Origin: Lentzea atacamensis
Lineage (GTDB): Bacteria > Actinomycetota > Actinomycetes > Mycobacteriales > Pseudonocardiaceae
Reading direction: 5' to 3'
Assembly: GCF_003269295.1 (NCBI RefSeq)
Contig: NZ_QLTT01000002.1
Location: forward strand, 930,001-994,000
DNA: 64,000 bases
Shown here: piece after piece, positions 1 to 64,000 of the stretch
How the letters are laid out: each line of letters starts with the position of its first letter
How positions within the stretch are numbered: position 1 is the stretch's first letter
Notes under the pieces: generated by a model
Told to the model about the DNA's origin: nothing
Databases searched by the model: none
What the model saw: the letters and a program-made list of their open reading frames with translations, nothing else
Translations under genes and position numbers: made by a program

Positions 1-3000
1 TCCACACCTGCAGGCCGTCCTGAACTCCGACGAGCAGCCAGCGGTCGCCTGGTGTGACGCGTGCTCCATAGGGCTGCGTTCCGACGTTGACAGTCTTGAT
101 CACCTCGCCCGTGGCAGGTCCGAGGACGAAGACCGCGGTATCGGTGGTCACCACCACCGAGCTGCCGGACGGGGCGACCGCTGCTTCGACGATCTCCGGC
201 GGTGCCGACCTCCGCAGGAGTGGTACGGCTCGGCGCGGGCTTTCCGGCATCGGCCGGTCGGCCAGCCGCACCGAGTCGCCGTCGGCCACGACGAACCTGG
301 GCGGGCCCCAGTTGTCGACGTCCCACAACAGACCCTGCCCTCCGGATTGGGCGCAGACGTATGAACCACCGCCGGTGGCGGAGCTGAGCGTGTTGCCTTC
401 GGGATGCGCCAGCACGCGGCCGGCGCGCCAGTCACCCGCGTCGCAGAGGAGGACCTCGCTGACCAGTTCCACCAGCAGTTGCCTGCCGCCGTGCAGCGCT
501 ACGAGGCTGTAGGCGCGGGTCGCGAACTCGAGCTCCAGAGCGGGCTGGGGAGGTGCGAGCCGCTGGATGATCGTGTTCGTCGGCGTCCCGATTGCCAGCC
601 AGGTGCCGTCAGGTGCCGCGGCACAGGTGGACGCTGCGGTGTGCTGAGCCCGTTCTGATGCCAGCGCGGGATTCCAGAGCCGGGCGGTGCCGTCGGCGCT
701 CGTCGAGGCGAGCGTGGAGCCGTCGGGGGAGAAGGCCAGCGCGTTGATCGCCGAGCCGTGGGCGGCGATCTGCCCGACCGGACGCCACTCCGCGACGGTC
801 CAGATGGTGATCATGCCTTTGGCGTCGCCGGTGGCGAGCAGGTCTCCGCTCGGAGACGAGGCGACCGCGGTCAGGTCGGTGTGGTGCCTCAACATGCGCG
901 CGGGCCGGCCGGGGCGGGCCAGGTCGTGCACGGCGATACCGAAGTCACCGGCGAGCGCTGCCCAGCGGTGATCGGGGTCCAGCGCGACGTCGGTGACCCC
1001 GTAGGTCGTCTGCAGCTCGGTGAACGTCGCGTGCTTACCGGTGTCGGTGTCCCACAGCCTGACCAGGCCGTCGTCGACGCCCAGCACCGTGGTGCCGGTC
1101 AGCGCGACACAGTGATCGAGATTCTGCTCGATCTTGAACTGCCGCAGCTTCTTTCCCGTGACCACGTCCCACACGATCAGCTGGTCCCGCGAGTCGGCCA
1201 GGACAAGCGTGCGGCTGTCGGCCGTGAAGGTGAAGCACCTGACCGTGCCACGGCCTTCGAGAGCAGCCTGCACAGTCCACGTTTCGGTGTCGAACACGTT
1301 CACCACCGAACGAAAACCTTCGACTGCCAGCCACCTGCCGTCAGGCGAGAGTGCGCTTTCGCTGAACAGCCAGGTGTTCGTGGTGATGACCTGCAACACA
1401 CGACCGCTTTGCGGCTCCCACACCCGGATCGTGTCGTCCGCGCCGACTGTGGCCAGCCACGCCCCGGTGGGCGAGAAGTCGCATGCTTTCACGGCGTGGT
1501 CGTGACCGGTGAGCACCCGCTTCAACGCGGGGTCGGGCAGGTCCGGCATCGGAGCGCTCGGCACCAGCCGTGGCACGCTCCGCGTTTCCGCGATCGCAGC
1601 CTCGTGCAGCTTGCTCAGCGCCGGATAGTGGGCGAGCCGATGAGCGAGTGCGTTCACCACCGCGTGCTCGGGGATGGTCGGCGTCAGCGTGTGGCCCAAC
1701 TGGTCGAGGAACCGGGTGAGCTCACGGCTGTGCTCGTTGTCGACGAGTGCGACGTCCTCGGCCACGGCGACAGGACCGAACCTGCGCAGTTTGCCGATGA
1801 TCCAGGCCGGCGCCTCCACGAGCGCGGCCAGTTCCCCGGTCCGCTGAGCACCCGTGAGGTGGTAGGCGAGGGTGCGCCACAGGTGTTCCTGCTCGCCGGG
1901 AATCTGCCACCATCCCGCCGCGCCTGGCGGGAGCGTTGCGGCGACACCGTCGAGAAAGGTGTTGTGCAGCGCGGTCAGCCGATCGAGCCCGCACTCGTGC
2001 CGCAGGTAGGTGCGAATGACGTCGTGCAGGCGTACGCGGTGCAGCCCGGTGGCCAGGGAGAGGTCGACGACCTCCTGACACAGCAGGTCGGTCTCGTCGG
2101 GCGACAGCCTCGCGGTGCGGTGCCAGAGCAGCGCGATCAGGTCCCGCGGGATGTCGGTGTCCTCGGGGAAGATCGCCAGCTCGACGACTCGGTCCCGGCG
2201 TTCGCCGAGCAGGCTCAGCGAGGATTCCAGGGTGGCGGCGACCGTGCGGTCACGGCGATCCGCGTCGGTGACGTCGAGCGCGGCGGGGCCGAGGTTCTGC
2301 AGGCGTTGCAACAGCTTCTGCGCGGTCTCGGTGACGTCGGCGCCGGTGCGATCCGCTCGTCGCAGAGCGGCGTTGGCCAGGCTCAGGGCGAGCGGCCAGC
2401 GGCCGGTGATGTCGAGCAGACCGTCCCTGACGGAGTCGGGCAGTCCGGCGATGCCGCTGTTCACCAGGGCGCTCGCCTGTTCCTGCCGCATCTGGTTGAC
2501 CTCGACGGGGTCCGCGTCGCTGGGCAGGACGTCGGAGAACCTGGTGGTCACCAGCAGCGTGCAGCCGCGGCCCGCGTCCAGGAACGGGCGCAGCTGCTCG
2601 GCGGACCAGACGTCGTCGACGACGAGCAGGGAGCGGCCGCGCTCCTTCAGCAGCGCGCCCAGGTGCATACCTGCCTGTTCCGGCCGGGTGAGGCCGGGGC
2701 TCTGGCCGTCGATGCGCTTGATGACGTCGTTGATCGTGTCCGCAAGTGCCGCGCCGCGGACCTCCTGGCCCACGGTGACCCACCAGATGTTGGTGCCGAA
2801 CGCCGCCTTGATCTCCTTGTTCTCGCACACCTCCGCGGCGAGCGTCGTCTTGCCGAACCCGCCGGCACCCCAGAGCCCGGTCGTGATGGCGACCTTGCGC
2901 GTCCCCGTGCCCAGCAGCAGGCGCACGATCTTCCCCGAGAGCTCCGGCCTGGCAACGATGCCGCTGGCGGAAGCCACCGGCGGTGCTCCGAGAGGCTTGG

Positions 3001-3169
3001 TCCGGCCGGCCGAGACCTGCCACACCGCCAATGCCACCCAGATGACGGCCAGCACGGCGAGCAGCACGAAGAACGTCCAGCTCCAGCCCGACGTCAGCAG
3101 ATTCACGACGATGGCGACGGCGATGCTCACCACGGTGACCGCCGCCGCAGCGGTTGTCTGCTTCTTCAA
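1..3169 (-). CDS. NB-ARC ATPase with C-terminal WD40 repeats, membrane-anchored (3' end cut by window)
   Basis: This is a STAND-class signalling NTPase. The start is a TTG at 3169 preceded by GAGG; an in-frame GTG lies further upstream without a ribosome site. Two hydrophobic helices span about residues 5-45. An NB-ARC domain follows, with P-loop GAGGFGKTTLA near residue 100, Walker B LLVVDDVW and a GRWPLALSLA motif. WD40 repeats begin near residue 550 (GHDHAVKACDFSP, DDTIRVW, SADGTARLW) and continue to the window edge, so the C-terminus is missing. No caspase, TIR or DNA-binding effector is visible; membrane helices occupy the usual effector position. It lies downstream of sdhB beyond a strong terminator, so it is probably transcribed separately. 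The biological role is unknown. Confidence 0.85.
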   Translation of the reverse strand, partial: MKKQTTAAAAVTVVSIAVAIVVNLLTSGWSWTFFVLLAVLAVIWVALAVWQVSAGRTKPLGAPPVASASGIVARPELSGKIVRLLLGTGTRKVAITTGLWGAGGFGKTTLAAEVCENKEIKAAFGTNIWWVTVGQEVRGAALADTINDVIKRIDGQSPGLTRPEQAGMHLGALLKERGRSLLVVDDVWSAEQLRPFLDAGRGCTLLVTTRFSDVLPSDADPVEVNQMRQEQASALVNSGIAGLPDSVRDGLLDITGRWPLALSLANAALRRADRTGADVTETAQKLLQRLQNLGPAALDVTDADRRDRTVAATLESSLSLLGERRDRVVELAIFPEDTDIPRDLIALLWHRTARLSPDETDLLCQEVVDLSLATGLHRVRLHDVIRTYLRHECGLDRLTALHNTFLDGVAATLPPGAAGWWQIPGEQEHLWRTLAYHLTGAQRTGELAALVEAPAWIIGKLRRFGPVAVAEDVALVDNEHSRELTRFLDQLGHTLTPTIPEHAVVNALAHRLAHYPALSKLHEAAIAETRSVPRLVPSAPMPDLPDPALKRVLTGHDHAVKACDFSPTGAWLATVGADDTIRVWEPQSGRVLQVITTNTWLFSESALSPDGRWLAVEGFRSVVNVFDTETWTVQAALEGRGTVRCFTFTADSRTLVLADSRDQLIVWDVVTGKKLRQFKIEQNLDHCVALTGTTVLGVDDGLVRLWDTDTGKHATFTELQTTYGVTDVALDPDHRWAALAGDFGIAVHDLARPGRPARMLRHHTDLTAVASSPSGDLLATGDAKGMITIWTVAEWRPVGQIAAHGSAINALAFSPDGSTLASTSADGTARLWNPALASERAQHTAASTCAAAPDGTWLAIGTPTNTIIQRLAPPQPALELEFATRAYSLVALHGGRQLLVELVSEVLLCDAGDWRAGRVLAHPEGNTLSSATGGGSYVCAQSGGQGLLWDVDNWGPPRFVVADGDSVRLADRPMPESPRRAVPLLRRSAPPEIVEAAVAPSGSSVVVTTDTAVFVLGPATGEVIKTVNVGTQPYGARVTPGDRWLLVGVQDGLQVW

Positions 3170-3225
3170 CGTGGCCTCACGGTGGTCCGGTCGTGTGCGT
3201 CCGGAAAGACTTACCACGCGCAAAG

Positions 3226-3262
3226 CGAAGCGCCGCGCCCCCAACGGGAACGCGGCGCTTCG
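3226..3262 (-). terminator. Terminator after sdhCDAB
   Basis: A perfect 12-bp stem (CGAAGCGCCGCG at 3226-3237 and its complement at 3251-3262) closes a 13-nt loop. It begins 12 nt beyond the sdhB stop. It separates the sdh operon from the NB-ARC gene. Confidence 0.7.
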
Positions 3263-3273
3263 AAAACGAGAAC

Positions 3274-4055
3274 TCAGATGCGCTTGAACAGCAGCGCGCG
3301 CTTCACTTCCTGGATCGCCTTGGTGACCTGGATTCCGCGCGGGCAGGCGTCGGTGCAGTTGAACGTGGTCCGGCACCGCCACACGCCGTCGATGTCGTTG
3401 AGGATGTCGAGCCGCTCCTCAGCGCCCTCGTCACGCGAGTCGAAGATGAACCGGTGCGCGTTCACGATCGCCGCGGGGCCGAAGTACGAGCCCTCGGTCC
3501 AGTACACCGGGCACGACGTGGTGCAGCAGGCGCACAGGATGCACTTCGTGGTGTCGTCGAAGCGCTCGCGGTCGGCGACCGACTGGATGCGCTCGCGCGT
3601 CGGCTCGTTGCCGTAGGTCACGAGGTACGGCTTGACGGCGCGGAACGCCTCGAAGAACGGCTCCATGTCGACGAGCAGGTCCTTGTTCACCGGCAGGCCC
3701 TTGATGGGCTCGATGGTGATCGTGGTCTGCTTGCCGCCCTTTTCCAGCAGGTCCTTCAGCAGGACCTTGCACGCCAGGCGGTTGACGCCGTTGATGCGCA
3801 TGGCGTCGGAACCGCAGATGCCGTGGGCGCAGGAACGACGGAAGGTCAGCGTGCCGTCCACGTACCACTTGATGTAGTGGAGGAGGTTCAGCACGCGGTC
3901 CGACGGGAGCGCGGGGATGTCGAACGAGTCCCAGCGCGGCTCGTCGTCGAACTCCGGGTTGAACCGGCGGATCTTGACGGTGACCGTGACAGCGCCGTCC
4001 GGAACCGGCGGCTGGGAGCCGCGCGAGCCAGCAGTGGTTTCAGCGGTGGCGGTCA

Positions 4056-4056
<1 letters not shown>
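3274..4056 (-). CDS. sdhB: Succinate dehydrogenase iron-sulfur subunit
   Basis: SdhB carries electrons from the flavin of SdhA to quinone at the membrane anchor. The 260-aa protein has the [2Fe-2S] set C76, C81, D84, C96, where Asp replaces the third Cys as in E. coli SdhB. Ferredoxin-type clusters are ligated by Cys 172, 175, 178 and 182 and by Cys 228, 234 and 238. Its ATG overlaps the sdhA stop by one base (TGATG), indicating translational coupling. The N-terminus has about 20 extra, Ala/Ser-rich residues. It is the last gene of the operon. Confidence 0.97.
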
Positions 4057-5810
<1,754 letters not shown>

Positions 5811-5832
5811 TGTGGTGGGCTCCCCGCGCGGG

Positions 5833-6240
5833 TCAGTTCGAGATGTTCGGGTCGAAGGTGAAGATCACGAACGTGCCGAGCGAGACGATCAGCACCATCG
5901 AGACGTAGAGCAGCATCTTCAACCAGAACCGGGTGGCGTCCTTGCGGGCGTAGTCGTTGATGATCGTCCGCACGCCGTTGCCGCCGTGGATCTGCGCGAG
6001 CCAGAGCATCGCGAGGTCCCAGAACTGCCAGAACGGGGACGCCCAGCGGCCTGCCACGAATCCGAAGTTGATCCTGTGGATGCCGCCGTCGAGGATGTTC
6101 ATGATGAACAGGTGGCCGAGGACCAGGACCACGAGCAGCAGGCCGGAGAGGCGCATGAACAGCCAGCTGTAGAGCTCGCCGTTGCTGCGACGGGCCGCGG
6201 GGCGGCGCGGCTGGCGGGGCTTGTCGAGTGCGAGAGACAT
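5833..6240 (-). CDS. sdhD: Succinate dehydrogenase hydrophobic membrane anchor subunit
   Basis: The product has 135 aa and three predicted membrane helices (about residues 28-50, 70-92 and 106-130). Together with SdhC it binds haem b and quinone. The ATG at 6240 (MSLALDKP) is chosen because it directly follows the sdhC stop; the frame stays open upstream through sdhC, so longer versions are artefacts. The Arg/Pro-rich N-terminus faces the cytoplasm. It is assigned by position and helix pattern, because anchor subunits are poorly conserved. Confidence 0.9.
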   Translation of the reverse strand: MSLALDKPRQPRRPAARRSNGELYSWLFMRLSGLLLVVLVLGHLFIMNILDGGIHRINFGFVAGRWASPFWQFWDLAMLWLAQIHGGNGVRTIINDYARKDATRFWLKMLLYVSMVLIVSLGTFVIFTFDPNISN

Positions 6241-6242
6241 GG

Positions 6243-6665
6243 TCAGTGACCCCCAACCAGCTCGGAGATCGTGCGCTGCATCATGAAGTAGAAGCCGGGG
6301 ATCATCACGACGACCCAGACGGCCAGCACGGTCCAGAGCATGACCCGCTGGTACTTGGCGCCCTTCTCCCAGAAGTCGACCAGCATGACCCGGATGCCGT
6401 TCAGCGCGTGGTAGAGCACCGCGCCGACGAGGCCGACCTCGAAGAGGTTCACGACCGGGTTCTTGTAGGTCTCGATCACCGCGTCGTACGCGTTCGGTGA
6501 CACCCGCACCAGTGCGGTGTCGAGCACGTGGGTGAAGAGGAAGAAGAACGTGAGGACACCGGTGATCCGGTGGGCGACCCAGGACCACATGCCCAGATCA
6601 CCGCGGTAGAGCGTCCCACCCCCTCGGGTGGTGCCCGACCGCTCGGGTGCGCCTGCGCTGGTCAT
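6243..6665 (-). CDS. sdhC: Succinate dehydrogenase cytochrome b556 subunit
   Basis: The product has 140 aa and three membrane helices. It carries the family pattern W-S-W-x-x-H-R-I-T-G near residue 30 and a haem-ligand-type His in LYHALNGIR near residue 90. It is the first gene of sdhCDAB and ends 2 nt before the sdhD start. The ATG at 6665 gives a leader of about 60 nt if transcription uses the TAGGAT box at 6730-6735. Confidence 0.93.
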   Translation of the reverse strand: MTSAGAPERSGTTRGGGTLYRGDLGMWSWVAHRITGVLTFFFLFTHVLDTALVRVSPNAYDAVIETYKNPVVNLFEVGLVGAVLYHALNGIRVMLVDFWEKGAKYQRVMLWTVLAVWVVVMIPGFYFMMQRTISELVGGH

Positions 6666-6729
6666 GCGCCGCGGCCTCCAACGTCAGTGGTGGTGGTCGG
6701 TGAACAGTTCCGCCGACCATGACCGGAAA

Positions 6730-6735
6730 ATCCTA
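6730..6735 (-). promoter_or_regulatory. Possible -10 box for sdhCDAB
   Basis: TAGGAT on the minus strand matches the TAnnnT actinobacterial -10 pattern, about 65 nt before the sdhC ATG. No clear -35 was found. Confidence 0.3.
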
Positions 6736-6875
6736 GTCCCGCACGTCGGACCCGACCCAGCAGGCGCACCCGCTCTGTGATCGACGAGACACGCTGTCGA
6801 TCGGCCAAGCGGTCTTTATCGATCCCGAAATGCGGTTCACGCCACAAATGGCGCGCGCGTACCGGGAAAACGGAG

Positions 6876-6915
6876 GACGGCGGCCCGGACCTCCGCCTTG
6901 GTCCGGGCCGCCGTC
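6876..6915. repeat. 15-bp perfect hairpin in divergent region
   Basis: GACGGCGGCCCGGAC (6876-6890) and its exact complement (6901-6915) flank a 10-nt loop. A strong terminator-like structure between two divergent promoters suggests the end of a short transcript or a relic of a lost gene. Confidence 0.5.
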
Positions 6916-7338
6916 GTCGGCAAGGGCACTTGCCACCCTCTACACGATCGGGGACCCGCGACCGGTTCAACGTTCGGCGCAGGAAGTTTCGTCGAACGTC
7001 GAACCGCAGGTCAGCGGCGGTCAACCGGCAGGCATTCGCGAGTCAGTGTCGCGACGGGGCCGCGACTCATCCTGGGCGCGTGGGGAGGGAACTGCCGCCG
7101 GGTGGACCGGTCGCGGGGATGTCGGCAGTGCTCGAACGCCGGGCCTGGCGCGCGGAACTGCGCCGTTTGGGCGACGATCAGAGCGGCGAAGCGCTCGAGG
7201 GCGACGTTTCGCCACGCGCCGAACACGAATGATCACCACAGGTGCGGCCAATGCGTCGAATGCGTAACCGATAGGGGTCTTTGTAGGTGCTGGCCGCAAC
7301 GGGGTTGGTTACTAAGAGGTACGGTGCGCCGTCTAGAA

Positions 7339-7356
7339 CCCAACAACGTCGTTGGG
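7339..7356. promoter_or_regulatory. Near-palindrome upstream of the nucleoside transporter operon
   Basis: CCCAACAACGTCGTTGGG is an 18-bp palindrome with one mismatched pair, 26 nt before the GTG start of the binding protein. It is an operator candidate; the cognate regulator is unknown. Confidence 0.35.
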
Positions 7357-7382
7357 GAGGAACCTCAGGGAGGAGACGAGCC

Positions 7383-8525
7383 GTGCGTCGTCGTATGCGT
7401 GGCGTCGCGGTCGCCGCGATCGCGCTGACCAGCGTGATGACTATGGCCGCCTGCGCGAAGGATTCGGGTGGCGGGAACAACTCGAACACCGGCAGTGGTG
7501 CCGCTTGCGAGTTCGCCACGCCTCCCACCGCGCCAGCCACCTCGAACACCAGTGCAGCCAACGGTGACAAGGTGGACGCGAGCGCGCTGAAGATCGGTTT
7601 GGCCTACGACATCGGTGGCCGTGGCGACGCGTCGTTCAACGACTCCGCCGCCGCCGGTCTCGACAAGGCCATCGCGGACATGGGCATCAAGAAGGAGAAC
7701 ACGCGCGAGCTCTCCGCCGCCCCTAACGAGGACGAGTCGGCCAAGCAGACCCGTCTGCGCCAGCTCGCGAGCGAGGGCTTCAGCCCGATCATCGGTGTCG
7801 GCTTCGCCTACGCCGAGTCGATGAAGCTCGTCGCCGCGGAGTTCCCGAACGTCAAGTTCGGCCTGGTCGACTCTGCCGTCGAGGGCGCGACCAACGTCAC
7901 CCCGCTGCTGTTCGCCGAGCAGGAGGGCTCCTTCCTCGCCGGCGTCATCGCCGCGTACCAGAGCAAGAAGTGCCACGTGGGCTTCGTCGGCGGCGTCGAG
8001 ATCCCGCTGATCCAGAAGTTCGAGGCCGGCTACGTCCAGGGTGCCAAGGCCGCCGCGCCGAAGATCCAGGTCGAGAAGAAGTACATCACCCCGGCCGGTG
8101 ACTTCACGGGCTTCCAGGACGCCCCGAAGGGCCAGGAGGCCGCCAAGGGTCAGATCGACAAGGGCGCCGACGTGATCTACCAGGCCGCGGGTGCGTCCGG
8201 TAAGGGCGTCTTCTCGGCTGCCAAGCAGGCCGGCGTGCTGGCGATCGGTGTCGACTCCGACCAGTACAACCAGGCGACCGTCGCGGACACCAAGGACGTC
8301 ATCGTCTCCTCGATGCTCAAGCGCGTCGACGTCGCGGTGTACGACTACATCAAGGCCGCCGCCAAGAACGACCTGTCGTCGCTGCCGAAGGTCTTCGACC
8401 TGAAGGTCAACGGTGTCGGTTACTCCACCTCGGGTGGCAAGATCGACGCGAAGCTGCAGGGCATCCTCGAGGGCTACAAGGCCCAGATCATCGAGGGCAA
8501 GATCAAGGTCGCGGACAAGCCGTAG
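7383..8525 (+). CDS. BMP-family nucleoside-binding lipoprotein
   Basis: This is the substrate-binding component of an ABC importer of the BmpA/PnrA type, which binds purine or pyrimidine nucleosides outside the membrane. The GTG at 7383 follows a good ribosome site (AGGGAGGAG, 7 nt away) and gives MRRRMRG plus a hydrophobic h-region ending in a TMAAC lipobox (Cys at about residue 23). A Gly/Asn/Ser linker precedes the periplasmic-binding fold, with AYDIGGRGDASFND at its start and GVDSDQYNQ late. It heads the ATPase-permease-permease-cdd-deoA series, which makes nucleosides the likely cargo. Confidence 0.92.
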   Translation: MRRRMRGVAVAAIALTSVMTMAACAKDSGGGNNSNTGSGAACEFATPPTAPATSNTSAANGDKVDASALKIGLAYDIGGRGDASFNDSAAAGLDKAIADMGIKKENTRELSAAPNEDESAKQTRLRQLASEGFSPIIGVGFAYAESMKLVAAEFPNVKFGLVDSAVEGATNVTPLLFAEQEGSFLAGVIAAYQSKKCHVGFVGGVEIPLIQKFEAGYVQGAKAAAPKIQVEKKYITPAGDFTGFQDAPKGQEAAKGQIDKGADVIYQAAGASGKGVFSAAKQAGVLAIGVDSDQYNQATVADTKDVIVSSMLKRVDVAVYDYIKAAAKNDLSSLPKVFDLKVNGVGYSTSGGKIDAKLQGILEGYKAQIIEGKIKVADKP

Positions 8526-8544
8526 TCCGAGAAAGCCACAACTG

Positions 8545-8580
8545 CCGGGCCCTGTGAGGACTGCCCCTCACAGGGCCCGG
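8545..8580 (+). terminator. Attenuator-like hairpin after the binding-protein gene
   Basis: A perfect 15-bp stem (CCGGGCCCTGTGAGG at 8545-8559, complement at 8566-8580) encloses a 6-nt loop and is followed by TTCG rather than a U run. It lies 20 nt after the lipoprotein stop and before the ATPase start. This placement suits partial termination or 3'-end protection, giving excess binding protein over membrane components. Confidence 0.6.
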
Positions 8581-8605
8581 TTCGTGGTAGGAGGAGCACT
8601 CGACG

Positions 8606-10203
<1,598 letters not shown>

Positions 10204-10204
<1 letters not shown>

Positions 10205-11277
10205 TGGGGAACCTGCGCGGCAAACTCCTGCCGCCCGCGTTGGCGATCGTCTTCTCGATGCTGCTGTGCGGCGTGGCGCTCGTGATCTCGGGCGCCAACC
10301 CGCTCAGCGCGTTCGGCGCGATGATGAGCCAGGTCGGGAAGGGCACGACGCTCGTCGACATCATCAACTCGACGGGCATCTACTACATCGCGGCGCTCGC
10401 GGTGGCGATCGGGTTCCAGATGAACCTGTTCAACATCGGTGTCGAGGGCCAGTACCGCGTCGCGGCCGTCATCGCCGCGGTCGTCGGCGGCTCCATCGTG
10501 CTGCCGCCCGGCATCCACACGCTGGTGATCATCATCGTGGCCGCCCTCGCCGGTGCCGCCTGGGCCGCGATCCCCGCGATCCTCAAGGTGACCAGGGGCG
10601 TCAACGAGGTCATCTCGACGATCATGATGAACGGCCTCGCGATCGGCTTGTCGGCGTACCTGATCCGCCGGGACGTCTTCGGTGAGCTGCGGGGCAACAA
10701 CATCCGCACGGCCGAGATCCCGGAGAGCGGCTGGATGCCCGGCATCTCGTTCGGCGGCTCCGGCACGATGTTCGGCTTCATCTTCGTGGCCGTCGCTCTG
10801 GGCATCGGCTACTGGATCATGATGAACCGCACCAGGTTCGGCTTCGAGCTGCGGGCGTCCGGCGAGTCCTCGACCGCCGCGTCGGCCGGTGGCGTCAACG
10901 CCAAGAAGATGGTGCTGGTGTCGATGCTGCTCTCGGGCGCCATCGCGGGCCTGATCTCGCTGCCGGAACTGCTCGGCCGCGACCACACGTTCAGCCTGAA
11001 CTTCACCGCGGGCATCGGCTTCTCCGGCATCGCGATCGCGCTGCTCGGCCGCAACCACCCCGGCGGCATCGCGTTCGGCGCGCTGCTGTGGGCGTTCCTC
11101 GACAAGTCGGGTCTCGCGCTCGACAACGTCGGTGTGCCAAGGGAGATCGTCACCATCATGCAGGGCTCGATCGTCCTGTCGGTCGTCGTCGCGTACGAGG
11201 TGGTGCGCCGCGTCGAGCTCGCTGCGGAACAGCGTCGCGTCGGCCGTGAGCTCGGAACTGTTGGAGGTGCCGCGTGA
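10204..11277 (+). CDS. Nucleoside ABC transporter permease 1 (YufP type)
   Basis: This 357-aa polytopic membrane protein of the BPD_transp_2 family has about 8-10 hydrophobic segments. The conserved motif FNIGVEGQYRVAAV lies near residue 78, and NEVISTIMMNGLAIGLSAYLI near residue 135. It would form the membrane channel with the next permease. It starts inside the ATPase stop codon and ends with a 4-base GTGA overlap with permease 2, so all three are translationally coupled. Confidence 0.94.
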
Positions 11278-12527
11278 TCACGACGCTGGAGGAGAAGCCC
11301 CACATCCCCGCGGCCCCTCGCAAGCGCAAGGTGCCCGGCTGGGCCGTCGCGATGCTCGGTGTCGCCGGTGCCGTCGCGCTGCTGTCGATCACCTCGATGC
11401 AGACCGGGTTCCCGCAGCTCACCTCGTCCGGCACGACCCAGACCGCGGTCCGCCTGGCGCTGCCGATCCTGCTCGCCGGCCTCGGCGGTCTGTGGGCGGA
11501 ACGCGCGGGCGTGGTCAACATCGGCCTCGAAGGCATGATGATCATGGGCACCTGGGGCGCGGCGTGGGCCGGCTACCAGTGGGGCCCGTGGGCGGCTCTG
11601 GTCGCCGCCGTCGTGTTCGGTTCGCTGGGCGGTCTGCTGCACGCGATCGCCACCGTGACGTTCGGCGTGAACCACATCGTCTCCGGTGTGGCGATCAACC
11701 TGCTCGGCGCCGGTGTCACCAAGTACCTGTCGACGCTGCTGTTCCTGCCGCTGTCGAACAACCCCCGCCAGTCCCCGCCGGTCCAGCCGTTCGACACGTA
11801 CTCGGCGGCGGGCTTCGCGGACTGGCTCGGTGAGCTGGAGCAGGGCCAGCGCCTGTTCATCTCCGACGTCGCGGGCATCCTGCGCGGCCTGGTCACCGGC
11901 GTCTCGCCGTTGATGATGCTGACGATCCTGCTCGTGCCGCTGTCGTACTACCTGCTCTGGCGCACCCGTTTCGGCCTGCGCCTGCGCTCGGTCGGCGAGA
12001 ACCCGCACGCCGCGGACTCGCTGGGCGTCAAGGTGTACTTCCACAAGTACGTCGCGGTGATCGTCTCCGGTGGCCTCGCCGGCCTCGGTGGCGCGGCTCT
12101 GGTCCTGAACCCGGGCCAGCTGTCCTATCTGGAGGGTCAGACCGGCGGCCGCGGCTTCATCGGCCTCGCCGCGATGATCTTCGGCAACTGGCGCCCCGGC
12201 GGCCTGCTGGGCGGCGCGGCGCTGTTCGGCTACGCCGACGGCCTGCAGCTGCGTTCGGGCGGCGAAACGGTGCTGGCGCTGGTCTACGGCGTCGTGCTGC
12301 TGCTCGGCGTGATCGTCGTCTGGCAGCTGATCCGCCGCAGGTGGTTCTCGGCGGCGGCGGCGATCGTCGTGGCCGTGCTGCTGTACCTGCTGTACATCAG
12401 CCTCGACGAGATCCCCGGCGAGTTCGTCTCGTACGCCCCGCACATGGTGACGCTGGCCGTGCTGGCCGTGGCGTCGCAGCGGCTGCGGATGCCGGCCGCG
12501 GACGGTGTGGTCTACCGCCGTGACTGA
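11274..12527 (+). CDS. Nucleoside ABC transporter permease 2 (YufQ type)
   Basis: This 417-aa permease has the family motif VVNIGLEGMMIMG near residue 80, FGVNHIVSGVAINLLGAG near residue 130 and LRSVGENPHAADSLG on the cytoplasmic side near residue 240. The GTG start lies in the GTGA overlap with permease 1. The C-terminus (about 60 residues) has two further helices. Its end overlaps the cdd start by 8 nt, joining uptake directly to catabolism. Confidence 0.94.
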   Translation: MITTLEEKPHIPAAPRKRKVPGWAVAMLGVAGAVALLSITSMQTGFPQLTSSGTTQTAVRLALPILLAGLGGLWAERAGVVNIGLEGMMIMGTWGAAWAGYQWGPWAALVAAVVFGSLGGLLHAIATVTFGVNHIVSGVAINLLGAGVTKYLSTLLFLPLSNNPRQSPPVQPFDTYSAAGFADWLGELEQGQRLFISDVAGILRGLVTGVSPLMMLTILLVPLSYYLLWRTRFGLRLRSVGENPHAADSLGVKVYFHKYVAVIVSGGLAGLGGAALVLNPGQLSYLEGQTGGRGFIGLAAMIFGNWRPGGLLGGAALFGYADGLQLRSGGETVLALVYGVVLLLGVIVVWQLIRRRWFSAAAAIVVAVLLYLLYISLDEIPGEFVSYAPHMVTLAVLAVASQRLRMPAADGVVYRRD

Positions 12528-12909
12528 GATCGACTGGGATCTGCTCAGGGCACGGGCAGTGGAAGCGGCGGCGTTCGCCCACTGCCCGTACTCCGGGCTT
12601 CAGGTCGGGGCGGCAGCGCTGTGCGACGACGGCCGTGTTGTCGTCGGGTGCAACGTGGAGAACGCCTCTTACGGCCTCGGACTCTGCGCCGAATGCACCC
12701 TGGTCGGCCAGCTGCGGCTCACAGGTGGCGGCCGGTTGGTCGCGGTGGCCTGTCGTTCCGGTACCGGCGAGCTGCTGATGCCGTGCGGCCGGTGCCGTCA
12801 GGTGATCTACGAGTTCGGCGGACGTGACTGCCTGGTCGACACCGCGCGCGGGCCGTTGCCGATGACCGAGGTGCTGCTCGACGCGTTCGGACCGGAGGAT
12901 CTGCCATGA
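12520..12909 (+). CDS. cdd: Cytidine deaminase
   Basis: Cdd hydrolyses cytidine and deoxycytidine to uridine and deoxyuridine. The 129-aa protein has CNVENASYG, the zinc/active-site Cys-Ala-Glu (CAEC near residue 53) and the second zinc motif PCGRCRQ near residue 88. This is the homotetrameric short form. The GTG at 12520 (MTEIDWD) is preferred over an in-frame GTG at 12505. The gene overlaps the permease by 8 nt and deoA by 4 nt (ATGA). Confidence 0.95.
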   Translation: MTEIDWDLLRARAVEAAAFAHCPYSGLQVGAAALCDDGRVVVGCNVENASYGLGLCAECTLVGQLRLTGGGRLVAVACRSGTGELLMPCGRCRQVIYEFGGRDCLVDTARGPLPMTEVLLDAFGPEDLP

Positions 12910-14180
12910 GTTTCTCTGCTGTGGACGTCATTCGTGCCAAGCGTGATGGGCTGACCCTGTCCGACGCGCAGATCGACTGGGTCATCGACGCTTACACGCG
13001 TGGTGTCGTGGCGGATGAGCAGATGTCGGCCCTGGCGATGGCGATCTTCTTCAACGGGATGACTCCTGCGGAGACCGCGCGGTGGACGCAGGCGATGATC
13101 TCGTCCGGGGAGCGGTTGTCGTTGCAGGTCTCCCGGCCGACTGTGGACAAGCACTCGACCGGTGGGGTGGGCGACAAGATCACGCTGCCGTTGGCGCCGT
13201 TGGTGGCTGCTTGTGGGGCTGCTGTGCCGCAGTTGTCCGGGCGCGGCCTGGGCCACACCGGTGGGACGCTGGACAAGCTGGAGTCCATTCCGGGGTGGCG
13301 CGCTGCACTGTCCACTTCGGAGATTCTGTCGCAGCTTTCTTCGGTTGGTGCGGTGGTTTGTGCTGCTACCGAAGGGTTGGCTCCGGCTGATCGGAAGCTC
13401 TACGCGTTGCGGGATGTCACTGGGACTGTCGAGGCGATTCCGCTGATCGCTTCTTCGATCATGTCGAAGAAGATTGCTGAGGGGGCCGAGTCGCTGGTGC
13501 TCGATGTGAAGGTCGGGTCTGGGGCCTTCATGAAGGATCTTGCTTCTGCTCGTGCTTTGGCTGAGGCGTTGGTCGCGATCGGGGTTGAGCACGGGGTTCG
13601 GGTTTCGGCTTTGTTGACCGACATGTCTGTGCCGCTTGGTCGTGCGGTTGGTAATGCGGTTGAGGTTGCCGAGTCTGTTGACGTGTTGCGTGGTGGTGGG
13701 CCCTCCGATGTTGTTGAGCTGACTGTGGCTTTGGCTGCGGAGATGCTTTCGCTGGCGGGGATTTTGGCTGATCCGGGTGCTGTTTTGGCTTCTGGTGAGG
13801 CTTATGAGGTGTGGGCTCGGATGATCCGGGCTCAGGGCGGCGATCCGGATGCCCCGTTGCCGGTTGCCGCACATCGCCACGTCGTCGAGGCGCCTGCTTC
13901 CGGGATTCTGTCCACTTTGGATGCTTATGGCGTTGGGGTGGCGGCTTGGAGGCTTGGGGCTGGGCGGGCTCGTAAGGAGGATCCGGTGCAGGCTGGGGCT
14001 GGGGTGATGTGCTTGGCCAAGCCTGGGGATGTGGTGGAGGCTGGGCAGCCGTTGCTGGAGCTGTTCACCGATACGCCGGATGCGGTCGAGGGGGCGTTGC
14101 AGGCGTTGGAGGGGGCTTACTCGGTCTCGGACGACGAGGTTGAGCGGTCGCCGTTGGTGATCGACACCATTCGCGGCTGA
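12906..14180 (+). CDS. deoA: Thymidine / pyrimidine-nucleoside phosphorylase
   Basis: DeoA phosphorolyses thymidine (and related deoxynucleosides) to base plus 2-deoxyribose-1-phosphate. The 424-aa protein has the family signature SGRGLGHTGGTLDKLES near residue 112 and the phosphate site KHSTGGVGDK near residue 82. It ends the uptake/salvage operon. Codon use changes sharply at about base 13300: the first third uses G/C-ending codons like its neighbours, while the rest is rich in GCT, GGT, GTT and TTG. The reading frame stays intact and the protein looks functional. Confidence 0.95.
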   Translation: MSFSAVDVIRAKRDGLTLSDAQIDWVIDAYTRGVVADEQMSALAMAIFFNGMTPAETARWTQAMISSGERLSLQVSRPTVDKHSTGGVGDKITLPLAPLVAACGAAVPQLSGRGLGHTGGTLDKLESIPGWRAALSTSEILSQLSSVGAVVCAATEGLAPADRKLYALRDVTGTVEAIPLIASSIMSKKIAEGAESLVLDVKVGSGAFMKDLASARALAEALVAIGVEHGVRVSALLTDMSVPLGRAVGNAVEVAESVDVLRGGGPSDVVELTVALAAEMLSLAGILADPGAVLASGEAYEVWARMIRAQGGDPDAPLPVAAHRHVVEAPASGILSTLDAYGVGVAAWRLGAGRARKEDPVQAGAGVMCLAKPGDVVEAGQPLLELFTDTPDAVEGALQALEGAYSVSDDEVERSPLVIDTIRG

Positions 14181-14231
14181 TTTTGGGCGCGTCGGTTTCG
14201 TAGGTCGTCCCCCGGTTGCGAGAGTTTTCCC

Positions 14232-14244
14232 GGGGCTACGCCCC
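14232..14244 (+). terminator. Short hairpin after deoA, extragenic-repeat type
   Basis: GGGGC-TAC-GCCCC, followed by AGACCCCG, lies about 50 nt after the deoA stop. It resembles the GGGGCTACGCCCC extragenic motif I recall from Pseudonocardiales genomes and may end the operon transcript. Confidence 0.4.
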
Positions 14245-14346
14245 AGACCCCGCCAATCTGATCAAAGACCCGGCCGGCGCCACGCGCAGGTTGATGGCAC
14301 GCCTGTTGCGTTGGGCGGCTTGCGGTTGCTTTGTTGGTTGCGGTGT

Positions 14347-14417
14347 GGGGTGGGTCCCGTCACGAGCCGCACCGGAGCGAGCCACGCTCGGGCACGACTC
14401 GTGACGGGACCCACCCC
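14347..14417. repeat. 20-bp perfect inverted repeat with nested hairpin
   Basis: GGGGTGGGTCCCGTCACGAG (14347-14366) is matched exactly by its complement at 14398-14417. The 31-nt spacer contains GAGCG...CGCTC. It could form a long cruciform or RNA stem. Confidence 0.7.
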
Positions 14418-14439
14418 GCCAGCCCGCGTTGTGAAAAGC

Positions 14440-14620
14440 AGCTCGGCTTCGTCGTCGCCTTTGCTCGGCTTCGCCGTCGCTTGGGCTCGCCTGCGGCTTC
14501 GCTTCGGCTTCGGCCTCCCCACTCGGCTTCGGCCTCACCACTCGGCGTCGGCTTCGCCGCTCGCCTGGGGCCCGCTCGCTTGCGGCTTCGCCAGAGGTGC
14601 CGCGCGGGGGCTCGGCTTGG
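14440..14620. repeat. Degenerate CGGCTTCG repeat block
   Basis: Around eight to ten imperfect copies of (T)CGGCTTCG(CC) occur in under 200 bp, with a local pair CCCCACTCGGCTTCGGCCTC / CACCACTCGGCGTCGGC. The pattern is low-complexity and non-coding. Confidence 0.5.
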
Positions 14621-14715
14621 TCTTTGGGCCGTTCGTGGGCTGCGACTCCGCTGGCGCGCAGCCGGTGCCCCTGCTGTACCTTGGCGCACCCCCCTTGCGC
14701 GCTTTGGACGTGAAA

Positions 14716-14743
14716 CGGCCCCGGAGCAGCAGCTCCGGGGCCG
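14716..14743 (-). terminator. Terminator of the coiled-coil gene
   Basis: CGGCCCCGGAGC (14716-14727) pairs perfectly with 14732-14743 around a 4-nt loop. On the minus strand it is followed by GTTTC. It lies 24 nt beyond the stop at 14767. Confidence 0.7.
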
Positions 14744-14766
14744 GTTTGCTTGGTCTGGCGGGGCGG

Positions 14767-16167
14767 TCAGGCGCCCTCGGCCGCCAGGTCGTCGTCGTCC
14801 ATGTCCTTGCCGCCGTTGGCCGGCTTCGGGCCGTTCTTGCGGGTGCGGCGCTGCGGGCGCGGCAGGGCGGTGGGCGGCGGGGGAGGCGTGGGCGAGCCGC
14901 CGCCGAGGATGAGTTCGGCGAAGGTGGCCATGGCCTCGTCCAGCTGGCCGCCGATGCGCAGTTCGGATTCCTGGTTCGACTTGCGGACCAGGGACTGCAG
15001 GGCGTCGGTGTCCGGGCGGGCGCCCACGGTTTCGGCGACCTTGGTGAGGCCGGCGTCGACAGAGCCGCCGAGTTCGGCGATTCGGGTGGCGAAGCCGTCC
15101 TCGACCTTGTCCAGGCGGTCGGTCATCGTGTCGAGCTTCGAGGTAACCTGCTCCAGGCGGCCGGCCAGGGCCTCGAGGCGGTCGGCGGCGTCCACCTGGT
15201 CGCGGGACTGCTCGATCGCCGCGTACAGGGCCGTGCGGGCCTCGTCCAGCTTGCCGTTGACGGCTTCGCGGGTGTCGGTGACGGCCGAGGCCAGTTCGGT
15301 GCGGGTTTCGGCCAGGGCGCCGGCCAGGGTGTCGCGGGTCTCGGCCACGGTGCCGGCCAGTTCGCCGCGGGTCTCCGCCACGGCTCCTGCCAGCGTGTCG
15401 CGGGTCTCGACCAGGGAGGCCGCCAGCTGGTTGTGGCGGTCGTTCACCGCGGAGACGAGCTTCTCGCGGCTTTCGGTGACCGCGGCGGCCAGTTCGGCGC
15501 GGGCGGCGGCCAGGGCGTCGCGCTGTTCGTCGGCGCGGCCGTGGATGCCCGAGAAGGAGTCGGCGAGGATCTTCTGCAGGGCCTCGCGGGTGCCGTCGAG
15601 GTGCTCGTGCACGCCCTCGTCGACCTCGTCGAGGCGGCCGCGCAGGGCGGCTTCGAGGGCCTCGATGCGCTCGCGGAGCGGGTTGGTGACCGCGCCCGGG
15701 ATCGCGTCCACCTTGCCGTCCTGCTTGTCCAGGTGGCCGTCGAGGTCGTCGATGCGCTTGTGGATGCTCGCGAGCTTGTCCTCCAGGCCGTCCATGCGGC
15801 CGGCGACGCCCTCGAAGCGGCCCGCGACGCCGTCGAGGCGGCCGTCCAGCTGGGCGAAGGGCTTGGCGAGCTTGTCGACCAGGGCGTCGACGGCACGGCC
15901 GATGTCGGCGACCGCGTTGTCCTGGGCCTCCAGCTTGGCGAGGGCCTCGTCCAGCCGCTCCGCGAGCACGCTGACCTCGGTGCGGTCCGGCAGCTCCGAC
16001 AGGCGCTTGCGGACCGAACCCAGCGACTCCAGAGGCGACATTCGTGCGTGGATCTCGTCCAGCGCGTCGAAGATCTGCTGCTGCTCGCTCTCACGGATCT
16101 CCGCGGCGCGCGTGAGCATGTTGCGCATCCGATCGAAGGACATCGTGGAGTTGTTGTTCTCTGTCAC
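14767..16167 (-). CDS. Long coiled-coil protein with 11-residue apolipoprotein-like repeats
   Basis: The protein is about 466 aa from GTG 16167; ATG 16143 (MSFDRMRN) and GTG 16203 are alternatives. Nearly all of residues 15-400 is amphipathic helix, including a run of 11-residue repeats of the type AETRDTLAGAV, AETRGELAGTV. A Pro-rich, basic and then acidic tail follows (TPPPPPTALPRPQRR, DMDDDD). No enzymatic motif or membrane segment is visible. It resembles apolipoprotein A1/A4/E-domain proteins of actinobacteria; a cytoskeletal or envelope-scaffold role is only a guess. Confidence 0.75.
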   Translation of the reverse strand: MTENNNSTMSFDRMRNMLTRAAEIRESEQQQIFDALDEIHARMSPLESLGSVRKRLSELPDRTEVSVLAERLDEALAKLEAQDNAVADIGRAVDALVDKLAKPFAQLDGRLDGVAGRFEGVAGRMDGLEDKLASIHKRIDDLDGHLDKQDGKVDAIPGAVTNPLRERIEALEAALRGRLDEVDEGVHEHLDGTREALQKILADSFSGIHGRADEQRDALAAARAELAAAVTESREKLVSAVNDRHNQLAASLVETRDTLAGAVAETRGELAGTVAETRDTLAGALAETRTELASAVTDTREAVNGKLDEARTALYAAIEQSRDQVDAADRLEALAGRLEQVTSKLDTMTDRLDKVEDGFATRIAELGGSVDAGLTKVAETVGARPDTDALQSLVRKSNQESELRIGGQLDEAMATFAELILGGGSPTPPPPPTALPRPQRRTRKNGPKPANGGKDMDDDDLAAEGA

Positions 16168-16203
16168 GGCTGAGTGCCTTCGTCCAGGGGAGGGGGAGAC
16201 CAC

Positions 16204-16502
16204 GGGAGCCTATCCGCGTCACGGGACGCGTCTGTACCACCCCCGGCAGAAAACGGCCGGGTGTGGACGGGCGACTGACCTGATCAGGTTACCCGGTTGC
16301 TCTGAATGCCAAGTTACTGGCCGGAATCAGACGACAGCGACTGGTGATGTTCCTACCTTGGGGTGACTCAAGCCGCCATCCGGTTGCAGAAAGTTGCTGA
16401 TCACGGATCGGCAACATCCGTGAACCGGCTAATGATCATAGCGGGAGCAAGATCATTTTGGCCAGCGCTGAAGCGGCGTGTCGGCTGAAGTAACGTGTAG
16501 CA
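16204..16502. promoter_or_regulatory. add upstream region with TGATCA motifs and dyads
   Basis: The region contains ACCTGATCAGGT (16278-16289), two more TGATCA sites (16398 and 16433), GTTGC...GCAAC (16393-16415) and AATGATC-13-GATCATT (16431-16457). TAACGT at 16491-16496 lies 6 nt before the add ATG, and no ribosome site is visible, which is consistent with leaderless transcription. No gene is seen here. Confidence 0.4.
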
Positions 16503-17591
16503 ATGTCCACGCCGCTTACCTTGGAGACCATCCGCAGCGCGCCGAAGGTGCTGCTGCACGACCACCTCGACGGTGGCCTCCGCCCGCAGACGGTGATCGA
16601 ACTCGCCGATGCCTCCGGCTACCAGGGCCTGCCCACCACGGACGCGGGCGTGCTCGGCGGCTGGTTCCGCGACAACGCCAACTCCGGGTCGCTCGTGCGA
16701 TACCTGGAAGGTTTTGCCCATACGTGCGGTGTCATGCAGGACGAGCCCGCGCTGGTCCGCGTCGCGGCGGAGGCCGTCGAGGACCTCGCGGCCGACGGCG
16801 TCGTCTACGCCGAGGTCCGCTACGCCCCCGAGCTCTTCGTCGAGAAGGGCCTCTCGCTGGAGCAGATCGTCGAGGCCGTTCAGGAGGGCTTCCGCCTCGG
16901 AGAGCAGCGCGTCGCCGCGACCGGCCGCAAGATCCGCATCGGCACGCTGCTCTGCGCCATGCGCCAGAACGAGGGCTGGCTGCGCATCGCCGAGCTGGCC
17001 GTCCGCTACCGCGACCTCGGCGTCGTCGGGTTCGACATCGCGGGCCCCGAGGCCGGCTTCCCTCCCACCAGGGGCCTCGACACCTTCGAGTACCTGCGCC
17101 AGCAGAACGCGCACTTCACCATCCACGCCGGTGAGGCGTTCGGCCTGCCCTCCATCTGGGAGGCGATCCAGCACTGCGGCGCCGAACGGCTCGGCCACGG
17201 CGTGCGGATCGTCGACGACATCAAGGTCTCCGGCGATGGCACCGCCCAGCTGGGACGCCTGGCCGCGTACGTCCGCGACTGCCGCATCCCGCTGGAGATG
17301 TGCCCGACGTCGAACCTGCAGACCGGTGCCGCCGCCACCATCGCCGACCACCCGATCGGCCTGCTCGCCAAGCTGCGGTTCCGCGTCACCGTCAACACCG
17401 ACAACCGCCTGATGAGCGACTGCACGCTCTCCAGCGAGTTCGCCGCCCTGGTCGACACCTTCGGCTACGGCTGGGCGGACCTGCAGTGGTTCACGATCAA
17501 CGCCATGAAGTCGGCGTTCATCGGGTTCGACGAGCGGCTCGCGATCATCAACGAGCTGGTCAAGCCCGGGTACGCGGCATTGACGGCGTAG
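16503..17591 (+). CDS. add: Adenosine deaminase
   Basis: Add converts adenosine and deoxyadenosine to inosine and deoxyinosine. The 362-aa TIM-barrel enzyme has the zinc ligands H19 and H21 (HDHLDGGL), HAGEAFG near residue 209 with the catalytic Glu close by in that segment, GHGVRI near residue 231 and NTDN near residue 300, where the zinc Asp usually sits in NTDD. No ribosome site precedes the ATG. Its 3' end overlaps the convergent dehydratase gene by 32 bp. Inosine would go to the phosphorylase encoded at 49449. Confidence 0.94.
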
Positions 17592-18567
17592 TCGATCGCT
17601 GGGCCCAGCCGCTCTCGTCGACGGGGCTGAGCGCGCGCAACGGCTCCCACCACGCGCGATTGGCCGCGTACCAGCGGATGGTGTCCCGGACACCGGCCTC
17701 GAAGCCGATTTCGGGACGCCATCCGAGCTCACGGCCGATCCGCGTCGAGTCCAGGAGGTAACGCCGGTCGTGGCCGGGCCGGTCCGCCACGATCGACTTC
17801 CGCGACTGCGGCAGCCCCAGCTCGTCCAGCACGAGGTCGGCGATCTGGTCGACGCTCGCCTCGACCCCCGTGCCGACGTGGTAGGTCCGGCCGACCTCGC
17901 CCTCCTGCAGCACCGCGTCGATCGCCCGGCAGTGGTCCAGCACGTGGATCCACTCGCGCCGGTTGTCGCGCGCCGCGTAGATCGGCAGCTGTTCGCCGTC
18001 CAGCGCGCGGGTCGTGAACAGCGGGAGGACGTTCTCCGGGAACTGGTTCGGCCCGTAGTTGTTGGCGCAGTTGGTGATCGTCGTCGGCAGGCCGAACGTC
18101 TCGAAGTACGAGCGCACCGCGTGATCGGCGCCCGCCTTCGACGCGTTGTAGGGCGTGCGCGGGCGATACGGCGACTCTTCGTGGAACGCGTCAACGGCAT
18201 CGAGTGCGAGATCTCCGTACACCTCGCACGTCGACACGTGGTGGAACCGCCGCACGCCCGCGCGACGGCACGACTCCAGCAACGCCTGCGTGCCAAGGAC
18301 ATTGGTGCGGAAGAACCGGCCAGGATCCAGCACCGCGAGGCTGTTGTGCGACTCGGCCGCGAAGTTCACGACGACGTCGACACCTTCGACGTCGGCCTCG
18401 GCGATGTCCGCGTGCACGAACGGCACGTCCGCTGGCAGGTTCGTGCGCGTGCCGCGATACGTCAGCGCGTCGAGCGCGATGACCTCGTCCGACGGGTGTT
18501 CCCGCAGCCAGTAGCGGGTGAAGTGCGAGCCGATGAACCCGGCCGCACCGGTGATGAGCACACGCAT
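17560..18567 (-). CDS. rfbB: dTDP-glucose 4,6-dehydratase family protein
   Basis: This 335-aa extended short-chain dehydrogenase has the NAD motif GAAGFIGSH (residues 7-15), STCEVYGD near residue 115, the catalytic YNASK near residue 143 and [10 protein letters not shown] near residue 175. These features place it in the RmlB group, which converts dTDP-glucose to dTDP-4-keto-6-deoxyglucose. No other dTDP-sugar or glycosyltransferase gene is in the window. It starts 2 nt after the stop of the GntR gene, so the two form an operon. Substrate specificity is inferred. Confidence 0.85.
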
Positions 18568-18569
18568 TC

Positions 18570-19313
18570 TCAGTCCTCCGAACGAATTGGTGCTACCCCG
18601 GGTGGTTCCGCGCCGGGCCAGCCGCGGAACTCGACCTCCAGCTGGAACCGGTGGCCCAGGTAGTGGTGCTCGGACAGCGCGATCGGCCGCTCGGAAACGT
18701 CCAATGCGATGCGCCGCACCAACAACACGGGCGTGCCCTCGGTGACGCCGAGCAACGGGCCGACCTCGCCCGCAGCCACGGCTGCGATGCTCTGCCGCAC
18801 CACGGCGATCTGGTTTCCGTTGCGGCGCAACGTCTCCCAGGTGCCCGGAGACTCGGCGTCGGCACGGCTGACCGGCGCCGCCAACTCCAGCGGCACCCAC
18901 TCGGTCACGACGTCCAGCGGCGCGTCACCGGTGCGGCGCAACGACCGCACGCGCAGCATCTCGCCCGCGCCGAGCGTCAGGGCGACGCTCGGCGGCGCTT
19001 CGCGGTAGCCGTACTCGAGAACGGCTCGCACCAGCGGGACACCGGCCTCCGCGACGGCGGACCGCGCGTGCTGGAACGTGCCGAGAGCAAGCGGCTGTGC
19101 GAACGACACCACGTACCAGCCGGCGCCTTTTCGCGACGCCAGCAGGCCTTCGTCGCGGAGTTGCTCCAGTGCGCGGCGCACGGTCACTCGGCTGACCTCG
19201 TAACGCCGGCCGAGTTCCGCCTCGCTCTCGATGGCTCCGGCCGGGCCGTAGTCGCCGAGCGTGATGCGTTCCCTCAGCTCAGCGGCTAGGCGCTGCGACC
19301 GAGAACCTGTCAT
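18570..19313 (-). CDS. GntR/HutC-family transcriptional regulator
   Basis: The 247-aa protein has an N-terminal winged helix (about residues 5-75: SEAELGRRYEVSRVTVRRAL, EGLLASRKGAGWYV) and a C-terminal UTRA ligand-binding domain. It is cotranscribed with the dehydratase. A perfect 17-bp palindrome overlaps its own TATGAT box, implying autoregulation by a repressor responsive to a small, possibly sugar-like ligand. The ATG follows the -10 box by 8 nt, so the mRNA is probably leaderless. Confidence 0.9.
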   Translation of the reverse strand: MTGSRSQRLAAELRERITLGDYGPAGAIESEAELGRRYEVSRVTVRRALEQLRDEGLLASRKGAGWYVVSFAQPLALGTFQHARSAVAEAGVPLVRAVLEYGYREAPPSVALTLGAGEMLRVRSLRRTGDAPLDVVTEWVPLELAAPVSRADAESPGTWETLRRNGNQIAVVRQSIAAVAAGEVGPLLGVTEGTPVLLVRRIALDVSERPIALSEHHYLGHRFQLEVEFRGWPGAEPPGVAPIRSED

Positions 19314-19315
19314 AA

Positions 19316-19332
19316 ACCTGTATCATACAGGT
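19316..19332. promoter_or_regulatory. Operator overlapping the gntR promoter
   Basis: ACCTGTATCATACAGGT is an 8+1+8 perfect palindrome. The minus-strand TATGAT (19327-19322), a strong -10 hexamer, lies inside it, 8 nt from the start codon. Binding here would block transcription of gntR-rfbB. Confidence 0.65.
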
Positions 19333-19356
19333 GTTGCGACCGGTTCTGGTTCCGGT

Positions 19357-19378
19357 TGTCGTTGACCGGTCAACGACA
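19357..19378. promoter_or_regulatory. 22-bp perfect palindrome upstream of a secreted-protein gene
   Basis: TGTCGTTGACC is followed immediately by its exact reverse complement, with no spacer. It lies 25 bp from the gntR operator and 76 bp before the ATG at 19454. The length and perfection suggest a dimer-bound operator. Confidence 0.5.
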
Positions 19379-19453
19379 GCTCGCCGACAGGTACCGCTGG
19401 CAGGCTGGGGTTGCCGTCGCCCCAACGGTTTTCCTCCCAGAAAGAGTGGTCGA

Positions 19454-19783
19454 ATGCGCACTGCACTCATCGCCGGTGGACTCGCGGTTCTGACCTCGAC
19501 GGCGCTCGCAATGCCCGCGAGCGCCTCCGGTGAGAACGCCGCGTTCTACAGCGGCACCAACCTGTCCGGCACCAAGTCACCGGTCGACCTCGCCGGCGGT
19601 GAGTGCGTGAACGTCGCGCCGGTGCGTTCCGGGATCAACGTCTCGTTCGCCGACATCGAGGTCTTCTACAACGCGGACTGCAGGACCGGCCTGCCCGGCG
19701 GTTCCGGCGACAGCTACTACGTGCTGGGAAGCTTGCACCAGGGCAACTTCCCGTTCGCGGCCGTCAGCTACCGCGTGCGCTAG
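19454..19783 (+). CDS. Small secreted protein, possible peptidase-inhibitor I36-like
   Basis: The 109-aa product begins with a Sec signal peptide (MRTALIAGGLAVLTSTALA, cleavage near PASAS). The mature part of about 83 aa has one pair of cysteines (GGECVNV and NADCRTG), Gly/Ser-rich segments and ends in SYRVR. The composition resembles the secreted, beta-rich I36/beta-gamma-crystallin-like proteins of actinomycetes, but this is a weak match by eye. It stands alone on the plus strand, ended by a shared terminator. Confidence 0.75.
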   Translation: MRTALIAGGLAVLTSTALAMPASASGENAAFYSGTNLSGTKSPVDLAGGECVNVAPVRSGINVSFADIEVFYNADCRTGLPGGSGDSYYVLGSLHQGNFPFAAVSYRVR

Positions 19784-19790
19784 AAACGCG

Positions 19791-19820
19791 AAAAGGGCCA
19801 CCCGCACGGGTGGCCCTTTT
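19791..19820. terminator. Bidirectional terminator
   Basis: AAAAGGGCCACCCG (19791-19804) pairs perfectly with 19807-19820, giving a U run on both strands. It serves the convergent genes ending at 19783 and 19832. Confidence 0.85.
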
Positions 19821-19831
19821 CATCCGGAGAC

Positions 19832-21058
19832 TCAGTTGATGTTCAGCCGGTCCTCGAACTTCGCCTGCAGCTCGCGGAACGCGGCCACCTCGGCGTCGTA
19901 CGGGGCGGACGGCGCGAGACGCGTCGGGTCCGGCGATACCACGAAGGACACCAGCCAGCCCAGCGACTCGGACGACGCCAGCGCCTCCTTGACGGACTCG
20001 TCCTCCGCCCACTCGCCAGCGTCCTCGAACAGTTCGACGGCGAGGTCGAGCTGCTGCGGGTCGAGGGCGTCGGGGCCCTCCTCCATGTCCTCGGCGATGC
20101 CGGTCAGCACGTAGACGTTCTCTTCGTCCACGTCGACGTCGAGCTCGCCCGCGGTGGCCTTGACCTTGACGTCGTTCCACGTCTCGACCTCGGCGAGGTC
20201 GTGGTCGTCGTGCTCGGCCACGAACCGGCTCAGGCCGCGCTGCGAGGTGAAGGCCTCGATCTTGCCGCGGCGGCCCAGGAACACCGGGTCGTCGCCGAGG
20301 TAGCAGCGCAGCGTGTAGAACTCGCCGGCGGAGGTGATGATCTTGATGGGGTCGATGCCGACCTCGGCCCAGAAGCCGGTGGGCTCGGCCTTCTCCTCGT
20401 CGGAGTCCTCGTCGGTGTCCGCGGCGTCTGCGGCGTCCGCGGCAGCCGCGGTCTCGGCCTCGAGCGCGGCGAGCTCCTCCTGTGCGACGGCGAGCTCCTT
20501 CTCCGGGACGTCCGGCGTGCTGACGACGCTGTCGATCGCGTCGAGGACCTCGTCCCACTTCTCGGAGACGACCTCGGACAGCTCGTCCCACAGCTTCGCG
20601 CCGTCACGGCCGCTGAACGGCAGCGTGCCCTGCGGCAGCAGCGAGAAGCCCTCCGCCGAGTCGAGCACCTCGTGGACCTTCTCCAGGTCGCAGACGTCCG
20701 CGAGCGCGCGCACGATCGCGATGACGTCGGCGAGCTCACCGATGGTCCAGGTGTCCGGGTCTTCCGCGATCAGCTCTGGCACGCCGACGAGGTCGAACTG
20801 GTGGTTGTCGTCCGGCGAGAGGTCCGCGACGCCCAGCGACGGCACGACCGGCCACGCGGGGTGGTCGGTGAGGTCGTGCTCTTCCGCGGTGCGCACGAAG
20901 GCGGCGAGATGCGCGGCGTCGGGGAAGACGAACAAGTCCTCCTCGTCGCCGAGGAACGCCTCCCACTCCTCGCCCTTCTCGCGCCAGCGGGGTGCCCACA
21001 GCGTGACCACGTCACCCTGCGTCAGCCCCAGCTCGATGGGGACGATGTCCTGCGCCAT
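19832..21058 (-). CDS. Conserved acidic actinobacterial protein of unknown function
   Basis: This 408-aa soluble protein has an acidic, Ala-rich linker (about residues 195-235, AALEAETAAAADAADAADTD) between two folded parts. It contains no signal peptide, membrane segment or enzyme motif. I recall similar proteins labelled primosomal protein in some actinobacterial genomes, but nothing in the sequence supports that function. It is upstream of a shared terminator and 54 nt from the YbaB-like pair, all on the minus strand. Confidence 0.8.
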   Translation of the reverse strand: MAQDIVPIELGLTQGDVVTLWAPRWREKGEEWEAFLGDEEDLFVFPDAAHLAAFVRTAEEHDLTDHPAWPVVPSLGVADLSPDDNHQFDLVGVPELIAEDPDTWTIGELADVIAIVRALADVCDLEKVHEVLDSAEGFSLLPQGTLPFSGRDGAKLWDELSEVVSEKWDEVLDAIDSVVSTPDVPEKELAVAQEELAALEAETAAAADAADAADTDEDSDEEKAEPTGFWAEVGIDPIKIITSAGEFYTLRCYLGDDPVFLGRRGKIEAFTSQRGLSRFVAEHDDHDLAEVETWNDVKVKATAGELDVDVDEENVYVLTGIAEDMEEGPDALDPQQLDLAVELFEDAGEWAEDESVKEALASSESLGWLVSFVVSPDPTRLAPSAPYDAEVAAFRELQAKFEDRLNIN

Positions 21059-21112
21059 CCTGACCTCCCGGTCACGCCTGCCTGATGCCGTGGGCGAGCC
21101 TAACGGTGCTGA

Positions 21113-21559
21113 TCACCGGCGCCCAAAGGGGTTCTCGAAGAACGCGTCCTCGTCGGGGTCCTCGACGATCGGCGCCCTGGGCCGCCGCTCCGCCGGTGCC
21201 GCTTCAGCTGCGGATTTCGGCGGTGCGACGGGGTTCCACGTCGACCGGAAGGGTGAATCGCCCGCGATCGACTCGACGTCGATCGCCATCCCGTCACCCA
21301 AGGCCAGTGCCATCTTGTTGAAGCTCGTCTGCACGGCCGCGTTGGTCGCGAGGCGCACGGTCTCGGTGACGATCTCGCCGACCGCCCGCGGGCCCTGCTG
21401 CAGCAGGGCCGGGTGCAGGTGCAGCGCCCTGATCTCGCCCTTCGCGGACGCCGTGACCATGCACAGCCCGTTGGGGTGCTCGACGGTCTCGGTGGTGACG
21501 GCCAGGTCGCGCTGGAGCTGCTCGACGGCCTGCATCCGGTCCTCGTTCACCGCCGCCAC
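21113..21559 (-). CDS. YbaB/EbfC-like protein (longer paralogue)
   Basis: The 148-aa product has a YbaB-like core of about 95 residues: N-terminal helix, then NGLCMVTASAKGEIRALHLHP, then helices with VRLATNAAVQTSFNKM. A Pro/Ala-rich, acidic tail ends in FFENPFGRR. YbaB proteins are dimeric nucleoid-associated proteins; members with tails are common near type VII secretion genes in actinobacteria. It overlaps the next gene by 13 nt. Confidence 0.8.
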   Translation of the reverse strand: MAAVNEDRMQAVEQLQRDLAVTTETVEHPNGLCMVTASAKGEIRALHLHPALLQQGPRAVGEIVTETVRLATNAAVQTSFNKMALALGDGMAIDVESIAGDSPFRSTWNPVAPPKSAAEAAPAERRPRAPIVEDPDEDAFFENPFGRR

Positions 21560-21900
21560 CCGAACTCGTCCTCGTCCCGCTCGCGCACGAACCCCAGCTC
21601 CGTCAGCTCCCGCGGGTCCACGACCCGCTCCAGCGTCTGGTGCAGCCGGGACGCGGCGTTGCGCTGCGCCTTCTCCGCGACCCGCATGATCTCGGCGGCC
21701 AGCCCGTGCGGCCCCATCCGCAGCGCCGACGCGCTGACCTCGATCTGCCGCGGCGGACCACCGGGCGTGGCGACCACCGTCACCGCGCCGTCCGGTGAGG
21801 ACGCCCGCCCCGTGACGGGACCGCTGCGCGCGACGTGCTGCGACACGGCCTGCTCGACATCGCGCACCTTCCTCGCGGCGCGCTCGACGTCGTCGTCCAC
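21547..21900 (-). CDS. YbaB/EbfC-like protein (short paralogue)
   Basis: The 117-aa product begins at GTG 21900 (MDDDVERAARKVRD). That start is preceded by AGGGGGTGATC, an almost exact complement of the 16S rRNA 3' end; upstream ATGs overlap the divergent YnfA start and are rejected. The core PDGAVTVVATPGGPPRQIEVS and a C-terminal helix match the YbaB pattern. It lies first in the pair, suggesting a heteromer with the downstream paralogue. Confidence 0.78.
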   Translation of the reverse strand: MDDDVERAARKVRDVEQAVSQHVARSGPVTGRASSPDGAVTVVATPGGPPRQIEVSASALRMGPHGLAAEIMRVAEKAQRNAASRLHQTLERVVDPRELTELGFVRERDEDEFGWRR

Positions 21901-21931
21901 CTGATCACCCCCTACTGCGACAGTGTGCCGC

Positions 21932-22258
21932 ATGATCCTGCGTTCGGTCGTGCTGTTCGCCCTCGCCGCCCTCATGGAGATCGGCGGCGCCTGGCTCGTC
22001 TGGCAGGGCGTGCGGGAGCACCGGGGCTGGCTGTGGATCGGTGGCGGCGTGATCGCCCTGGGCCTCTACGGCTTTGTCGCGACCCTGCAGCCCGACGCGC
22101 ACTTCGGCCGGATCCTCGCTGCCTACGGCGGTGTGTTCGTGGCGGGCTCGCTCGCCTGGGGGATGGTCGTGGACGGCTTCCGGCCCGACCGCTACGACGT
22201 GGTCGGCGCGCTGATCTGCCTGGCCGGCGTGGCCGTGATCATGTACGCGCCCCGATGA
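21932..22258 (+). CDS. YnfA/UPF0060-family small membrane protein
   Basis: The 108-aa product has four membrane helices. It carries family features [17 protein letters not shown] at the N-terminus, [31 protein letters not shown] in the middle and [20 protein letters not shown] near the end. The function of the family is not established, though it resembles small multidrug transporters in size and topology. Its last 20 bp overlap the convergent tetR gene. Confidence 0.92.
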
Positions 22259-22802
22259 CGGATTCGAGGAGCGCGGTCAGCTCCTTCGCGACGTCGTCGA
22301 GCGGCTGGATGCCGCGCTGGGCCCGGCACATCGCGACGGCACCTTCGGCGGCGGCGACGACGAGCTGCGCGAGGCTCTTCGCACGGGGTGCCTGGACGCC
22401 GTGGTCCTTCAGCGCGTTCTCGAGCAGTTCCGACCAGGCCCGGAACGCCTCGGCCGCGGCGGCGACCGCCTGTGGGTCCGCGGTTTCCTCGATGGCGACC
22501 GCGAGCACGGGACAGCCGGCCTGGAAATCGGTGTCGGTGACGATCTGCCGCCACAGCGCGAAAAACGCCTGCAGCCCCGCGATCGGTCCCTTTCGGAGCT
22601 TCGCCGCGAGCACCTTCTGCACCGTGTCCGACGCCCACTGAACCGCCTCGGTCGCGAGCTGGCTCTTGCCGCCGGGGAAGTAGTGGTACGTCGACCCGAG
22701 CGGCGTGCCCGCGTGCTTGGCGACCTCGCGGATGCTCGTCGCGTTGAGGCCGCGGCGCCGGATCATGTCGGCGGCTCCGGCGACGATCTGCTGTCGGGAC
22801 AC
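22239..22802 (-). CDS. TetR-family repressor of the divergent tautomerase/dehydrogenase genes
   Basis: The 187-aa product has an N-terminal helix-turn-helix ([30 protein letters not shown], residues 20-50) and a C-terminal domain of the LmrA/YxaF type ([16 protein letters not shown]). The GTG start follows GCGGGGA. The 83-bp divergent spacer holds two related operator sites, one over its own TATCCT box, so it probably represses itself and the plus-strand operon. Confidence 0.9.
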
Positions 22803-22818
22803 TTCCCCGCCTCTCTGG

Positions 22819-22836
22819 CTATGACGACCGTCATAG
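22819..22836. promoter_or_regulatory. TetR operator site 1
   Basis: CTATGACGACCGTCATAG is an 8+2+8 perfect palindrome. It overlaps the minus-strand TATCCT (22840-22835), the likely -10 box of tetR. Confidence 0.65.
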
Positions 22837-22854
22837 GATAGCGTCCGGCTCTGG

Positions 22855-22872
22855 TTATAACAGTCGTCATAG
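22855..22872. promoter_or_regulatory. TetR operator site 2
   Basis: TTATAACAGTCGTCATAG matches site 1 at 13 of 18 positions, with an intact right half-site, exactly 36 bp further on. It includes TATAAC, a possible -10 box for the tautomerase operon. Confidence 0.55.
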
Positions 22873-22885
22873 ATCGGAGCTCGTC

Positions 22886-23308
22886 ATGCCGATGATCGAA
22901 CTGACCGTCCCTGCCGGATCGCTGACCGACGCGGGCCGCAAGAGCGTGCAGCGGGATCTGGCCAATCTGCTGCTGAAGTGGGAGGGCGCCCCGGACAACG
23001 CGTTCTTCCGCTCGGTGGCGTGGGCCTACCTGCACGAACTGCCGGCAGGGGCGCAGACGACCGCTGAGGACGACGCACCGCGGTTCCGGGTGGACGTGCG
23101 CGTTCCGGCGGGTGCGCTGTCCGAGCGGTGCAAGGCCGGGCTGGTGCAGGAGGCGACGGCGCTGGTGCTCGAAGCCGCCGGGCTGGGGGAGGCGGACGTC
23201 ATGCGGGTGTGGGTGCTCATCCACGAGCAGGCGGAGGGAACCTGGGGCTCGGGCGGGAAGATCGTGCGGTTCGCGGACCTCGTCGAGATGGCCAAGAAGA
23301 ATGCGTGA
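22886..23308 (+). CDS. Tautomerase-family protein
   Basis: The 140-aa product starts Met-Pro (MPMIELTVPAGSL), supplying the N-terminal Pro that is the catalytic base in 4-oxalocrotonate tautomerase relatives. A second, similar half begins near residue 70 (FRVDVRVPAGALSER), so it is a fused two-domain member of about double the 4-OT length. It is divergent from tetR and overlaps the dehydrogenase gene by 8 nt. It probably acts in breakdown or detoxification of an aromatic or carbonyl compound; the substrate is unknown. Confidence 0.85.
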   Translation: MPMIELTVPAGSLTDAGRKSVQRDLANLLLKWEGAPDNAFFRSVAWAYLHELPAGAQTTAEDDAPRFRVDVRVPAGALSERCKAGLVQEATALVLEAAGLGEADVMRVWVLIHEQAEGTWGSGGKIVRFADLVEMAKKNA

Positions 23309-24320
23309 GCTGACCTACGTCGCGCGCCGGACCGCCGAATGGCGGGAAGCCCCCGACCCGGTTCTGCAATCCGATTCCGACGCGATCGTGGCGCCTGTCG
23401 CGGCAGCCCCGTGCGATGTGGACTCGGCGATCCTGGCGGGCCACGGCCCCATCCCGCCGCCGTTCGCCATCGGGCACGAATGCGTCGCGCGAGTTGTCGA
23501 CGCCGGGGAATCGAGCCGGTTCTCGCCGGGAAACCTCGTCGTCGTGCCGTGGGCGATCTCGTGCGGAACCTGCGACCGCTGCGCCGGCGGCCTCACCACC
23601 CACTGCACGTCGGTGCCGCACATGGCGATGTTCGGCGCACCCATCGGTGGTTCGTGGGGCGGCCTGTTCTCCGACCTGGTGCGGATCCCGTGGGCGGACG
23701 CGATGCTCGTGCCGCTCCCCGGCGGGCTGGACCCGATGGCGATGGCCTCGGCGAGCGACAACTGGCCGCTCGCGTGGCGGCTCGTCGCACCGCACCTCCG
23801 CGCCCGTCCAGGTGCACGGGTGCTGGTGATCGCGCGCGGCAGCATCGGCCTCTACGTCTGCGACATCGCCCGCGCTCTGGGCGCGTCCGACGTGCTGTAC
23901 GTCGACCCGGACCCGGCCCATCGCGCCATCGCGGAGGGATACGGCGCGCGGACCGCGGCGGAGATCGAGCCGGTGCACCACGGGTTCGACCTCGCCGTGG
24001 AGTCCACCGGACGGGTCCCCGAACTGGTCACGGCCCTGCGCTCCCTGGCGCCGGAAGGCTTCTGCGAGAGCGCGGGCAACCACTTCCGGCCGGGGGAGCT
24101 GCCGTTGCTGGAGATGTACCTGACGGGTGTCACCCTGCGGGTCGCCAGGGACAACGTGCGGGCGCACCTGCCGCAGGCGCTGGAGCTCGCGGCGTCGGGG
24201 CAGGTCGATCCGGGACGGGTGGTGTCCGGCGTGTTCGACTGGGAGCAGCTGCCGGAGGTGTTGCCGGAGCGGCATCTCAAGCCGGTGTTCGTCCGCGCGG
24301 ATCAGCCCGTCGGCCGGTAG
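23301..24320 (+). CDS. Zinc-dependent alcohol dehydrogenase
   Basis: This 339-aa medium-chain dehydrogenase has a catalytic zinc region (PCDVD near residue 38, GHEC near residue 60) and a full structural zinc set (CGTCDRCAGGLTTHC near residue 90). The nucleotide-binding segment reads VLVIARGSIGLYVCDIARALGA. The usual GxGxxG is replaced by ARGSIG, so cofactor binding may be atypical. The ATG at 23301 overlaps the tautomerase stop by 8 nt. It forms a TetR-controlled two-gene operon and overlaps the convergent NlpC gene. Confidence 0.88.
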   Translation: MRELTYVARRTAEWREAPDPVLQSDSDAIVAPVAAAPCDVDSAILAGHGPIPPPFAIGHECVARVVDAGESSRFSPGNLVVVPWAISCGTCDRCAGGLTTHCTSVPHMAMFGAPIGGSWGGLFSDLVRIPWADAMLVPLPGGLDPMAMASASDNWPLAWRLVAPHLRARPGARVLVIARGSIGLYVCDIARALGASDVLYVDPDPAHRAIAEGYGARTAAEIEPVHHGFDLAVESTGRVPELVTALRSLAPEGFCESAGNHFRPGELPLLEMYLTGVTLRVARDNVRAHLPQALELAASGQVDPGRVVSGVFDWEQLPEVLPERHLKPVFVRADQPVGR

Positions 24321-25489
24321 AAGCCGTAGAACGACATCCCGCTGTTCGTCGTGCGGATCTTGCCGACCTGCACGGGGTCACCGGCCTCGACCATCTGCCC
24401 GTTGCCGATCACCATCGCGACGTGCCCGTCCCACACGACCAGATCGCCTGGCAGCAGCTGGTCCGGTGGCACGGACGCGCCCATGGCCTGCGACGAGGCC
24501 GGGCGCGGGATGTCGAAGCCCGCGTTCTTGTACGCCCACTGCGTCAGGCCTGAGCAGTCCGTGCCCTGGGGCGGGTTCGCGCCACCCCACACGTACGGCG
24601 TGCCCAGGGCCGACAACGCGTTCCGGACGGCCTTGGCCGCGGTCTCGTTCGGTGCCTCGGCACTGCTGCCGTCGGGCAGGTTCACGCCGACGCCGGTGCC
24701 GGGCTGCGGTGGAATCGCGACCGGCAGCCGGGGGCCGGAACCCCCGCCGCCGCCGCCTCCGCCACCGCCGCCGCCCCCACCGCCTCCACCGGAGCCGGAA
24801 CCAGACCCGGAACTGGCACTGGAACTGGAGCTGGAACTGGCACTGGAACTGGAGCTGGAGTCCTGCTTCGGCGAGTCGGAAGCACCGGCGGCAGCGGTCG
24901 TGCCCTCGTCACCGCCGAGCGGCTCGCCCAGCTTCCCGAGCGCGCCGACGTCGGGCTGCTGCAACCCGTTCAGCTGCCCGACCAGCTGCGTGAGCTGGTC
25001 GCGCACCTTTTGCAGCTCGGCGGAAGTCTTGCCCTGGTAACCGGAAGCCAGCCCGGCGAGGTCGGCCAGAGCGGCCAGCACCACACCGGGACCGGCCACC
25101 ATCGACGCGGCGACGGCGGCGGCGAGCTTCGGCGTCGCCTTCGAGGTGAACTCGTCGATCAGGCCCTGGATCGCCGTCCGCCCGCCGGTCACCGCGGAAA
25201 CTCCGGACGAAGCCACGGTCTTGACCACCGAAGCGTTGGAGGACAACGTGTTCGCGGCCGCGGTGAACGTGGCCACGCGGCTGGTGAAGGCGTTGGCCTT
25301 CTCACCGGACCACGTGTTCAGCACCGCGGTGGAAGCCGACGAGTGCCGCGAACCCAGGTTCGTCAAAGCGGTCTGCGCGCGGCCGAAGGCGTCGCCGGCA
25401 CGCGTGGCGCCGCCGGTGTCGCCGTCGAGCTTCGCCAGGTCTTCCTTCATCGGCGCGATGAACGTGCTGAGGAGTCCCTCGACGCTCAT
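24302..25489 (-). CDS. NlpC/P60 peptidoglycan hydrolase with N-terminal WXG100-like helices
   Basis: The 395-aa product has a helical N-terminal region (about residues 1-190) with a WSGEKANAF motif near residue 60, as in type VII secretion substrates. A Ser-rich and then Gly-only linker (about residues 205-255) leads to an NlpC/P60 domain: GTPYVWGG, catalytic Cys in DCSGL near residue 311 and His in DGHVAMVIG. No Sec signal is present. With the EspC-like partner, overlapping by 4 nt, this looks like a type VII-exported cell-wall hydrolase. The Gly run is encoded by GGC/GGT/GGA-rich DNA and is length-prone. Confidence 0.9.
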   Translation of the reverse strand: MSVEGLLSTFIAPMKEDLAKLDGDTGGATRAGDAFGRAQTALTNLGSRHSSASTAVLNTWSGEKANAFTSRVATFTAAANTLSSNASVVKTVASSGVSAVTGGRTAIQGLIDEFTSKATPKLAAAVAASMVAGPGVVLAALADLAGLASGYQGKTSAELQKVRDQLTQLVGQLNGLQQPDVGALGKLGEPLGGDEGTTAAAGASDSPKQDSSSSSSASSSSSSSASSGSGSGSGGGGGGGGGGGGGGGGGSGPRLPVAIPPQPGTGVGVNLPDGSSAEAPNETAAKAVRNALSALGTPYVWGGANPPQGTDCSGLTQWAYKNAGFDIPRPASSQAMGASVPPDQLLPGDLVVWDGHVAMVIGNGQMVEAGDPVQVGKIRTTNSGMSFYGFYRPTG

Positions 25490-25812
25490 GCGCGCGCCGC
25501 CTTGTTCAGCGAAGCCTTGTGCGCCTCTTCCCGGGCGATGTACGCGTCACGGGCCTTCGCGACGGCCGTGCCGAGGCCGGAGAGACCGGTCGACGCGGCT
25601 TTCAGCGCGTCCACCTGCGCCTGCGCCGCGGTCTGGAAGGCGGCGTTGAGACCAACCTCGTTGCCGATCTTGCCGAAGCAGTCGCCCGGCAGGGACGTGG
25701 TGCCGTTCAGCGTGCCGGTGCCGACCGCGCCCACCTCGCTCGCCAGACCGCTCACCGCCGACGCGTATCCGGTCAAGGCGTCGAGGTCGACCTTGAGACC
25801 CTGTTCCGCCAT
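25486..25812 (-). CDS. EspC-like type VII secretion target protein
   Basis: This 108-aa, mostly helical protein (LKVDLDALTGYASAVSGLASEVG ... AYIAREEAHKASLNKA) fits the ESX-secreted EspC-type helical hairpin family by length, composition and context. The ATG follows GGGGGAAG. It precedes and overlaps (ATGA) the NlpC/P60 gene, so the two may be exported as a pair. No ESX core genes are in the window. Confidence 0.75.
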   Translation of the reverse strand: MAEQGLKVDLDALTGYASAVSGLASEVGAVGTGTLNGTTSLPGDCFGKIGNEVGLNAAFQTAAQAQVDALKAASTGLSGLGTAVAKARDAYIAREEAHKASLNKAARA

Positions 25813-25903
25813 GTGAAGCTCTTCCCCCAGTCGTGACCTGTTCGCGTTGATCCTGCCCCGATGAGCGGTACCTCGCCCGTCGTTCCGCCAAGATCATGGA
25901 ACT

Positions 25904-26440
25904 GTGGGCGTCATCGAGCACTGGGACCGGATCCTGGCATGGCTGGCGGAGCACGCTCCTGCCACCCGTGCCGTGCTGCGGCCGAGGTACGACGCGCTGC
26001 CGGAGCTTCGGGTTCCGATCGAGCTCCAGATGTGGTGGAGCGTCTACGGCGGTACCGAGGAAGGCCTCTACGCCGAGATTCTGCCGCCCTTCTACACGCC
26101 GCTGGGCGCCGATCGCGCGTTCGTGCTCAGGGAGACGCACACGAGCAAGCCGGTGGACGCGTCGGAGGCCGGTTCGGCCACGGCCGGATTCCACCCCGAG
26201 TGGCTGCCGATCGCCTTCGACGGCACGGGTGACGTGCTCGCGGTGGACCTGCGGCCCGGTGTGCTGCGCGGTTGCGTGGTCGAGTGGGACCAGGAGCGCA
26301 ACGAGATGATCAAACCGGAGTGGACGTCGATCGTGGAGATGTTCGACCAGGTCGCGACGTCTCTCGAGACGCGCAGCGCGGTCGGGCACTGCTACCCGAT
26401 GGTCAACTCGGCCGGCGAGCTCGGCTGGCGCACTAGCTGA
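25904..26440 (+). CDS. SMI1/KNR4 (SUKH)-family protein
   Basis: The 178-aa product starts at GTG 25904 (MGVIEHWDRILAWL). It has the SUKH order: N-terminal helices, IELQMWWSVYGGTEEGLYAEILPPFY, then EWLPIAFDGTGDVLAVDLRPG near residue 100 and a C-terminal helix. Such proteins are often immunity partners of polymorphic toxins, which fits the neighbouring EspC-like/NlpC pair, but no toxin domain is visible. Its end overlaps the convergent MarC gene by 8 nt. Confidence 0.8.
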   Translation: MGVIEHWDRILAWLAEHAPATRAVLRPRYDALPELRVPIELQMWWSVYGGTEEGLYAEILPPFYTPLGADRAFVLRETHTSKPVDASEAGSATAGFHPEWLPIAFDGTGDVLAVDLRPGVLRGCVVEWDQERNEMIKPEWTSIVEMFDQVATSLETRSAVGHCYPMVNSAGELGWRTS

Positions 26441-27038
26441 CGGCGCGTTCCAGGATGCCCAGCGAGATCAGGCCCTCGATGATCTGGTCGACGCCCAGCG
26501 CCGCGAGCAGGACGCCGAGGACCCGCACGAGCACCCAGGCGTAGGTCATCTTCACCCAGCGCATCACGATGCCGAGAAGCGCGATCGCGGCCAGATCGAG
26601 TGCGATCACCGCGGCGAACCCTCCGGCCAGCACGAACGTCGTCTCGATCGACTTCGTGTCCGAGAGCAGGAACAGGTAGGCGAGCGCCACCGGGTTCGCG
26701 TAGTAGGCGGTGGCCAGCTCGTGGGTGCCGCGCGTCTCGTCGTGCGTCGGTTCCTGCTTGCGCCCGAGGACGAGGTCCAGTGCGTGCACGAAGAGGATCA
26801 CGCCGCTGGCCAGGTACAGCCCGCCCTCGCTGATGTGGAAGATCGAGAGCAGCGTGCGCCCGGCCACCACCACGAAGAACCCCACGCCCAGCGCGATCGC
26901 GGTGGAGGTGAGCGCCACCCGCCACCGGGTCCGGGAGTCGGCGCCCTCGGTGTCCATCAGGAACGCCAGGATGATCTTCGGCGGGCCGACCACGGCGACG
27001 AGGATGCTGAACGCCTCCACGAACTTCATGGCGGCCAT
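26433..27038 (-). CDS. MarC-family membrane protein
   Basis: This 201-aa protein has six hydrophobic segments. It carries the MarC-type pattern of an early helix (FSILVAVVGPPKIILAFL), a TSTAIALGVGFFVVVAG helix and ISEGGLYLASGVILF. The loop HELATAYYANPVALAYLF contains the conserved Pro of the second repeat. The family function is unknown; the historic link to multiple antibiotic resistance is not supported. ATG 27038 is taken, but a Met at residue 4 is also possible. Confidence 0.8.
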   Translation of the reverse strand: MAAMKFVEAFSILVAVVGPPKIILAFLMDTEGADSRTRWRVALTSTAIALGVGFFVVVAGRTLLSIFHISEGGLYLASGVILFVHALDLVLGRKQEPTHDETRGTHELATAYYANPVALAYLFLLSDTKSIETTFVLAGGFAAVIALDLAAIALLGIVMRWVKMTYAWVLVRVLGVLLAALGVDQIIEGLISLGILERAVS

Positions 27039-27066
27039 CGTCGAGCCGGGACGCCGGCCGCGCGCG

Positions 27067-27588
27067 TTACCTCACGCGGGCGAGTGAACGCTGCGGCACG
27101 GCGGTGGTCTTCACGCGGGCGTACACCTTCACCGCTGCCAGCGCGCCGAGCCAGCCGAGCGCGGTGCCGGTCGTGTTCGTGATCAGGTCGTCGACGTCGA
27201 AGATCCGGTTGGCCCACAGCAGCTGCGAGCCCTCGATCAGCAGCGAGACGCCGTACCCGATGAGCGCGGCCTGCCCGGCCGTGCGACGGCCCCAGAACAT
27301 CAGCATCGCGCCCAGCGGCACGAACAGCAGCACGTTCAACGTCATCTGGTCGAACGCGATCTGCCCGTCCCGGAACGTGTCGGCGATCCACTGGAACGGC
27401 ACCAGCTGCACCGACTGACGCGGCGGCACCGTCTGCATCGGCAGGAACGTCGCCGCGAACAGCATGCTCGCGTAGACGGTGACGGTCGCGCCGCGGAAGG
27501 TCAGCTGACGGAAGAACAGCTGCGGCAGCAGGAAGACGACCGACAGGAAAAATCCCCACTGGATGCTCGCGAGCATTGCATTCGTCAT
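27067..27588 (-). CDS. VanZ-family membrane protein
   Basis: The 173-aa product has four or five membrane helices and the VanZ-type motifs NVLLFVPLGAMLMFW near residue 85 and SLLIEGSQLL with DVDDLITNTTGTALGW near residue 130. VanZ relatives are linked to teicoplanin resistance, but most are uncharacterised. TAGCTT lies 6 nt before the ATG, so the message is probably leaderless. Confidence 0.9.
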   Translation of the reverse strand: MTNAMLASIQWGFFLSVVFLLPQLFFRQLTFRGATVTVYASMLFAATFLPMQTVPPRQSVQLVPFQWIADTFRDGQIAFDQMTLNVLLFVPLGAMLMFWGRRTAGQAALIGYGVSLLIEGSQLLWANRIFDVDDLITNTTGTALGWLGALAAVKVYARVKTTAVPQRSLARVR

Positions 27589-27606
27589 GGTTCAAAGCTA
27601 GGAAAA

Positions 27607-27637
27607 TGGCCCTCGGCGCACATCGCGCTGAGGGCCA
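27607..27637 (-). terminator. Terminator of the ABC exporter operon
   Basis: TGGCCCTC-G-GCGC (27607-27619) pairs with GCGC-T-GAGGGCCA (27625-27637) with one mismatch. On the minus strand it is followed by TTTTCC. It lies about 30 nt after the permease stop. Confidence 0.75.
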
Positions 27638-27665
27638 GTTCCGACCTCGTACTTCCGGTCGAGTG

Positions 27666-29852
27666 TTACTCGGCCGCGTAATCCCGCGGGCTGATGCCGC
27701 GTAGTACCGGACCGCACGACAGGGCTGCTACCAGCGCGACCACCATGCCGACCGCCACAGGGGCGAGCACCCACGGCGTGATCGGCATTTCTCCGCGGCC
27801 CACCAGTCCGCGTGCGAGAGTGAGCAGTCCGATTCCCACGACAATGCCCGCACCGCACGCCCCGATTGTGACTGCGAACACCGGCAGCATCACTTCGCGG
27901 CGCAATGCGTGAGCCAGCACACGAATCGGAGTTCCGGCCGCGATCAACGCACCGAAAGTGCGCCTCCGGTCGATCACCGACCCGGCCGCTGCCACCGCCG
28001 CGCCGATGCCGCCGAGCACCGCCGCGATCGACAGCCCGATGACCGTGGCCCGCTGCAGGTCCGCCATCAACGTGTCGCCGTACAGGCCCCGCTGCTCGCC
28101 GTCCACCAGCTGCACGCCCGGCAGCGTGCCGACCAGCGCGGTGTGCACGGCGTCGCGGTTCTCCCGCGTGGTCGGCACGCCGACCATCGACACCTTGCCC
28201 TCGACGCCCGGCAGCAGTTCGGGATCGATCACCCCGCTGATCCGGCCGGAACCGTTGAACGGCCGGGTCTCGTACTGCGCGGGCAGTTTCGCGGTCACGT
28301 CGTCCTTCGTGCCGCTCGACTTGAAGTGATCACCGTTGAGCCGCGAGTACGCGTACACAGCAGGTCCTGGCTGACACGACAGACCGTTCAGGACCTTCGC
28401 GACGTCAGCGCACTTGCCGACGATCACGTACGACCCGTAGCTGCCGTCCGCGCCCGCGCTCACGGTGCCGTCCAGCATCGTGACGATCGGCGCCGAGGTC
28501 TGCAGGCGCAACGGCGTGAGGTCGTGCGTCACCTGCTCCGCGACGATCGCGTCCGTCTTCCACGTGTCGTCGCGGAACGGCACCTGACTTTCCAGGCCGG
28601 GCAGCATGGTCAGCGCCATCGAGCCGGTGAAGACGGCGATCACCACACCGGCGGAACCGCGGAACGCCGCCACCGGGTCACCCGCCAGCCGCCGCCCCGC
28701 CAGCAGCGTCGACGGCTTGCGCCACCGCCCGACGAAGAACCTGCCGACCCACGCCGTGACCACCGGTCCGGCCAGCACCAGCGCGACCGCCACCGCGCCG
28801 AGACCGAGGAGAACCACGGTGAACTGGTTGTCGCCGCCTGCCTCCTGGGCGTAGAGGATGCCCAGGAAGAACACTCCCAGCGCGCCGGCGATCGTCATCA
28901 GCCGCCAGGACCGGACCTTGCGCTGTTCCTCCGCCGCCAGCGGCCGGTTCACCACGCGGCGCAGCCCCATGATCGCCGCCGCGATGACCAGCACCGGAGC
29001 CAGCACGGCCACCGTCGCCACCACCGCGGGCGAGGGCACGAAGTCACCCGGATACCAGGTGCCGCCCTCCCACGGGATCTTTGCCGTGATGTGGCTGAAC
29101 GGCTGTGCCAGCAGCACGCCGAGCACGCTGCCGACGACCCCGCCGACCGCGGTCTCCACGGCGGTCATGATCACGACTTGCCGCGGACTGGCACCGGCGA
29201 GCCGGAGCGCGGCCAGGCGCCGTTCCCGTTTCGCCGCGGTCAGCCGCGCGGCCGAGGCGACGAGCACCAGACACGGCACGACGAGCACCACTAGCCCGAC
29301 ACGGGTGAGCAGGTAGAGCATGCCGTGGTAGTCGTCGCGGTACGAGCCGCTGCCACCGGCCAGCCCTGGCGCCGGATAACCGTTCTCGATCTTGTCGTGA
29401 CCGACGATCGCGACGAGCTCACCCGGGAACTTCAACGCTTCCGGTCCGAGCACGCCGATCTGCTTGCCGGGAAAGCGATTCCCGAGCTTCTCCGCCGGTG
29501 TGTCGCGCACGAGGTCGGCCAGTGCGGGCGACAGCAGCACCTCGCCCGCTTCCGGGAACTTCGCGATTCCCGCTGCCACCGGCACGTTGCCGGTCTTGAG
29601 CCGTGCGACGTCGAACCGTTCGATGAGCTTGCCGTCGAACGAATCCTTGTTCACCGCAACGGAAATCGTGCGGTCCTCGTTCTGCGTGAAGACCTCGCGC
29701 CACGCCGTGCGGTCCGCCCGTGCCTGCAGCCCGTTCGGTGCGGCGACGAGCCACAGCACCAGCGACACCGCGATCATCACGCCGAGCGCGACCAGCACCG
29801 TGGCCACCTGGCTGCGCCGGTCCCTGCGCAGCACCGCGAGCGCGATCCTCAC
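27666..29852 (-). CDS. FtsX-type ABC transporter permease
   Basis: The 728-aa protein of the MacB/FtsX family has one N-terminal helix (residues 18-36), an extracellular domain, helix clusters near residues 180-400 and a second large extracellular domain (about residues 430-600). Three C-terminal helices follow. The motif AAKRERRLAALRLAGASPRQV near residue 205 is the conserved cytoplasmic loop of the family. It overlaps the ATPase by 4 nt. With the adjacent two-component system it resembles antibiotic- or peptide-responsive exporters; the cargo is unknown. Confidence 0.92.
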   Translation of the reverse strand: MRIALAVLRRDRRSQVATVLVALGVMIAVSLVLWLVAAPNGLQARADRTAWREVFTQNEDRTISVAVNKDSFDGKLIERFDVARLKTGNVPVAAGIAKFPEAGEVLLSPALADLVRDTPAEKLGNRFPGKQIGVLGPEALKFPGELVAIVGHDKIENGYPAPGLAGGSGSYRDDYHGMLYLLTRVGLVVLVVPCLVLVASAARLTAAKRERRLAALRLAGASPRQVVIMTAVETAVGGVVGSVLGVLLAQPFSHITAKIPWEGGTWYPGDFVPSPAVVATVAVLAPVLVIAAAIMGLRRVVNRPLAAEEQRKVRSWRLMTIAGALGVFFLGILYAQEAGGDNQFTVVLLGLGAVAVALVLAGPVVTAWVGRFFVGRWRKPSTLLAGRRLAGDPVAAFRGSAGVVIAVFTGSMALTMLPGLESQVPFRDDTWKTDAIVAEQVTHDLTPLRLQTSAPIVTMLDGTVSAGADGSYGSYVIVGKCADVAKVLNGLSCQPGPAVYAYSRLNGDHFKSSGTKDDVTAKLPAQYETRPFNGSGRISGVIDPELLPGVEGKVSMVGVPTTRENRDAVHTALVGTLPGVQLVDGEQRGLYGDTLMADLQRATVIGLSIAAVLGGIGAAVAAAGSVIDRRRTFGALIAAGTPIRVLAHALRREVMLPVFAVTIGACGAGIVVGIGLLTLARGLVGRGEMPITPWVLAPVAVGMVVALVAALSCGPVLRGISPRDYAAE

Positions 29853-30523
29853 GCGGACACCCCCGCGGCGATGCGGCCGTCCTGGATCTCCACGACCCGG
29901 AGCGCCCTGTCCGCGATCGCCTTGTCGTGCGTGACGATCACAACGGCCGCGTTGGTCTCCTCCGCCGCGGCCAGCAGGGCGGTCATCATCTCCTGGCCGG
30001 TGCGGGTGTCGAGGGCACCCGTCGGCTCGTCCGCGAAGATCACCCGCGGCCGGTGCGCGAGGGCGCGCGCGATCGCCACCCGTTGCGCCTGCCCGCCGGA
30101 CAGCTCACCCGGCCGCCGCTTCTCCATGCCCTGCAGCCCGAGCCGTCCCAGCCACAGCCTGGCCGCGCCGAGCGACTCCTCACGCGCACGACCGGCGAGC
30201 AGCATCGGCAGCGCGGCGTTCTCCTCGGCGGTGAGCTCGGCGACGAGCATGCCCGACTGGAACACGAACCCGAACGCCGTGCGGCGGAGCTCGCTGCGGC
30301 CGGTCTCGTTCAGCTCGCCGATCGCGCACCCGTCGAGGAACACCTCGCCGCCGTCCGCGCGCAGGATGCCGGACAGCACGTGCAGCAGCGTCGTCTTGCC
30401 GGAGCCGGACGGACCGACGACCGCCAGCACGTCCCCGGCCTTGATGTCGATGTCCACCCCGGCGAGCGCGTACACGTCGCCGTAGGTCTTGACCAGGCCA
30501 CGAGCGGCCAGAACCGAATTCAT
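29849..30523 (-). CDS. ABC transporter ATP-binding protein (LolD/MacB type)
   Basis: The 224-aa ATPase has Walker A GPSGSGKTT near residue 38, Q-loop FVFQSG, signature ELSGGQAQRVAIARAL near residue 138, Walker B VIFADEPTGALD and the H-loop IVTHDKAIA. The ATG at 30523 (MNSVLAARGLVKTYG) is chosen because upstream codons lack family similarity. It is divergent from the sensor kinase gene with a 111-bp spacer. Confidence 0.95.
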   Translation of the reverse strand: MNSVLAARGLVKTYGDVYALAGVDIDIKAGDVLAVVGPSGSGKTTLLHVLSGILRADGGEVFLDGCAIGELNETGRSELRRTAFGFVFQSGMLVAELTAEENAALPMLLAGRAREESLGAARLWLGRLGLQGMEKRRPGELSGGQAQRVAIARALAHRPRVIFADEPTGALDTRTGQEMMTALLAAAEETNAAVVIVTHDKAIADRALRVVEIQDGRIAAGVSA

Positions 30524-30634
30524 GCATCTCAAGGTGCCGGGTGAGGGCCGGTAAAACCTCGGCCTTAACGACACACCGGATCAGCCGGATGACCGAGGCC
30601 GGAAAGGTGTGGTGGTGTCCTACCGTTGTCTGCC

Positions 30635-31765
30635 GTGGAGAGTCATCGGGGCCAATGGCCGATCGCAGCCTTGCTCGCGCTGCTCATGCTCGGCGAGCTG
30701 ATTCTGATGAACGGGCCGGGCAGCGCGGAGGCACTGGTGTGGCTGCTCAGCGTGCCACCGTGCATCGCGGCCGTCGCCTCGTTCAAGTCACGCGCCTTCA
30801 CGATCCCGGTGACCGTGGCGTCGATCTTCGTGTCGTCGTTCGTCTTCCGGATGTTCAACGTCGACCTGCCCACGCTGCTGAGCCCGCTGACCGTGGCCGA
30901 GACCGCCGCGTGCCTGGTGCTCACCGCCGTCATCGTGCGTGAGGAGCCGCGGCGCCCCGCCACGTGGTCGGTGGGCGCACTGATGGCCGTGAGCTTCTTC
31001 GCCGCCATCGTCCGCGACAACTGGCTCTCCTCCTCCAACTACAACGAGATGCTCGGCTCGCTGGTCCTGGGCTTCGCGGCCGTCGGCACCGGCCTGTACT
31101 TCCGCGCCCGCGACACCGAGAGCGGCCGGCTGATCGCCGCCGCCGTCACCGACGCGCAGAAGGAAGAGCGGATCGCGCTGGCCCGCGAGCTGCACGACGT
31201 GGTCGCCCACCACGTGACGGGCATGCTCGTGCAGGCCCAGGCCGCGCTGGAGGTCTCCGACGACGACCCGCACGCCGCCCACCGCCTGCTGCCCGGCATC
31301 GTCCGATCGGGCACCGAAGCCCTCGGCGCGATGCGGCGCCTGGTCGGCACGCTGCGCCAGGGCGAGGACGACTTCGCCACGACCGACCTGGCCGCCGACG
31401 TCATCTCGACCGTCGAGCGCACCCGCGAGCTGGGCTTCGAGACCCGGCTGCGCATCGACCTGCCCGACGAGGTGCCGCCGGAGCTAGGCCGCTCGGTGTT
31501 GCGCCTGGTCCAGGAGTCGCTGACCAACGTGCACAAACACGCGCACTCCCCGACGATGATCGACGTGGAGATCTCCAGGACCCCGGGCGGCGCGCTGCGG
31601 GTGGTCGTTGCCGACGACGGTCAGCCGCACGAGCTGAACCAGGGTGGATACGGTCTCGTAGGCATGCGTGAGCGGGTCGACCTGCTCGGCGGCCTGTTCT
31701 CGGCGGGCCCGCGTGAGAACGGCTGGCAGGTGCTCGCCGAGCTACCCCTGGAAGGGAAGAAGTGA
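30635..31765 (+). CDS. Sensor histidine kinase (NarL-type, HisKA_3)
   Basis: The 376-aa product has about five membrane helices in residues 5-150 without a large extracellular domain. A dimerisation domain follows with phospho-acceptor His near residue 186 (ALARELHDVVAHHVTGM). The HATPase domain shows QESLTNVHKHA near residue 293 and GYGLVGMRERVDLLGG. GTG 30635 is preferred because TACCGT lies 8 nt upstream. It pairs with the regulator overlapping by 4 nt and probably controls the divergent ABC exporter. Confidence 0.93.
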   Translation: MESHRGQWPIAALLALLMLGELILMNGPGSAEALVWLLSVPPCIAAVASFKSRAFTIPVTVASIFVSSFVFRMFNVDLPTLLSPLTVAETAACLVLTAVIVREEPRRPATWSVGALMAVSFFAAIVRDNWLSSSNYNEMLGSLVLGFAAVGTGLYFRARDTESGRLIAAAVTDAQKEERIALARELHDVVAHHVTGMLVQAQAALEVSDDDPHAAHRLLPGIVRSGTEALGAMRRLVGTLRQGEDDFATTDLAADVISTVERTRELGFETRLRIDLPDEVPPELGRSVLRLVQESLTNVHKHAHSPTMIDVEISRTPGGALRVVVADDGQPHELNQGGYGLVGMRERVDLLGGLFSAGPRENGWQVLAELPLEGKK

Positions 31766-32388
31766 TCTCGGTTCTCATCGCCGACGACCAGGAGATGGTC
31801 CGCGTCGGTTTCAGGATGATCCTCGAGAAGCAACCGGACATCACGGTGGTCGCCGACGTCGCGGACGGCATCAGCGCCGTGACCGCGGTCCGCGAGCACA
31901 ACCCGGACGTGGCGTTGCTCGACATCCGCATGCCCGGCCTGGACGGCCTGGAGGTCACCAAGAAGATCTCCGGCTCGACCAAGGTGGTCGTGGTGACCAC
32001 CTTCGACCTGGACGAGTACGTGCACACGGCGCTGGAGAACGGCGCCTCGGGTTTCCTGACCAAGGACGCGGGACCGGCGTTGCTGGTCGAGGCGGTGCGG
32101 GCGGCGGCTCAGGGCAACGCGCTGATCTCGCCCCAGGTCACCGTCCGGATGCTGGAGCACTTCTCCCGCCCCGCGGACAAGCCAGACCTCAGCCTGCTGA
32201 CCGCGCGCGAGCAGGACGTCGTGCGGGAGGTGGCGCGCGGGCTCAGCAACCAGGAGATCGCGTCGACGCTCTACCTGTCGCTGTCGACGGTGAAGACGCA
32301 CCTCGCGTCCGTGCAGACGAAGCTGAACGTGCGCAACCGGGTGGGGATCGCCTCTTGGGCGTGGCGCGCCGGTCTGGTGAACTCCTGA
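31762..32388 (+). CDS. Two-component response regulator, NarL/FixJ family
   Basis: The 208-aa protein has a receiver domain (DD at residues 8-9, phospho-acceptor D54 in LLDIRMPG, TTF near residue 82, Lys in FLTKDAG near residue 102). A LuxR-type helix-turn-helix follows (LTAREQDVVREVARGLSNQEIA ... STVKTHLASVQTKL). The GTG start lies within the kinase stop (GTGA). It probably regulates the exporter genes at 27666-30523. Confidence 0.95.
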   Translation: MISVLIADDQEMVRVGFRMILEKQPDITVVADVADGISAVTAVREHNPDVALLDIRMPGLDGLEVTKKISGSTKVVVVTTFDLDEYVHTALENGASGFLTKDAGPALLVEAVRAAAQGNALISPQVTVRMLEHFSRPADKPDLSLLTAREQDVVREVARGLSNQEIASTLYLSLSTVKTHLASVQTKLNVRNRVGIASWAWRAGLVNS

Positions 32389-32390
32389 GC

Positions 32391-32597
32391 ATGTCCGAGC
32401 ACCCGGAAACCGAGTTCCCGCGCAGCATCGGCAAGGTCGCGAACCGTGAGCTGGCGCTGAACGGCTACACGACGTTCGACTCGCTCACGAAGGTGTCCGC
32501 GAAGGAACTGCTGAAGATCCACGGCGTAGGCCCGAAGTCGATCAGGATCCTCGGAGAGGAGCTGGCGGCGCAGGGCAAGGCCTACGCCGCCGGCTGA
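32391..32597 (+). CDS. Small helix-hairpin-helix protein (alpha-CTD-like)
   Basis: The 68-aa product starts 2 nt after the response regulator stop (MSEHPETEFPRSIG). Two hairpin elements are visible: NRELALNGYTTFDSLTKVS and KELLKIHGVGPKSIRILGEEL, the second being a typical DNA-binding HhH with a GVGPK turn, similar to the RNA polymerase alpha C-terminal domain. It is probably cotranscribed with the two-component system. A DNA-binding or transcription-accessory role is inferred. Confidence 0.85.
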   Translation: MSEHPETEFPRSIGKVANRELALNGYTTFDSLTKVSAKELLKIHGVGPKSIRILGEELAAQGKAYAAG

Positions 32598-32600
32598 GCA

Positions 32601-33464
32601 TCAGACACCCATCGGGTGCCAGACCGTCTTCGTCTCCAGGTAGGCGCGCAGCCGCGACATGTCCGGCGTGACCGTGAAGTCCTCGCCGGCCTTGTCGCGC
32701 AGCACGCGCTTCACCGTGCCGGCCGCCGAGCGCTCCAGGTCGGCGCGCAACGACTCGGGCGCGCCGGTGAGGTCGAGCGCGTTCACGTCGCCGTGCGAGG
32801 CGAGCCACGGCGCGATTTCCGCGGTGCGGCCGGTGATGATGTTGACGACGCCACCCGGCACGTCCGACGTGGCGAGCACCTCGGACAGCGTGATCGCGGG
32901 CAGCGGGCGGTCCTGCGAGGTGATGACCACGCAGGTGTTGCCGGACGCGATCACCGGCGCGATCACGGACACCAAACCCAGCAACGACGACTGCTGCGGC
33001 GCGAGCACCGCGACGACACCGGTCGGTTCCGGCGTGGAGAACGAGAAGTACGGGCCGGCGACCGGGTTCGAGGAACCCAGCACCGCCGCGATCTTGTCCG
33101 TCCAGCCCGCGTACCAGACCCAGCGGTCGATCGCCGCGTCCACCAGGGACTGCGCCTTCTTCACCGGAACGCCCTCGGAGGCCGCGACCTCGGTGATGAA
33201 CTGCTCGCGGCGGCCCTCCAGCACCTCGGCCACGCGGTACAGCACCTGGCCGCGGTTGTAGGCCGTGGCACCCGACCAGCCCGGGAAGGCCTTGCGGGCA
33301 GCGGCGACCGCGTCACGGGCGTCCTTGCGGGAGCCCTGCGCGGCGTTGGCGAGGAAGCCGCCCTTCGAGTCGGTCACCGGGTAGCTGCGACCCGACTCGG
33401 AACGCGGGAACGCGCCGCCGATGTAGAGCTTGTAGGTCTTCGCGACCGAGACGCGATCAGACAT
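32601..33464 (-). CDS. Truncated, non-catalytic aldehyde dehydrogenase-like protein
   Basis: The 287-aa product keeps the N-terminal NAD-fold half of ALDH (KLYIGGAFPRSESG, VAVLAPQQSSLLGLVSVIAP, GGVVNIITGR) and jumps to the extreme C-terminal tail (RLRAYLETKTVWHPMG). The stretch that normally carries the catalytic Cys and GQxC motif is absent, and LDLTGAPES stands where the FTGS motif would be. The frame is intact and overlaps the full ALDH gene by 8 nt, so it is maintained rather than decaying. A structural partner role is inferred. Confidence 0.85.
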   Translation of the reverse strand: MSDRVSVAKTYKLYIGGAFPRSESGRSYPVTDSKGGFLANAAQGSRKDARDAVAAARKAFPGWSGATAYNRGQVLYRVAEVLEGRREQFITEVAASEGVPVKKAQSLVDAAIDRWVWYAGWTDKIAAVLGSSNPVAGPYFSFSTPEPTGVVAVLAPQQSSLLGLVSVIAPVIASGNTCVVITSQDRPLPAITLSEVLATSDVPGGVVNIITGRTAEIAPWLASHGDVNALDLTGAPESLRADLERSAAGTVKRVLRDKAGEDFTVTPDMSRLRAYLETKTVWHPMGV

Positions 33465-34884
33465 CGAGGTAGGCCTCCAGACCGGTGCGGCCGCCCTCAC
33501 GGCCGAAGCCCGACTCCTGGTACCCGCCGAACGGCGCGGCCGGGTCGAAGCGGTTGAACGTGTTGGACCACACCACGCCGGCGCGCATCCGTTGCGCCAT
33601 CCAGAGAATCCGCGAGCCCTTCTCCGTCCAGACACCGGCGGACAGGCCGTACGGCGTGTTGTTCGCCTTGGCCACGGCCTCGTCCGGCGTGCGGAACGTC
33701 AGCACCGACAGCACCGGGCCGAAGATCTCCTCGCGGGCGATCCGCATCGCCTGCGACACGTTGGAGAACACCGTCGGGGCGAAGAAGAAACCCTTGTCCG
33801 GCAACGGGCACGACGACGTCCACCGCTGGGCGCCCTCGGCCTCGCCCGACTCGGTCAGCTCCTTGATCTTGGCGAGCTGCTCGCCCGAGTTGATCGCGCC
33901 GACGTCGGTGTTCTTGTCCAACGGGTCGCCGACGCGCAACGTCTGGATGCGGGTCTGCAGCTTCTCCAGCAGCTCGTCAGCGACGGATTCCTGCACCAGC
34001 AAACGGGATCCGGCGCAGCAGACGTGGCCCTGGTTGAAGAAGATGCCGTTGACGATGCCCTCGACGGCCTGGTCGAGCGGCGCGTCGTCGAACACGATGT
34101 TCGCCGCCTTGCCGCCCAGTTCGAGAGTCAGCTTCTTGTTCGTACCGGCCAGCTGCCGCTGAATGATCTTGCCGACGTCGGTCGAGCCGGTGAACGCCAC
34201 CTTGTTGACGTCCGGGTGCTCGACGAGCGTCGCGCCGACGTCACCGGCGCCGGGGATGATGTTGACGACACCCGGCGGCAGGTCGCACTGCTGGATGATG
34301 TCGGCCAGCACCAGCGCGGTCAGCGGCGTCGTCTCGGCCGGCTTCAGCACGACCGTGTTGCCGCACGCGAGCGCCGGAGCGATCTTCCACGCGGCCATCA
34401 GCAGCGGGAAGTTCCACGGGATCACCTGGCCGGCGACACCCAGCGGCTTCGGGTCCGGCCCGTAGCCCGCGTAGGAGAGCTTGTCCGCCCAGCCCGCGTG
34501 GTAGAAGAAGTGCGCAGCGGCCGTCGGCACGTCGACGTCGCGCGACTCCTTGATCGGCTTGCCGTTGTCGAGCGACTCCAGCACCGCGAGCTCACGCGCG
34601 CGTTCCTGGATCTGCCGCGCGATCCGGTAGATGTACTTGGCCCGCTCGGAACCGGGCATCTTCGACCACACGCGGTCGTACGCGCGACGTGCCGCCTTGA
34701 CGGCATTGTCCACATCGGACGCGGACGCCGTCGACACCTCGGCGAGCACCTCTTCGGTGGCCGGGTTGATGGTCTTGAGCGGTTCGCCGGTGCCCTCGAC
34801 GAACTTGCCGTCGACGAACATCCGGTAGTTCGGCTTGAGGTTCGCGATGTCCCGCGACTCGGGCGCGGGGGCGTATTCCCACAT
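33457..34884 (-). CDS. NAD-dependent aldehyde dehydrogenase
   Basis: The 475-aa enzyme has VIPWNFPLLMAAWK near residue 155, FTGSTDVGK near residue 230, the general base Glu in LELGGK near residue 252 and the nucleophile in NQGHVCCAGSRL near residue 286. It lies 4 nt after deoC and overlaps the truncated paralogue. The likely substrate is acetaldehyde released by DeoC from deoxyribose-5-phosphate, oxidised to acetate; this comes from context only. Confidence 0.95.
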   Translation of the reverse strand: MWEYAPAPESRDIANLKPNYRMFVDGKFVEGTGEPLKTINPATEEVLAEVSTASASDVDNAVKAARRAYDRVWSKMPGSERAKYIYRIARQIQERARELAVLESLDNGKPIKESRDVDVPTAAAHFFYHAGWADKLSYAGYGPDPKPLGVAGQVIPWNFPLLMAAWKIAPALACGNTVVLKPAETTPLTALVLADIIQQCDLPPGVVNIIPGAGDVGATLVEHPDVNKVAFTGSTDVGKIIQRQLAGTNKKLTLELGGKAANIVFDDAPLDQAVEGIVNGIFFNQGHVCCAGSRLLVQESVADELLEKLQTRIQTLRVGDPLDKNTDVGAINSGEQLAKIKELTESGEAEGAQRWTSSCPLPDKGFFFAPTVFSNVSQAMRIAREEIFGPVLSVLTFRTPDEAVAKANNTPYGLSAGVWTEKGSRILWMAQRMRAGVVWSNTFNRFDPAAPFGGYQESGFGREGGRTGLEAYLDV

Positions 34885-34888
34885 GTCT

Positions 34889-35845
34889 TCAGTCCACCGT
34901 CACGTAGTCCGGGCCGCTGTAGTGGCCGTCCAACTGGGTCCGCCGCTGCATGAGCAGGTCGTTCAGCAACGTCGACGCGCCGAACCGGAAGAGGTGCGGG
35001 TCGAGCCACTCCGGCCCGGCCACCTCGTGCACGGCCACCAGGTACTTGATCGCGTCCTTGGTGCTGCGGATGCCACCCGCGGGCTTCACCCCGCGCAGCT
35101 CACCCGTCTGGTTCTTCCAGTCCCTGACCGCCTGCAGCATCACGTGCGTCACCGGCAACGTCGCGGCGGGCTGCACCTTGCCGGTCGACGTCTTGATGAA
35201 GTCACCACCCGCGAGCAGCGCGAGCCACGACGCGCGGCGGACGTTGTCGTACGTCACGAGCTCGCCGGTCTCCAGGATGACCTTGAGGTGCGCGTCCCCG
35301 CAGGCTTCCTTGATCTTGACGATCTCCTCGAACACCTGCCCGTACCGGCCGGAGAGGAACGCGCCGCGGTCGATCACCATGTCGACCTCGCTCGCGCCCT
35401 GCTCGACGGCGAACCGGGTGTCGGCAAGCTTGATGTCCATCGTGCTGCGCCCGCTGGGGAACGCCGTCGCGACGCTGGCGACGTTGATCCCGGTGCCCTT
35501 GAGCTCGTCGGCCGCGGTCTTGACCATGTCCGGGTAGACGCACACCGCGGCGACCCGCGGCACGTCCGGCCGCTCGGGGTCGGGCCGCTTCGCCTTGGCG
35601 GCGAGGCTGCGCACCTTGCCGTGGGTGTCGGCGCCTTCCAGCGTGGTCAGGTCGACCATGCTGATCGCCAGGTCGATGGCGTGCAGCTTGGAGGCCTTCT
35701 TGATGCTCCGCGTGCCGAGGCCCGCGGCTCGTTGCTCGACGCCGACCTGGTCGACGCCGGGGAGCCCGTGCAGGAAACGCCGCAGCGACGATTCGTCGCG
35801 CACGGCGTCAGCCAGGGCCGACGGCAGTGTCGTTGGAGCAGCCAT
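34889..35845 (-). CDS. deoC: Deoxyribose-phosphate aldolase
   Basis: DeoC cleaves 2-deoxyribose-5-phosphate to glyceraldehyde-3-phosphate and acetaldehyde. This 318-aa form is longer than E. coli DeoC (about 259) by an N-terminal extension. It carries the Schiff-base Lys in DFIKTSTGK near residue 217, DMVIDRGAFLSG near residue 155 and GVKPAGGIR near residue 250. It heads an operon with the two ALDH genes. TAGACT lies 7 nt before the ATG and no ribosome site is present, so it is probably leaderless. Confidence 0.95.
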   Translation of the reverse strand: MAAPTTLPSALADAVRDESSLRRFLHGLPGVDQVGVEQRAAGLGTRSIKKASKLHAIDLAISMVDLTTLEGADTHGKVRSLAAKAKRPDPERPDVPRVAAVCVYPDMVKTAADELKGTGINVASVATAFPSGRSTMDIKLADTRFAVEQGASEVDMVIDRGAFLSGRYGQVFEEIVKIKEACGDAHLKVILETGELVTYDNVRRASWLALLAGGDFIKTSTGKVQPAATLPVTHVMLQAVRDWKNQTGELRGVKPAGGIRSTKDAIKYLVAVHEVAGPEWLDPHLFRFGASTLLNDLLMQRRTQLDGHYSGPDYVTVD

Positions 35846-35852
35846 GACTCGG

Positions 35853-35858
35853 AGTCTA
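35853..35858 (-). promoter_or_regulatory. -10 box of leaderless deoC
   Basis: TAGACT (minus strand) ends 7 nt before the deoC ATG, placing +1 at or near the A of the start codon. Confidence 0.5.
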
Positions 35859-35965
35859 AGCGGAATGGGACGCCCGTCCTAAGTGAAGCCGTTTGCGCTG
35901 TTCAGGTGCATCTGAGGGGCGAACGCAACCTCGTTGCGCGGTAGCCGTTCTCCTGGATCACAGGG

Positions 35966-36180
35966 GTGGTCGGCGTGCTCAGAGTCACGCTGCTGGGGCG
36001 GTCGACGCGTGGGCCGGGAATGAGCTGCTTCCGCTCGGCTCGTCCTTGCAGCGAACGCTCCTCGCGATGCTCGCGCTGGAGGCGGGGAACGCGGTGCCGG
36101 TGGACCGGCTCGTGGACGCGTTGTGGGGTGAGGTGCTGCCGGGGGATGACCGCCCGCCGCGCCCGGCGGAAGTCGTTGTT
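35966..36180 (+). pseudogene. Remnant of a SARP/AfsR-type regulator N-terminus
   Basis: GTG 35966 begins VGVLRVTLLG. After a G run at 35995-35998 the family sequence continues in the -1 frame: GAVDAWAGNELLPLGSSL, QRTLLAMLALEAG and VDRLVDALWGEVLPG. This is the typical start of a SARP winged-helix domain. One G is missing from the run. Similarity ends near 36140 and the rest of the protein is absent, replaced by the convergent 77-aa gene. It is a frameshifted and truncated relic. Confidence 0.75.
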
Positions 36181-36413
36181 CAGGCGAGGGCGTCCGCGGA
36201 GATCAGACAATCATCGAGGGTGGGAAAACTGCCCACGTCCGGCCCGTTGACCGCGAGGCGCCAGCTCCCGTCGTAGGTGAGGGACACCAACAGGCCCGTG
36301 CGGACGAGCACGGTCCACGGACCCCGTTCGTCCGCGTACCGCTCGTCGTCCATCTTGAGCCAGACCCCGACGCCTTCCCGAACCGTGCCCTCGACGAGTT
36401 CGGCGAAGAGCAT
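36180..36413 (-). CDS. Hypothetical small protein
   Basis: This 77-aa soluble protein (MLFAELVEGTVREGVGVWLK ... SADALA) begins inside the stop codon of the DUF1707 gene (TGATG), which supports real translation. No family is recognised. The pattern of Trp/Tyr-containing strands (WLKMDDERY, WTVLVRTGLLVSLTYDGSWRLAV) suggests a small beta-rich fold. Its 3' end abuts the SARP relic. Confidence 0.6.
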   Translation of the reverse strand: MLFAELVEGTVREGVGVWLKMDDERYADERGPWTVLVRTGLLVSLTYDGSWRLAVNGPDVGSFPTLDDCLISADALA

Positions 36414-37057
36414 CAGTCAAGGAGCTCGCGCAGGATGCTGGACTTCTTGCGCTTCGGCCCCTTGACCTCCACGCCACCCATGATCGCGAGCCCGGTGACC
36501 CGCACGGTCGGCGCACCGGGAATGTGCCGCCGCCCCGGCGCCCTGTCCTCGAACGCGCCCATGAACCCGAACCCGTCGACCTTCACGTTGATGTCGTCCG
36601 GCACGCGGATCTCGACCCCGCCCCAGAACGCGAACGCGCTGATGGTCACCTCGGCCTCGGCGAAGCTCGCGTGGGTCAGGTCGATCTCGATGCCGCCCAT
36701 GACCGCGACGGCGTTGTGCATCCGCGGGACGACCCAGTGGCCCTTGCGGTTGACGCCCGACCAGAACGCGACGGACACCGCGCTGCCCGGCTCGCCGCCG
36801 ATGCGGTCGCTCATGACCGGCTGGTACTGCGGGACGGCCGAGGGCTGCGGCAGGCCGCTCAGCACCAGGTCGGCGGTGATGGGAGCGAGTTCGCCGTAGG
36901 TCTTCGCGGCGTAGACGGCCGCGAGCCGCTCGTCCAGCTCGTGGATGTCGAGGCGGCCCTCGGCGGTCGCCTTGTGCAGGACCTGCGCGATCCGTTCCCG
37001 GTCCGCGTCGGACGCCCTCAGGTGGCTCTGGTCGGCTGGTACCAGCTCGTCGCTCAC
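36413..37057 (-). CDS. DUF1707 protein with LiaF-like C-terminal domain
   Basis: The 214-aa product has an N-terminal DUF1707 motif (LRASDADRERIAQVLHKA, GRLDIHELDERL, residues 13-58). A C-terminal beta-rich domain with repeated VMGGIEIDL, FWGGVEIRVP, FMGAFED and IMGGVEVKG strands resembles the LiaF/DUF2154 cell-wall stress sensor fold. There is no membrane helix. TAGACT lies 7 nt before GTG 37057, suggesting a leaderless mRNA. A role in envelope stress is inferred. Confidence 0.85.
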   Translation of the reverse strand: MSDELVPADQSHLRASDADRERIAQVLHKATAEGRLDIHELDERLAAVYAAKTYGELAPITADLVLSGLPQPSAVPQYQPVMSDRIGGEPGSAVSVAFWSGVNRKGHWVVPRMHNAVAVMGGIEIDLTHASFAEAEVTISAFAFWGGVEIRVPDDINVKVDGFGFMGAFEDRAPGRRHIPGAPTVRVTGLAIMGGVEVKGPKRKKSSILRELLD

Positions 37058-37076
37058 CCGATCGAGTCTAGAACTC

Positions 37077-37274
37077 CTACTTGCGGTTCGGTGCGTACTT
37101 GACGGTGATCGCGAAGGCCACGACGAGCAGGGCCCCGAGGCCGGAAGCGAGGGCCGGGCTGTAGCCCCACGTCATCGGCAGGACACCGATCAGCACCGCC
37201 AGTGACGCCGACACCCCCAGGATGACCAGCGGGGATTCACACAACTGCTGGGCGGGCTTCTGCTCGATGGTCAC
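37077..37274 (-). CDS. Small two-helix membrane protein
   Basis: The 65-aa product (MTIEQKPAQQ...) has hydrophobic segments at about residues 16-34 and 41-58, with a basic C-terminus (KYAPNRK). GTG 37274 follows a GGAGG ribosome site. No family is recognised. Confidence 0.6.
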   Translation of the reverse strand: MTIEQKPAQQLCESPLVILGVSASLAVLIGVLPMTWGYSPALASGLGALLVVAFAITVKYAPNRK

Positions 37275-37376
37275 CGCACGTACCTCCGCGTCTCAACTGG
37301 TTACGAGACACTTCGGAGTCGCTTTGTCGATTCTTGATTGCCGGATCGGGTTGTGTGGCCACCGAATCGGGTGGCG

Positions 37377-38138
37377 TCATCGGAACGGGTTGGTGACCGG
37401 GGGATCGGCCGGCCGCACCGACTTCTCCAGCGCCTCCAGTTCCGCCTGAGGTGCCTCGCCCTGTGCCAGGCCCACGCCGGACCGCAGCGCGAGGCGGACT
37501 CCGTTGGTGAACACCAGCTCGATGTCACCGCCGGTGTCGCGCACGCCGTCCAGCGTCCACGAGGTCTCCACGGTGTACGGGACCTTGATCTGGACGTGCT
37601 CGTCGAACCGCAGGCTCTGCGCCACCCGGTGTGCCCGCTCGCGATCGTCCGGAAAACCCTCCACCGTCACGAACGCCCACGCATCGCGCGCCCACTCGAC
37701 CGCCAGGTAGGTGCCCGTCCACAACGCGCGCTTGCCGTCGACGTCCGGCATCGCCTCGCCCTGCGGCACGCCCACTGTTCGCGCCGCGTTCACCACGACG
37801 CCGGCGGACTGGTCGCCGCCCCGCTCGGGCCGCAGCACGATCATCTGCTTCTCCCGCCCGGTGACGTAGACCTCCGGCGTGAACCCGCCCGCCGAACCGG
37901 CGCTGATCGTGCGCACCAACGGGTCGAACCCGCCCATCGCCACGGGATCGGGGTCAGGCCGGATCAGCACCGGCAGCACACCCGCCGCGATCAGCACGAA
38001 CACGCCGGCCGCCGCCACCCGCAACGCCTTGGTGCGCTTGCCGGACCTGATCGCCCGCGACACGCTTACACCGCCGGAAGCGGGCACGTCCACCGACCGC
38101 AACGGCCCGAGCAGCCGTGCACCGTCGTCTTCGGACAT
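37377..38138 (-). CDS. Membrane-anchored partner of the ECF sigma factor
   Basis: The 253-aa product has a cytoplasmic stretch of about 38 residues ending in RSGKRTKALR, one membrane helix (residues 40-60) and an extracytoplasmic domain of about 190 residues. It starts inside the sigma factor stop codon (TGATG). Position and topology match an anti-sigma factor or SigE-associated sensor, but no zinc or ASD motif is visible, so the anti-sigma function is inferred. Confidence 0.7.
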   Translation of the reverse strand: MSEDDGARLLGPLRSVDVPASGGVSVSRAIRSGKRTKALRVAAAGVFVLIAAGVLPVLIRPDPDPVAMGGFDPLVRTISAGSAGGFTPEVYVTGREKQMIVLRPERGGDQSAGVVVNAARTVGVPQGEAMPDVDGKRALWTGTYLAVEWARDAWAFVTVEGFPDDRERAHRVAQSLRFDEHVQIKVPYTVETSWTLDGVRDTGGDIELVFTNGVRLALRSGVGLAQGEAPQAELEALEKSVRPADPPVTNPFR

Positions 38139-38617
38139 CACTGGGTCACTCCCAACTGTGTGCGCAGGGCCGCGAGCCCGGCCGCGGTCTGGCTCTTCAC
38201 CGTGCCTTCCGAGCACCGCAGGGCCTTCGCGGCCTCGGCCACCGGCAGGTCGAACAGGAATCGCAGGACGAGCACCGCGCGCTGGCCGGGCGGCACCCGC
38301 ATCAGCGCGACGCGGATCTCCTCGCGGGTCTCGAAGTCCGGGTTCGCGACCGACCGCAGCTCGTCCACACGCTCGAAGAGACGAACTCGGCTCCACGGCC
38401 GCCTGCGTTCGTTGAGGAACGTGCGGACCAGGATCGCCCGCACGTACGCGTCGAGGTTGTCGGCGGCTCTGGCCCTGCGCCAGTTCGTGTACAGCCGGGT
38501 GATCGCCACCTGCACGACGTCGTCGGCGCGGTGCACGTCACCGCAGAGCAGGTAGGCGGTGCGCCGCAACCACGGCAGCGCCGCCGTGACGTACTCGGTG
38601 TACTCGTTGTCAGCCAA
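38138..38617 (-). CDS. SigE-family ECF RNA polymerase sigma factor
   Basis: The 159-aa product has region 2 (residues 8-75: LPWLRRTAYLLCGDVHRADDVVQVAITRLYTNW) and region 4 (residues 105-155: VPPGQRAVLVLRFLFDLPVAEAA, CSEGTVKSQTAAGLAALR). It matches the short actinobacterial SigE-like ECF group with a conserved LLCGD segment. It overlaps its neighbours on both sides (8 nt and TGATG), so it is coexpressed with two membrane proteins. Confidence 0.93.
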   Translation of the reverse strand: MADNEYTEYVTAALPWLRRTAYLLCGDVHRADDVVQVAITRLYTNWRRARAADNLDAYVRAILVRTFLNERRRPWSRVRLFERVDELRSVANPDFETREEIRVALMRVPPGQRAVLVLRFLFDLPVAEAAKALRCSEGTVKSQTAAGLAALRTQLGVTQ

Positions 38618-38972
38618 CGACTTCCCGCTTCCGGAAGTAGGCGCGCGCCCCCTGCGGCACCCAGAGCAGCCACCCCACCACGAGCGACACCGCCCAGCCG
38701 CCGACCAGTTCCGGCCACGCCTCCGGATAGGCGAAGAGCACGAAGAACCTGCCCGCGAACTGGCCGAGCAGCAACACGCTGATCGTGATCCTGGCCCAGT
38801 TCTTCCCGTCCAGCACGGCGAGTGCGAGCCAGGTGTAGAGCACGAAGCTGACCGGGTGGTAGATCGCGCCCGGCGACAGCTGCCCGCCCAGCACGTCCTG
38901 CAGCCCGATCGTGAAGTGGTTGAACGCGTGCACGCCGATACCGACGACCGCGACGAGTACTGCCCGGTTCAT
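38610..38972 (-). CDS. Small membrane protein in the sigma-factor operon
   Basis: The 120-aa product has four hydrophobic helices (MNRAVLVAVVGIGVHAFNHF; YHPVSFVLYTWLALAVL; RITISVLLLGQFAGRFFVLF; WAVSLVVGWLLWVP). ATG 38972 follows AAGGGGGAGGG. It overlaps sigE by 8 nt. No function is recognised. Confidence 0.72.
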   Translation of the reverse strand: MNRAVLVAVVGIGVHAFNHFTIGLQDVLGGQLSPGAIYHPVSFVLYTWLALAVLDGKNWARITISVLLLGQFAGRFFVLFAYPEAWPELVGGWAVSLVVGWLLWVPQGARAYFRKREVVG

Positions 38973-39045
38973 GGCCCTCCCCCTTCTGTCCGCACTCAAG
39001 ACACGGCGCGGGGGAGGGCGGGTTGGGTGACTCAGGTCACTCCGG

Positions 39046-40038
39046 TCACGCGGTGGGCTGGCGCAACGGCAGGCCGGCCGCCCGGTAGATCGAGTCGATC
39101 ACCGTCATGTTCTTCACCGCGTCGTCCGCGGTCGTCGGGAACGGCTTGCCGTGCAGCACGGCGTCGGTGAACGCGTCGAGCTGGTAGGCGTAGGTCGCCC
39201 GCCGCCCGAACGTCTCCGCGGAGCTCCTGTTCCTGAGCCGCAACGACAACCGGTGGAACGTGTGCGGACCGAGCGGGTTGAACACGCTCAGCGTGCCGTT
39301 CTCCCCGATGGCCTTCAGCGAGAGCTTGAGCACCGTCGACGACCACATCGACGCGTGCACCGAACCCGTGTGACCAGAGGGAAAACGCAACGACGCGCGC
39401 ATCGCGCGGTCGATCGAGGGGTCGCGCAGCAACGCCCGTGCGGAACGAACTTCGGGCTCCTCACCGCCGAGCAGACGCGCCATGTGCACGGCGTAGCAAC
39501 CGGCGTCCATCATCGCGCCGCCCGCGAGCGAGTAGTCGTAGCGGATGTTGGAGAACACCGGCAACGGGAAGCAGACCGAAGCCTCCACGTGCCGCAGCGG
39601 GCCCAGCACGCCGGACCGCATGATCTCGTCGATCCGGACGGCCAGCGGGTGGTAGCGGTAGTGGAACGCCTCCATCACCACCAGCCCGGAAGCGCCGGCC
39701 GCGGCGGCGACCTCCGCAGCCTCGGCCGCGTTGGCGGTGAACGGCTTCTCGCACAGCACGTGTTTGCCGGCTTCCAGCGTGGCGAGCGTCCACTTGCCGT
39801 GCAGACCGTTCGGCAGCGGGTTGTACACGGCGTCCACGGCCGGATCTGCCAGCAGCTCCTCGTAGGAGCCGTGCACGCGCGGAATGCCGTGCTTGTCGGC
39901 AAAGGCCTGGGCGCGGCCGGTGGACCTCGCCGCGACCGCCACCACTTCGGCGACCGTCGAGGAGCGGGCGGGGCGGAGGACGGCGGCCGGCGTGATCATG
40001 GCCGCACCGAGCACCCCGATGCGCACGTGGTCTGTCAC
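39046..40038 (-). CDS. Gfo/Idh/MocA-family oxidoreductase
   Basis: The 330-aa protein has a Rossmann motif at its start (IGVLGAAMI), the family signature EKPFTANAAEAAE with its catalytic-region Lys near residue 95, and a C-terminal alpha/beta domain (MEAFHYRYHPLAVRIDEI, GGAMMDAGCYAVHMARLL). It probably oxidises or reduces a sugar, inositol or diol with NAD(P). The start is GTG 40038; the frame is open further upstream but lacks similarity. It stands alone. Confidence 0.9.
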   Translation of the reverse strand: MTDHVRIGVLGAAMITPAAVLRPARSSTVAEVVAVAARSTGRAQAFADKHGIPRVHGSYEELLADPAVDAVYNPLPNGLHGKWTLATLEAGKHVLCEKPFTANAAEAAEVAAAAGASGLVVMEAFHYRYHPLAVRIDEIMRSGVLGPLRHVEASVCFPLPVFSNIRYDYSLAGGAMMDAGCYAVHMARLLGGEEPEVRSARALLRDPSIDRAMRASLRFPSGHTGSVHASMWSSTVLKLSLKAIGENGTLSVFNPLGPHTFHRLSLRLRNRSSAETFGRRATYAYQLDAFTDAVLHGKPFPTTADDAVKNMTVIDSIYRAAGLPLRQPTA

Positions 40039-40070
40039 CCGGCCGACCCTACACCTTTGGTTAACGGCGT

Positions 40071-40673
40071 TCACTCCGTCAGATCGGTGTCCCGCGGCGG
40101 GAAGAACGTCACCTTCTCGACCGGATACGGCTCCGACCAGTGCCACGCCTCCATCTGCTTGCGGGAGCGCCTCCCGAAGAACGCCCGCCACAGCTCGTAC
40201 CCGTCGACCTCCAGCGCGACGTGACCGGTGCCGATGACGCCGAATTCGGTCGTGACGGTCAGGTCGGGGAGGTAGCGGGTGACGATGCCGGTGAGCGTCG
40301 TCCGCCACGGGTGATCGGGGAGACGCTCGCGGCCGACGGCGGCGCGCAGATCCGCCTCGTGCGTGATCGCGTCCATCGCGATCTGGCCGGGGATCTTGTC
40401 CAGGCGCTCGGTGCTGGCGTTCCACTGCTCCAGGAGGTCGAGCACCGGCACGCCCTCGCGCTCGGCGACGTGCCGTGCGGTCCACTCCTCGCCGGGTGAG
40501 CCCTCCACCCTGCCCGAGGCGAAGTCCGCGGCGACACCGGCGAGGTGCGCGATCAGCTGGTGCACGGTCCACTCAGGACACGCGGGCACCGGTCGCGCGA
40601 GCTCCTCGGTGCTCAGGCCCATGGTGATGCCGACGGTGCGGTGGCGGGACTCGCGGTAGATCTCTTCGAACAC
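40071..40673 (-). CDS. Maleylpyruvate isomerase N-terminal / DinB-fold protein (TIGR03083 type)
   Basis: The 200-aa product has the family pattern [22 protein letters not shown] near residue 27 (CPxWTxxxLxxHL) and the second metal-type His in [12 protein letters not shown] near residue 108. Such proteins are thought to be metal- and thiol-dependent (often mycothiol) enzymes. The GTG at 40673 follows GAGGAG. It is divergent from upp. Confidence 0.85.
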
Positions 40674-40706
40674 CCGTGGCTCCTCACAGCGGTTACGGTG
40701 TCCGGC

Positions 40707-41330
40707 ATGGACGTCCTCGTCGTCGATCATCCACTCGCCAAGGCGAGACTCACAACCATGCGCGATGCGCGCACGGACAACGCAGCTTTCCGTGCGGCGC
40801 TGCAGGAGCTCACCGTCATGCTGGTCTACGAAGCCATGCGTGAGGCCCCGGTGACCGAAGAGCGCACGCACACGCCGGTCGCGCGCACCACCGGCTACAA
40901 GCTCGCGAACCCGCCGTTGCTCGTGCCGGTGCTGCGGGCCGGACTGGGCATGGCCGACCAGGCGCACAAGCTGATCCCGGACGCCCAGATGGGGTTCGTC
41001 GGGCTCGCCCGCGACGAGGAGACGCTGCAGCCGACGCCGTACATGGAGTCGCTGCCGGAGGACCTCGCCGGACGTCCGGTGCTCGTGCTCGACCCGATGC
41101 TCGCGACCGGCGGCTCGATGGCGTACACGATCCGGCTGCTGACCCAGCGCGGTGCGACCGACGTGACGGCGGTGTGCGTGCTCGCGGCGCCCGAGGGCAT
41201 CAACCACCTGGAGGACTCGAAGCTGCCGGTGCGTCTCGTCACGGCGTCCGTCGACGAGCGGTTGAACGACTCCGGCTTCATCGTCCCTGGCCTGGGCGAT
41301 GCCGGTGACCGTCTGTACGGAGCGGTTTAG
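40707..41330 (+). CDS. upp: Uracil phosphoribosyltransferase
   Basis: Upp makes UMP from uracil and PRPP. The 207-aa enzyme has [16 protein letters not shown] near residue 72, the PRPP-binding loop [10 protein letters not shown] near residue 131 and the uracil-binding C-terminus [13 protein letters not shown]. It recovers uracil produced after cytidine deamination and phosphorolysis. TACGGT lies 7 nt before the ATG without a ribosome site, so it is probably leaderless. Confidence 0.97.
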
Positions 41331-41354
41331 GACATACCTCCGATCGGACGTAGC

Positions 41355-41370
41355 AGTGGTCTAGACCTCA
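41355..41370. promoter_or_regulatory. DasR-type (dre) operator upstream of the chitinase
   Basis: AGTGGTCTAGACCTCA has the core TGGTCTAGACC known from Streptomyces chitinase promoters and DasR sites. It lies just upstream of TATGGT (41375-41380), a likely -10 box. Control by N-acetylglucosamine via a DasR homologue is inferred. Confidence 0.65.
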
Positions 41371-41425
41371 GTCCTATGGTGCTCTGGACCACATCGCCGC
41401 TGCCGCGATCCGCAAGAGGAGAACC

Positions 41426-42718
41426 ATGTCCAGACGGAGATGGGGTGTCGCCACCCTCGTGGTCGGCGCCCTGTCCGCGTCGCTGGCTTATGCGCCGGCG
41501 AACGCCGATGTCGAGACCAATGGGCACCACGGTTATTCGAAGACCCGCACGGTCGGGTACTTCATCCAGTGGGGCGTGTACGGCCGGAACTTCCGGGTCA
41601 AGAACCTCGTCGACAGCGGGGCCGCCGCGCGGCTCACGCACCTGAACTACGCCTTCGGGTTCCTCGACGAGTCGGGCAGGTGCATCAGCTCCGACCCGTG
41701 GGCCGACTGGCAGATGCCGTACACGGCGGAGCAGTCCGTCAGCGGCAAGGCCGACGAGCCGGGTCAGGCCCTCATGGGCAACCTCAACCAGCTCAAGCAG
41801 CTCAAGGCCAAGTTCCCCAAGCTGAAGGTCAACATCTCGCTGGGTGGCTGGACGGGCTCGCGCTACTTCTCCAACGCCGCGCTGACCCCCGAGTCTCGCG
41901 CCGCGCACGTCAAGTCGTGCACCGACATGTGGATCAAGGGCAACCTGCCGGGTCTGCCGGAGGGTGCCGCGAAGGGCGTCTTCGACGGCGTCGACCTCGA
42001 CTGGGAGTGGCCTGCCAGCAACGGCAACATGGACCCGCCCAACGTCGTGCGTCCCGAGGACAAGCAGAACTTCACGCTGCTGCTCGCCGAGTACCGCAAG
42101 CAGATGGGCTGGAACCGCGACCTGACGGCGTTCCTCCCGGCCGACCCGGTGCAGGTGGACAGGGGCTTCGAGGTCAGGAAGGTGTTCTGCTACCTGACGT
42201 TCGGCACGTTGCAGGGCTACGACTACCACGGTGCCTGGGACCCGGTGGCGAACCAGCAGTCCGCGCTGCGCGTGCCCAAGGGCGACCCGTCGGAGTTCGA
42301 GTTCAGCTCCGAGGTGACGGTCAAGGCGTGGCTCTCGCGGGGTGCGCCGCGCTCCAAGACCGTGCTCGGTGTGCCGTTCTACGGACGCGGCTGGACCGGT
42401 GTCGCACCCGGTGACCGCAACGGCCTGTTCGGCACGGGCACGCCCGCGCCGGCCACGTACGAGGCGGGCTACGAGGACTTCCACACCATCAAGCCCAAGC
42501 TCGCCGACCCCAAGTACAAGATCTACCGCGACGAGCGCGCCGGCTTCGCGTGGATCTACGACGGCACGACGTGGTGGACCTTCGACGACGCGACCGAGAT
42601 GAAGCGCAAGGCTCGCTTCATCAACGCCCACCGCCTCGGCGGCGCGATGATCTGGTCGCTCGACGGTGACACCGCGGACGCTGAGTTGATCAAGGCCCTG
42701 GACGGCGCCTTGAAGTAG
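41426..42718 (+). CDS. Secreted family 18 chitinase
   Basis: The 430-aa enzyme hydrolyses chitin outside the cell. It has a Sec signal peptide (MSRRRWGVATLVVGALSASLAYAP, cleavage near ANA) and the SLGGWTGS motif near residue 142. The catalytic signature DGVDLDWEWP lies near residue 186, with Glu as acid. Late motifs are GVPFYGRGW and GGAMIWSLDGD. No separate carbohydrate-binding domain is visible. The ATG follows AGAGGAGAA. A dre-like site upstream suggests induction by chitin breakdown products. Confidence 0.96.
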   Translation: MSRRRWGVATLVVGALSASLAYAPANADVETNGHHGYSKTRTVGYFIQWGVYGRNFRVKNLVDSGAAARLTHLNYAFGFLDESGRCISSDPWADWQMPYTAEQSVSGKADEPGQALMGNLNQLKQLKAKFPKLKVNISLGGWTGSRYFSNAALTPESRAAHVKSCTDMWIKGNLPGLPEGAAKGVFDGVDLDWEWPASNGNMDPPNVVRPEDKQNFTLLLAEYRKQMGWNRDLTAFLPADPVQVDRGFEVRKVFCYLTFGTLQGYDYHGAWDPVANQQSALRVPKGDPSEFEFSSEVTVKAWLSRGAPRSKTVLGVPFYGRGWTGVAPGDRNGLFGTGTPAPATYEAGYEDFHTIKPKLADPKYKIYRDERAGFAWIYDGTTWWTFDDATEMKRKARFINAHRLGGAMIWSLDGDTADAELIKALDGALK

Positions 42719-42724
42719 GACGGG

Positions 42725-42741
42725 CTGTCCGGATCGGACAG
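42725..42741. terminator. Hairpin between convergent chitinase and tetR genes
   Basis: CTGTCCG-GAT-CGGACAG is a 7-bp perfect stem in the 24-bp gap between the two stops. It has no U run, so termination is uncertain. Confidence 0.45.
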
Positions 42742-42742
42742 T

Positions 42743-43366
42743 TCAGCGGGTCCGGGGAGGTTTCGCGGCGGCCGCCTCCCCGGATTCCGCCAGCCAGCCC
42801 CTGCTGTGCGCGCGCAACGCCACCTCGTAGGTGGCGGCGGGATCGATGCCAGGCGGCAGGTTGCCGTTGAGCTCCAGGCTCACCAGGCCGTGCGCGATGC
42901 CCCACATCGACATGGCGATCTGCTCCGGGTCCTCCGCCCGGTAGAGGCCCTGCTCCACCGCGCGGCGCACAGCCTTGATCACCGGCGCGAACGTCCGGCC
43001 GGCCGCGCGGCTCATCTCCTTCGTAGGTTCGACGACCTTCGAGTAGAGCACCGAGTAGAACCGCGGGTCCTCCAGCGCGCTGCGCCGGTACGCGAGTCCG
43101 ATCTGGAGCAGGTCCTCCACGGGGTCGTCGGTGACGGGCACGGCCGCCAGGTGCGCGCCGAACCGGCTGAACGCCTCGTCGTAGAGCGCTTCGAGCAACG
43201 CCGGCTTCCCGCCGAAGAGGGAATAGACCGCCGTCGTCGAGGTGTTGACGTCGGTGGCGATCTTGCGCAGGCTCACGGCGGCTGGGCCCTCGGTGCTGAG
43301 CAGCTCGCCCGCCCGCTCGAGCAGACGCCGTCGCAGAGCGTCGTCGTGGATCTTGGGCCTGGGCAT
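42743..43366 (-). CDS. TetR-family transcriptional regulator
   Basis: The 207-aa product has an N-terminal HTH (AAVSLRKIATDVNTSTTAVYSLFGGKPALLEAL, residues 30-62) and a WHG-type C-terminal domain (MSMWGIAHGLVSLEL). ATG 43366 is chosen because TAGGAT lies exactly 6 nt upstream, implying a leaderless message. It is divergent from the RHH/Doc-like pair; the target is unknown. Confidence 0.9.
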   Translation of the reverse strand: MPRPKIHDDALRRRLLERAGELLSTEGPAAVSLRKIATDVNTSTTAVYSLFGGKPALLEALYDEAFSRFGAHLAAVPVTDDPVEDLLQIGLAYRRSALEDPRFYSVLYSKVVEPTKEMSRAAGRTFAPVIKAVRRAVEQGLYRAEDPEQIAMSMWGIAHGLVSLELNGNLPPGIDPAATYEVALRAHSRGWLAESGEAAAAKPPRTR

Positions 43367-43422
43367 CACGCAATCCTAACGGCCGCTGGTCTGCGTGGTA
43401 TCAGATTGGTACCGTCCGTGGA

Positions 43423-43629
43423 ATGGCGATGACCTTGCGGTTGACCGAAGAGGAGAACCTGCGGCTCGCTGAGCTGGCGCAGGCCGAGGGTCGCTCCAAG
43501 CAGGAGGTCGTGCGTCTCGCGATCGCGGACCGCTACCAGCGCATGCAGCAGGAGGAGAAGCTCGGGGAGGTCCTCGGGCGAGTCCTGCCCAAGTACCGAG
43601 GTCTTTTGGATAGGCTCGGATCTTCCTGA
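43423..43629 (+). CDS. Ribbon-helix-helix antitoxin-like protein
   Basis: The 68-aa CopG/RHH protein starts with the beta strand MTLRLTEEENLRL and has the helix SKQEVVRLAIADRY. The C-terminal part (EVLGRVLPKYRGLLDRLG) probably wraps the toxin. TACCGT lies 7 nt before the ATG. The Doc-like gene begins 32 nt downstream, the usual antitoxin-first order. Confidence 0.85.
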   Translation: MAMTLRLTEEENLRLAELAQAEGRSKQEVVRLAIADRYQRMQQEEKLGEVLGRVLPKYRGLLDRLGSS

Positions 43630-43661
43630 AACTGTCAGACCTCTGTGATCAACTGGGTGCC

Positions 43662-44048
43662 GTGATCTCCTACCTCGACGCCGGGGACCTCTTAGTGCTG
43701 GCCACGGCCGTGACCGGTGGCGACCTCGTCGTCCGGGACATCGGTCTGCTGGACACGGCGGCGTACCGTCCCCGCGCCACCGTTCTCGGCGTGGAGGCTT
43801 ACGACACGCTGTGGTTGAAGTCCTCCGCCTTACTCGACTCCATCGTGCGAACCCGCCCTCTCGTCGAGGGCAACTGGCGCCTCGGCTGGGTAGCCGCCGT
43901 CACGATGTGTGACATCAACGGCTACTGGATCGACGCGGACGAGGACGACGCACTCGACCTCGTCCGCTCGCTGGGCCGCGACAAGATCGACGTCCCGGAG
44001 ATGGCGGGCCATCTCGAAGCGTGGGGACTTCCCAAGGATTTCGCTTGA
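43662..44048 (+). CDS. Doc-like (Fic-fold) toxin component, motif degenerate
   Basis: The 128-aa product has the size and layout of death-on-curing toxins: YLDAGDLLVLATAVTGG at the start, LLDTAAYRPRATVLGVEAYDTLWLKSSALLDSI, then RPLVEGNWRLGWVAAVTMCDINGY near residue 65. This aligns with the Fic loop HPFxxGNxR, with the His replaced by Arg and Lys/Thr positions changed. Many actinobacterial members also lack this His. It follows the RHH antitoxin; activity is uncertain. Confidence 0.75.
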   Translation: MISYLDAGDLLVLATAVTGGDLVVRDIGLLDTAAYRPRATVLGVEAYDTLWLKSSALLDSIVRTRPLVEGNWRLGWVAAVTMCDINGYWIDADEDDALDLVRSLGRDKIDVPEMAGHLEAWGLPKDFA

Positions 44049-44075
44049 CCTAGAGCGCGCTCTAGGTCATAGCGT
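44045..44075 (+). promoter_or_regulatory. MerR-type promoter with operator in a 19-bp spacer
   Basis: TTGACC (44045-44050) and TAGCGT (44070-44075) are 19 bp apart. A perfect 22-bp palindrome (GACCTAGAGCG and its complement, 44047-44068) fills the spacer. The long spacer and centred dyad are hallmarks of MerR-activated promoters. The GTG start follows the -10 by 7 nt, so the mRNA is probably leaderless. Confidence 0.8.
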
Positions 44076-44082
44076 CGAGTTC

Positions 44083-44460
44083 GTGAGTTACTCGATAGCC
44101 CAAGCCGCGCAGCGCAGCGGGTTGTCCATCGACACCCTGCGCTACTACGAACGAATCGGGCTCGTCGACCCGCCCGCGCGTGACTCGGGTGGTCGCCGCA
44201 GCTACTCGGAGGAGGACCTCGGCTGGCTGGCCTTCGTGACGCGCCTGCGCACGACCGGCATGCCGATCCGCATGATGCGCGAGTTCGCGCAGCTCAGGCA
44301 CAAGGGCGACCTGACAGCAGGCCGCCGCAAGCAAATCCTCGTCGACCACCGCGCAGACGTCCGCGCCCGCATCGCGGAGCTGCAGACCTGCCTGGAGGTG
44401 CTCGACTACAAGATCGACCACTACGCGGTGGTCGAGCGGGACTTGGAGGCCACGGCGTGA
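44083..44460 (+). CDS. MerR-family regulator
   Basis: The 125-aa product has a winged-helix start ([26 protein letters not shown], residues 3-28), [28 protein letters not shown] and a C-terminal coiled coil (residues 80-118). No Cys pair for metal sensing is present in the C-terminus (one Cys, in LQTCLEV). It overlaps the aldo/keto reductase by 4 nt (GTGA) and probably activates both genes from the palindrome-containing promoter upstream. Confidence 0.93.
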
Positions 44461-45425
44461 GCCGTTTCTTGGGAGAGCTGGAGGTCGGGCCGCAGGGTCT
44501 CGGCTGCATGGGAATGTCGGAGTTCTACGGCGCCGGCGACGAGTCGGAGTCGATCGCGGTGATCCACCGGGCCCTGGAACTCGGTGTCACCCTGCTCGAC
44601 ACCGCCGACATGTACGGCCCGTACGTCAACGAGGAGCTGGTGGGCCGCGCGATCGCGGATCACCGTTCCTCGGTCGTCCTGGCCACCAAGTTCGGCATCG
44701 TCCGCGACGGCGACAGTCGCAGCATCCGCGGCGACCGCGACTACGTGCGGTCGTCGGTGGAGGGTTCGCTGAAGCGCCTCGGCACCGACGTGATCGACCT
44801 CTACTACCTGCACCGCGTCCCGGAGGACACGCCCATCGAGGAAACCGTCGGGGCGATGGCCGAGCTGGTGACCGAGGGCAAGGTGCGGTTCCTGGGCCTG
44901 TCCGAGGCGGGCGCCTCGACGCTGCGCCGCGCCCACGCCGTCCACCCGATCACGGCGCTGCAGAGCGAGTGGTCGCTGTGGTCGCGCGACATCGAGGCGG
45001 AGATCGTGCCCACCGCACGTGAGCTGGGCATCGGCCTGGTGCCCTACTCGCCGCTGGGCCGCGGCGTGCTGACCGGGCGCTTCACCTCCTCCGCCGACTT
45101 CTCTTCCGACGACTACCGCGCCGTCGCGCAGCCCCGCTTCTCCGGTGCCAACCTCGACACGAACCTGAAGATGGTCTCCGAGCTGCGGGCGCTGGCCGCG
45201 GACCGCGGGGTGACGGCCGGTCAGCTGGCGCTGGCCTGGGTGCAGCACCGCGGGGCCGACGTCGTGCCGATTCCGGGGACGAAGCGGATCAAGTACCTGG
45301 AGGAGAACGTGGCGGCGGCCGCTTTGGAGCTGTCGGCCGACGATCTCGCCGCGATCGAAGCTGCTGTGCCTGCTTCGGCTGTCGCCGGGGAGCGGTACCC
45401 GGACATGAGCGCTGTGGGTCGCTAG
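44457..45425 (+). CDS. Aldo/keto reductase
   Basis: This 322-aa NADP-dependent TIM-barrel reductase has [12 protein letters not shown] at the start and the catalytic Asp/Tyr in [18 protein letters not shown] near residue 44. Lys lies in VVLATKFG near residue 76 and DLYYLHRVP near residue 116 holds the catalytic His. The C-terminal part has [16 protein letters not shown]. It belongs to the YajO/AKR13-like group. It is coupled to and probably controlled by the MerR protein; the substrate is an unknown carbonyl compound. Confidence 0.94.
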
Positions 45426-45445
45426 AACATCTGTTCGAGATAATC

Positions 45446-45494
45446 CCCAGGGTTGTCCACAGATTGGGGACAAGAAGCTGTGGACAACCCTGGG
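45446..45494. repeat. 17-bp inverted repeat containing two DnaA boxes
   Basis: CCCAGGGTTGTCCACAG (45446-45462) and its perfect complement (45478-45494) flank 15 nt. It lies 20 nt after the aldo/keto reductase stop, so it may also terminate that transcript. Each arm contains TTGTCCACA. Confidence 0.75.
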
Positions 45495-45507
45495 TTGATG
45501 TGGACAA
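45453..45507. other. Cluster of three perfect DnaA boxes
   Basis: TTGTCCACA occurs at 45453-45461 (+), 45479-45487 (-) and 45499-45507 (-). This is the 9-mer consensus known for Streptomyces DnaA. A fourth perfect copy lies at 46256-46264 within the flavodoxin-like gene. The chromosomal origin (dnaA/dnaN) is not in the window. Confidence 0.7.
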
Positions 45508-45931
45508 CTCGCCTGAGGGGGCCGCCGTGGTTCGCGAGACCATCGTCGACCGACCGACGTCTCTGTGGGCACGACGCGCTGGCGGGAAGGTGTTCGTCTA
45601 CCGGTCATCGCTCGTGCGGGAGACCGATGAGTAGTACCTGACGGTGCAGGCCGCCGTGGCCGCACCGGATGCCCGGCTGGTCCACCGGCAGACGCGGCAG
45701 GACCCGAACATGATGTTCGGTGAGGCCGAGATCTGCTGGTACCACGCCCCAGGCGTCGCCGACGACGAGAACTGCTCGATCGCCGATGCCGCGTGGTTTC
45801 CCGGGTACACCCTGGAGGAGTACGTCGACTTGCTCGTGAGGGACAGCCTGCTGGTCGCCTGCGAGGACGGCACCTACCTGCCCACCAACTACGCCGTCAT
45901 GACGGGGCAGTTGACGCCCCGCCGGCAGTAG
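45500..45931 (+). pseudogene. Unknown gene interrupted by an in-frame TAG
   Basis: From GTG 45500 the frame reads VDNSPEGAAVVRETIVDRPT ... SSLVRETDE, then TAG at 45632-45634, then continues YLTVQAAVAAPDARLVHRQT ... NMMFGEAEICWYH to a second stop at 45931. The downstream part has good coding character but no clear start or ribosome site. If TAG were CAG the protein would be 143 aa. No family is recognised. A nonsense mutation is the simplest reading; a separate 95-aa protein from GTG 45644 is an alternative. Confidence 0.55.
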
Positions 45932-45934
45932 CGG

Positions 45935-46387
45935 CTAGCCCGCGAGGGTCGCCGCAACCGTGGCGCCGAGCTCCCAGCACGCCTCCACGTCGGCCTTCGC
46001 CGGCTCGCCCGTGACGAGCACGTGCTGCGCCGCCTTCTCCCAGCCCAACCCGTTCGTGGCCGTCTCGACGCTCCGCACCGCACCCGTCGTGTCGTTGTTG
46101 CCGTGCACGTAGAGCCCGAACGGCCTGCCGCGCGTGGAATCGAGGCACGGGTAGTAGATGGTGTCGAAGAAGTGCTTCAACGCACCACTCATGTAGCCGA
46201 GGTTGGCGGGCGTGCCCAGCAGGTAGCCGTCGGCCTCCAGGACATCCACAGCAGTTGTGGACAACGCGGCCCGGCGCACGACCTCGACGCCCTCGATCTC
46301 CGGCGTGGTGGCGCCGGCGACGACTGCCTCGAACATCGCCTGCAGCGCGGGCGACGGCGTGTGGTGGACGATCAGCAACCGCGCCAT
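45935..46387 (-). CDS. Flavodoxin-like NAD(P)H-dependent oxidoreductase
   Basis: The 150-aa product has the FMN-phosphate loop region at the start (LLIVHHTPSPALQAM) and GYLLGTPANLGYMSGALKHFFDTIYYP near residue 55, typical of the WrbA/flavodoxin_5 NADPH-dependent FMN reductase group. YVHGNNDTTGAVRSVE forms the third loop. It starts inside the stop codon of the upstream 155-aa gene (TGATG). Confidence 0.9.
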   Translation of the reverse strand: MARLLIVHHTPSPALQAMFEAVVAGATTPEIEGVEVVRRAALSTTAVDVLEADGYLLGTPANLGYMSGALKHFFDTIYYPCLDSTRGRPFGLYVHGNNDTTGAVRSVETATNGLGWEKAAQHVLVTGEPAKADVEACWELGATVAATLAG

Positions 46388-46854
46388 CAGTAGTCCATCT
46401 CGTAGTCGTTGACGTCCGGCGGATCGTCGTCCACACCGAGCGCCTTCAGGTCCTCGGAGGTGACCACCTCGGCCGTCGGCTGCATGAGGCCCAGCAGCTC
46501 CTCGACGATGTCGAGGTGGATCTTCTGCGACTCGTCGTTCAGCCTGGCGATCTCCATCATCCGGTCGATGACGCCACTGCCCTCCAGTTTGCGGGCGATG
46601 GCGCTGAACTCGCCGAAGCCGCTGCCCGGTGAGGTGATCGCGGCGTTTGAGTCGACGGTGCTCTTCAGCAACATCTTCAGCGGCATGTGCGCGTTGAGGT
46701 CGACGCCGAACGCCCCCAGCAGGCCGTCACGCAGGCGGATCTGGAACGCCTTCATGTCGTCGTTGAACGCGCCGTAGAACATGTTGAGGCCGCGACTGCT
46801 GTCGGGATGTGCGTCGAGCACGGCCTGTGCGAGGTCACGCCGCGTGTACTCCAT
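46387..46854 (-). CDS. Hypothetical protein
   Basis: This 155-aa, mostly helical soluble protein (MEYTRRDLAQAVLDAHPD ... DDPPDVNDYEMDY) has an acidic C-terminus. ATG 46854 is selected because TATGTT lies 7 nt upstream, giving a leaderless message; an in-frame ATG at 46866 would lie inside that box. It is coupled to the flavodoxin-like gene. No family is recognised. Confidence 0.7.
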   Translation of the reverse strand: MEYTRRDLAQAVLDAHPDSSRGLNMFYGAFNDDMKAFQIRLRDGLLGAFGVDLNAHMPLKMLLKSTVDSNAAITSPGSGFGEFSAIARKLEGSGVIDRMMEIARLNDESQKIHLDIVEELLGLMQPTAEVVTSEDLKALGVDDDPPDVNDYEMDY

Positions 46855-46868
46855 GGGCGGCAACATAG

Positions 46869-47501
46869 ATGACCATGACCAGCGCCTCCTACGACGTTGT
46901 TGCCGCCGACTATGCCCGCCTGATTCCGGACGCGCACGACGGCCGACCGCTCGACGCCGCGATCATGCGCGCGTTCGCCGAGCTGGCCGGCGACCCGATC
47001 GGCGACCTCGGCTGCGGCACCGGACGCATCACGCAGCACCTGCACGAGCTCGGCAAGGAGGCGTTCGGCGTCGACCTGTCCGAAGGCATGCTCACGCAGG
47101 CGCGCGAGCTGTACCCGCACCTGGCCTTCACGCAGGGCGACATCACGAAGCTGGACCTGGAGGACGACAGCCTCGGCGGCGCGGTCGTCTGGTACTCCAC
47201 GGTGCACATGCCGGCGGAGTCCGTGCCCTGGCAGGAGTTCCACCGCGTCGTCGAGCCTGGCGGCTACCTGTTGCACGCCTTCAAGCTGGGTGACCAGAAG
47301 CGGCACCTGACCCACGCGTACGGCCACGACGTCGATCTGGAGGTGTACTGGCACGACATCGACGAGACCGTGCGCAACGCGACCGAAGCCGGCTTCAACG
47401 AGGTGGCACGCCTGCAACGTCAGAAGGGCGAGGGCGAAGCCGGACCGCAGGCGTTCTTGTTGTTCTGCAAACGGAACCCCGCGGCCGGTCAGACGTCCTA
47501 G
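46869..47501 (+). CDS. Class I SAM-dependent methyltransferase
   Basis: The 210-aa product has motif I DLGCGTGRIT near residue 47, motif II region GVDLSEGMLTQARE near residue 67, FTQGDITKLDLEDDSLGG near residue 90 and post-motif EFHRVVEPGGYLLHAFK near residue 120. ATG 46875 is an alternative start. The substrate is unknown. It is divergent from the 155-aa unknown gene. Confidence 0.9.
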   Translation: MTMTSASYDVVAADYARLIPDAHDGRPLDAAIMRAFAELAGDPIGDLGCGTGRITQHLHELGKEAFGVDLSEGMLTQARELYPHLAFTQGDITKLDLEDDSLGGAVVWYSTVHMPAESVPWQEFHRVVEPGGYLLHAFKLGDQKRHLTHAYGHDVDLEVYWHDIDETVRNATEAGFNEVARLQRQKGEGEAGPQAFLLFCKRNPAAGQTS

Positions 47502-47522
47502 TGGGTGTACACAGGAGGGACC

Positions 47523-47858
47523 ATGAAGACCACCGCCCTTATGACCACCAGTCCTCGTCAGCGTCGCATCACCTGGGGTTTCGGCCTTGCGATCGGCATC
47601 GGGATGATCGGGATCGGGCCCCTCTTCGCGTCGCTGTGGCCGGGGTTCGACCACAGCCCGTGGGACGTCAACACGATGTTGCTCGGACTCGGCGTGGGGC
47701 TCTGCACGATCGCGTACATCTTCGGGCGGATCGCCGTCGCGGCGGTCACCGAGGGGCGCCGCAACGCGGTGACCCCGCCGACCAGAAGGGCCTACCTGGT
47801 GGCCGGCGGGGGCTTCGCTCTCGCCGCGATCTGCCTGATGATCGCGCTGTCTAGCTGA
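47523..47858 (+). CDS. Small membrane protein
   Basis: The 111-aa product has three hydrophobic segments (residues 18-36, 48-72 and 90-110) and a basic N-terminus. The ATG follows ACAGGAGGG. It is 21 nt after the methyltransferase and may share its transcript. Its 3' end overlaps the convergent mutase by 8 nt. No function is recognised. Confidence 0.75.
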   Translation: MKTTALMTTSPRQRRITWGFGLAIGIGMIGIGPLFASLWPGFDHSPWDVNTMLLGLGVGLCTIAYIFGRIAVAAVTEGRRNAVTPPTRRAYLVAGGGFALAAICLMIALSS

Positions 47859-49452
47859 CCAGTGCGGTAACCCGTTCGCGCAACTCGGCCAGACGAGCCC
47901 TACCAGCGGCACGGGCGGACTCCAGTCCGTCCGTGACGGGCTCGACGACCTCCAGGTACGCCTTGAGCTTCGGCTCGGTGCCCGACGGCCGCACGATCAC
48001 GCGCACGCCGTCCGCCGTCCAGCGCAGCACGTCCGCGCCGGGCAGCAGGTCCTCCGACTCGAAGCCGGCGGGAGGCTCGGCGCGCAGCCGTGCCATCGTC
48101 GCGCCGATCAGCGACAAGTCGGTGTAGCGCAAGGAAACCTGGTCGGTCAGGTGCAGGCCGTGGTCGAGCGCCAGCTGGTCCAGTGCGTCCAGCAGCGTGC
48201 GACCGGAGGCCTTCAGCCCGGCGGCCAGGTCGGCGGCGACGACCGCGGCCGAGATGCCGTCCTTGTCGGCCACGTGCTCGGGGTCGACGCAGTTGCCGAG
48301 CGCTTCCTCGTAGGCGAACACCAGGCCCTCGCCCGCCCGCGCCAGCCACTTGAAGCCGGTCAGGGTCTCCGCGTAACGAGCACCGTGCGCGGCGGCGATC
48401 GACTTCAGCAGCGAGGACGACACGATCGTCGTCGCCACCAGCGGATCCGCGGACTCGGTGGTGGACAGCACGAGCGACCCGAGCAGCACGCCCGTCTCGT
48501 CGCCGCGCAACATCCGCCACGTGTCACCGTCGCGCACGCCCAGTGCGCACCGGTCGGCATCCGGGTCCAGCGCGATCGCCAGGTCCGCCTCCACCGACGC
48601 CGCAAGGGAAAGCAGCTCGTCGGACGCGCCGGGCTCCTCGGGGTTCGGGAACACCACCGTCGGGAAGTCCGGGTCCGGCACCGCCTGCGACCGCACCACG
48701 TGCACGTCGGTGAAGCCCGCGCGCCGCAGCGCTTCCACGGCAAACGCGCCGCCAACGCCGTGCATCGGCGTCAGTGCGATCTTCAACGAACGCGACTGAC
48801 CGCGCGGCAACGACGCCACCCGCTCCAGGTAGGCGTCGATCTCCGCCTCGGAAACCGTTGAGTACGAGGGGGACCGGGGCACCGACACCGCGGCCGGCAC
48901 GGCCTCGATCGCCTTCTCGATCTCGCCGTCCGACGGCGGCACGATCTGCGAGCCACCGGCCAGGTAGAGCTTGTAGCCGTTGTCCGCTGGCGGGTTGTGC
49001 GACGCGGTGATCTGGATGCCCGCCACCGCACCGTGCTTGCGCACCAGGAACGCCAGCACCGGCGTGGGCAGCGGACCCGGCAGCACCCGGACGTCGAAGC
49101 CCGCGGCCGCCATCACCTCGGCGGCCGCGGTGGCGAACTCCTCCGACCCGTGCCGGGCATCGCGGCCCACGAACACCAGGCCGGAAGTGCCCAGCCACGA
49201 CGCCAGACCAGCGGTGGTGCGCACGACCGTGGCGACGTTCATGCCGTTGGTCCCTGCTCGCACCGGACCGCGCAGACCGGCGGTGCCGAACGTCAGCGGC
49301 CCGGCCATCCGGTCCTGCAGGTCGGCCAGGGCGGCGGAGTCGCCACCCATCGCCCGTGCCAACACGCCCTGCAGCTCAGTTCGAGTCGCGTCCGACGGGT
49401 CGTCAGCGATCCACCGGAACGTCGCGTCACGCAGTGCCGGCGTCAAACTCAT
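47851..49452 (-). CDS. pmmB: Phospho-sugar mutase (phosphoglucomutase/phosphomannomutase family), likely phosphopentomutase role
   Basis: The 533-aa enzyme has FGTAGLRG near residue 55, the phosphoserine loop TASHNP near residue 149, the metal loop [10 protein letters not shown] near residue 297, the sugar loop GDET and YEEALG near residue 380, and the phosphate motif [10 protein letters not shown] near residue 500. Length and motifs match the PGM2-like group. It ends 4 nt before and overlaps the purine nucleoside phosphorylase, as I recall for M. tuberculosis pmmB-deoD, so converting (deoxy)ribose-1-phosphate to the 5-phosphate is the probable role. Confidence 0.93.
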
Positions 49453-50240
49453 GCCCGGTCCACCAGCTCACGCAGCAGCGTGCCCATGCGCTGAGCGGCG
49501 GCAGCACCGGCGTCCAGCACCTCCTGGTGGTTCAGCGGCTCACCGGTGATGCCCGCCGCGAGGTTCGTGACCAGCGACAGACCGAACACCTCGACGCCTT
49601 CGGCGCGCGCGGCGATGGCCTCGTGCACGGTCGACATGCCGACCAGGTCCGCGCCCAGCGTGCGCAGCATCCGGATCTCGGCGGGCGTCTCGAAGTGCGG
49701 GCCGGGCAGACCGGCGTACACGCCCTCCTCGAGCGACGGGTCGATCTCCTGCGCCAGCTTGCGCAGCCGCGGCGAGTACAGGTCCGTGAGGTCCACGAAC
49801 CGCGCGCCGACCAGCGGCGACAGCGAGGTCAGGTTGAGGTGGTCGGAGATCAGCACCGGCTGCCCGACGGTCATGCCCTGCCGCAGGCCACCGGCCGCGT
49901 TGGTCAGCACGATCGTCGACACGCCCGCGGCAGCGGCGGTGCGCACGCCGTGGACGACCTTCTGCACGCCCTTGCCCTCGTAGCCGTGGGTGCGGCCGAG
50001 GACGACGAGGACCTTCTTGCCACCCACCTCGACGGAACGGATGGTGCCGCCGTGGCCGAGCGCAGTCGGCGCCTCGAAGCCCGTCAGCTCGCCGACACCG
50101 ATCTCGGTGGCCGGCTCGCCGATCACGTCGGCGGCGGGCCGCCAGCCGGAGCCGAGCACGATCGCGATGTCGTGCTTCGCCACGCCGGTGCGGCTCTGGA
50201 TCTCTTCCGCGGCCTTGCCGGCCAGCTCTTCTGGAGTCAC
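49449..50240 (-). CDS. deoD: Purine nucleoside phosphorylase (trimeric)
   Basis: The enzyme phosphorolyses inosine and guanosine to base plus ribose-1-phosphate. The 263-aa product has [10 protein letters not shown] near residue 30, [10 protein letters not shown] near residue 80, TNAAGGLR near residue 110, [14 protein letters not shown] near residue 178, VGMSTVHEA near residue 198 and VTNLAAG near residue 225. GTG 50240 (MTPEELAG) is chosen because TACGCT lies 6 nt upstream. That box overlaps the end of a MITE-like element. It precedes pmmB and overlaps it by 4 nt. Confidence 0.94.
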
Positions 50241-50246
50241 CGCGAG

Positions 50247-50252
50247 AGCGTA
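50247..50252 (-). promoter_or_regulatory. -10 box of leaderless deoD, partly from the repeat element
   Basis: TACGCT on the minus strand ends 6 nt before the GTG start. Its TA coincides with the terminal TA of the 138-bp element. Confidence 0.45.
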
Positions 50253-50388
50253 AGCCGTGTCCTGTGGGTCTGTCCGATGAGAGTCGTGACTGTGCAGATC
50301 GGGCTCTGGGCGGAGTTCATGGTGGTGCCGCCGCGAGGGACCCTCTCGGGCGCGGCTATCGCGGACGTCACCCGCAGGACACGGCTTA
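50251..50388. mobile_element. 138-bp MITE-like element with 19-bp terminal inverted repeats
   Basis: TAAGCCGTGTCCTGTGGGT (50251-50269) and ACCCGCAGGACACGGCTTA (50370-50388) are inverted copies with one mismatch. The outer TA on each side is consistent with a TA target duplication, as in IS630/mariner and some IS5-group elements. No transposase is encoded. It lies exactly between the kinase coding end and the deoD promoter and supplies the kinase TAA stop. Confidence 0.65.
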
Positions 50389-52023
50389 CACCGGGGCGAA
50401 GGTGGAGGCGATCGCGTCGAAGAGCCTGACGCGCGCCTCGTCCTCCTGCTCTGTGGGCACCACCACTTCGACCACCCACAGATCGTTGCCGTACGGCAGC
50501 ACGCGGGAGAAGTGCGACCTCCGCAACGCGTTGGGTTCGTCACCCTCGACGGTCCGGTAGATGAACTGGATGCCGTCCTCGCTGTGCGGCCCCGCGAGGT
50601 TCGGCGTGAGCACCTTCTCGCCGCCGAAGAACCTGCCCGGCCACCGTGCCTGCACGCTCGCCGTGTACGCGCTGATGTCGCGCCTCGGGTAGTAGTCGGG
50701 GTAGCGCTGCACCGCGACCTCGTACGCGCCGCTCGGCGACACGAAGTGCACCACCGCGGAGGCGGGCATCAGCTTGTCGGCCGCGCGCTGCTCGGCGTAC
50801 ATCGTCCAGCTCGCCTCGACGTTCAGCGTGAACTTGCCGCCCTGGTCGCCGATCGCAGTCACCGCCGACGCCGTCCTCGGCTCCAGTCTCGGCGCCACGG
50901 GGAGTGTCGGCAGGGTCTGCAACGTCTGCTGGGTCGGCGGCAGCAACGGCGCACCCGCGGCCAGCCGCGTCAGCGCGAACCCGCCACCGGAGCCCACCAC
51001 GAACAGCAGGATGGCCGCGACCAGCAGGAACGTGGTGGCGACCCGTCCGCGCGGCCGCTGCGGCGCGAGCGGCTTGGTGACCATGAACGGCAGCGGGCCC
51101 GGATCGTCGGCCAGCGGCGCGTCCGGTTCGATCTTCGGCTTCGGCCGCACGACCACCGGCAGCGGCACGGACTCGCGGACCTCGAACGCGTCGGTGCCCG
51201 GCTCCGGCAGCAGCGGGTAGACCTGCTTGCGCACGTCGACCAGCGAGAGCCGCTCGGCCGGATCCTTCTGCATCAACCCGCTGATCACCGGCGCGAGCCG
51301 CCCGGCACCCGCCGGCACCGGCACGTCGCCGTTGATCACCGCGTTGATCGTCAGCATGACGTTCTTGCCGACGTACGGCGGCTCGCCGGCCATCGCCGCC
51401 CACATCGTCGCGCCCAGCGACCACCGGTCGGCGGCCTCCGAGACGTCACCGCCCTGGGCGACCTCCGGCGCGATGTAGGCGGGCGTGCCCAGCGTGATGC
51501 CGCGTGCCGTCATGGTGGCCTCGGCGACGTTGCGTGCGATGCCGAAGTCCGTGAGCTTCACTCTGCCGTCGTCGGCGATCAGCACGTTGCCGGGTTTGAC
51601 GTCGCGGTGCGTGATGCCGGCCCGGTGCGCCGCCGCCAGGGCGGCCGCGACGGCGTCCATCACCGCGGCGCCCTGCTTCTCGGTGAGGCAGCCTTGCTCC
51701 TGCAGCACCTCGCCGAGACTGCGGGACGGCACCAGTTCCATGACCACGTACGGGTCGCCGTCGTGCTGAACGACGTCGTAGAGCGTCACGAGGTTCGGGT
51801 GGGAGAGGGCGGCGACGGCCCGTGCCTCGCGCATCGTCCGTTCGCGCAGCTCATCGGCGGCCACGTCCGTCATGCCCGGCGGTCGCAGGATCTCCTTCAG
51901 CGCGACCTGCCTGCGCAGCACCTCGTCGTGGGCGGCCCAGACGGTGCCCATCGAGCCCCGTCCGAGCAGGTGCAGCAGCCGGTACCGAGCCGCGATCAAG
52001 CGCTCCTGCTCAAGGTTCTCCAC
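50386..52023 (-). CDS. Membrane-anchored Ser/Thr protein kinase
   Basis: The 545-aa protein has an N-terminal Hanks-type kinase domain (residues 14-270): [25 protein letters not shown] near residue 137, [16 protein letters not shown] Pro-rich juxtamembrane stretch leads to one membrane helix (about residues 330-350). The extracellular domain of about 190 aa has no PASTA repeats. The stop TAA is provided by the MITE-like element, so the original C-terminus may have been slightly different. GTG 52023 is the start. Targets are unknown. Confidence 0.93.
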
Positions 52024-52113
52024 TGGACCATTGTTCCTGAGACACTGACTGCATCGTTAACGGCGGTGAACCTCACATAGCCGTGTCGGTACTGGTCGGT
52101 AACACTGCAACGC

Positions 52114-53934
52114 ATGATGGAGTTGGCCTTGCCCGCCGGATTCCGCCCGAACGAGTTCCCCTCAGCGTCGAGGGAACAGTGGCGTGAGCTGGTCGACGCC
52201 GTCCTCGCGAAGACCGGGGCGAGCTTCGAATCGCTGGTCACCAGGACTTATGACGGCATCGAGCTGCAGCCGCTCTACACGCTCGACGACGCGCTGCCTC
52301 CCTATGCGCTGGTGCCCGCCAAGCAGGGCTGGGACGTCCGCCAGCGCCACACCGTGCCCGATCCGGTCGCTGTGATGAACGATCTGGAGGGTGGCGTCAC
52401 CTCCTTGTGGCTCGCGCTCCCGGCGTCCTCCCTCGAGCGTGTGCTGGACGGCGTGTACCTCGACCTCGCGCCGATCGTGCTGGACGGCGACGTCGAGGCC
52501 GCGCGCACGATGCTGCGGATCTACGACCAGGCCCCGCTGCTGGCCGAGCAGGTGCGGGGCAACCTGGCGCTGAGGCCCCACGGCCCCTCGCTCGACGTCA
52601 TCAAGCAGGCTTGCCGGCAGTTCCCGTCGTTGCGGACCGTGGTGGTGGACGCGTTGCCGTTCCACGACGCGGGCGGCTCGGACTCCGAGGAGCTGGGCGC
52701 GTCGATCGCGCTGGCCGTCTCGTACCTGCGCGCGCTGACCGACGCGGGCCTGGACGTCGCGCAAGCGTTCGCGCAGCTGGAGTTCCGTTACGCCGCGACC
52801 GCCGACCAGTTCATGACCATCGCGAAGCTGCGCGCCGCCCGCCGCCTGTGGGCGCGCGTGGCGGAGGTGTCCGGTGCCGATGCGCCGCAGGTGCAACACG
52901 CGGTGACGTCGTCGGCGATGATGACCCGCCGCGACCCGTGGGTGAACATGCTGCGCACCACGGTGGCCACCCTGGCCGCCGGCCTCGGTGGCGCCGACTC
53001 GGTGACGGTGCAGCCGTTCGACGCGGCCATCGGGCTGCCGGACGAGTTCGCCCGCCGGATCGCGCGCAACACGCAGAACCTGCTGCTGGAGGAGTCGCAC
53101 CTCGGTGAGGTGATCGACCCCGCGGCCGGGTCCTGGTACGTGGAGAAGCTCACCGACGAGCTGGCCGGCAAGGCCTGGGCGTGGTTCCAGGAGATCGAAC
53201 GGGCGGGCGGGCTGCCTGCGGCGGGGTCTCTGGTGGCCTCGCGGATCGCCTCCACCTGGGAGAAGCGGTCGGCGCGGCTCGCTGATCGGAGCGACCCGAT
53301 CACCGGGGTCAGCGAGTTCCCGAACCTGACCGAGAAGCCGGTCGTCCGCGAACCCGCTGTCGAGCAGGGCTCCGCTCACGAACCCGCTGTCGAGCAGGGC
53401 CCCGCCCGGGATCACGCGGTCGGAATCGATCCCGATTCGCAGGCCCCCAGGGGGGATGCACCCCCCATCCCAAGTTTCTCAGGCGGGTCTGACAGTTTCG
53501 GGCTGCCGCGAGTCCGGTACGCCCAGGCCTTCGAGGAGCTGCGCGACCTCGCCGACGCCCAGCCGGAACGCCCGCAGGTCTTCCTGGCCACCCTCGGCCC
53601 GGTCGCCGCGCACACGGCCCGTGCCACGTTCGCCGCGAACCTGTTCAACGCCGGCGGTTTCGCCACCCCGAACGCGGGTCCGACCAGGACCGCCGAGGAC
53701 GTCGTGGAGAAGTTCAAGGCGTCCGGCGCGCGCATCGCGGTCGTGTGCGGCAGCGACAGCAGCTACGCCGACCTCGCCGTCCCGACCGTCGAGGCGTTGC
53801 GTGCGGCGGGTGCGGAACGGGTACTCCTGGCAGGACGCAAGAGCGACGCGGATGTCGACGGCCACGTCTACATGGGTTGCCCGGCACTGCAAATCCTCAA
53901 CGACACCTTCGAGTTCCTTGGAGTCAGGCGATGA
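52114..53934 (+). CDS. mutA: Methylmalonyl-CoA mutase small (beta) subunit
   Basis: This is the non-catalytic partner of MutB in interconversion of methylmalonyl-CoA and succinyl-CoA. The 606-aa product has a TIM-barrel-like region (residues 1-390; [33 protein letters not shown]). A C-terminal B12-like domain (about residues 475-606) lacks the DxHxxG cobalt-binding motif (CGSDSSYAD instead), as expected for the small subunit. The linker (about residues 405-470) is expanded by a 30-bp tandem repeat and hairpin sequence. It overlaps mutB by 4 nt (ATGA). Confidence 0.93.
53349..53400 (+). repeat. Tandem 22-bp direct repeat inside mutA linker
   Basis: CGAACCCGCTGTCGAGCAGG plus GC occurs at 53349-53370 and again at 53379-53400, period 30 bp, encoding EPAVEQG twice. 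It is followed by hairpins GAATCG...CGATTC (53423-53438) and GGGGGG-ATGCA-CCCCCC (53450-53466). Confidence 0.75.
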
Positions 53935-56066
53935 TCCCCAACTTCGCGGACATCGACCTCGGCCCGCTCCCGTCGGCGAAGTACGAGACCGACCTGCCCG
54001 TGTGGGAGACGCCGGAGGGCATCGCGGTCAAGCCGGTCTACGGCCCGTCCGATGTGGACGGACTGGACTTCCTGGAGACGTACCCCGGCATCGCGCCGTT
54101 CCTGCGCGGCCCGTACCCGACGATGTACGTCAACCAGCCGTGGACCATCAGGCAGTACGCGGGCTTCTCGACGGCCGAGGAGTCGAACGCCTTCTACCGC
54201 CGCAATCTCGCGGCCGGGCAGAAGGGCCTGAGCGTCGCCTTCGACCTCGCCACCCACCGCGGCTACGACTCGGACCACCCGCGCGTCGCGGGTGACGTCG
54301 GCATGGCGGGCGTGGCGATCGACTCGATCTACGACATGCGCACGCTGTTCGACGGCATCCCGCTGGACAAGATGTCCGTGTCGATGACGATGAACGGCGC
54401 AGTGCTGCCGGTACTGGCCCTGTTCGTGGTCGCGGCCGAGGAGCAGGGGGTGAAGCCGGAGCAGCTCATGGGGACGATCCAGAACGACATCCTCAAGGAG
54501 TTCATGGTCCGCAACACCTACATCTACCCGCCGCAGCCGTCGATGCGGATCATCTCCGACATCTTCAGCTTCACGTCCCAGCACATGCCGAAGTTCAACT
54601 CCATCTCGATCTCCGGCTACCACATGCAGGAGGCGGGGGCGACCGCCGACCTGGAGCTCGCCTACACGCTCGCGGACGGCGTCGAGTACCTCCGCGCCGG
54701 CCGGGAAGCCGGGCTGGACGTCGACGCGTTCGCGCCGCGACTCAGCTTCTTCTGGGCGATCGGCATGAACTTCTTCATGGAGATCGCCAAGATGCGGGCC
54801 GCACGCCTGCTCTGGGCGAAGCTGGTCAAGGGCTTCGACCCGAAGTCGCCCAAGTCGCTGAGCCTGCGCACCCACTGCCAGACGTCCGGGTGGTCGCTCA
54901 CCGCGCAGGACGTGTTCAACAACGTCGCGCGCACGTGCATCGAGGCCATGGCGGCGACGCAGGGGCACACGCAGTCGTTGCACACCAACGCACTCGACGA
55001 GGCGCTCGCCCTCCCCACCGACTTCTCCGCGCGCATCGCTCGCAACACACAGCTGTTGCTCCAGCAGGAGTCCGGCACGACGCGTGTGATCGACCCGTGG
55101 GGCGGCAGCGCGTACGTGGAACGTCTGACCAACGAGCTCGCCGCGAAGGCCTGGGAGCACATCACCGAGGTCGAGAAGGCCGGTGGCATGGCCCGCGCGA
55201 TCGACGAGGGCATCCCCAAGCTGCGCATCGAAGAGGCGGCCGCCCGCACCCAGGCGCGCATCGACTCCGGTCGTCAGCCCGTCATCGGCGTCAACAAGTA
55301 CCTGGTGACCAACGACGAGCAGATCGAGGTCCTCAAGGTCGACAACGCCGGCGTGCGCGCGCAGCAGCTCGAGAAGCTGCGCAGGCTCAGGGAAGAACGC
55401 GACCAGTCCGCTGTGGACAGTGCGCTCGACGCGCTCACGAACGCGGCGGGCGGCCACGGCAACCTGCTCGAGCTCGCCATCAACGCGGCCCGTGCCAAGG
55501 CCACGGTCGGCGAGATCTCCGAGTCGCTCGGCAAGGTGTGGGGCCGGCACTCTGCGCAGATCCGCACCATCACCGGTGTCTACCGCCAGGAGGTCGGCCA
55601 AGTGTCCAACGTGGACGCCTGCCGCGAGGTCGTCGAGGCGTTCGCGGAGGAAGAAGGCCGCCGTCCGCGCATCCTGGTCGCCAAGATGGGGCAGGACGGC
55701 CACGACCGCGGCCAGAAGGTGATCGCGACGGCGTTCGCGGACCTCGGCTTCGACGTCGACGTCGGTCCGCTGTTCCAGACGCCGGAGGAGGTCGCGCGGC
55801 AGGCCGTCGAGGCCGACGTGCACATCGTCGGCGTGTCCTCGCTGGCGGCCGGTCACCTCACGCTGGTTCCGGCGCTGCGGGAGGAACTCGCCAAGCTCGG
55901 CCGCGAGGACATCATGATCGTCGTCGGTGGCGTGATCCCGCCGCAGGACTTCGACGAGCTGTACGCGGCAGGTGCGGCGGCGATCTTCCCGCCCGGCACG
56001 GTCATCGCGGACGCGGCGAAGGATCTACTGGTGAAGCTCGCAGATCAGCTCGGCCATCATGGCTAG
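53931..56066 (+). CDS. mutB: Methylmalonyl-CoA mutase large (alpha) subunit
   Basis: This is the catalytic subunit, needing adenosylcobalamin. The 711-aa enzyme has the substrate-binding TIM barrel ([20 protein letters not shown] near residue 60, the active-site RCQTSG-like [10 protein letters not shown] near residue 320, [16 protein letters not shown]). A C-terminal B12 domain has the cobalt-ligand motif DGHDRGQK near residue 590 and GVSSLAAGH. It supplies succinyl-CoA to the TCA cycle, upstream of SdhCDAB. It is followed, with 8-nt overlap, by meaB. Confidence 0.98.
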
Positions 56067-57051
56067 GGTGATCGACGTCGCCGAGCTGACCAGAGGTGTC
56101 CTCGATGGTCAGCGCGGGGTGCTCGCGAGAGCGATCACGCTCGTCGAGTCGAAGCGGGCGGACCACCGCGCGAAGGCGCAGGAGCTGCTGATCGAGCTGT
56201 TGCCCAAGTCGGGCAACGCGATCCGCGTCGGCATCACCGGCGTGCCCGGCGTGGGCAAGTCGACGTTCATCGACGCGCTCGGCACGATGCTGACCGAGAA
56301 GGGGCACCGGGTCGCGGTGCTCGCCGTCGACCCGTCGTCCACTCGCACCGGCGGCAGCATTCTTGGTGACAAGACGCGCATGCAGCGGCTGTCGGTGAAC
56401 CGGGAGGCGTTCATCAGGCCCTCGCCGACGTCCGGCACGCTCGGCGGTGTGGCACAGGCCACCCGCGAGACGATCGTGCTGGTCGAGGCCGCCGGCTACG
56501 ACGTCGTGCTGGTCGAGACCGTCGGCGTCGGGCAGTCGGAGGTGGCCGTCGCGAACATGACGGACTGCTCGCTGTTCCTGACCCTCGCGCGCACCGGTGA
56601 CCAGCTGCAGGGCATCAAGAAGGGCATCCTGGAGCTCGCGGACGTCATCGCGGTCAACAAGGCCGACGGCGAGCACGAACTGGACGCCCGCAAGGCCGCG
56701 CGGGAGCTGGCCGGGGCGTTGAAGTTGCTGCGCGCACCGGACGCGTTGTGGCACCCGCCGGTGCTGACGTGTTCGGGCCTCACCGGGAACGGGCTCGAAG
56801 AGCTGTGGTCCCGCGTGCTGGAACACCGGGCCACCTTGAGGGACGCGGGCGAACTGGACGAGCGTCGTCGGCGCCAACAGGTCGAATGGACCTGGATGAT
56901 GGTTCACGACGAACTGTGGCGGCAGGTGCGGGAGAGCACCGCCGTGCGCGCGTTGGCCCCCTCTCTGGAGGAGAAGGTCAGGTCGGGCGAGCTGACCGCG
57001 ACGCTGGCCGCGGAGCAGATTTTGAAGGCGTTCCAATCGGACTCTCGGTAG
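56059..57051 (+). CDS. meaB: MeaB/ArgK-type GTPase chaperone of methylmalonyl-CoA mutase
   Basis: The 330-aa G3E-family P-loop GTPase has Walker [10 protein letters not shown] (about residues 60-68), [18 protein letters not shown] near residue 95, ETVGVGQSE near residue 154 and NKAD near residue 199. It protects and reloads the mutase with adenosylcobalamin. It overlaps mutB by 8 nt, giving a complete mutA-mutB-meaB operon. A separate cobalamin adenosyltransferase is not in the window. Confidence 0.96.
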
Positions 57052-57108
57052 GCGTTGTAACTAGTTTGGGTGACCTTCGACCGTGGTATTCGAGGTAGAG
57101 TTCAGGCC

Positions 57109-57402
57109 ATGTCGAGGTTGCTGCTGGCCTGCGTGTTCGCGCTGATGGGCGTCTTCGGGATCGCCGGGACATCCATTGCTGAGGAGGGCGCGAACGTTGT
57201 CGTGGCAGCGCAGCAGACGACGGCCGTGAACCCGGCTCCCGACGTGAACGCGCCGCAGGAGCCGTCGCCAGAGGTACGGCAGGAGACCAAGCGCAAGCTG
57301 TGGATCGGCGCGATCGCGCTGGGCCTGTTCGCGCTGGTCTACTACCGCAACAAGAAGCGGTGGGTGAAGTGGCGCAAGGAGCGGGCGGCCAAGAAGGGCT
57401 GA
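57109..57402 (+). CDS. Small membrane protein with signal-like N-terminus
   Basis: The 97-aa product has an N-terminal hydrophobic segment (MSRLLLACVFALMGVFGIAG), a Pro/Ala-rich extracytoplasmic stretch of about 40 residues, then a second helix (WIGAIALGLFALVYY) and a highly basic tail (RNKKRWVKWRKERAAKKG). TAGAGT lies 7 nt before the ATG, so it is probably leaderless. No family is recognised. Confidence 0.72.
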   Translation: MSRLLLACVFALMGVFGIAGTSIAEEGANVVVAAQQTTAVNPAPDVNAPQEPSPEVRQETKRKLWIGAIALGLFALVYYRNKKRWVKWRKERAAKKG

Positions 57403-57441
57403 CCCGGCGGCCGCCGAGCGGTCGTTCGAGCTGTGGCGACT

Positions 57442-57460
57442 CGTCCCACATAGTGGGACG
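57442..57460. promoter_or_regulatory. Palindromic operator candidate upstream of the amidohydrolase operon
   Basis: CGTCCCAC-ATA-GTGGGACG is an 8+3+8 perfect palindrome. AT-rich DNA follows directly (TAATAGTCAAAATTAAG), unusual here and likely promoter. The gap 57403-57618 holds no gene. Confidence 0.5.
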
Positions 57461-57618
57461 TAATAGTCAAAATTAAGCGTGCTTCTCGACCACTTGCGTC
57501 ATCGTTGATCGGTCAGACCGAAACTCGCTCGCCGCTTGGCGCAGCGCTGCGACCGGCCAGCCGGTTGATCATCATCAGCGCGCCGCGTCCCAGAGGTGGT
57601 GATGCAGGATGGTGGCAA

Positions 57619-58791
57619 ATGGGTACCGACTTGAAGATCAGCACACGCTCGACCGTCGAGCGGTACTCCGACGCGCTGCTGGACCTCTCGCACTCTCTGC
57701 ACGTCGAGCCCGAGCTCGCGTTCGCCGAGCACCGCAGCGTCGAGAAGATCACCTCCCTGCTGGCCCGCGAGGGTTTCAAGATCGACCGCGGTGTGGCAGA
57801 CCTCGACACCGCGTTCGTCGCGACCTACGGCGACGGCGAGCTGGTGCTGGGACTTTGCGCTGAGTACGACGCGTTGCCCGAGGTCGGGCACGCGTGCGGG
57901 CACAACGTCATCGCCGCAGCTTCGGTCGGCACGGCACTCGCCCTGCGTGACATCGCCGACCGTCTGGGTATCACCGTGAAGGTGATCGGGACGCCGGCGG
58001 AGGAGGTCGGCGGCGGCAAGGTGCTCATGCTGGAACGAGGCGTGTTCGACGACGTCTCGTTCTCGATGATGGTGCATCCGGCGCCGTACGAGTCGTGTGC
58101 CGCCCGATCGCTCGCCATCACCGACCTCGAGGTGCACTACAAGGGCAAGCCGTCACACGCGGCCGCCGCCCCTCACCTGGGGATCAACGCCGCGGACGCG
58201 GTGACCGTCGCGCAGATCTCGATCAGCCTGCTGCGTCAGCACCTCGAACCCGGTCAGATGGTCACGGGCATCGTCACCAACGGCGGCACCGTGCCGAACG
58301 TAATACCCGCCCGCGCCTCCGCGATGTTCGATGTGAGGGCGGAGAACTTGGAATCGTTGCAGCGCCTGGAGAACCGGATCCGGGACTGTTTCCAAGCCGG
58401 CGCGCTCGCGACCGGCTGCACCCATGAGGTCGTGCAGGTCTCACCGATCTACGCCGAGCTGACTCCCGACCCGTGGCTCGCGGACGCCTACCGGCGTGCT
58501 GCCACTGACCTGGGACGACGTCCGCTCTCGCCCGAGCAGGAACGGCGAGAGAAGATCGGGAGCACCGACATGGGCAACGTCACAAGAGTGTTGCCCGCTA
58601 TCCACCCGACCATTGCCATTGACTGCGGAGACGCGGTGAACCACCAACAAGAGTTCGCGACCGCCTGTGCCTCGGCGTCGGCGGACCGTGCATTGCTCGA
58701 TGGAGCACTTGCCATGGCCTGGACGACGATCGCGACAGCCACCGATTCCCAGCAGCGCGCACGGCTGCTGGCCCGCGGAGGTGCGGCATGA
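57619..58791 (+). CDS. amiB1: M20-family amidohydrolase
   Basis: The 390-aa metallopeptidase-fold enzyme has GLCAEYDALPEVGHACGHN near residue 75 (di-metal site), TPAEEVGGGKVLM near residue 125, GKPSHAAAAPHLGINAADA in the dimerisation domain near residue 175 and GSTDMGNVTRVLPAIHP near residue 315. It is of the p-aminobenzoyl-glutamate hydrolase/AbgB-like group. It overlaps the next M20 gene by 4 nt. The pair resembles, from memory, amiB1-amiA1 near deoD in mycobacteria. The substrate is probably an N-acyl amino acid or peptide amide. Confidence 0.92.
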   Translation: MGTDLKISTRSTVERYSDALLDLSHSLHVEPELAFAEHRSVEKITSLLAREGFKIDRGVADLDTAFVATYGDGELVLGLCAEYDALPEVGHACGHNVIAAASVGTALALRDIADRLGITVKVIGTPAEEVGGGKVLMLERGVFDDVSFSMMVHPAPYESCAARSLAITDLEVHYKGKPSHAAAAPHLGINAADAVTVAQISISLLRQHLEPGQMVTGIVTNGGTVPNVIPARASAMFDVRAENLESLQRLENRIRDCFQAGALATGCTHEVVQVSPIYAELTPDPWLADAYRRAATDLGRRPLSPEQERREKIGSTDMGNVTRVLPAIHPTIAIDCGDAVNHQQEFATACASASADRALLDGALAMAWTTIATATDSQQRARLLARGGAA

Positions 58792-60065
58792 CGGTTCTGG
58801 ACTCACGCCCCTCCGGCTCTTCCTCCGTGAAGACGTCCACCGAGATGCTCGTCGACCCCACCGGGGTGAGCATGTCTCCTGTGGATGATCTGGGAGAGGG
58901 CCGCGGCCCCGCGTGGCTGGACGACTGGCTGAAGGCGCACGCCGCCGACGTCGTCGCCTGGCGCCGCCACATCCACGCCAACCCCGAGCTGTCCCGCCGC
59001 GAGTACAACACCACCGAGCTGGTGGCGAAGCTGCTCCGCGAGGTCGGCCTCAAGCCCCGCATCCTCCCCGGCGGCACCGGCCTGATCTGCGACGTCGGCA
59101 ACGGCCCTCGCTGTGTGGCCCTGCGCGCCGACATGGACGCGCTGCCGCTGCCCGAGAACACGGGCCTGCCGTTCGCGTCCACTGTGGACGGTGTGTCGCA
59201 CGCGTGTGGCCACGACGCCCACACGACGGTCCTGCTCGGCACGGCACTGGCGCTCGCGTCGGCGACGGAGCTGCCCGGCCGCGTCCGCATGGTGTTCCAG
59301 CCGGCCGAGGAGGTCATGCCGGGCGGTGCGCTGGACGTGCTGGCCGCCGGTGGCCTCGACGGTGTGGAGCGGATCTTCGGCCTGCACTGCGACCCGCGTC
59401 TGCAGGTCGGCCGCATCGGCACGCGGATCGGCGCCATCACGTCGGCGTCGGACCTGCTGGAGCTGCGGCTGAACTCGCCGGGCGGCCACACCTCGCGCCC
59501 GCACCTCACCGCGGACCTGGTGCACGCCCTCGGCACGGTCATCACCGGCCTGCCGACGATGCTGTCCCGCCGCGTCGACCCGCGTTCCGGCACCGTCCTG
59601 GTGTGGGGCGCCGTCCACGCGGGTGAGGCGCCCAACGCCGTCCCGCAGGACGGCCTGCTGCGCGGCACGCTGCGCACCGGCGACCGCGACATCTGGGCCG
59701 AGCTCGAACCGCTGGTCAAGGACCTGGTCACCGGCCTGCTGCTGCCGACCGGCGTCGGCTTCGACCTGCACCACCGCCGCGGCGTGCCCCCGGTGGTGAA
59801 CGAGCGCGAGTCCACCCAGATCCTGCGCGCCGGCATCGAGGCCGCCCTGGGCGACGACGCCCTGGCCGGTACCGAGCAGTCGTCCGGCGGCGAGGACTTC
59901 GGCTGGTACCTGGAGCACGTGCCCGGCTCGTTCGCGCGCCTCGGCGTGTGGAACGGCCACGAGAAGCAGCGCGACCTGCACCAGCCGACGTTCGACCTGG
60001 ACGAGCGCGCCCTGCTCGTGGGTGTCCGCGTCATGGTCCACACGGCGCTGGCAGCCTTGGCCTGA
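58788..60065 (+). CDS. amiA1: M20-family amidohydrolase (second)
   Basis: The 425-aa enzyme has RRHIHANPELSRREYNTT near residue 59, LRADMDALPLPE near residue 110, the metal site HACGHDAHTT near residue 138, FQPAEEVMPGGA near residue 170 and SSGGEDFGWYLE near residue 365. These match the IAA-amino-acid hydrolase/HipO subgroup. The N-terminus has about 40 poorly conserved residues. It is translationally coupled to the preceding paralogue (ATGA), so the two may form a heteromer. Confidence 0.94.
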   Translation: MTVLDSRPSGSSSVKTSTEMLVDPTGVSMSPVDDLGEGRGPAWLDDWLKAHAADVVAWRRHIHANPELSRREYNTTELVAKLLREVGLKPRILPGGTGLICDVGNGPRCVALRADMDALPLPENTGLPFASTVDGVSHACGHDAHTTVLLGTALALASATELPGRVRMVFQPAEEVMPGGALDVLAAGGLDGVERIFGLHCDPRLQVGRIGTRIGAITSASDLLELRLNSPGGHTSRPHLTADLVHALGTVITGLPTMLSRRVDPRSGTVLVWGAVHAGEAPNAVPQDGLLRGTLRTGDRDIWAELEPLVKDLVTGLLLPTGVGFDLHHRRGVPPVVNERESTQILRAGIEAALGDDALAGTEQSSGGEDFGWYLEHVPGSFARLGVWNGHEKQRDLHQPTFDLDERALLVGVRVMVHTALAALA

Positions 60066-60096
60066 GCAGCGATTCGGCCGGAGGCGCGCTGCCGAG

Positions 60097-60600
60097 ATGG
60101 AGGCAGCGCGCCGCTCTCTCGCGCACCTGATCGGTGAGCGGTGGCAGTACATCGGTCGTGCCGCCGGCCTCGTCTGGGCAGGGTTCGGCCCGTCCCGCGT
60201 CGTGGCAGACCACAACGGCAAGACCCGTGAGGTCGCCGAGTACGCGCTGCACGTCCAGCGCCCGTGGCGGGTGCTCGACGGGATCAGCTCGTCACCGGGT
60301 CGTACGACGTCCACCAACCGGGACCGGGCTGGACCGGCGACGGTGAGTTCGACTGGGACGTGCAGGGCGCCAACAGGTCCGACGCGCGAGCCGGGAAGCT
60401 GACGCGTATCTGGCGCCGAACCCGTCGTCGTGACGTCGGCCGAGGTCACCGCGTGGGGTGACCTGACCATTTCGCTCTCGGGTGACTTCCGGATCGATGT
60501 GTTGCGGACAGGTTCGGTGCGCCACGAGGAGTGGCGGTTCTTCAGGCCCTATCGCGATGACGACCACGTGGTCGTGTTCGAGGAGCCTGAGGACACCTGA
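60097..60600 (+). pseudogene. Frameshifted hypothetical gene
   Basis: The coding signal starts at ATG 60097 (MEAARRSLAHLIGERWQYIG), moves to another frame near 60280 (QLVTGSYDVHQPGPGWTGDG) and returns to the first frame near 60395-60425 (VVVTSAEVTAWGDLTISLSG ... EEWRFFRPYRDDDHVVVFEE). One base appears missing and one extra, so the net frame is kept. The C-terminal pattern LxISLSGDFRIDVL...EEWRFF resembles a common small actinobacterial family of unknown function. The middle out-of-frame part contains a stop at 60402. Confidence 0.65.
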
Positions 60601-62364
60601 TCAGCTCACCGGCTCTTCCAGCTGCGGACGCGCTTCCGGCGCCGCGGCACGAACCGCGTCCGCCGCCTGGTCGTCCGGTTTGGTCTGGGAAGCCCGCTCA
60701 GCCTCCACCCGCGCGTTGTAGATCTCGATCTCGCGCTTGATGGCGTCCTCGTCCCACCCGAGCACCGGCGCGATCAGCCGCGCCACCGCCTCCGCCGACT
60801 CGACGCCGCGGTGGGCGTACTCGATGGAGATGCGGGTGCGCCGCGTCAGGACGTCCTCGAGGTGCATCGCGCCCTCGTGCGACGCCGCGTAGACGGCCTC
60901 GACCTGCAGGTAGTCGGGGGAAGCCGGGATCGGCTTCAGCAGTTCCGGGTTGTCCGCGGCCAGCAGCAGGACCTCGTGCACGAGCGAGCCGTAGCGGTCC
61001 AGCAGGTGCCGCACGCGGTACGGGTGCAGGCCGTGCTTGGCCGCCAGCTGGTCGGCCTGGTTGACCAGCGCGTGGTAGCCGTCGGCGCCGACCAGCGGCA
61101 CCTTGTCCGTGATGGACGGCTGGATCCGGCCGGGCAGGTCCACGTGGGCCGCGTCCACGGCGTCCGCGCCCATCACGCGGTACGTCGTGTACTTCCCGCC
61201 CGCGATCGCGACCAGTCCTGGTGCGACGCGAGCCACGGCGTGTTCACGGGAAAGCTTTGAGGTCGAATCGGACTCGCCCGCCAGCAGTGGACGAAGACCG
61301 GCGTAGACGCCCTCGATGTCGTCGTGCGTCAACGGGGTCGCGAGCACGGAGTTGACGTGTTCGAGGATGTAGTCGATGTCGTGTTTGGTCGCGGCCGGGT
61401 GCGCCAGGTCGAGGTTCCAGTCGGTGTCGGTGGTGCCGACGATCCAGTGGTTGCGCCACGGGATCACGAACAGCACGGACTTCTCGGTGCGCAGGATCAT
61501 GCCGGACTCGGCGACGATGCGGTCGCGCGGAACGACGATGTGCACGCCCTTCGACGCCCGCACCCGGAACCGGCCGCGCGAACCCGAAAGCCGCTGCAGC
61601 TCGTCCGTCCACACGCCCGTCGCGTTGATCACCGCGTGTGCCCGCACGTCGACCTCGCGGCCGTCCTCGACGTCACGGACGCGCACGCCGGACACGCGGT
61701 CCGCCTCGCGCAGGAAGCCGACCACCTGCGTCGACGTGCGCACGACGGCGCCGTAGTGCGCGGCGGTGCGGCCCACCATCATCGTGTGCCGTGCGTCGTC
61801 GGCCTGGGCGTCGTAGTAGCGGATGCCGCCGATCAACGCGTCGCGCTTCAACGCGGGGACCAGCCTGAGCGCACCGGCTCGGGTCAGGTGCTTCTGGCCC
61901 GGCACGGACCGGGCGCCGCCCATCGTGTCGTACATGAACAGGCCGGCCGCCGTGTACGGGCGCTCCCAGACCCTGTTGGTCAGCGGGTAGAGGAAGCTCA
62001 CCGGCTTCACCAGGTGGGGTGCGATGCGCGTCAGCATCAGCTCGCGCTCGCGCAGTGCCTCCCGGACCAGGCCGAACTCCAGCTGCTCCAGGTACCGCAG
62101 GCCGCCGTGGAAGAGCTTGGAGGACCGGCTCGACGTGCCGGACGCCAGGTCACGGGCCTCGACGAGCGCCACCCGCAGCCCTCTGGTGGCCGCGTCCAGT
62201 GCGGCGCCGACACCGACCACACCACCGCCGATCACGACGACGTCGAACGTCTCCGCCCCCAGCCGGTGCCACGACTCCTCGCGTTCGGCGGGCCCGAGCC
62301 TGCCGGTGATCGGAGGGGCGGCATGGGTTTGCGGTGCTGCAGCTGCGTTCTTGCGCGTGGCCAC
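60601..62364 (-). CDS. glpD: Glycerol-3-phosphate dehydrogenase (FAD)
   Basis: GlpD oxidises glycerol-3-phosphate to dihydroxyacetone phosphate, passing electrons to quinone. The 587-aa flavoenzyme has GGGVVGVGAALDAATRGL near residue 46, SGTSSRSSKLFHGGLRYLEQ near residue 75 (GlpD signature), TDTDWNLDL near residue 315 and GGKYTTYRVM near residue 388. GTG 62364 follows AGGGAGG. It is divergent from glpF-glpK, with which it makes a complete glycerol route. Confidence 0.97.
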   Translation of the reverse strand: MATRKNAAAAPQTHAAPPITGRLGPAEREESWHRLGAETFDVVVIGGGVVGVGAALDAATRGLRVALVEARDLASGTSSRSSKLFHGGLRYLEQLEFGLVREALRERELMLTRIAPHLVKPVSFLYPLTNRVWERPYTAAGLFMYDTMGGARSVPGQKHLTRAGALRLVPALKRDALIGGIRYYDAQADDARHTMMVGRTAAHYGAVVRTSTQVVGFLREADRVSGVRVRDVEDGREVDVRAHAVINATGVWTDELQRLSGSRGRFRVRASKGVHIVVPRDRIVAESGMILRTEKSVLFVIPWRNHWIVGTTDTDWNLDLAHPAATKHDIDYILEHVNSVLATPLTHDDIEGVYAGLRPLLAGESDSTSKLSREHAVARVAPGLVAIAGGKYTTYRVMGADAVDAAHVDLPGRIQPSITDKVPLVGADGYHALVNQADQLAAKHGLHPYRVRHLLDRYGSLVHEVLLLAADNPELLKPIPASPDYLQVEAVYAASHEGAMHLEDVLTRRTRISIEYAHRGVESAEAVARLIAPVLGWDEDAIKREIEIYNARVEAERASQTKPDDQAADAVRAAAPEARPQLEEPVS

Positions 62365-62400
62365 GACGGACGCCTCCCTGTGACGACTCGCGGATCACGT

Positions 62401-62493
62401 TACCTGCAGGTACCGCGGTTCGCCCATGGGCGCGAGGCCCAGAACCCTATGGCCTGAAAATGGCCTGACCACAGGTAGTTGGCGTAGACAACT
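62401..62493. promoter_or_regulatory. Divergent glp control region
   Basis: The 230-bp gap contains TACCTGCAGGTA (12-bp palindrome, 62401-62412), a direct repeat ATGGCCTGA at 62449-62457 and 62460-62468 (11-bp period, one helical turn) and AGTTG-7-CAACT (62477-62493). A GylR/IclR-type regulator could act here; none is encoded in the window. Confidence 0.4.
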
Positions 62494-62594
62494 GATCAGC
62501 GCGGTAATAGCGTCCCAGCACGTTGTGGGCGGGCGGCGCGGCCTGACCTCCTGGGGTGGCGCTCCCTCCTTGCCGCAAACGAGGGAGGTCGACG

Positions 62595-63338
62595 ATGAGC
62601 GCAGGCTCGATCTTCGTTTGGGAGTTGCTGGGGACCGCGGTCCTCATCCTCCTGGGTACCGGTGTCGTCGCGAACCAGGTGCTCAAGAACACGCTCGGCA
62701 ACAGCACGGGGTTCCTGTTCGTCAACGTCGGCTGGGCGTTCGCCGTCTTCACCGGCGCCAGCATCGCCAACCCGAGCGGGGCTCACCTGAACCCGGCCGT
62801 GACGCTCGGGCTCGCGATCGCGGACAAGACGCCGTGGGGAGACGTCCCGGTCTACATCCTCGGGCAGATGGTCGGCGCGATCATCGGTGCGATGTTGTGC
62901 TGGGCGACGTACAAGCTTCAGTTCGACACGCACGACGAGCCGCAGAACACCCTGGGCATCTTCTCCACCGGCCCGACCGTGCCCAACGCGCCGTGGAACC
63001 TCGTGTCCGAGATCATCGGCACGTTCGTCCTGGTGGCGTGGATCCTGCTGTCCCCGCCCGCGAAGGTCGCGGAGGGAGGGTTGCCTCAGTTCGGCAACTC
63101 GGCGCTCGGGTACGCGGGTGTCGCGTTCGTCGTGCTGGTGATCGGTACGTCGCTCGGTGGCCCGACGGGCTACGCCATCAACCCGGCGCGTGACCTCGGT
63201 CCGCGCATCGCCTACGCGTTCCTCATGCCGATTCGGAACAAGGGCAACGCCAACTGGGGCTACTCGTGGATCCCCGTCGCAGGACCGCTCGTGGGTGGCG
63301 CGCTCGCCGCGCTGCTCTACCTGGTTCTCCCGGTCTGA
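62595..63338 (+). CDS. glpF: Glycerol facilitator (MIP family)
   Basis: This 247-aa aquaglyceroporin has six helices and two NPA half-helices: HLNPAVTLG near residue 70 and [11 protein letters not shown] near residue 198. The Asp after the second NPA (NPARD) is the glycerol-channel signature. ATG 62595 follows GAGGGAGG. It admits glycerol for GlpK, which starts 13 nt downstream. Confidence 0.96.
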
Positions 63339-63351
63339 AAGGACTTCTCGC

Positions 63352-64000
63352 ATGACGCAGTACGTGGCCGCGATCGACCAGGGCACCACGTCGACCCGTT
63401 GCATGATCTTCGACCACTCGGGTCGGGTGGTGTCGGTCGACCAGAAGGAGCACGAGCAGATCTTCCCGAAGGCGGGCTGGGTCGAGCACGACCCGATGGA
63501 GGTCTGGCAGAACACCCGCCAGGTCGCCGCGGGCGCGCTCGCGAAGGCCGATCTGTCCACTTCGGACATCGCAGCGGTCGGCATCACCAACCAGCGCGAG
63601 ACCGCGGTGGTGTGGGACAAGAACACCGGCGAGCCCGTCTACAACGCCATCGTCTGGCAGGACACCCGCACCGACAGGATCGTCAACGAGCTGGGTGCGC
63701 TCGGTGGCGGGCAGGAGCGGTACCGTGCCAAGGTCGGCCTGCCGCTGGCGACCTACTTCTCCGGCCCCAAGGTCCGCTGGATCCTCGACAACGTCGAGGG
63801 CGCACGGGACCGCGCTGAGGCCGGCGACCTGCTGTTCGGCAACATGGACACGTGGGTGCTGTGGAACATGACGGGCGGCACCGACGGCGGCGTGCACGTC
63901 ACCGACCCGACGAACGCGTCGCGCACCATGCTGATGGACCTCGACACGTTGCAGTGGGACGAGACCATCGCCGCCGACATGGGCATCCCGATGTCGATGC
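63352..64000 (+). CDS. glpK: Glycerol kinase (3' end cut by window)
   Basis: GlpK phosphorylates glycerol. The visible 216 residues show [15 protein letters not shown] (residues 7-21), [12 protein letters not shown] near residue 41, ITNQRET near residue 80 and IVWQDTRT near residue 100, all classical FGGY glycerol kinase motifs. The ATG follows GAAAGGA. It is the second gene of glpFK and runs off the window. Confidence 0.97.

Follow-up and report, generated by a model that had tools for sequence, protein, structure and literature searches.

The short spacer between a deoD-type phosphorylase gene and a Ser/Thr protein kinase gene poses the question of whether a small mobile element has reshaped both of its neighbours. 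The window, i.e., the whole stretch of 64,000 nucleotides that was analysed, corresponds to C2:930001-994000 of G000, a genome of 9.3 Mb that is the window's own among the congeners compared. Both genes lie on the minus strand. The phosphorylase gene (49449..50240; PF01048, E=1.7e-46) starts with GTG and owes the name deoD to the first-pass annotation, and the kinase gene (50386..52023; PF00069, E=2.9e-49) ends with a TAA at the junction with the element. According to that annotation, a 138-bp MITE-like element between the two genes supplies the stop codon of the kinase and part of a promoter for deoD.

The insertion between the kinase and deoD genes

The mobile miniature element in the window is an internally deleted copy of 134 bp (50253..50386, plus strand, which is the motif strand), as judged from its inverted arms, its orthologues, its fold, and its match to a covariance model; the intact form, taken over the whole family, measures about 161 bp. 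The element is flanked by two target duplicates, TA at 50251..50252 on the left and TA at 50387..50388 on the right. The terminal inverted repeats occupy 50250..50269 and 50370..50389 on the plus strand. These 20-nt arms are 95% complementary, i.e., they pair with one mismatch, which confirms the two TA-bounded repeats reported previously. The 138-bp MITE-like element is upheld as a mobile miniature element, with its extent revised to 134 bp plus a TA on each side. On the same strand lie the left body core GTCCGATGAGAGTC (50272..50285; GTTCGATGAGAGTC in the family form) and the right body core GGCTATCGCGGACG (50354..50367).

A covariance model built without the window copy, but with that of G020, finds the element at 50253-50386 (E=2.9e-12). 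The first search of the window's own genome returned no second full-length match to the 138 bp, and a scan of that genome with a TIR pattern was uninformative (1118/1085 matches vs 973/928 for the reversed control pattern). Reading of four further places with similar ends in that genome brings the number to five, the window copy included. The window also contains a second, weak match to the hairpin model (14348-14416, minus strand, 28 bits, E=0.0008), possibly a remnant or an unrelated hairpin.

All 24 congeners, G000 included, yielded the orthologous junction. The site is empty in 15 of them, filled with forms of 23-161 bp in eight, and divergent in one (G019), whose junction CCTAAACCGG looks empty. 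All 15 empty alleles read TTAAACCGG, preceded by AGC in 12 and by ATG in three, and AGCTTAAACCGG is found in 12 of the 15; where the window has its left TA duplicate, the empty allele has a single TA. Thus, the empty sites that the first-pass annotation proposed to look for in relatives do exist. The filled alleles measure 161 bp in G020, 134 bp in G000, 88 bp in G015, 64 bp in G009, 46 bp in G023, 35 bp in G006, and 23 bp in both G021 and G005. The 161-bp homologue at the same site in G020, the 15 empty congeners, and the model match in the window together amount to more than chance, and the window element is a genuine, decayed MITE copy. Its sequence is neither confined to this locus nor common to all relatives at this site.

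Two sequence differences bear on the number of insertions that took place here. All eight filled alleles have CACCGG where all 15 empty ones have AACCGG, and this common C-for-A change points to one insertion. The left interior is readable in six filled alleles, of which five have GTCTGT in place of the GTCCGT of the family consensus and the sixth, G009, has CTCTGT; since GTCTGT also occurs in some copies elsewhere, it supports one insertion weakly. In the flank tree, which was used for its local groupings only because the outgroup, G019, has a badly aligned flank (branch 8.5) and the root is unreliable, the filled species are scattered: G000 groups with the empty G014 and G008 (97), and the empty G017 falls in one group with the filled G006, G021, and G005 (100) and G015 (95). 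Recombination between species or repeated losses are therefore needed besides a single insertion.

The empty allele also clarifies the origin of the two signals. On the minus strand, most empty sites read GTT-TAA-GCT-CTCGCG-GTG, in which the single TAA not only stops the kinase but also makes up the first three bases of TAAGCT, a -10-like box 6 nt ahead of the deoD GTG. In the window, the right TA duplicate accounts, on the minus strand, for bases one and two of the kinase stop TAA (50388-50386), whose third base, 50386, is the last base of the element; the left duplicate forms the first TA of the -10-like TACGCT (50247..50252, minus strand), 6 nt before the GTG at 50240. These positions are as described in the first-pass annotation. 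The notion that the element created the stop codon must nevertheless be abandoned: in the 15 empty congeners, the kinase gene already ends in GTT TAA, where filled alleles have GTG TAA or GTG TGA. Nor did the element create the -10, as empty alleles already carry TAnnnT at the same spacing (TAAGCT or TAACAT); the motif precedes deoD in all 23 congeners scored by script, the 24th, G019, having been read by eye. The insertion duplicated the TA common to both signals, kept both, and created neither. What changed at a filled site is the DNA upstream of the -10, where the element tip replaces kinase codons. The -10-like box probably acts as the deoD promoter, and its spacing suggests leaderless transcription of this gene. 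Given the empty allele, the local story is an ordinary one of two overlapping signals that were split and kept; the family is, in our opinion, the interesting part.

Spread of the family and its IS5-like tips

A search with the 161-bp consensus gave matches in 23 of the 24 congeners, which bears out the earlier proposal of a non-autonomous element with many copies in relatives. A covariance model built from 38 full copies returned 1 to 71 matches in each of 23 congeners (one copy may count on both strands) and, under stricter filters, reached 69 of 200 genomes and 20 of 46 genera of the host family, which we take to be Pseudonocardiaceae. It should be noted that such a model may reward any long hairpin; hence, the 19 other-genus loci that it returned (L229-L247) were read. 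A GTTCGATGAGAG-like core is present within 2 edits in 12 of these and only at 3 edits in four, and in the other three (L238, L241, and L242) the core was not found by script and the body is visible by eye. Among 45 named loci with the element core, 33 belong to Lentzea and the other 12 to Actinokineospora, Actinocrispum, and Allokutzneria. Copies of the congeners recur letter for letter in named Lentzea loci (e.g., L226 of G021 and L143). Both observations suggest that the window comes from a Lentzea. Intact copies are short (158-165 bp) and non-coding, and have terminal inverted repeats. The plasmid collection gave no match to the element.

A set of 70 copies was assembled from 82 of 247 loci picked as copy-bearing, with the best 150 of 160 matches aligned, one strand kept per locus, and duplicates of the same copy dropped; it leans to well-preserved copies. 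The window copy (L001) and L151 fell outside the best 150 and are thus not among the 70. The deoD site is represented twice, by L055 (G020) and L056 (G015). Two variant forms were also seen. Copies of a second, roughly 162-bp subfamily, which is similar in core and loop but has another stem and GGGCCTGTATCGAAGTC-like tips, lie in L059, L065-L067, L077, and L078 near 1395-1644; several are in G005, G021, G006, and others. L088 contains, at about 360-457 on its reverse strand, a copy with the unusual tip GAGGTTCGCTTCATGGGTC and without TA flanks.

On average, the left and right tips of a copy are identical at 16.0 of 17 positions, with a minimum of 14/17, in the 70 copies, which were chosen by a model that rewards pairing; between copies, the agreement is 10.0. 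One conserved body is combined with different tips, which may have been exchanged or may have diverged together with those of the ISs. Similar tips are found at the ends of IS5-type elements of the genus, with CTA/TAG as the usual flanks. The tips were compared with those of 15 insertion sequences (ISs), pairs not of this tip type (L193, L195, L250, L251, L262, and L265) being left out. A match of at least 15/17 was found for 25 of the 70 copies, nine of them at 16 or more and three at 17/17, as raw counts without a chance level, against ISs that share a common start. The best IS for these 25 copies was L210 in 15 cases, L187 in six, L183 in two, and L182 and L256 in one each; the other 45 copies had no match of at least 15/17 among the 15 ISs. 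Transposase pieces of L210 and L187 match PF13340 and PF01609, and NF033580 is over its cut-off in both L210 pieces and in the one L187 piece tested; the genus thus has a transposase of the IS5-type DDE class.

As to the parent IS with matching ends that the first-pass annotation had envisaged, there are ISs with similar ends, but none of the 15 has the tips of the window copy, the best match to the deoD-site forms L055 and L056 being 13/17. A scan of 180 loci for a parent carrying these tips 500-3500 bp apart yielded one weak pair, in two overlapping loci. The window's own genome has two PF13340 matches, one of which is an IS with another tip. The body core is absent from all eight ISs examined, and a simple internal deletion of one of these eight is thereby ruled out. 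Among the congeners, G016 and G012 have many IS5-type transposase matches (19 and 17) and almost no hairpin elements (0 and 1 weak match).

Pairing of the arms and what may maintain it

Each of twelve folded 160-161-bp copies forms one full-length hairpin (-120 to -147 kcal/mol). Of the 64 pairs in the alignment of 38 copies, 39 vary on both sides, and 96.8% of the cells pair, vs 81.3% in shuffles and 35-42% with the partner slid. On the GTTCGATGAGAG strand (the motif strand), the mismatched cells in the model alignment of the 70 copies comprise 449 G-T, 14 A-C, and 84 others, a count that leans towards the model and its pairing, from copies that share ancestry and columns that are not independent. 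When each copy was compared with its own reverse complement, without the model, the mismatches were 647 G-T, 97 A-C, and 428 others. On the motif strand, 51 column pairs have more G-T and three more A-C. G-T occurs beside A-T at pairs 7/161 and 68/100 and beside G-C at pair 56/112; one-strand deamination alone is therefore not an easy explanation. Column identity averages 70% and 69% for the tips and 87% for the cores; it is 86% in the apical part, and the middle arms reach 73% and 76%.

These data allow, tentatively, the reading that the body is a structured module of RNA or single-stranded DNA, selected as a hairpin and spreading with the ends of whichever IS5 is present, so that the MITE label would be true but incomplete. 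The compensatory changes, the level of pairing relative to shuffled and slid controls, the G-T excess in both counts, and the stronger conservation of core and apical columns relative to the tips all speak for such a module. Its orientation, however, shows no bias with respect to neighbouring genes (in same-direction pairs, the motif strand runs 12 with and 17 against), and a search of six loci against Rfam at E up to 1 gave nothing above the gathering score and one sub-threshold microRNA match. Moreover, several remnants at the deoD site have lost the hairpin loop, and the relatedness of the copies and the leaning of the model alignment weaken the argument from covariation itself.

Mutation could also keep the arms paired, an explanation that we regard as possible but less likely than not. 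Template switching between quasi-palindrome arms during replication is a known mutational process, which copies changes from arm to arm. In agreement with this, the arms covary among the deoD-site orthologues, where selection on mobility may be gone: CCTGTGGG/CCCACAGG in G020, CCTGAGGG/CCCTCGGG in G015, and CCCGCG/CGCGGG in G023. Yet template switching should erase mismatches, whereas the same positions are unpaired again and again in the folded copies; nor does template switching account for a G-T excess on one strand.

A host function of the hairpin at the deoD site, for instance as an insulator between deoD and the kinase transcript or as an mRNA stabiliser, is improbable. The shrunken remnants of 23-88 nt in G015, G023, G006, G021, and G005 still fold as hairpins, but inverted tips give a hairpin by default, 15 of the 24 congeners do without the element, the ends no longer pair in G009, and the length differs in almost every filled species. 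Chance origin of the inverted repeat in this spacer, to which the lack of another full-length match in the first own-genome search might have pointed, is refuted by the empty alleles, as well as by the homologues at the site and elsewhere and the model matches.

Landing sites, mechanism, and related systems

In 44 of the 70 copies, a neighbouring gene's coding frame terminates precisely at the TA|R junction, and in 14 this holds on both sides, with coding called by a home-made GC3 score and not by a gene finder; as both deoD-site copies have a junction stop, the count by independent insertion is nearer 43/69. Among the 140 sides, the frame stops at the junction in 58 and slightly short of it in two, and continues into or through the element in 13; the remaining 67 lack a coding frame that extends this far. 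At control sites in the flanks of the same loci, gene stops occur at 14 of 54 CTAG and 19 of 106 YTAR sites (odds ratios 4.8 and 7.7) and at none of 14 TTAA sites. These controls include gene interiors, in which insertion would be counterselected; the excess of junction stops is therefore no proof of targeting, and target choice and selection are not separated by it. CTAG sites number 77 in 289 kb of flanks. In L295 and L298 (G023 and G000), which are without the element at the gene end concerned, a terminator-like, GC-rich inverted repeat GAGCCGCCCACCGGCGGAAGYGGTGGGCGGCTC directly follows a TACTAG stop.

TA is present on both sides in 43 of the 70 copies and absent on one or both sides in 27. 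The targets deduced for the 43 are CTAG (22), TTAG (5), CTAA (4), TTAA (2), and others (10), i.e., YTAR in 33. For IS5, the available part of PMC10359306 gives YTAR as the duplication. A 4-bp YTAR duplication is less likely here: TA fits better, given that the 4-mers to the left and to the right are not the same in every copy (TTAG and CTAA at L004 of the own genome). Two further comparisons of empty and filled sites, GCCTAACGC in G005 vs GCCTA[161]TAGCG in G021 and TACTAGCGCC in G002 vs TACTA[163]TAGCGCC in G008, have TAA or TAG already at the target. The element starts with G or A, so that the TA|R junction stays a stop. In L143 (1369-1529) and L126 (1484-1646), the insertions lie at a YTAR common to the overlapping stops of two convergent genes, both of which keep a TAG at the two ends of the element; the corresponding empty sites are in G005 and G002.

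The window element is very probably a decayed copy of a MITE that transposases of the IS5 family mobilise in trans; to judge from sequence, this is the most likely route by which the window's copy was mobilised. The observations behind this are the empty and filled alleles, the TA duplication, the regenerated stops, the similar IS ends, and the spread of the copies. IS5-family transposases prefer YTAR-like sites, and TA is duplicated when the element inserts. CTAG sites are scarce in these genomes, about a quarter of the tested ones being stop codons. Insertion at a stop causes little damage, as the first base of the element is G or A and TA|R again gives TAG or TAA on both sides; insertions elsewhere were probably selected against. 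The target at the deoD site was TTAA, which served both as the kinase stop and as the beginning of the deoD -10-like box; each gene received its own TA, neither being broken, and in several lineages the middle of the copy was later lost.

A wider picture is more speculative, and we consider it rather doubtful: a mobile hairpin in 20 of 46 genera of the family, whose body would be under a single-strand, RNA-like constraint independent of its ends, whose tips of about 17 bp would be swapped to fit the available IS5 transposase, and for which stop codons would be harmless landing sites restored by its own first base. The rule for harmless landing at gene ends is simple: a YTAR-type target contains stops, and a purine-first element restores the stop on both sides. 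In high-GC genomes, the sites at which such elements and their parent ISs build up should follow from this rule. The strand-specific G-T excess, together with the covariation, makes RNA selection on MITE hairpins directly testable in culturable actinomycetes. Caution is also due, since such repeats can sit inside promoter and gene-end annotation.

Among the matches listed in the open-access literature, none dealt with an element of this kind in Lentzea or in relatives of that genus. Comparable repeats are known from other bacteria. The hosts of ERIC and RU elements belong to another phylum, and RU-2 corresponds to YPAL; Correia elements have TA ends; REPs are mobilised by RAYTs and are not known to have a TA duplication. 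As described in the available parts of the respective papers, ERIC and the enterobacterial RU-1 and RU-2 are likewise intergenic stem-loops of 100-170 bp with a TA duplication, sometimes at 3' ends of genes (PMC2759123, PMC2267715, PMC10969869), a likeness of form only, known from descriptions and not from sequence comparison. These excerpts report TA duplications of enterobacterial repeats (PMC2759123), ERIC and YPAL as stem-loop families (PMC2267715), and ERIC at 3' ends of genes (PMC10969869). One RU-1 in the same excerpts reportedly eliminated a stop by fusion (PMC2759123), the reverse of the deoD site. Junction stop codons and tips matching several IS5 elements are features of the present element that are absent from these partial descriptions of ERIC and RU (PMC2759123, PMC2267715, PMC10969869).

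IS5-family ISs and the MITEs derived from them share terminal inverted repeats and a YTAR-like target with this element; the ISs differ in that none of the eight examined holds its body core. REPINs and REP palindromes, in the accessible sections of the sources, are likewise dispersed, palindromic, non-autonomous repeats (PMC3116915, PMC3733652), REPs being of 20-40 bp (PMC3733652). The Correia elements (NEMIS) of Neisseria, which are also mobile and reside in a different host, are likened to it by form and not by sequence; their transcripts are cut by RNase III at the inverted repeats, as stated in the part of PMC10969869 available. By analogy, the present element may work like the ERIC and Correia elements.
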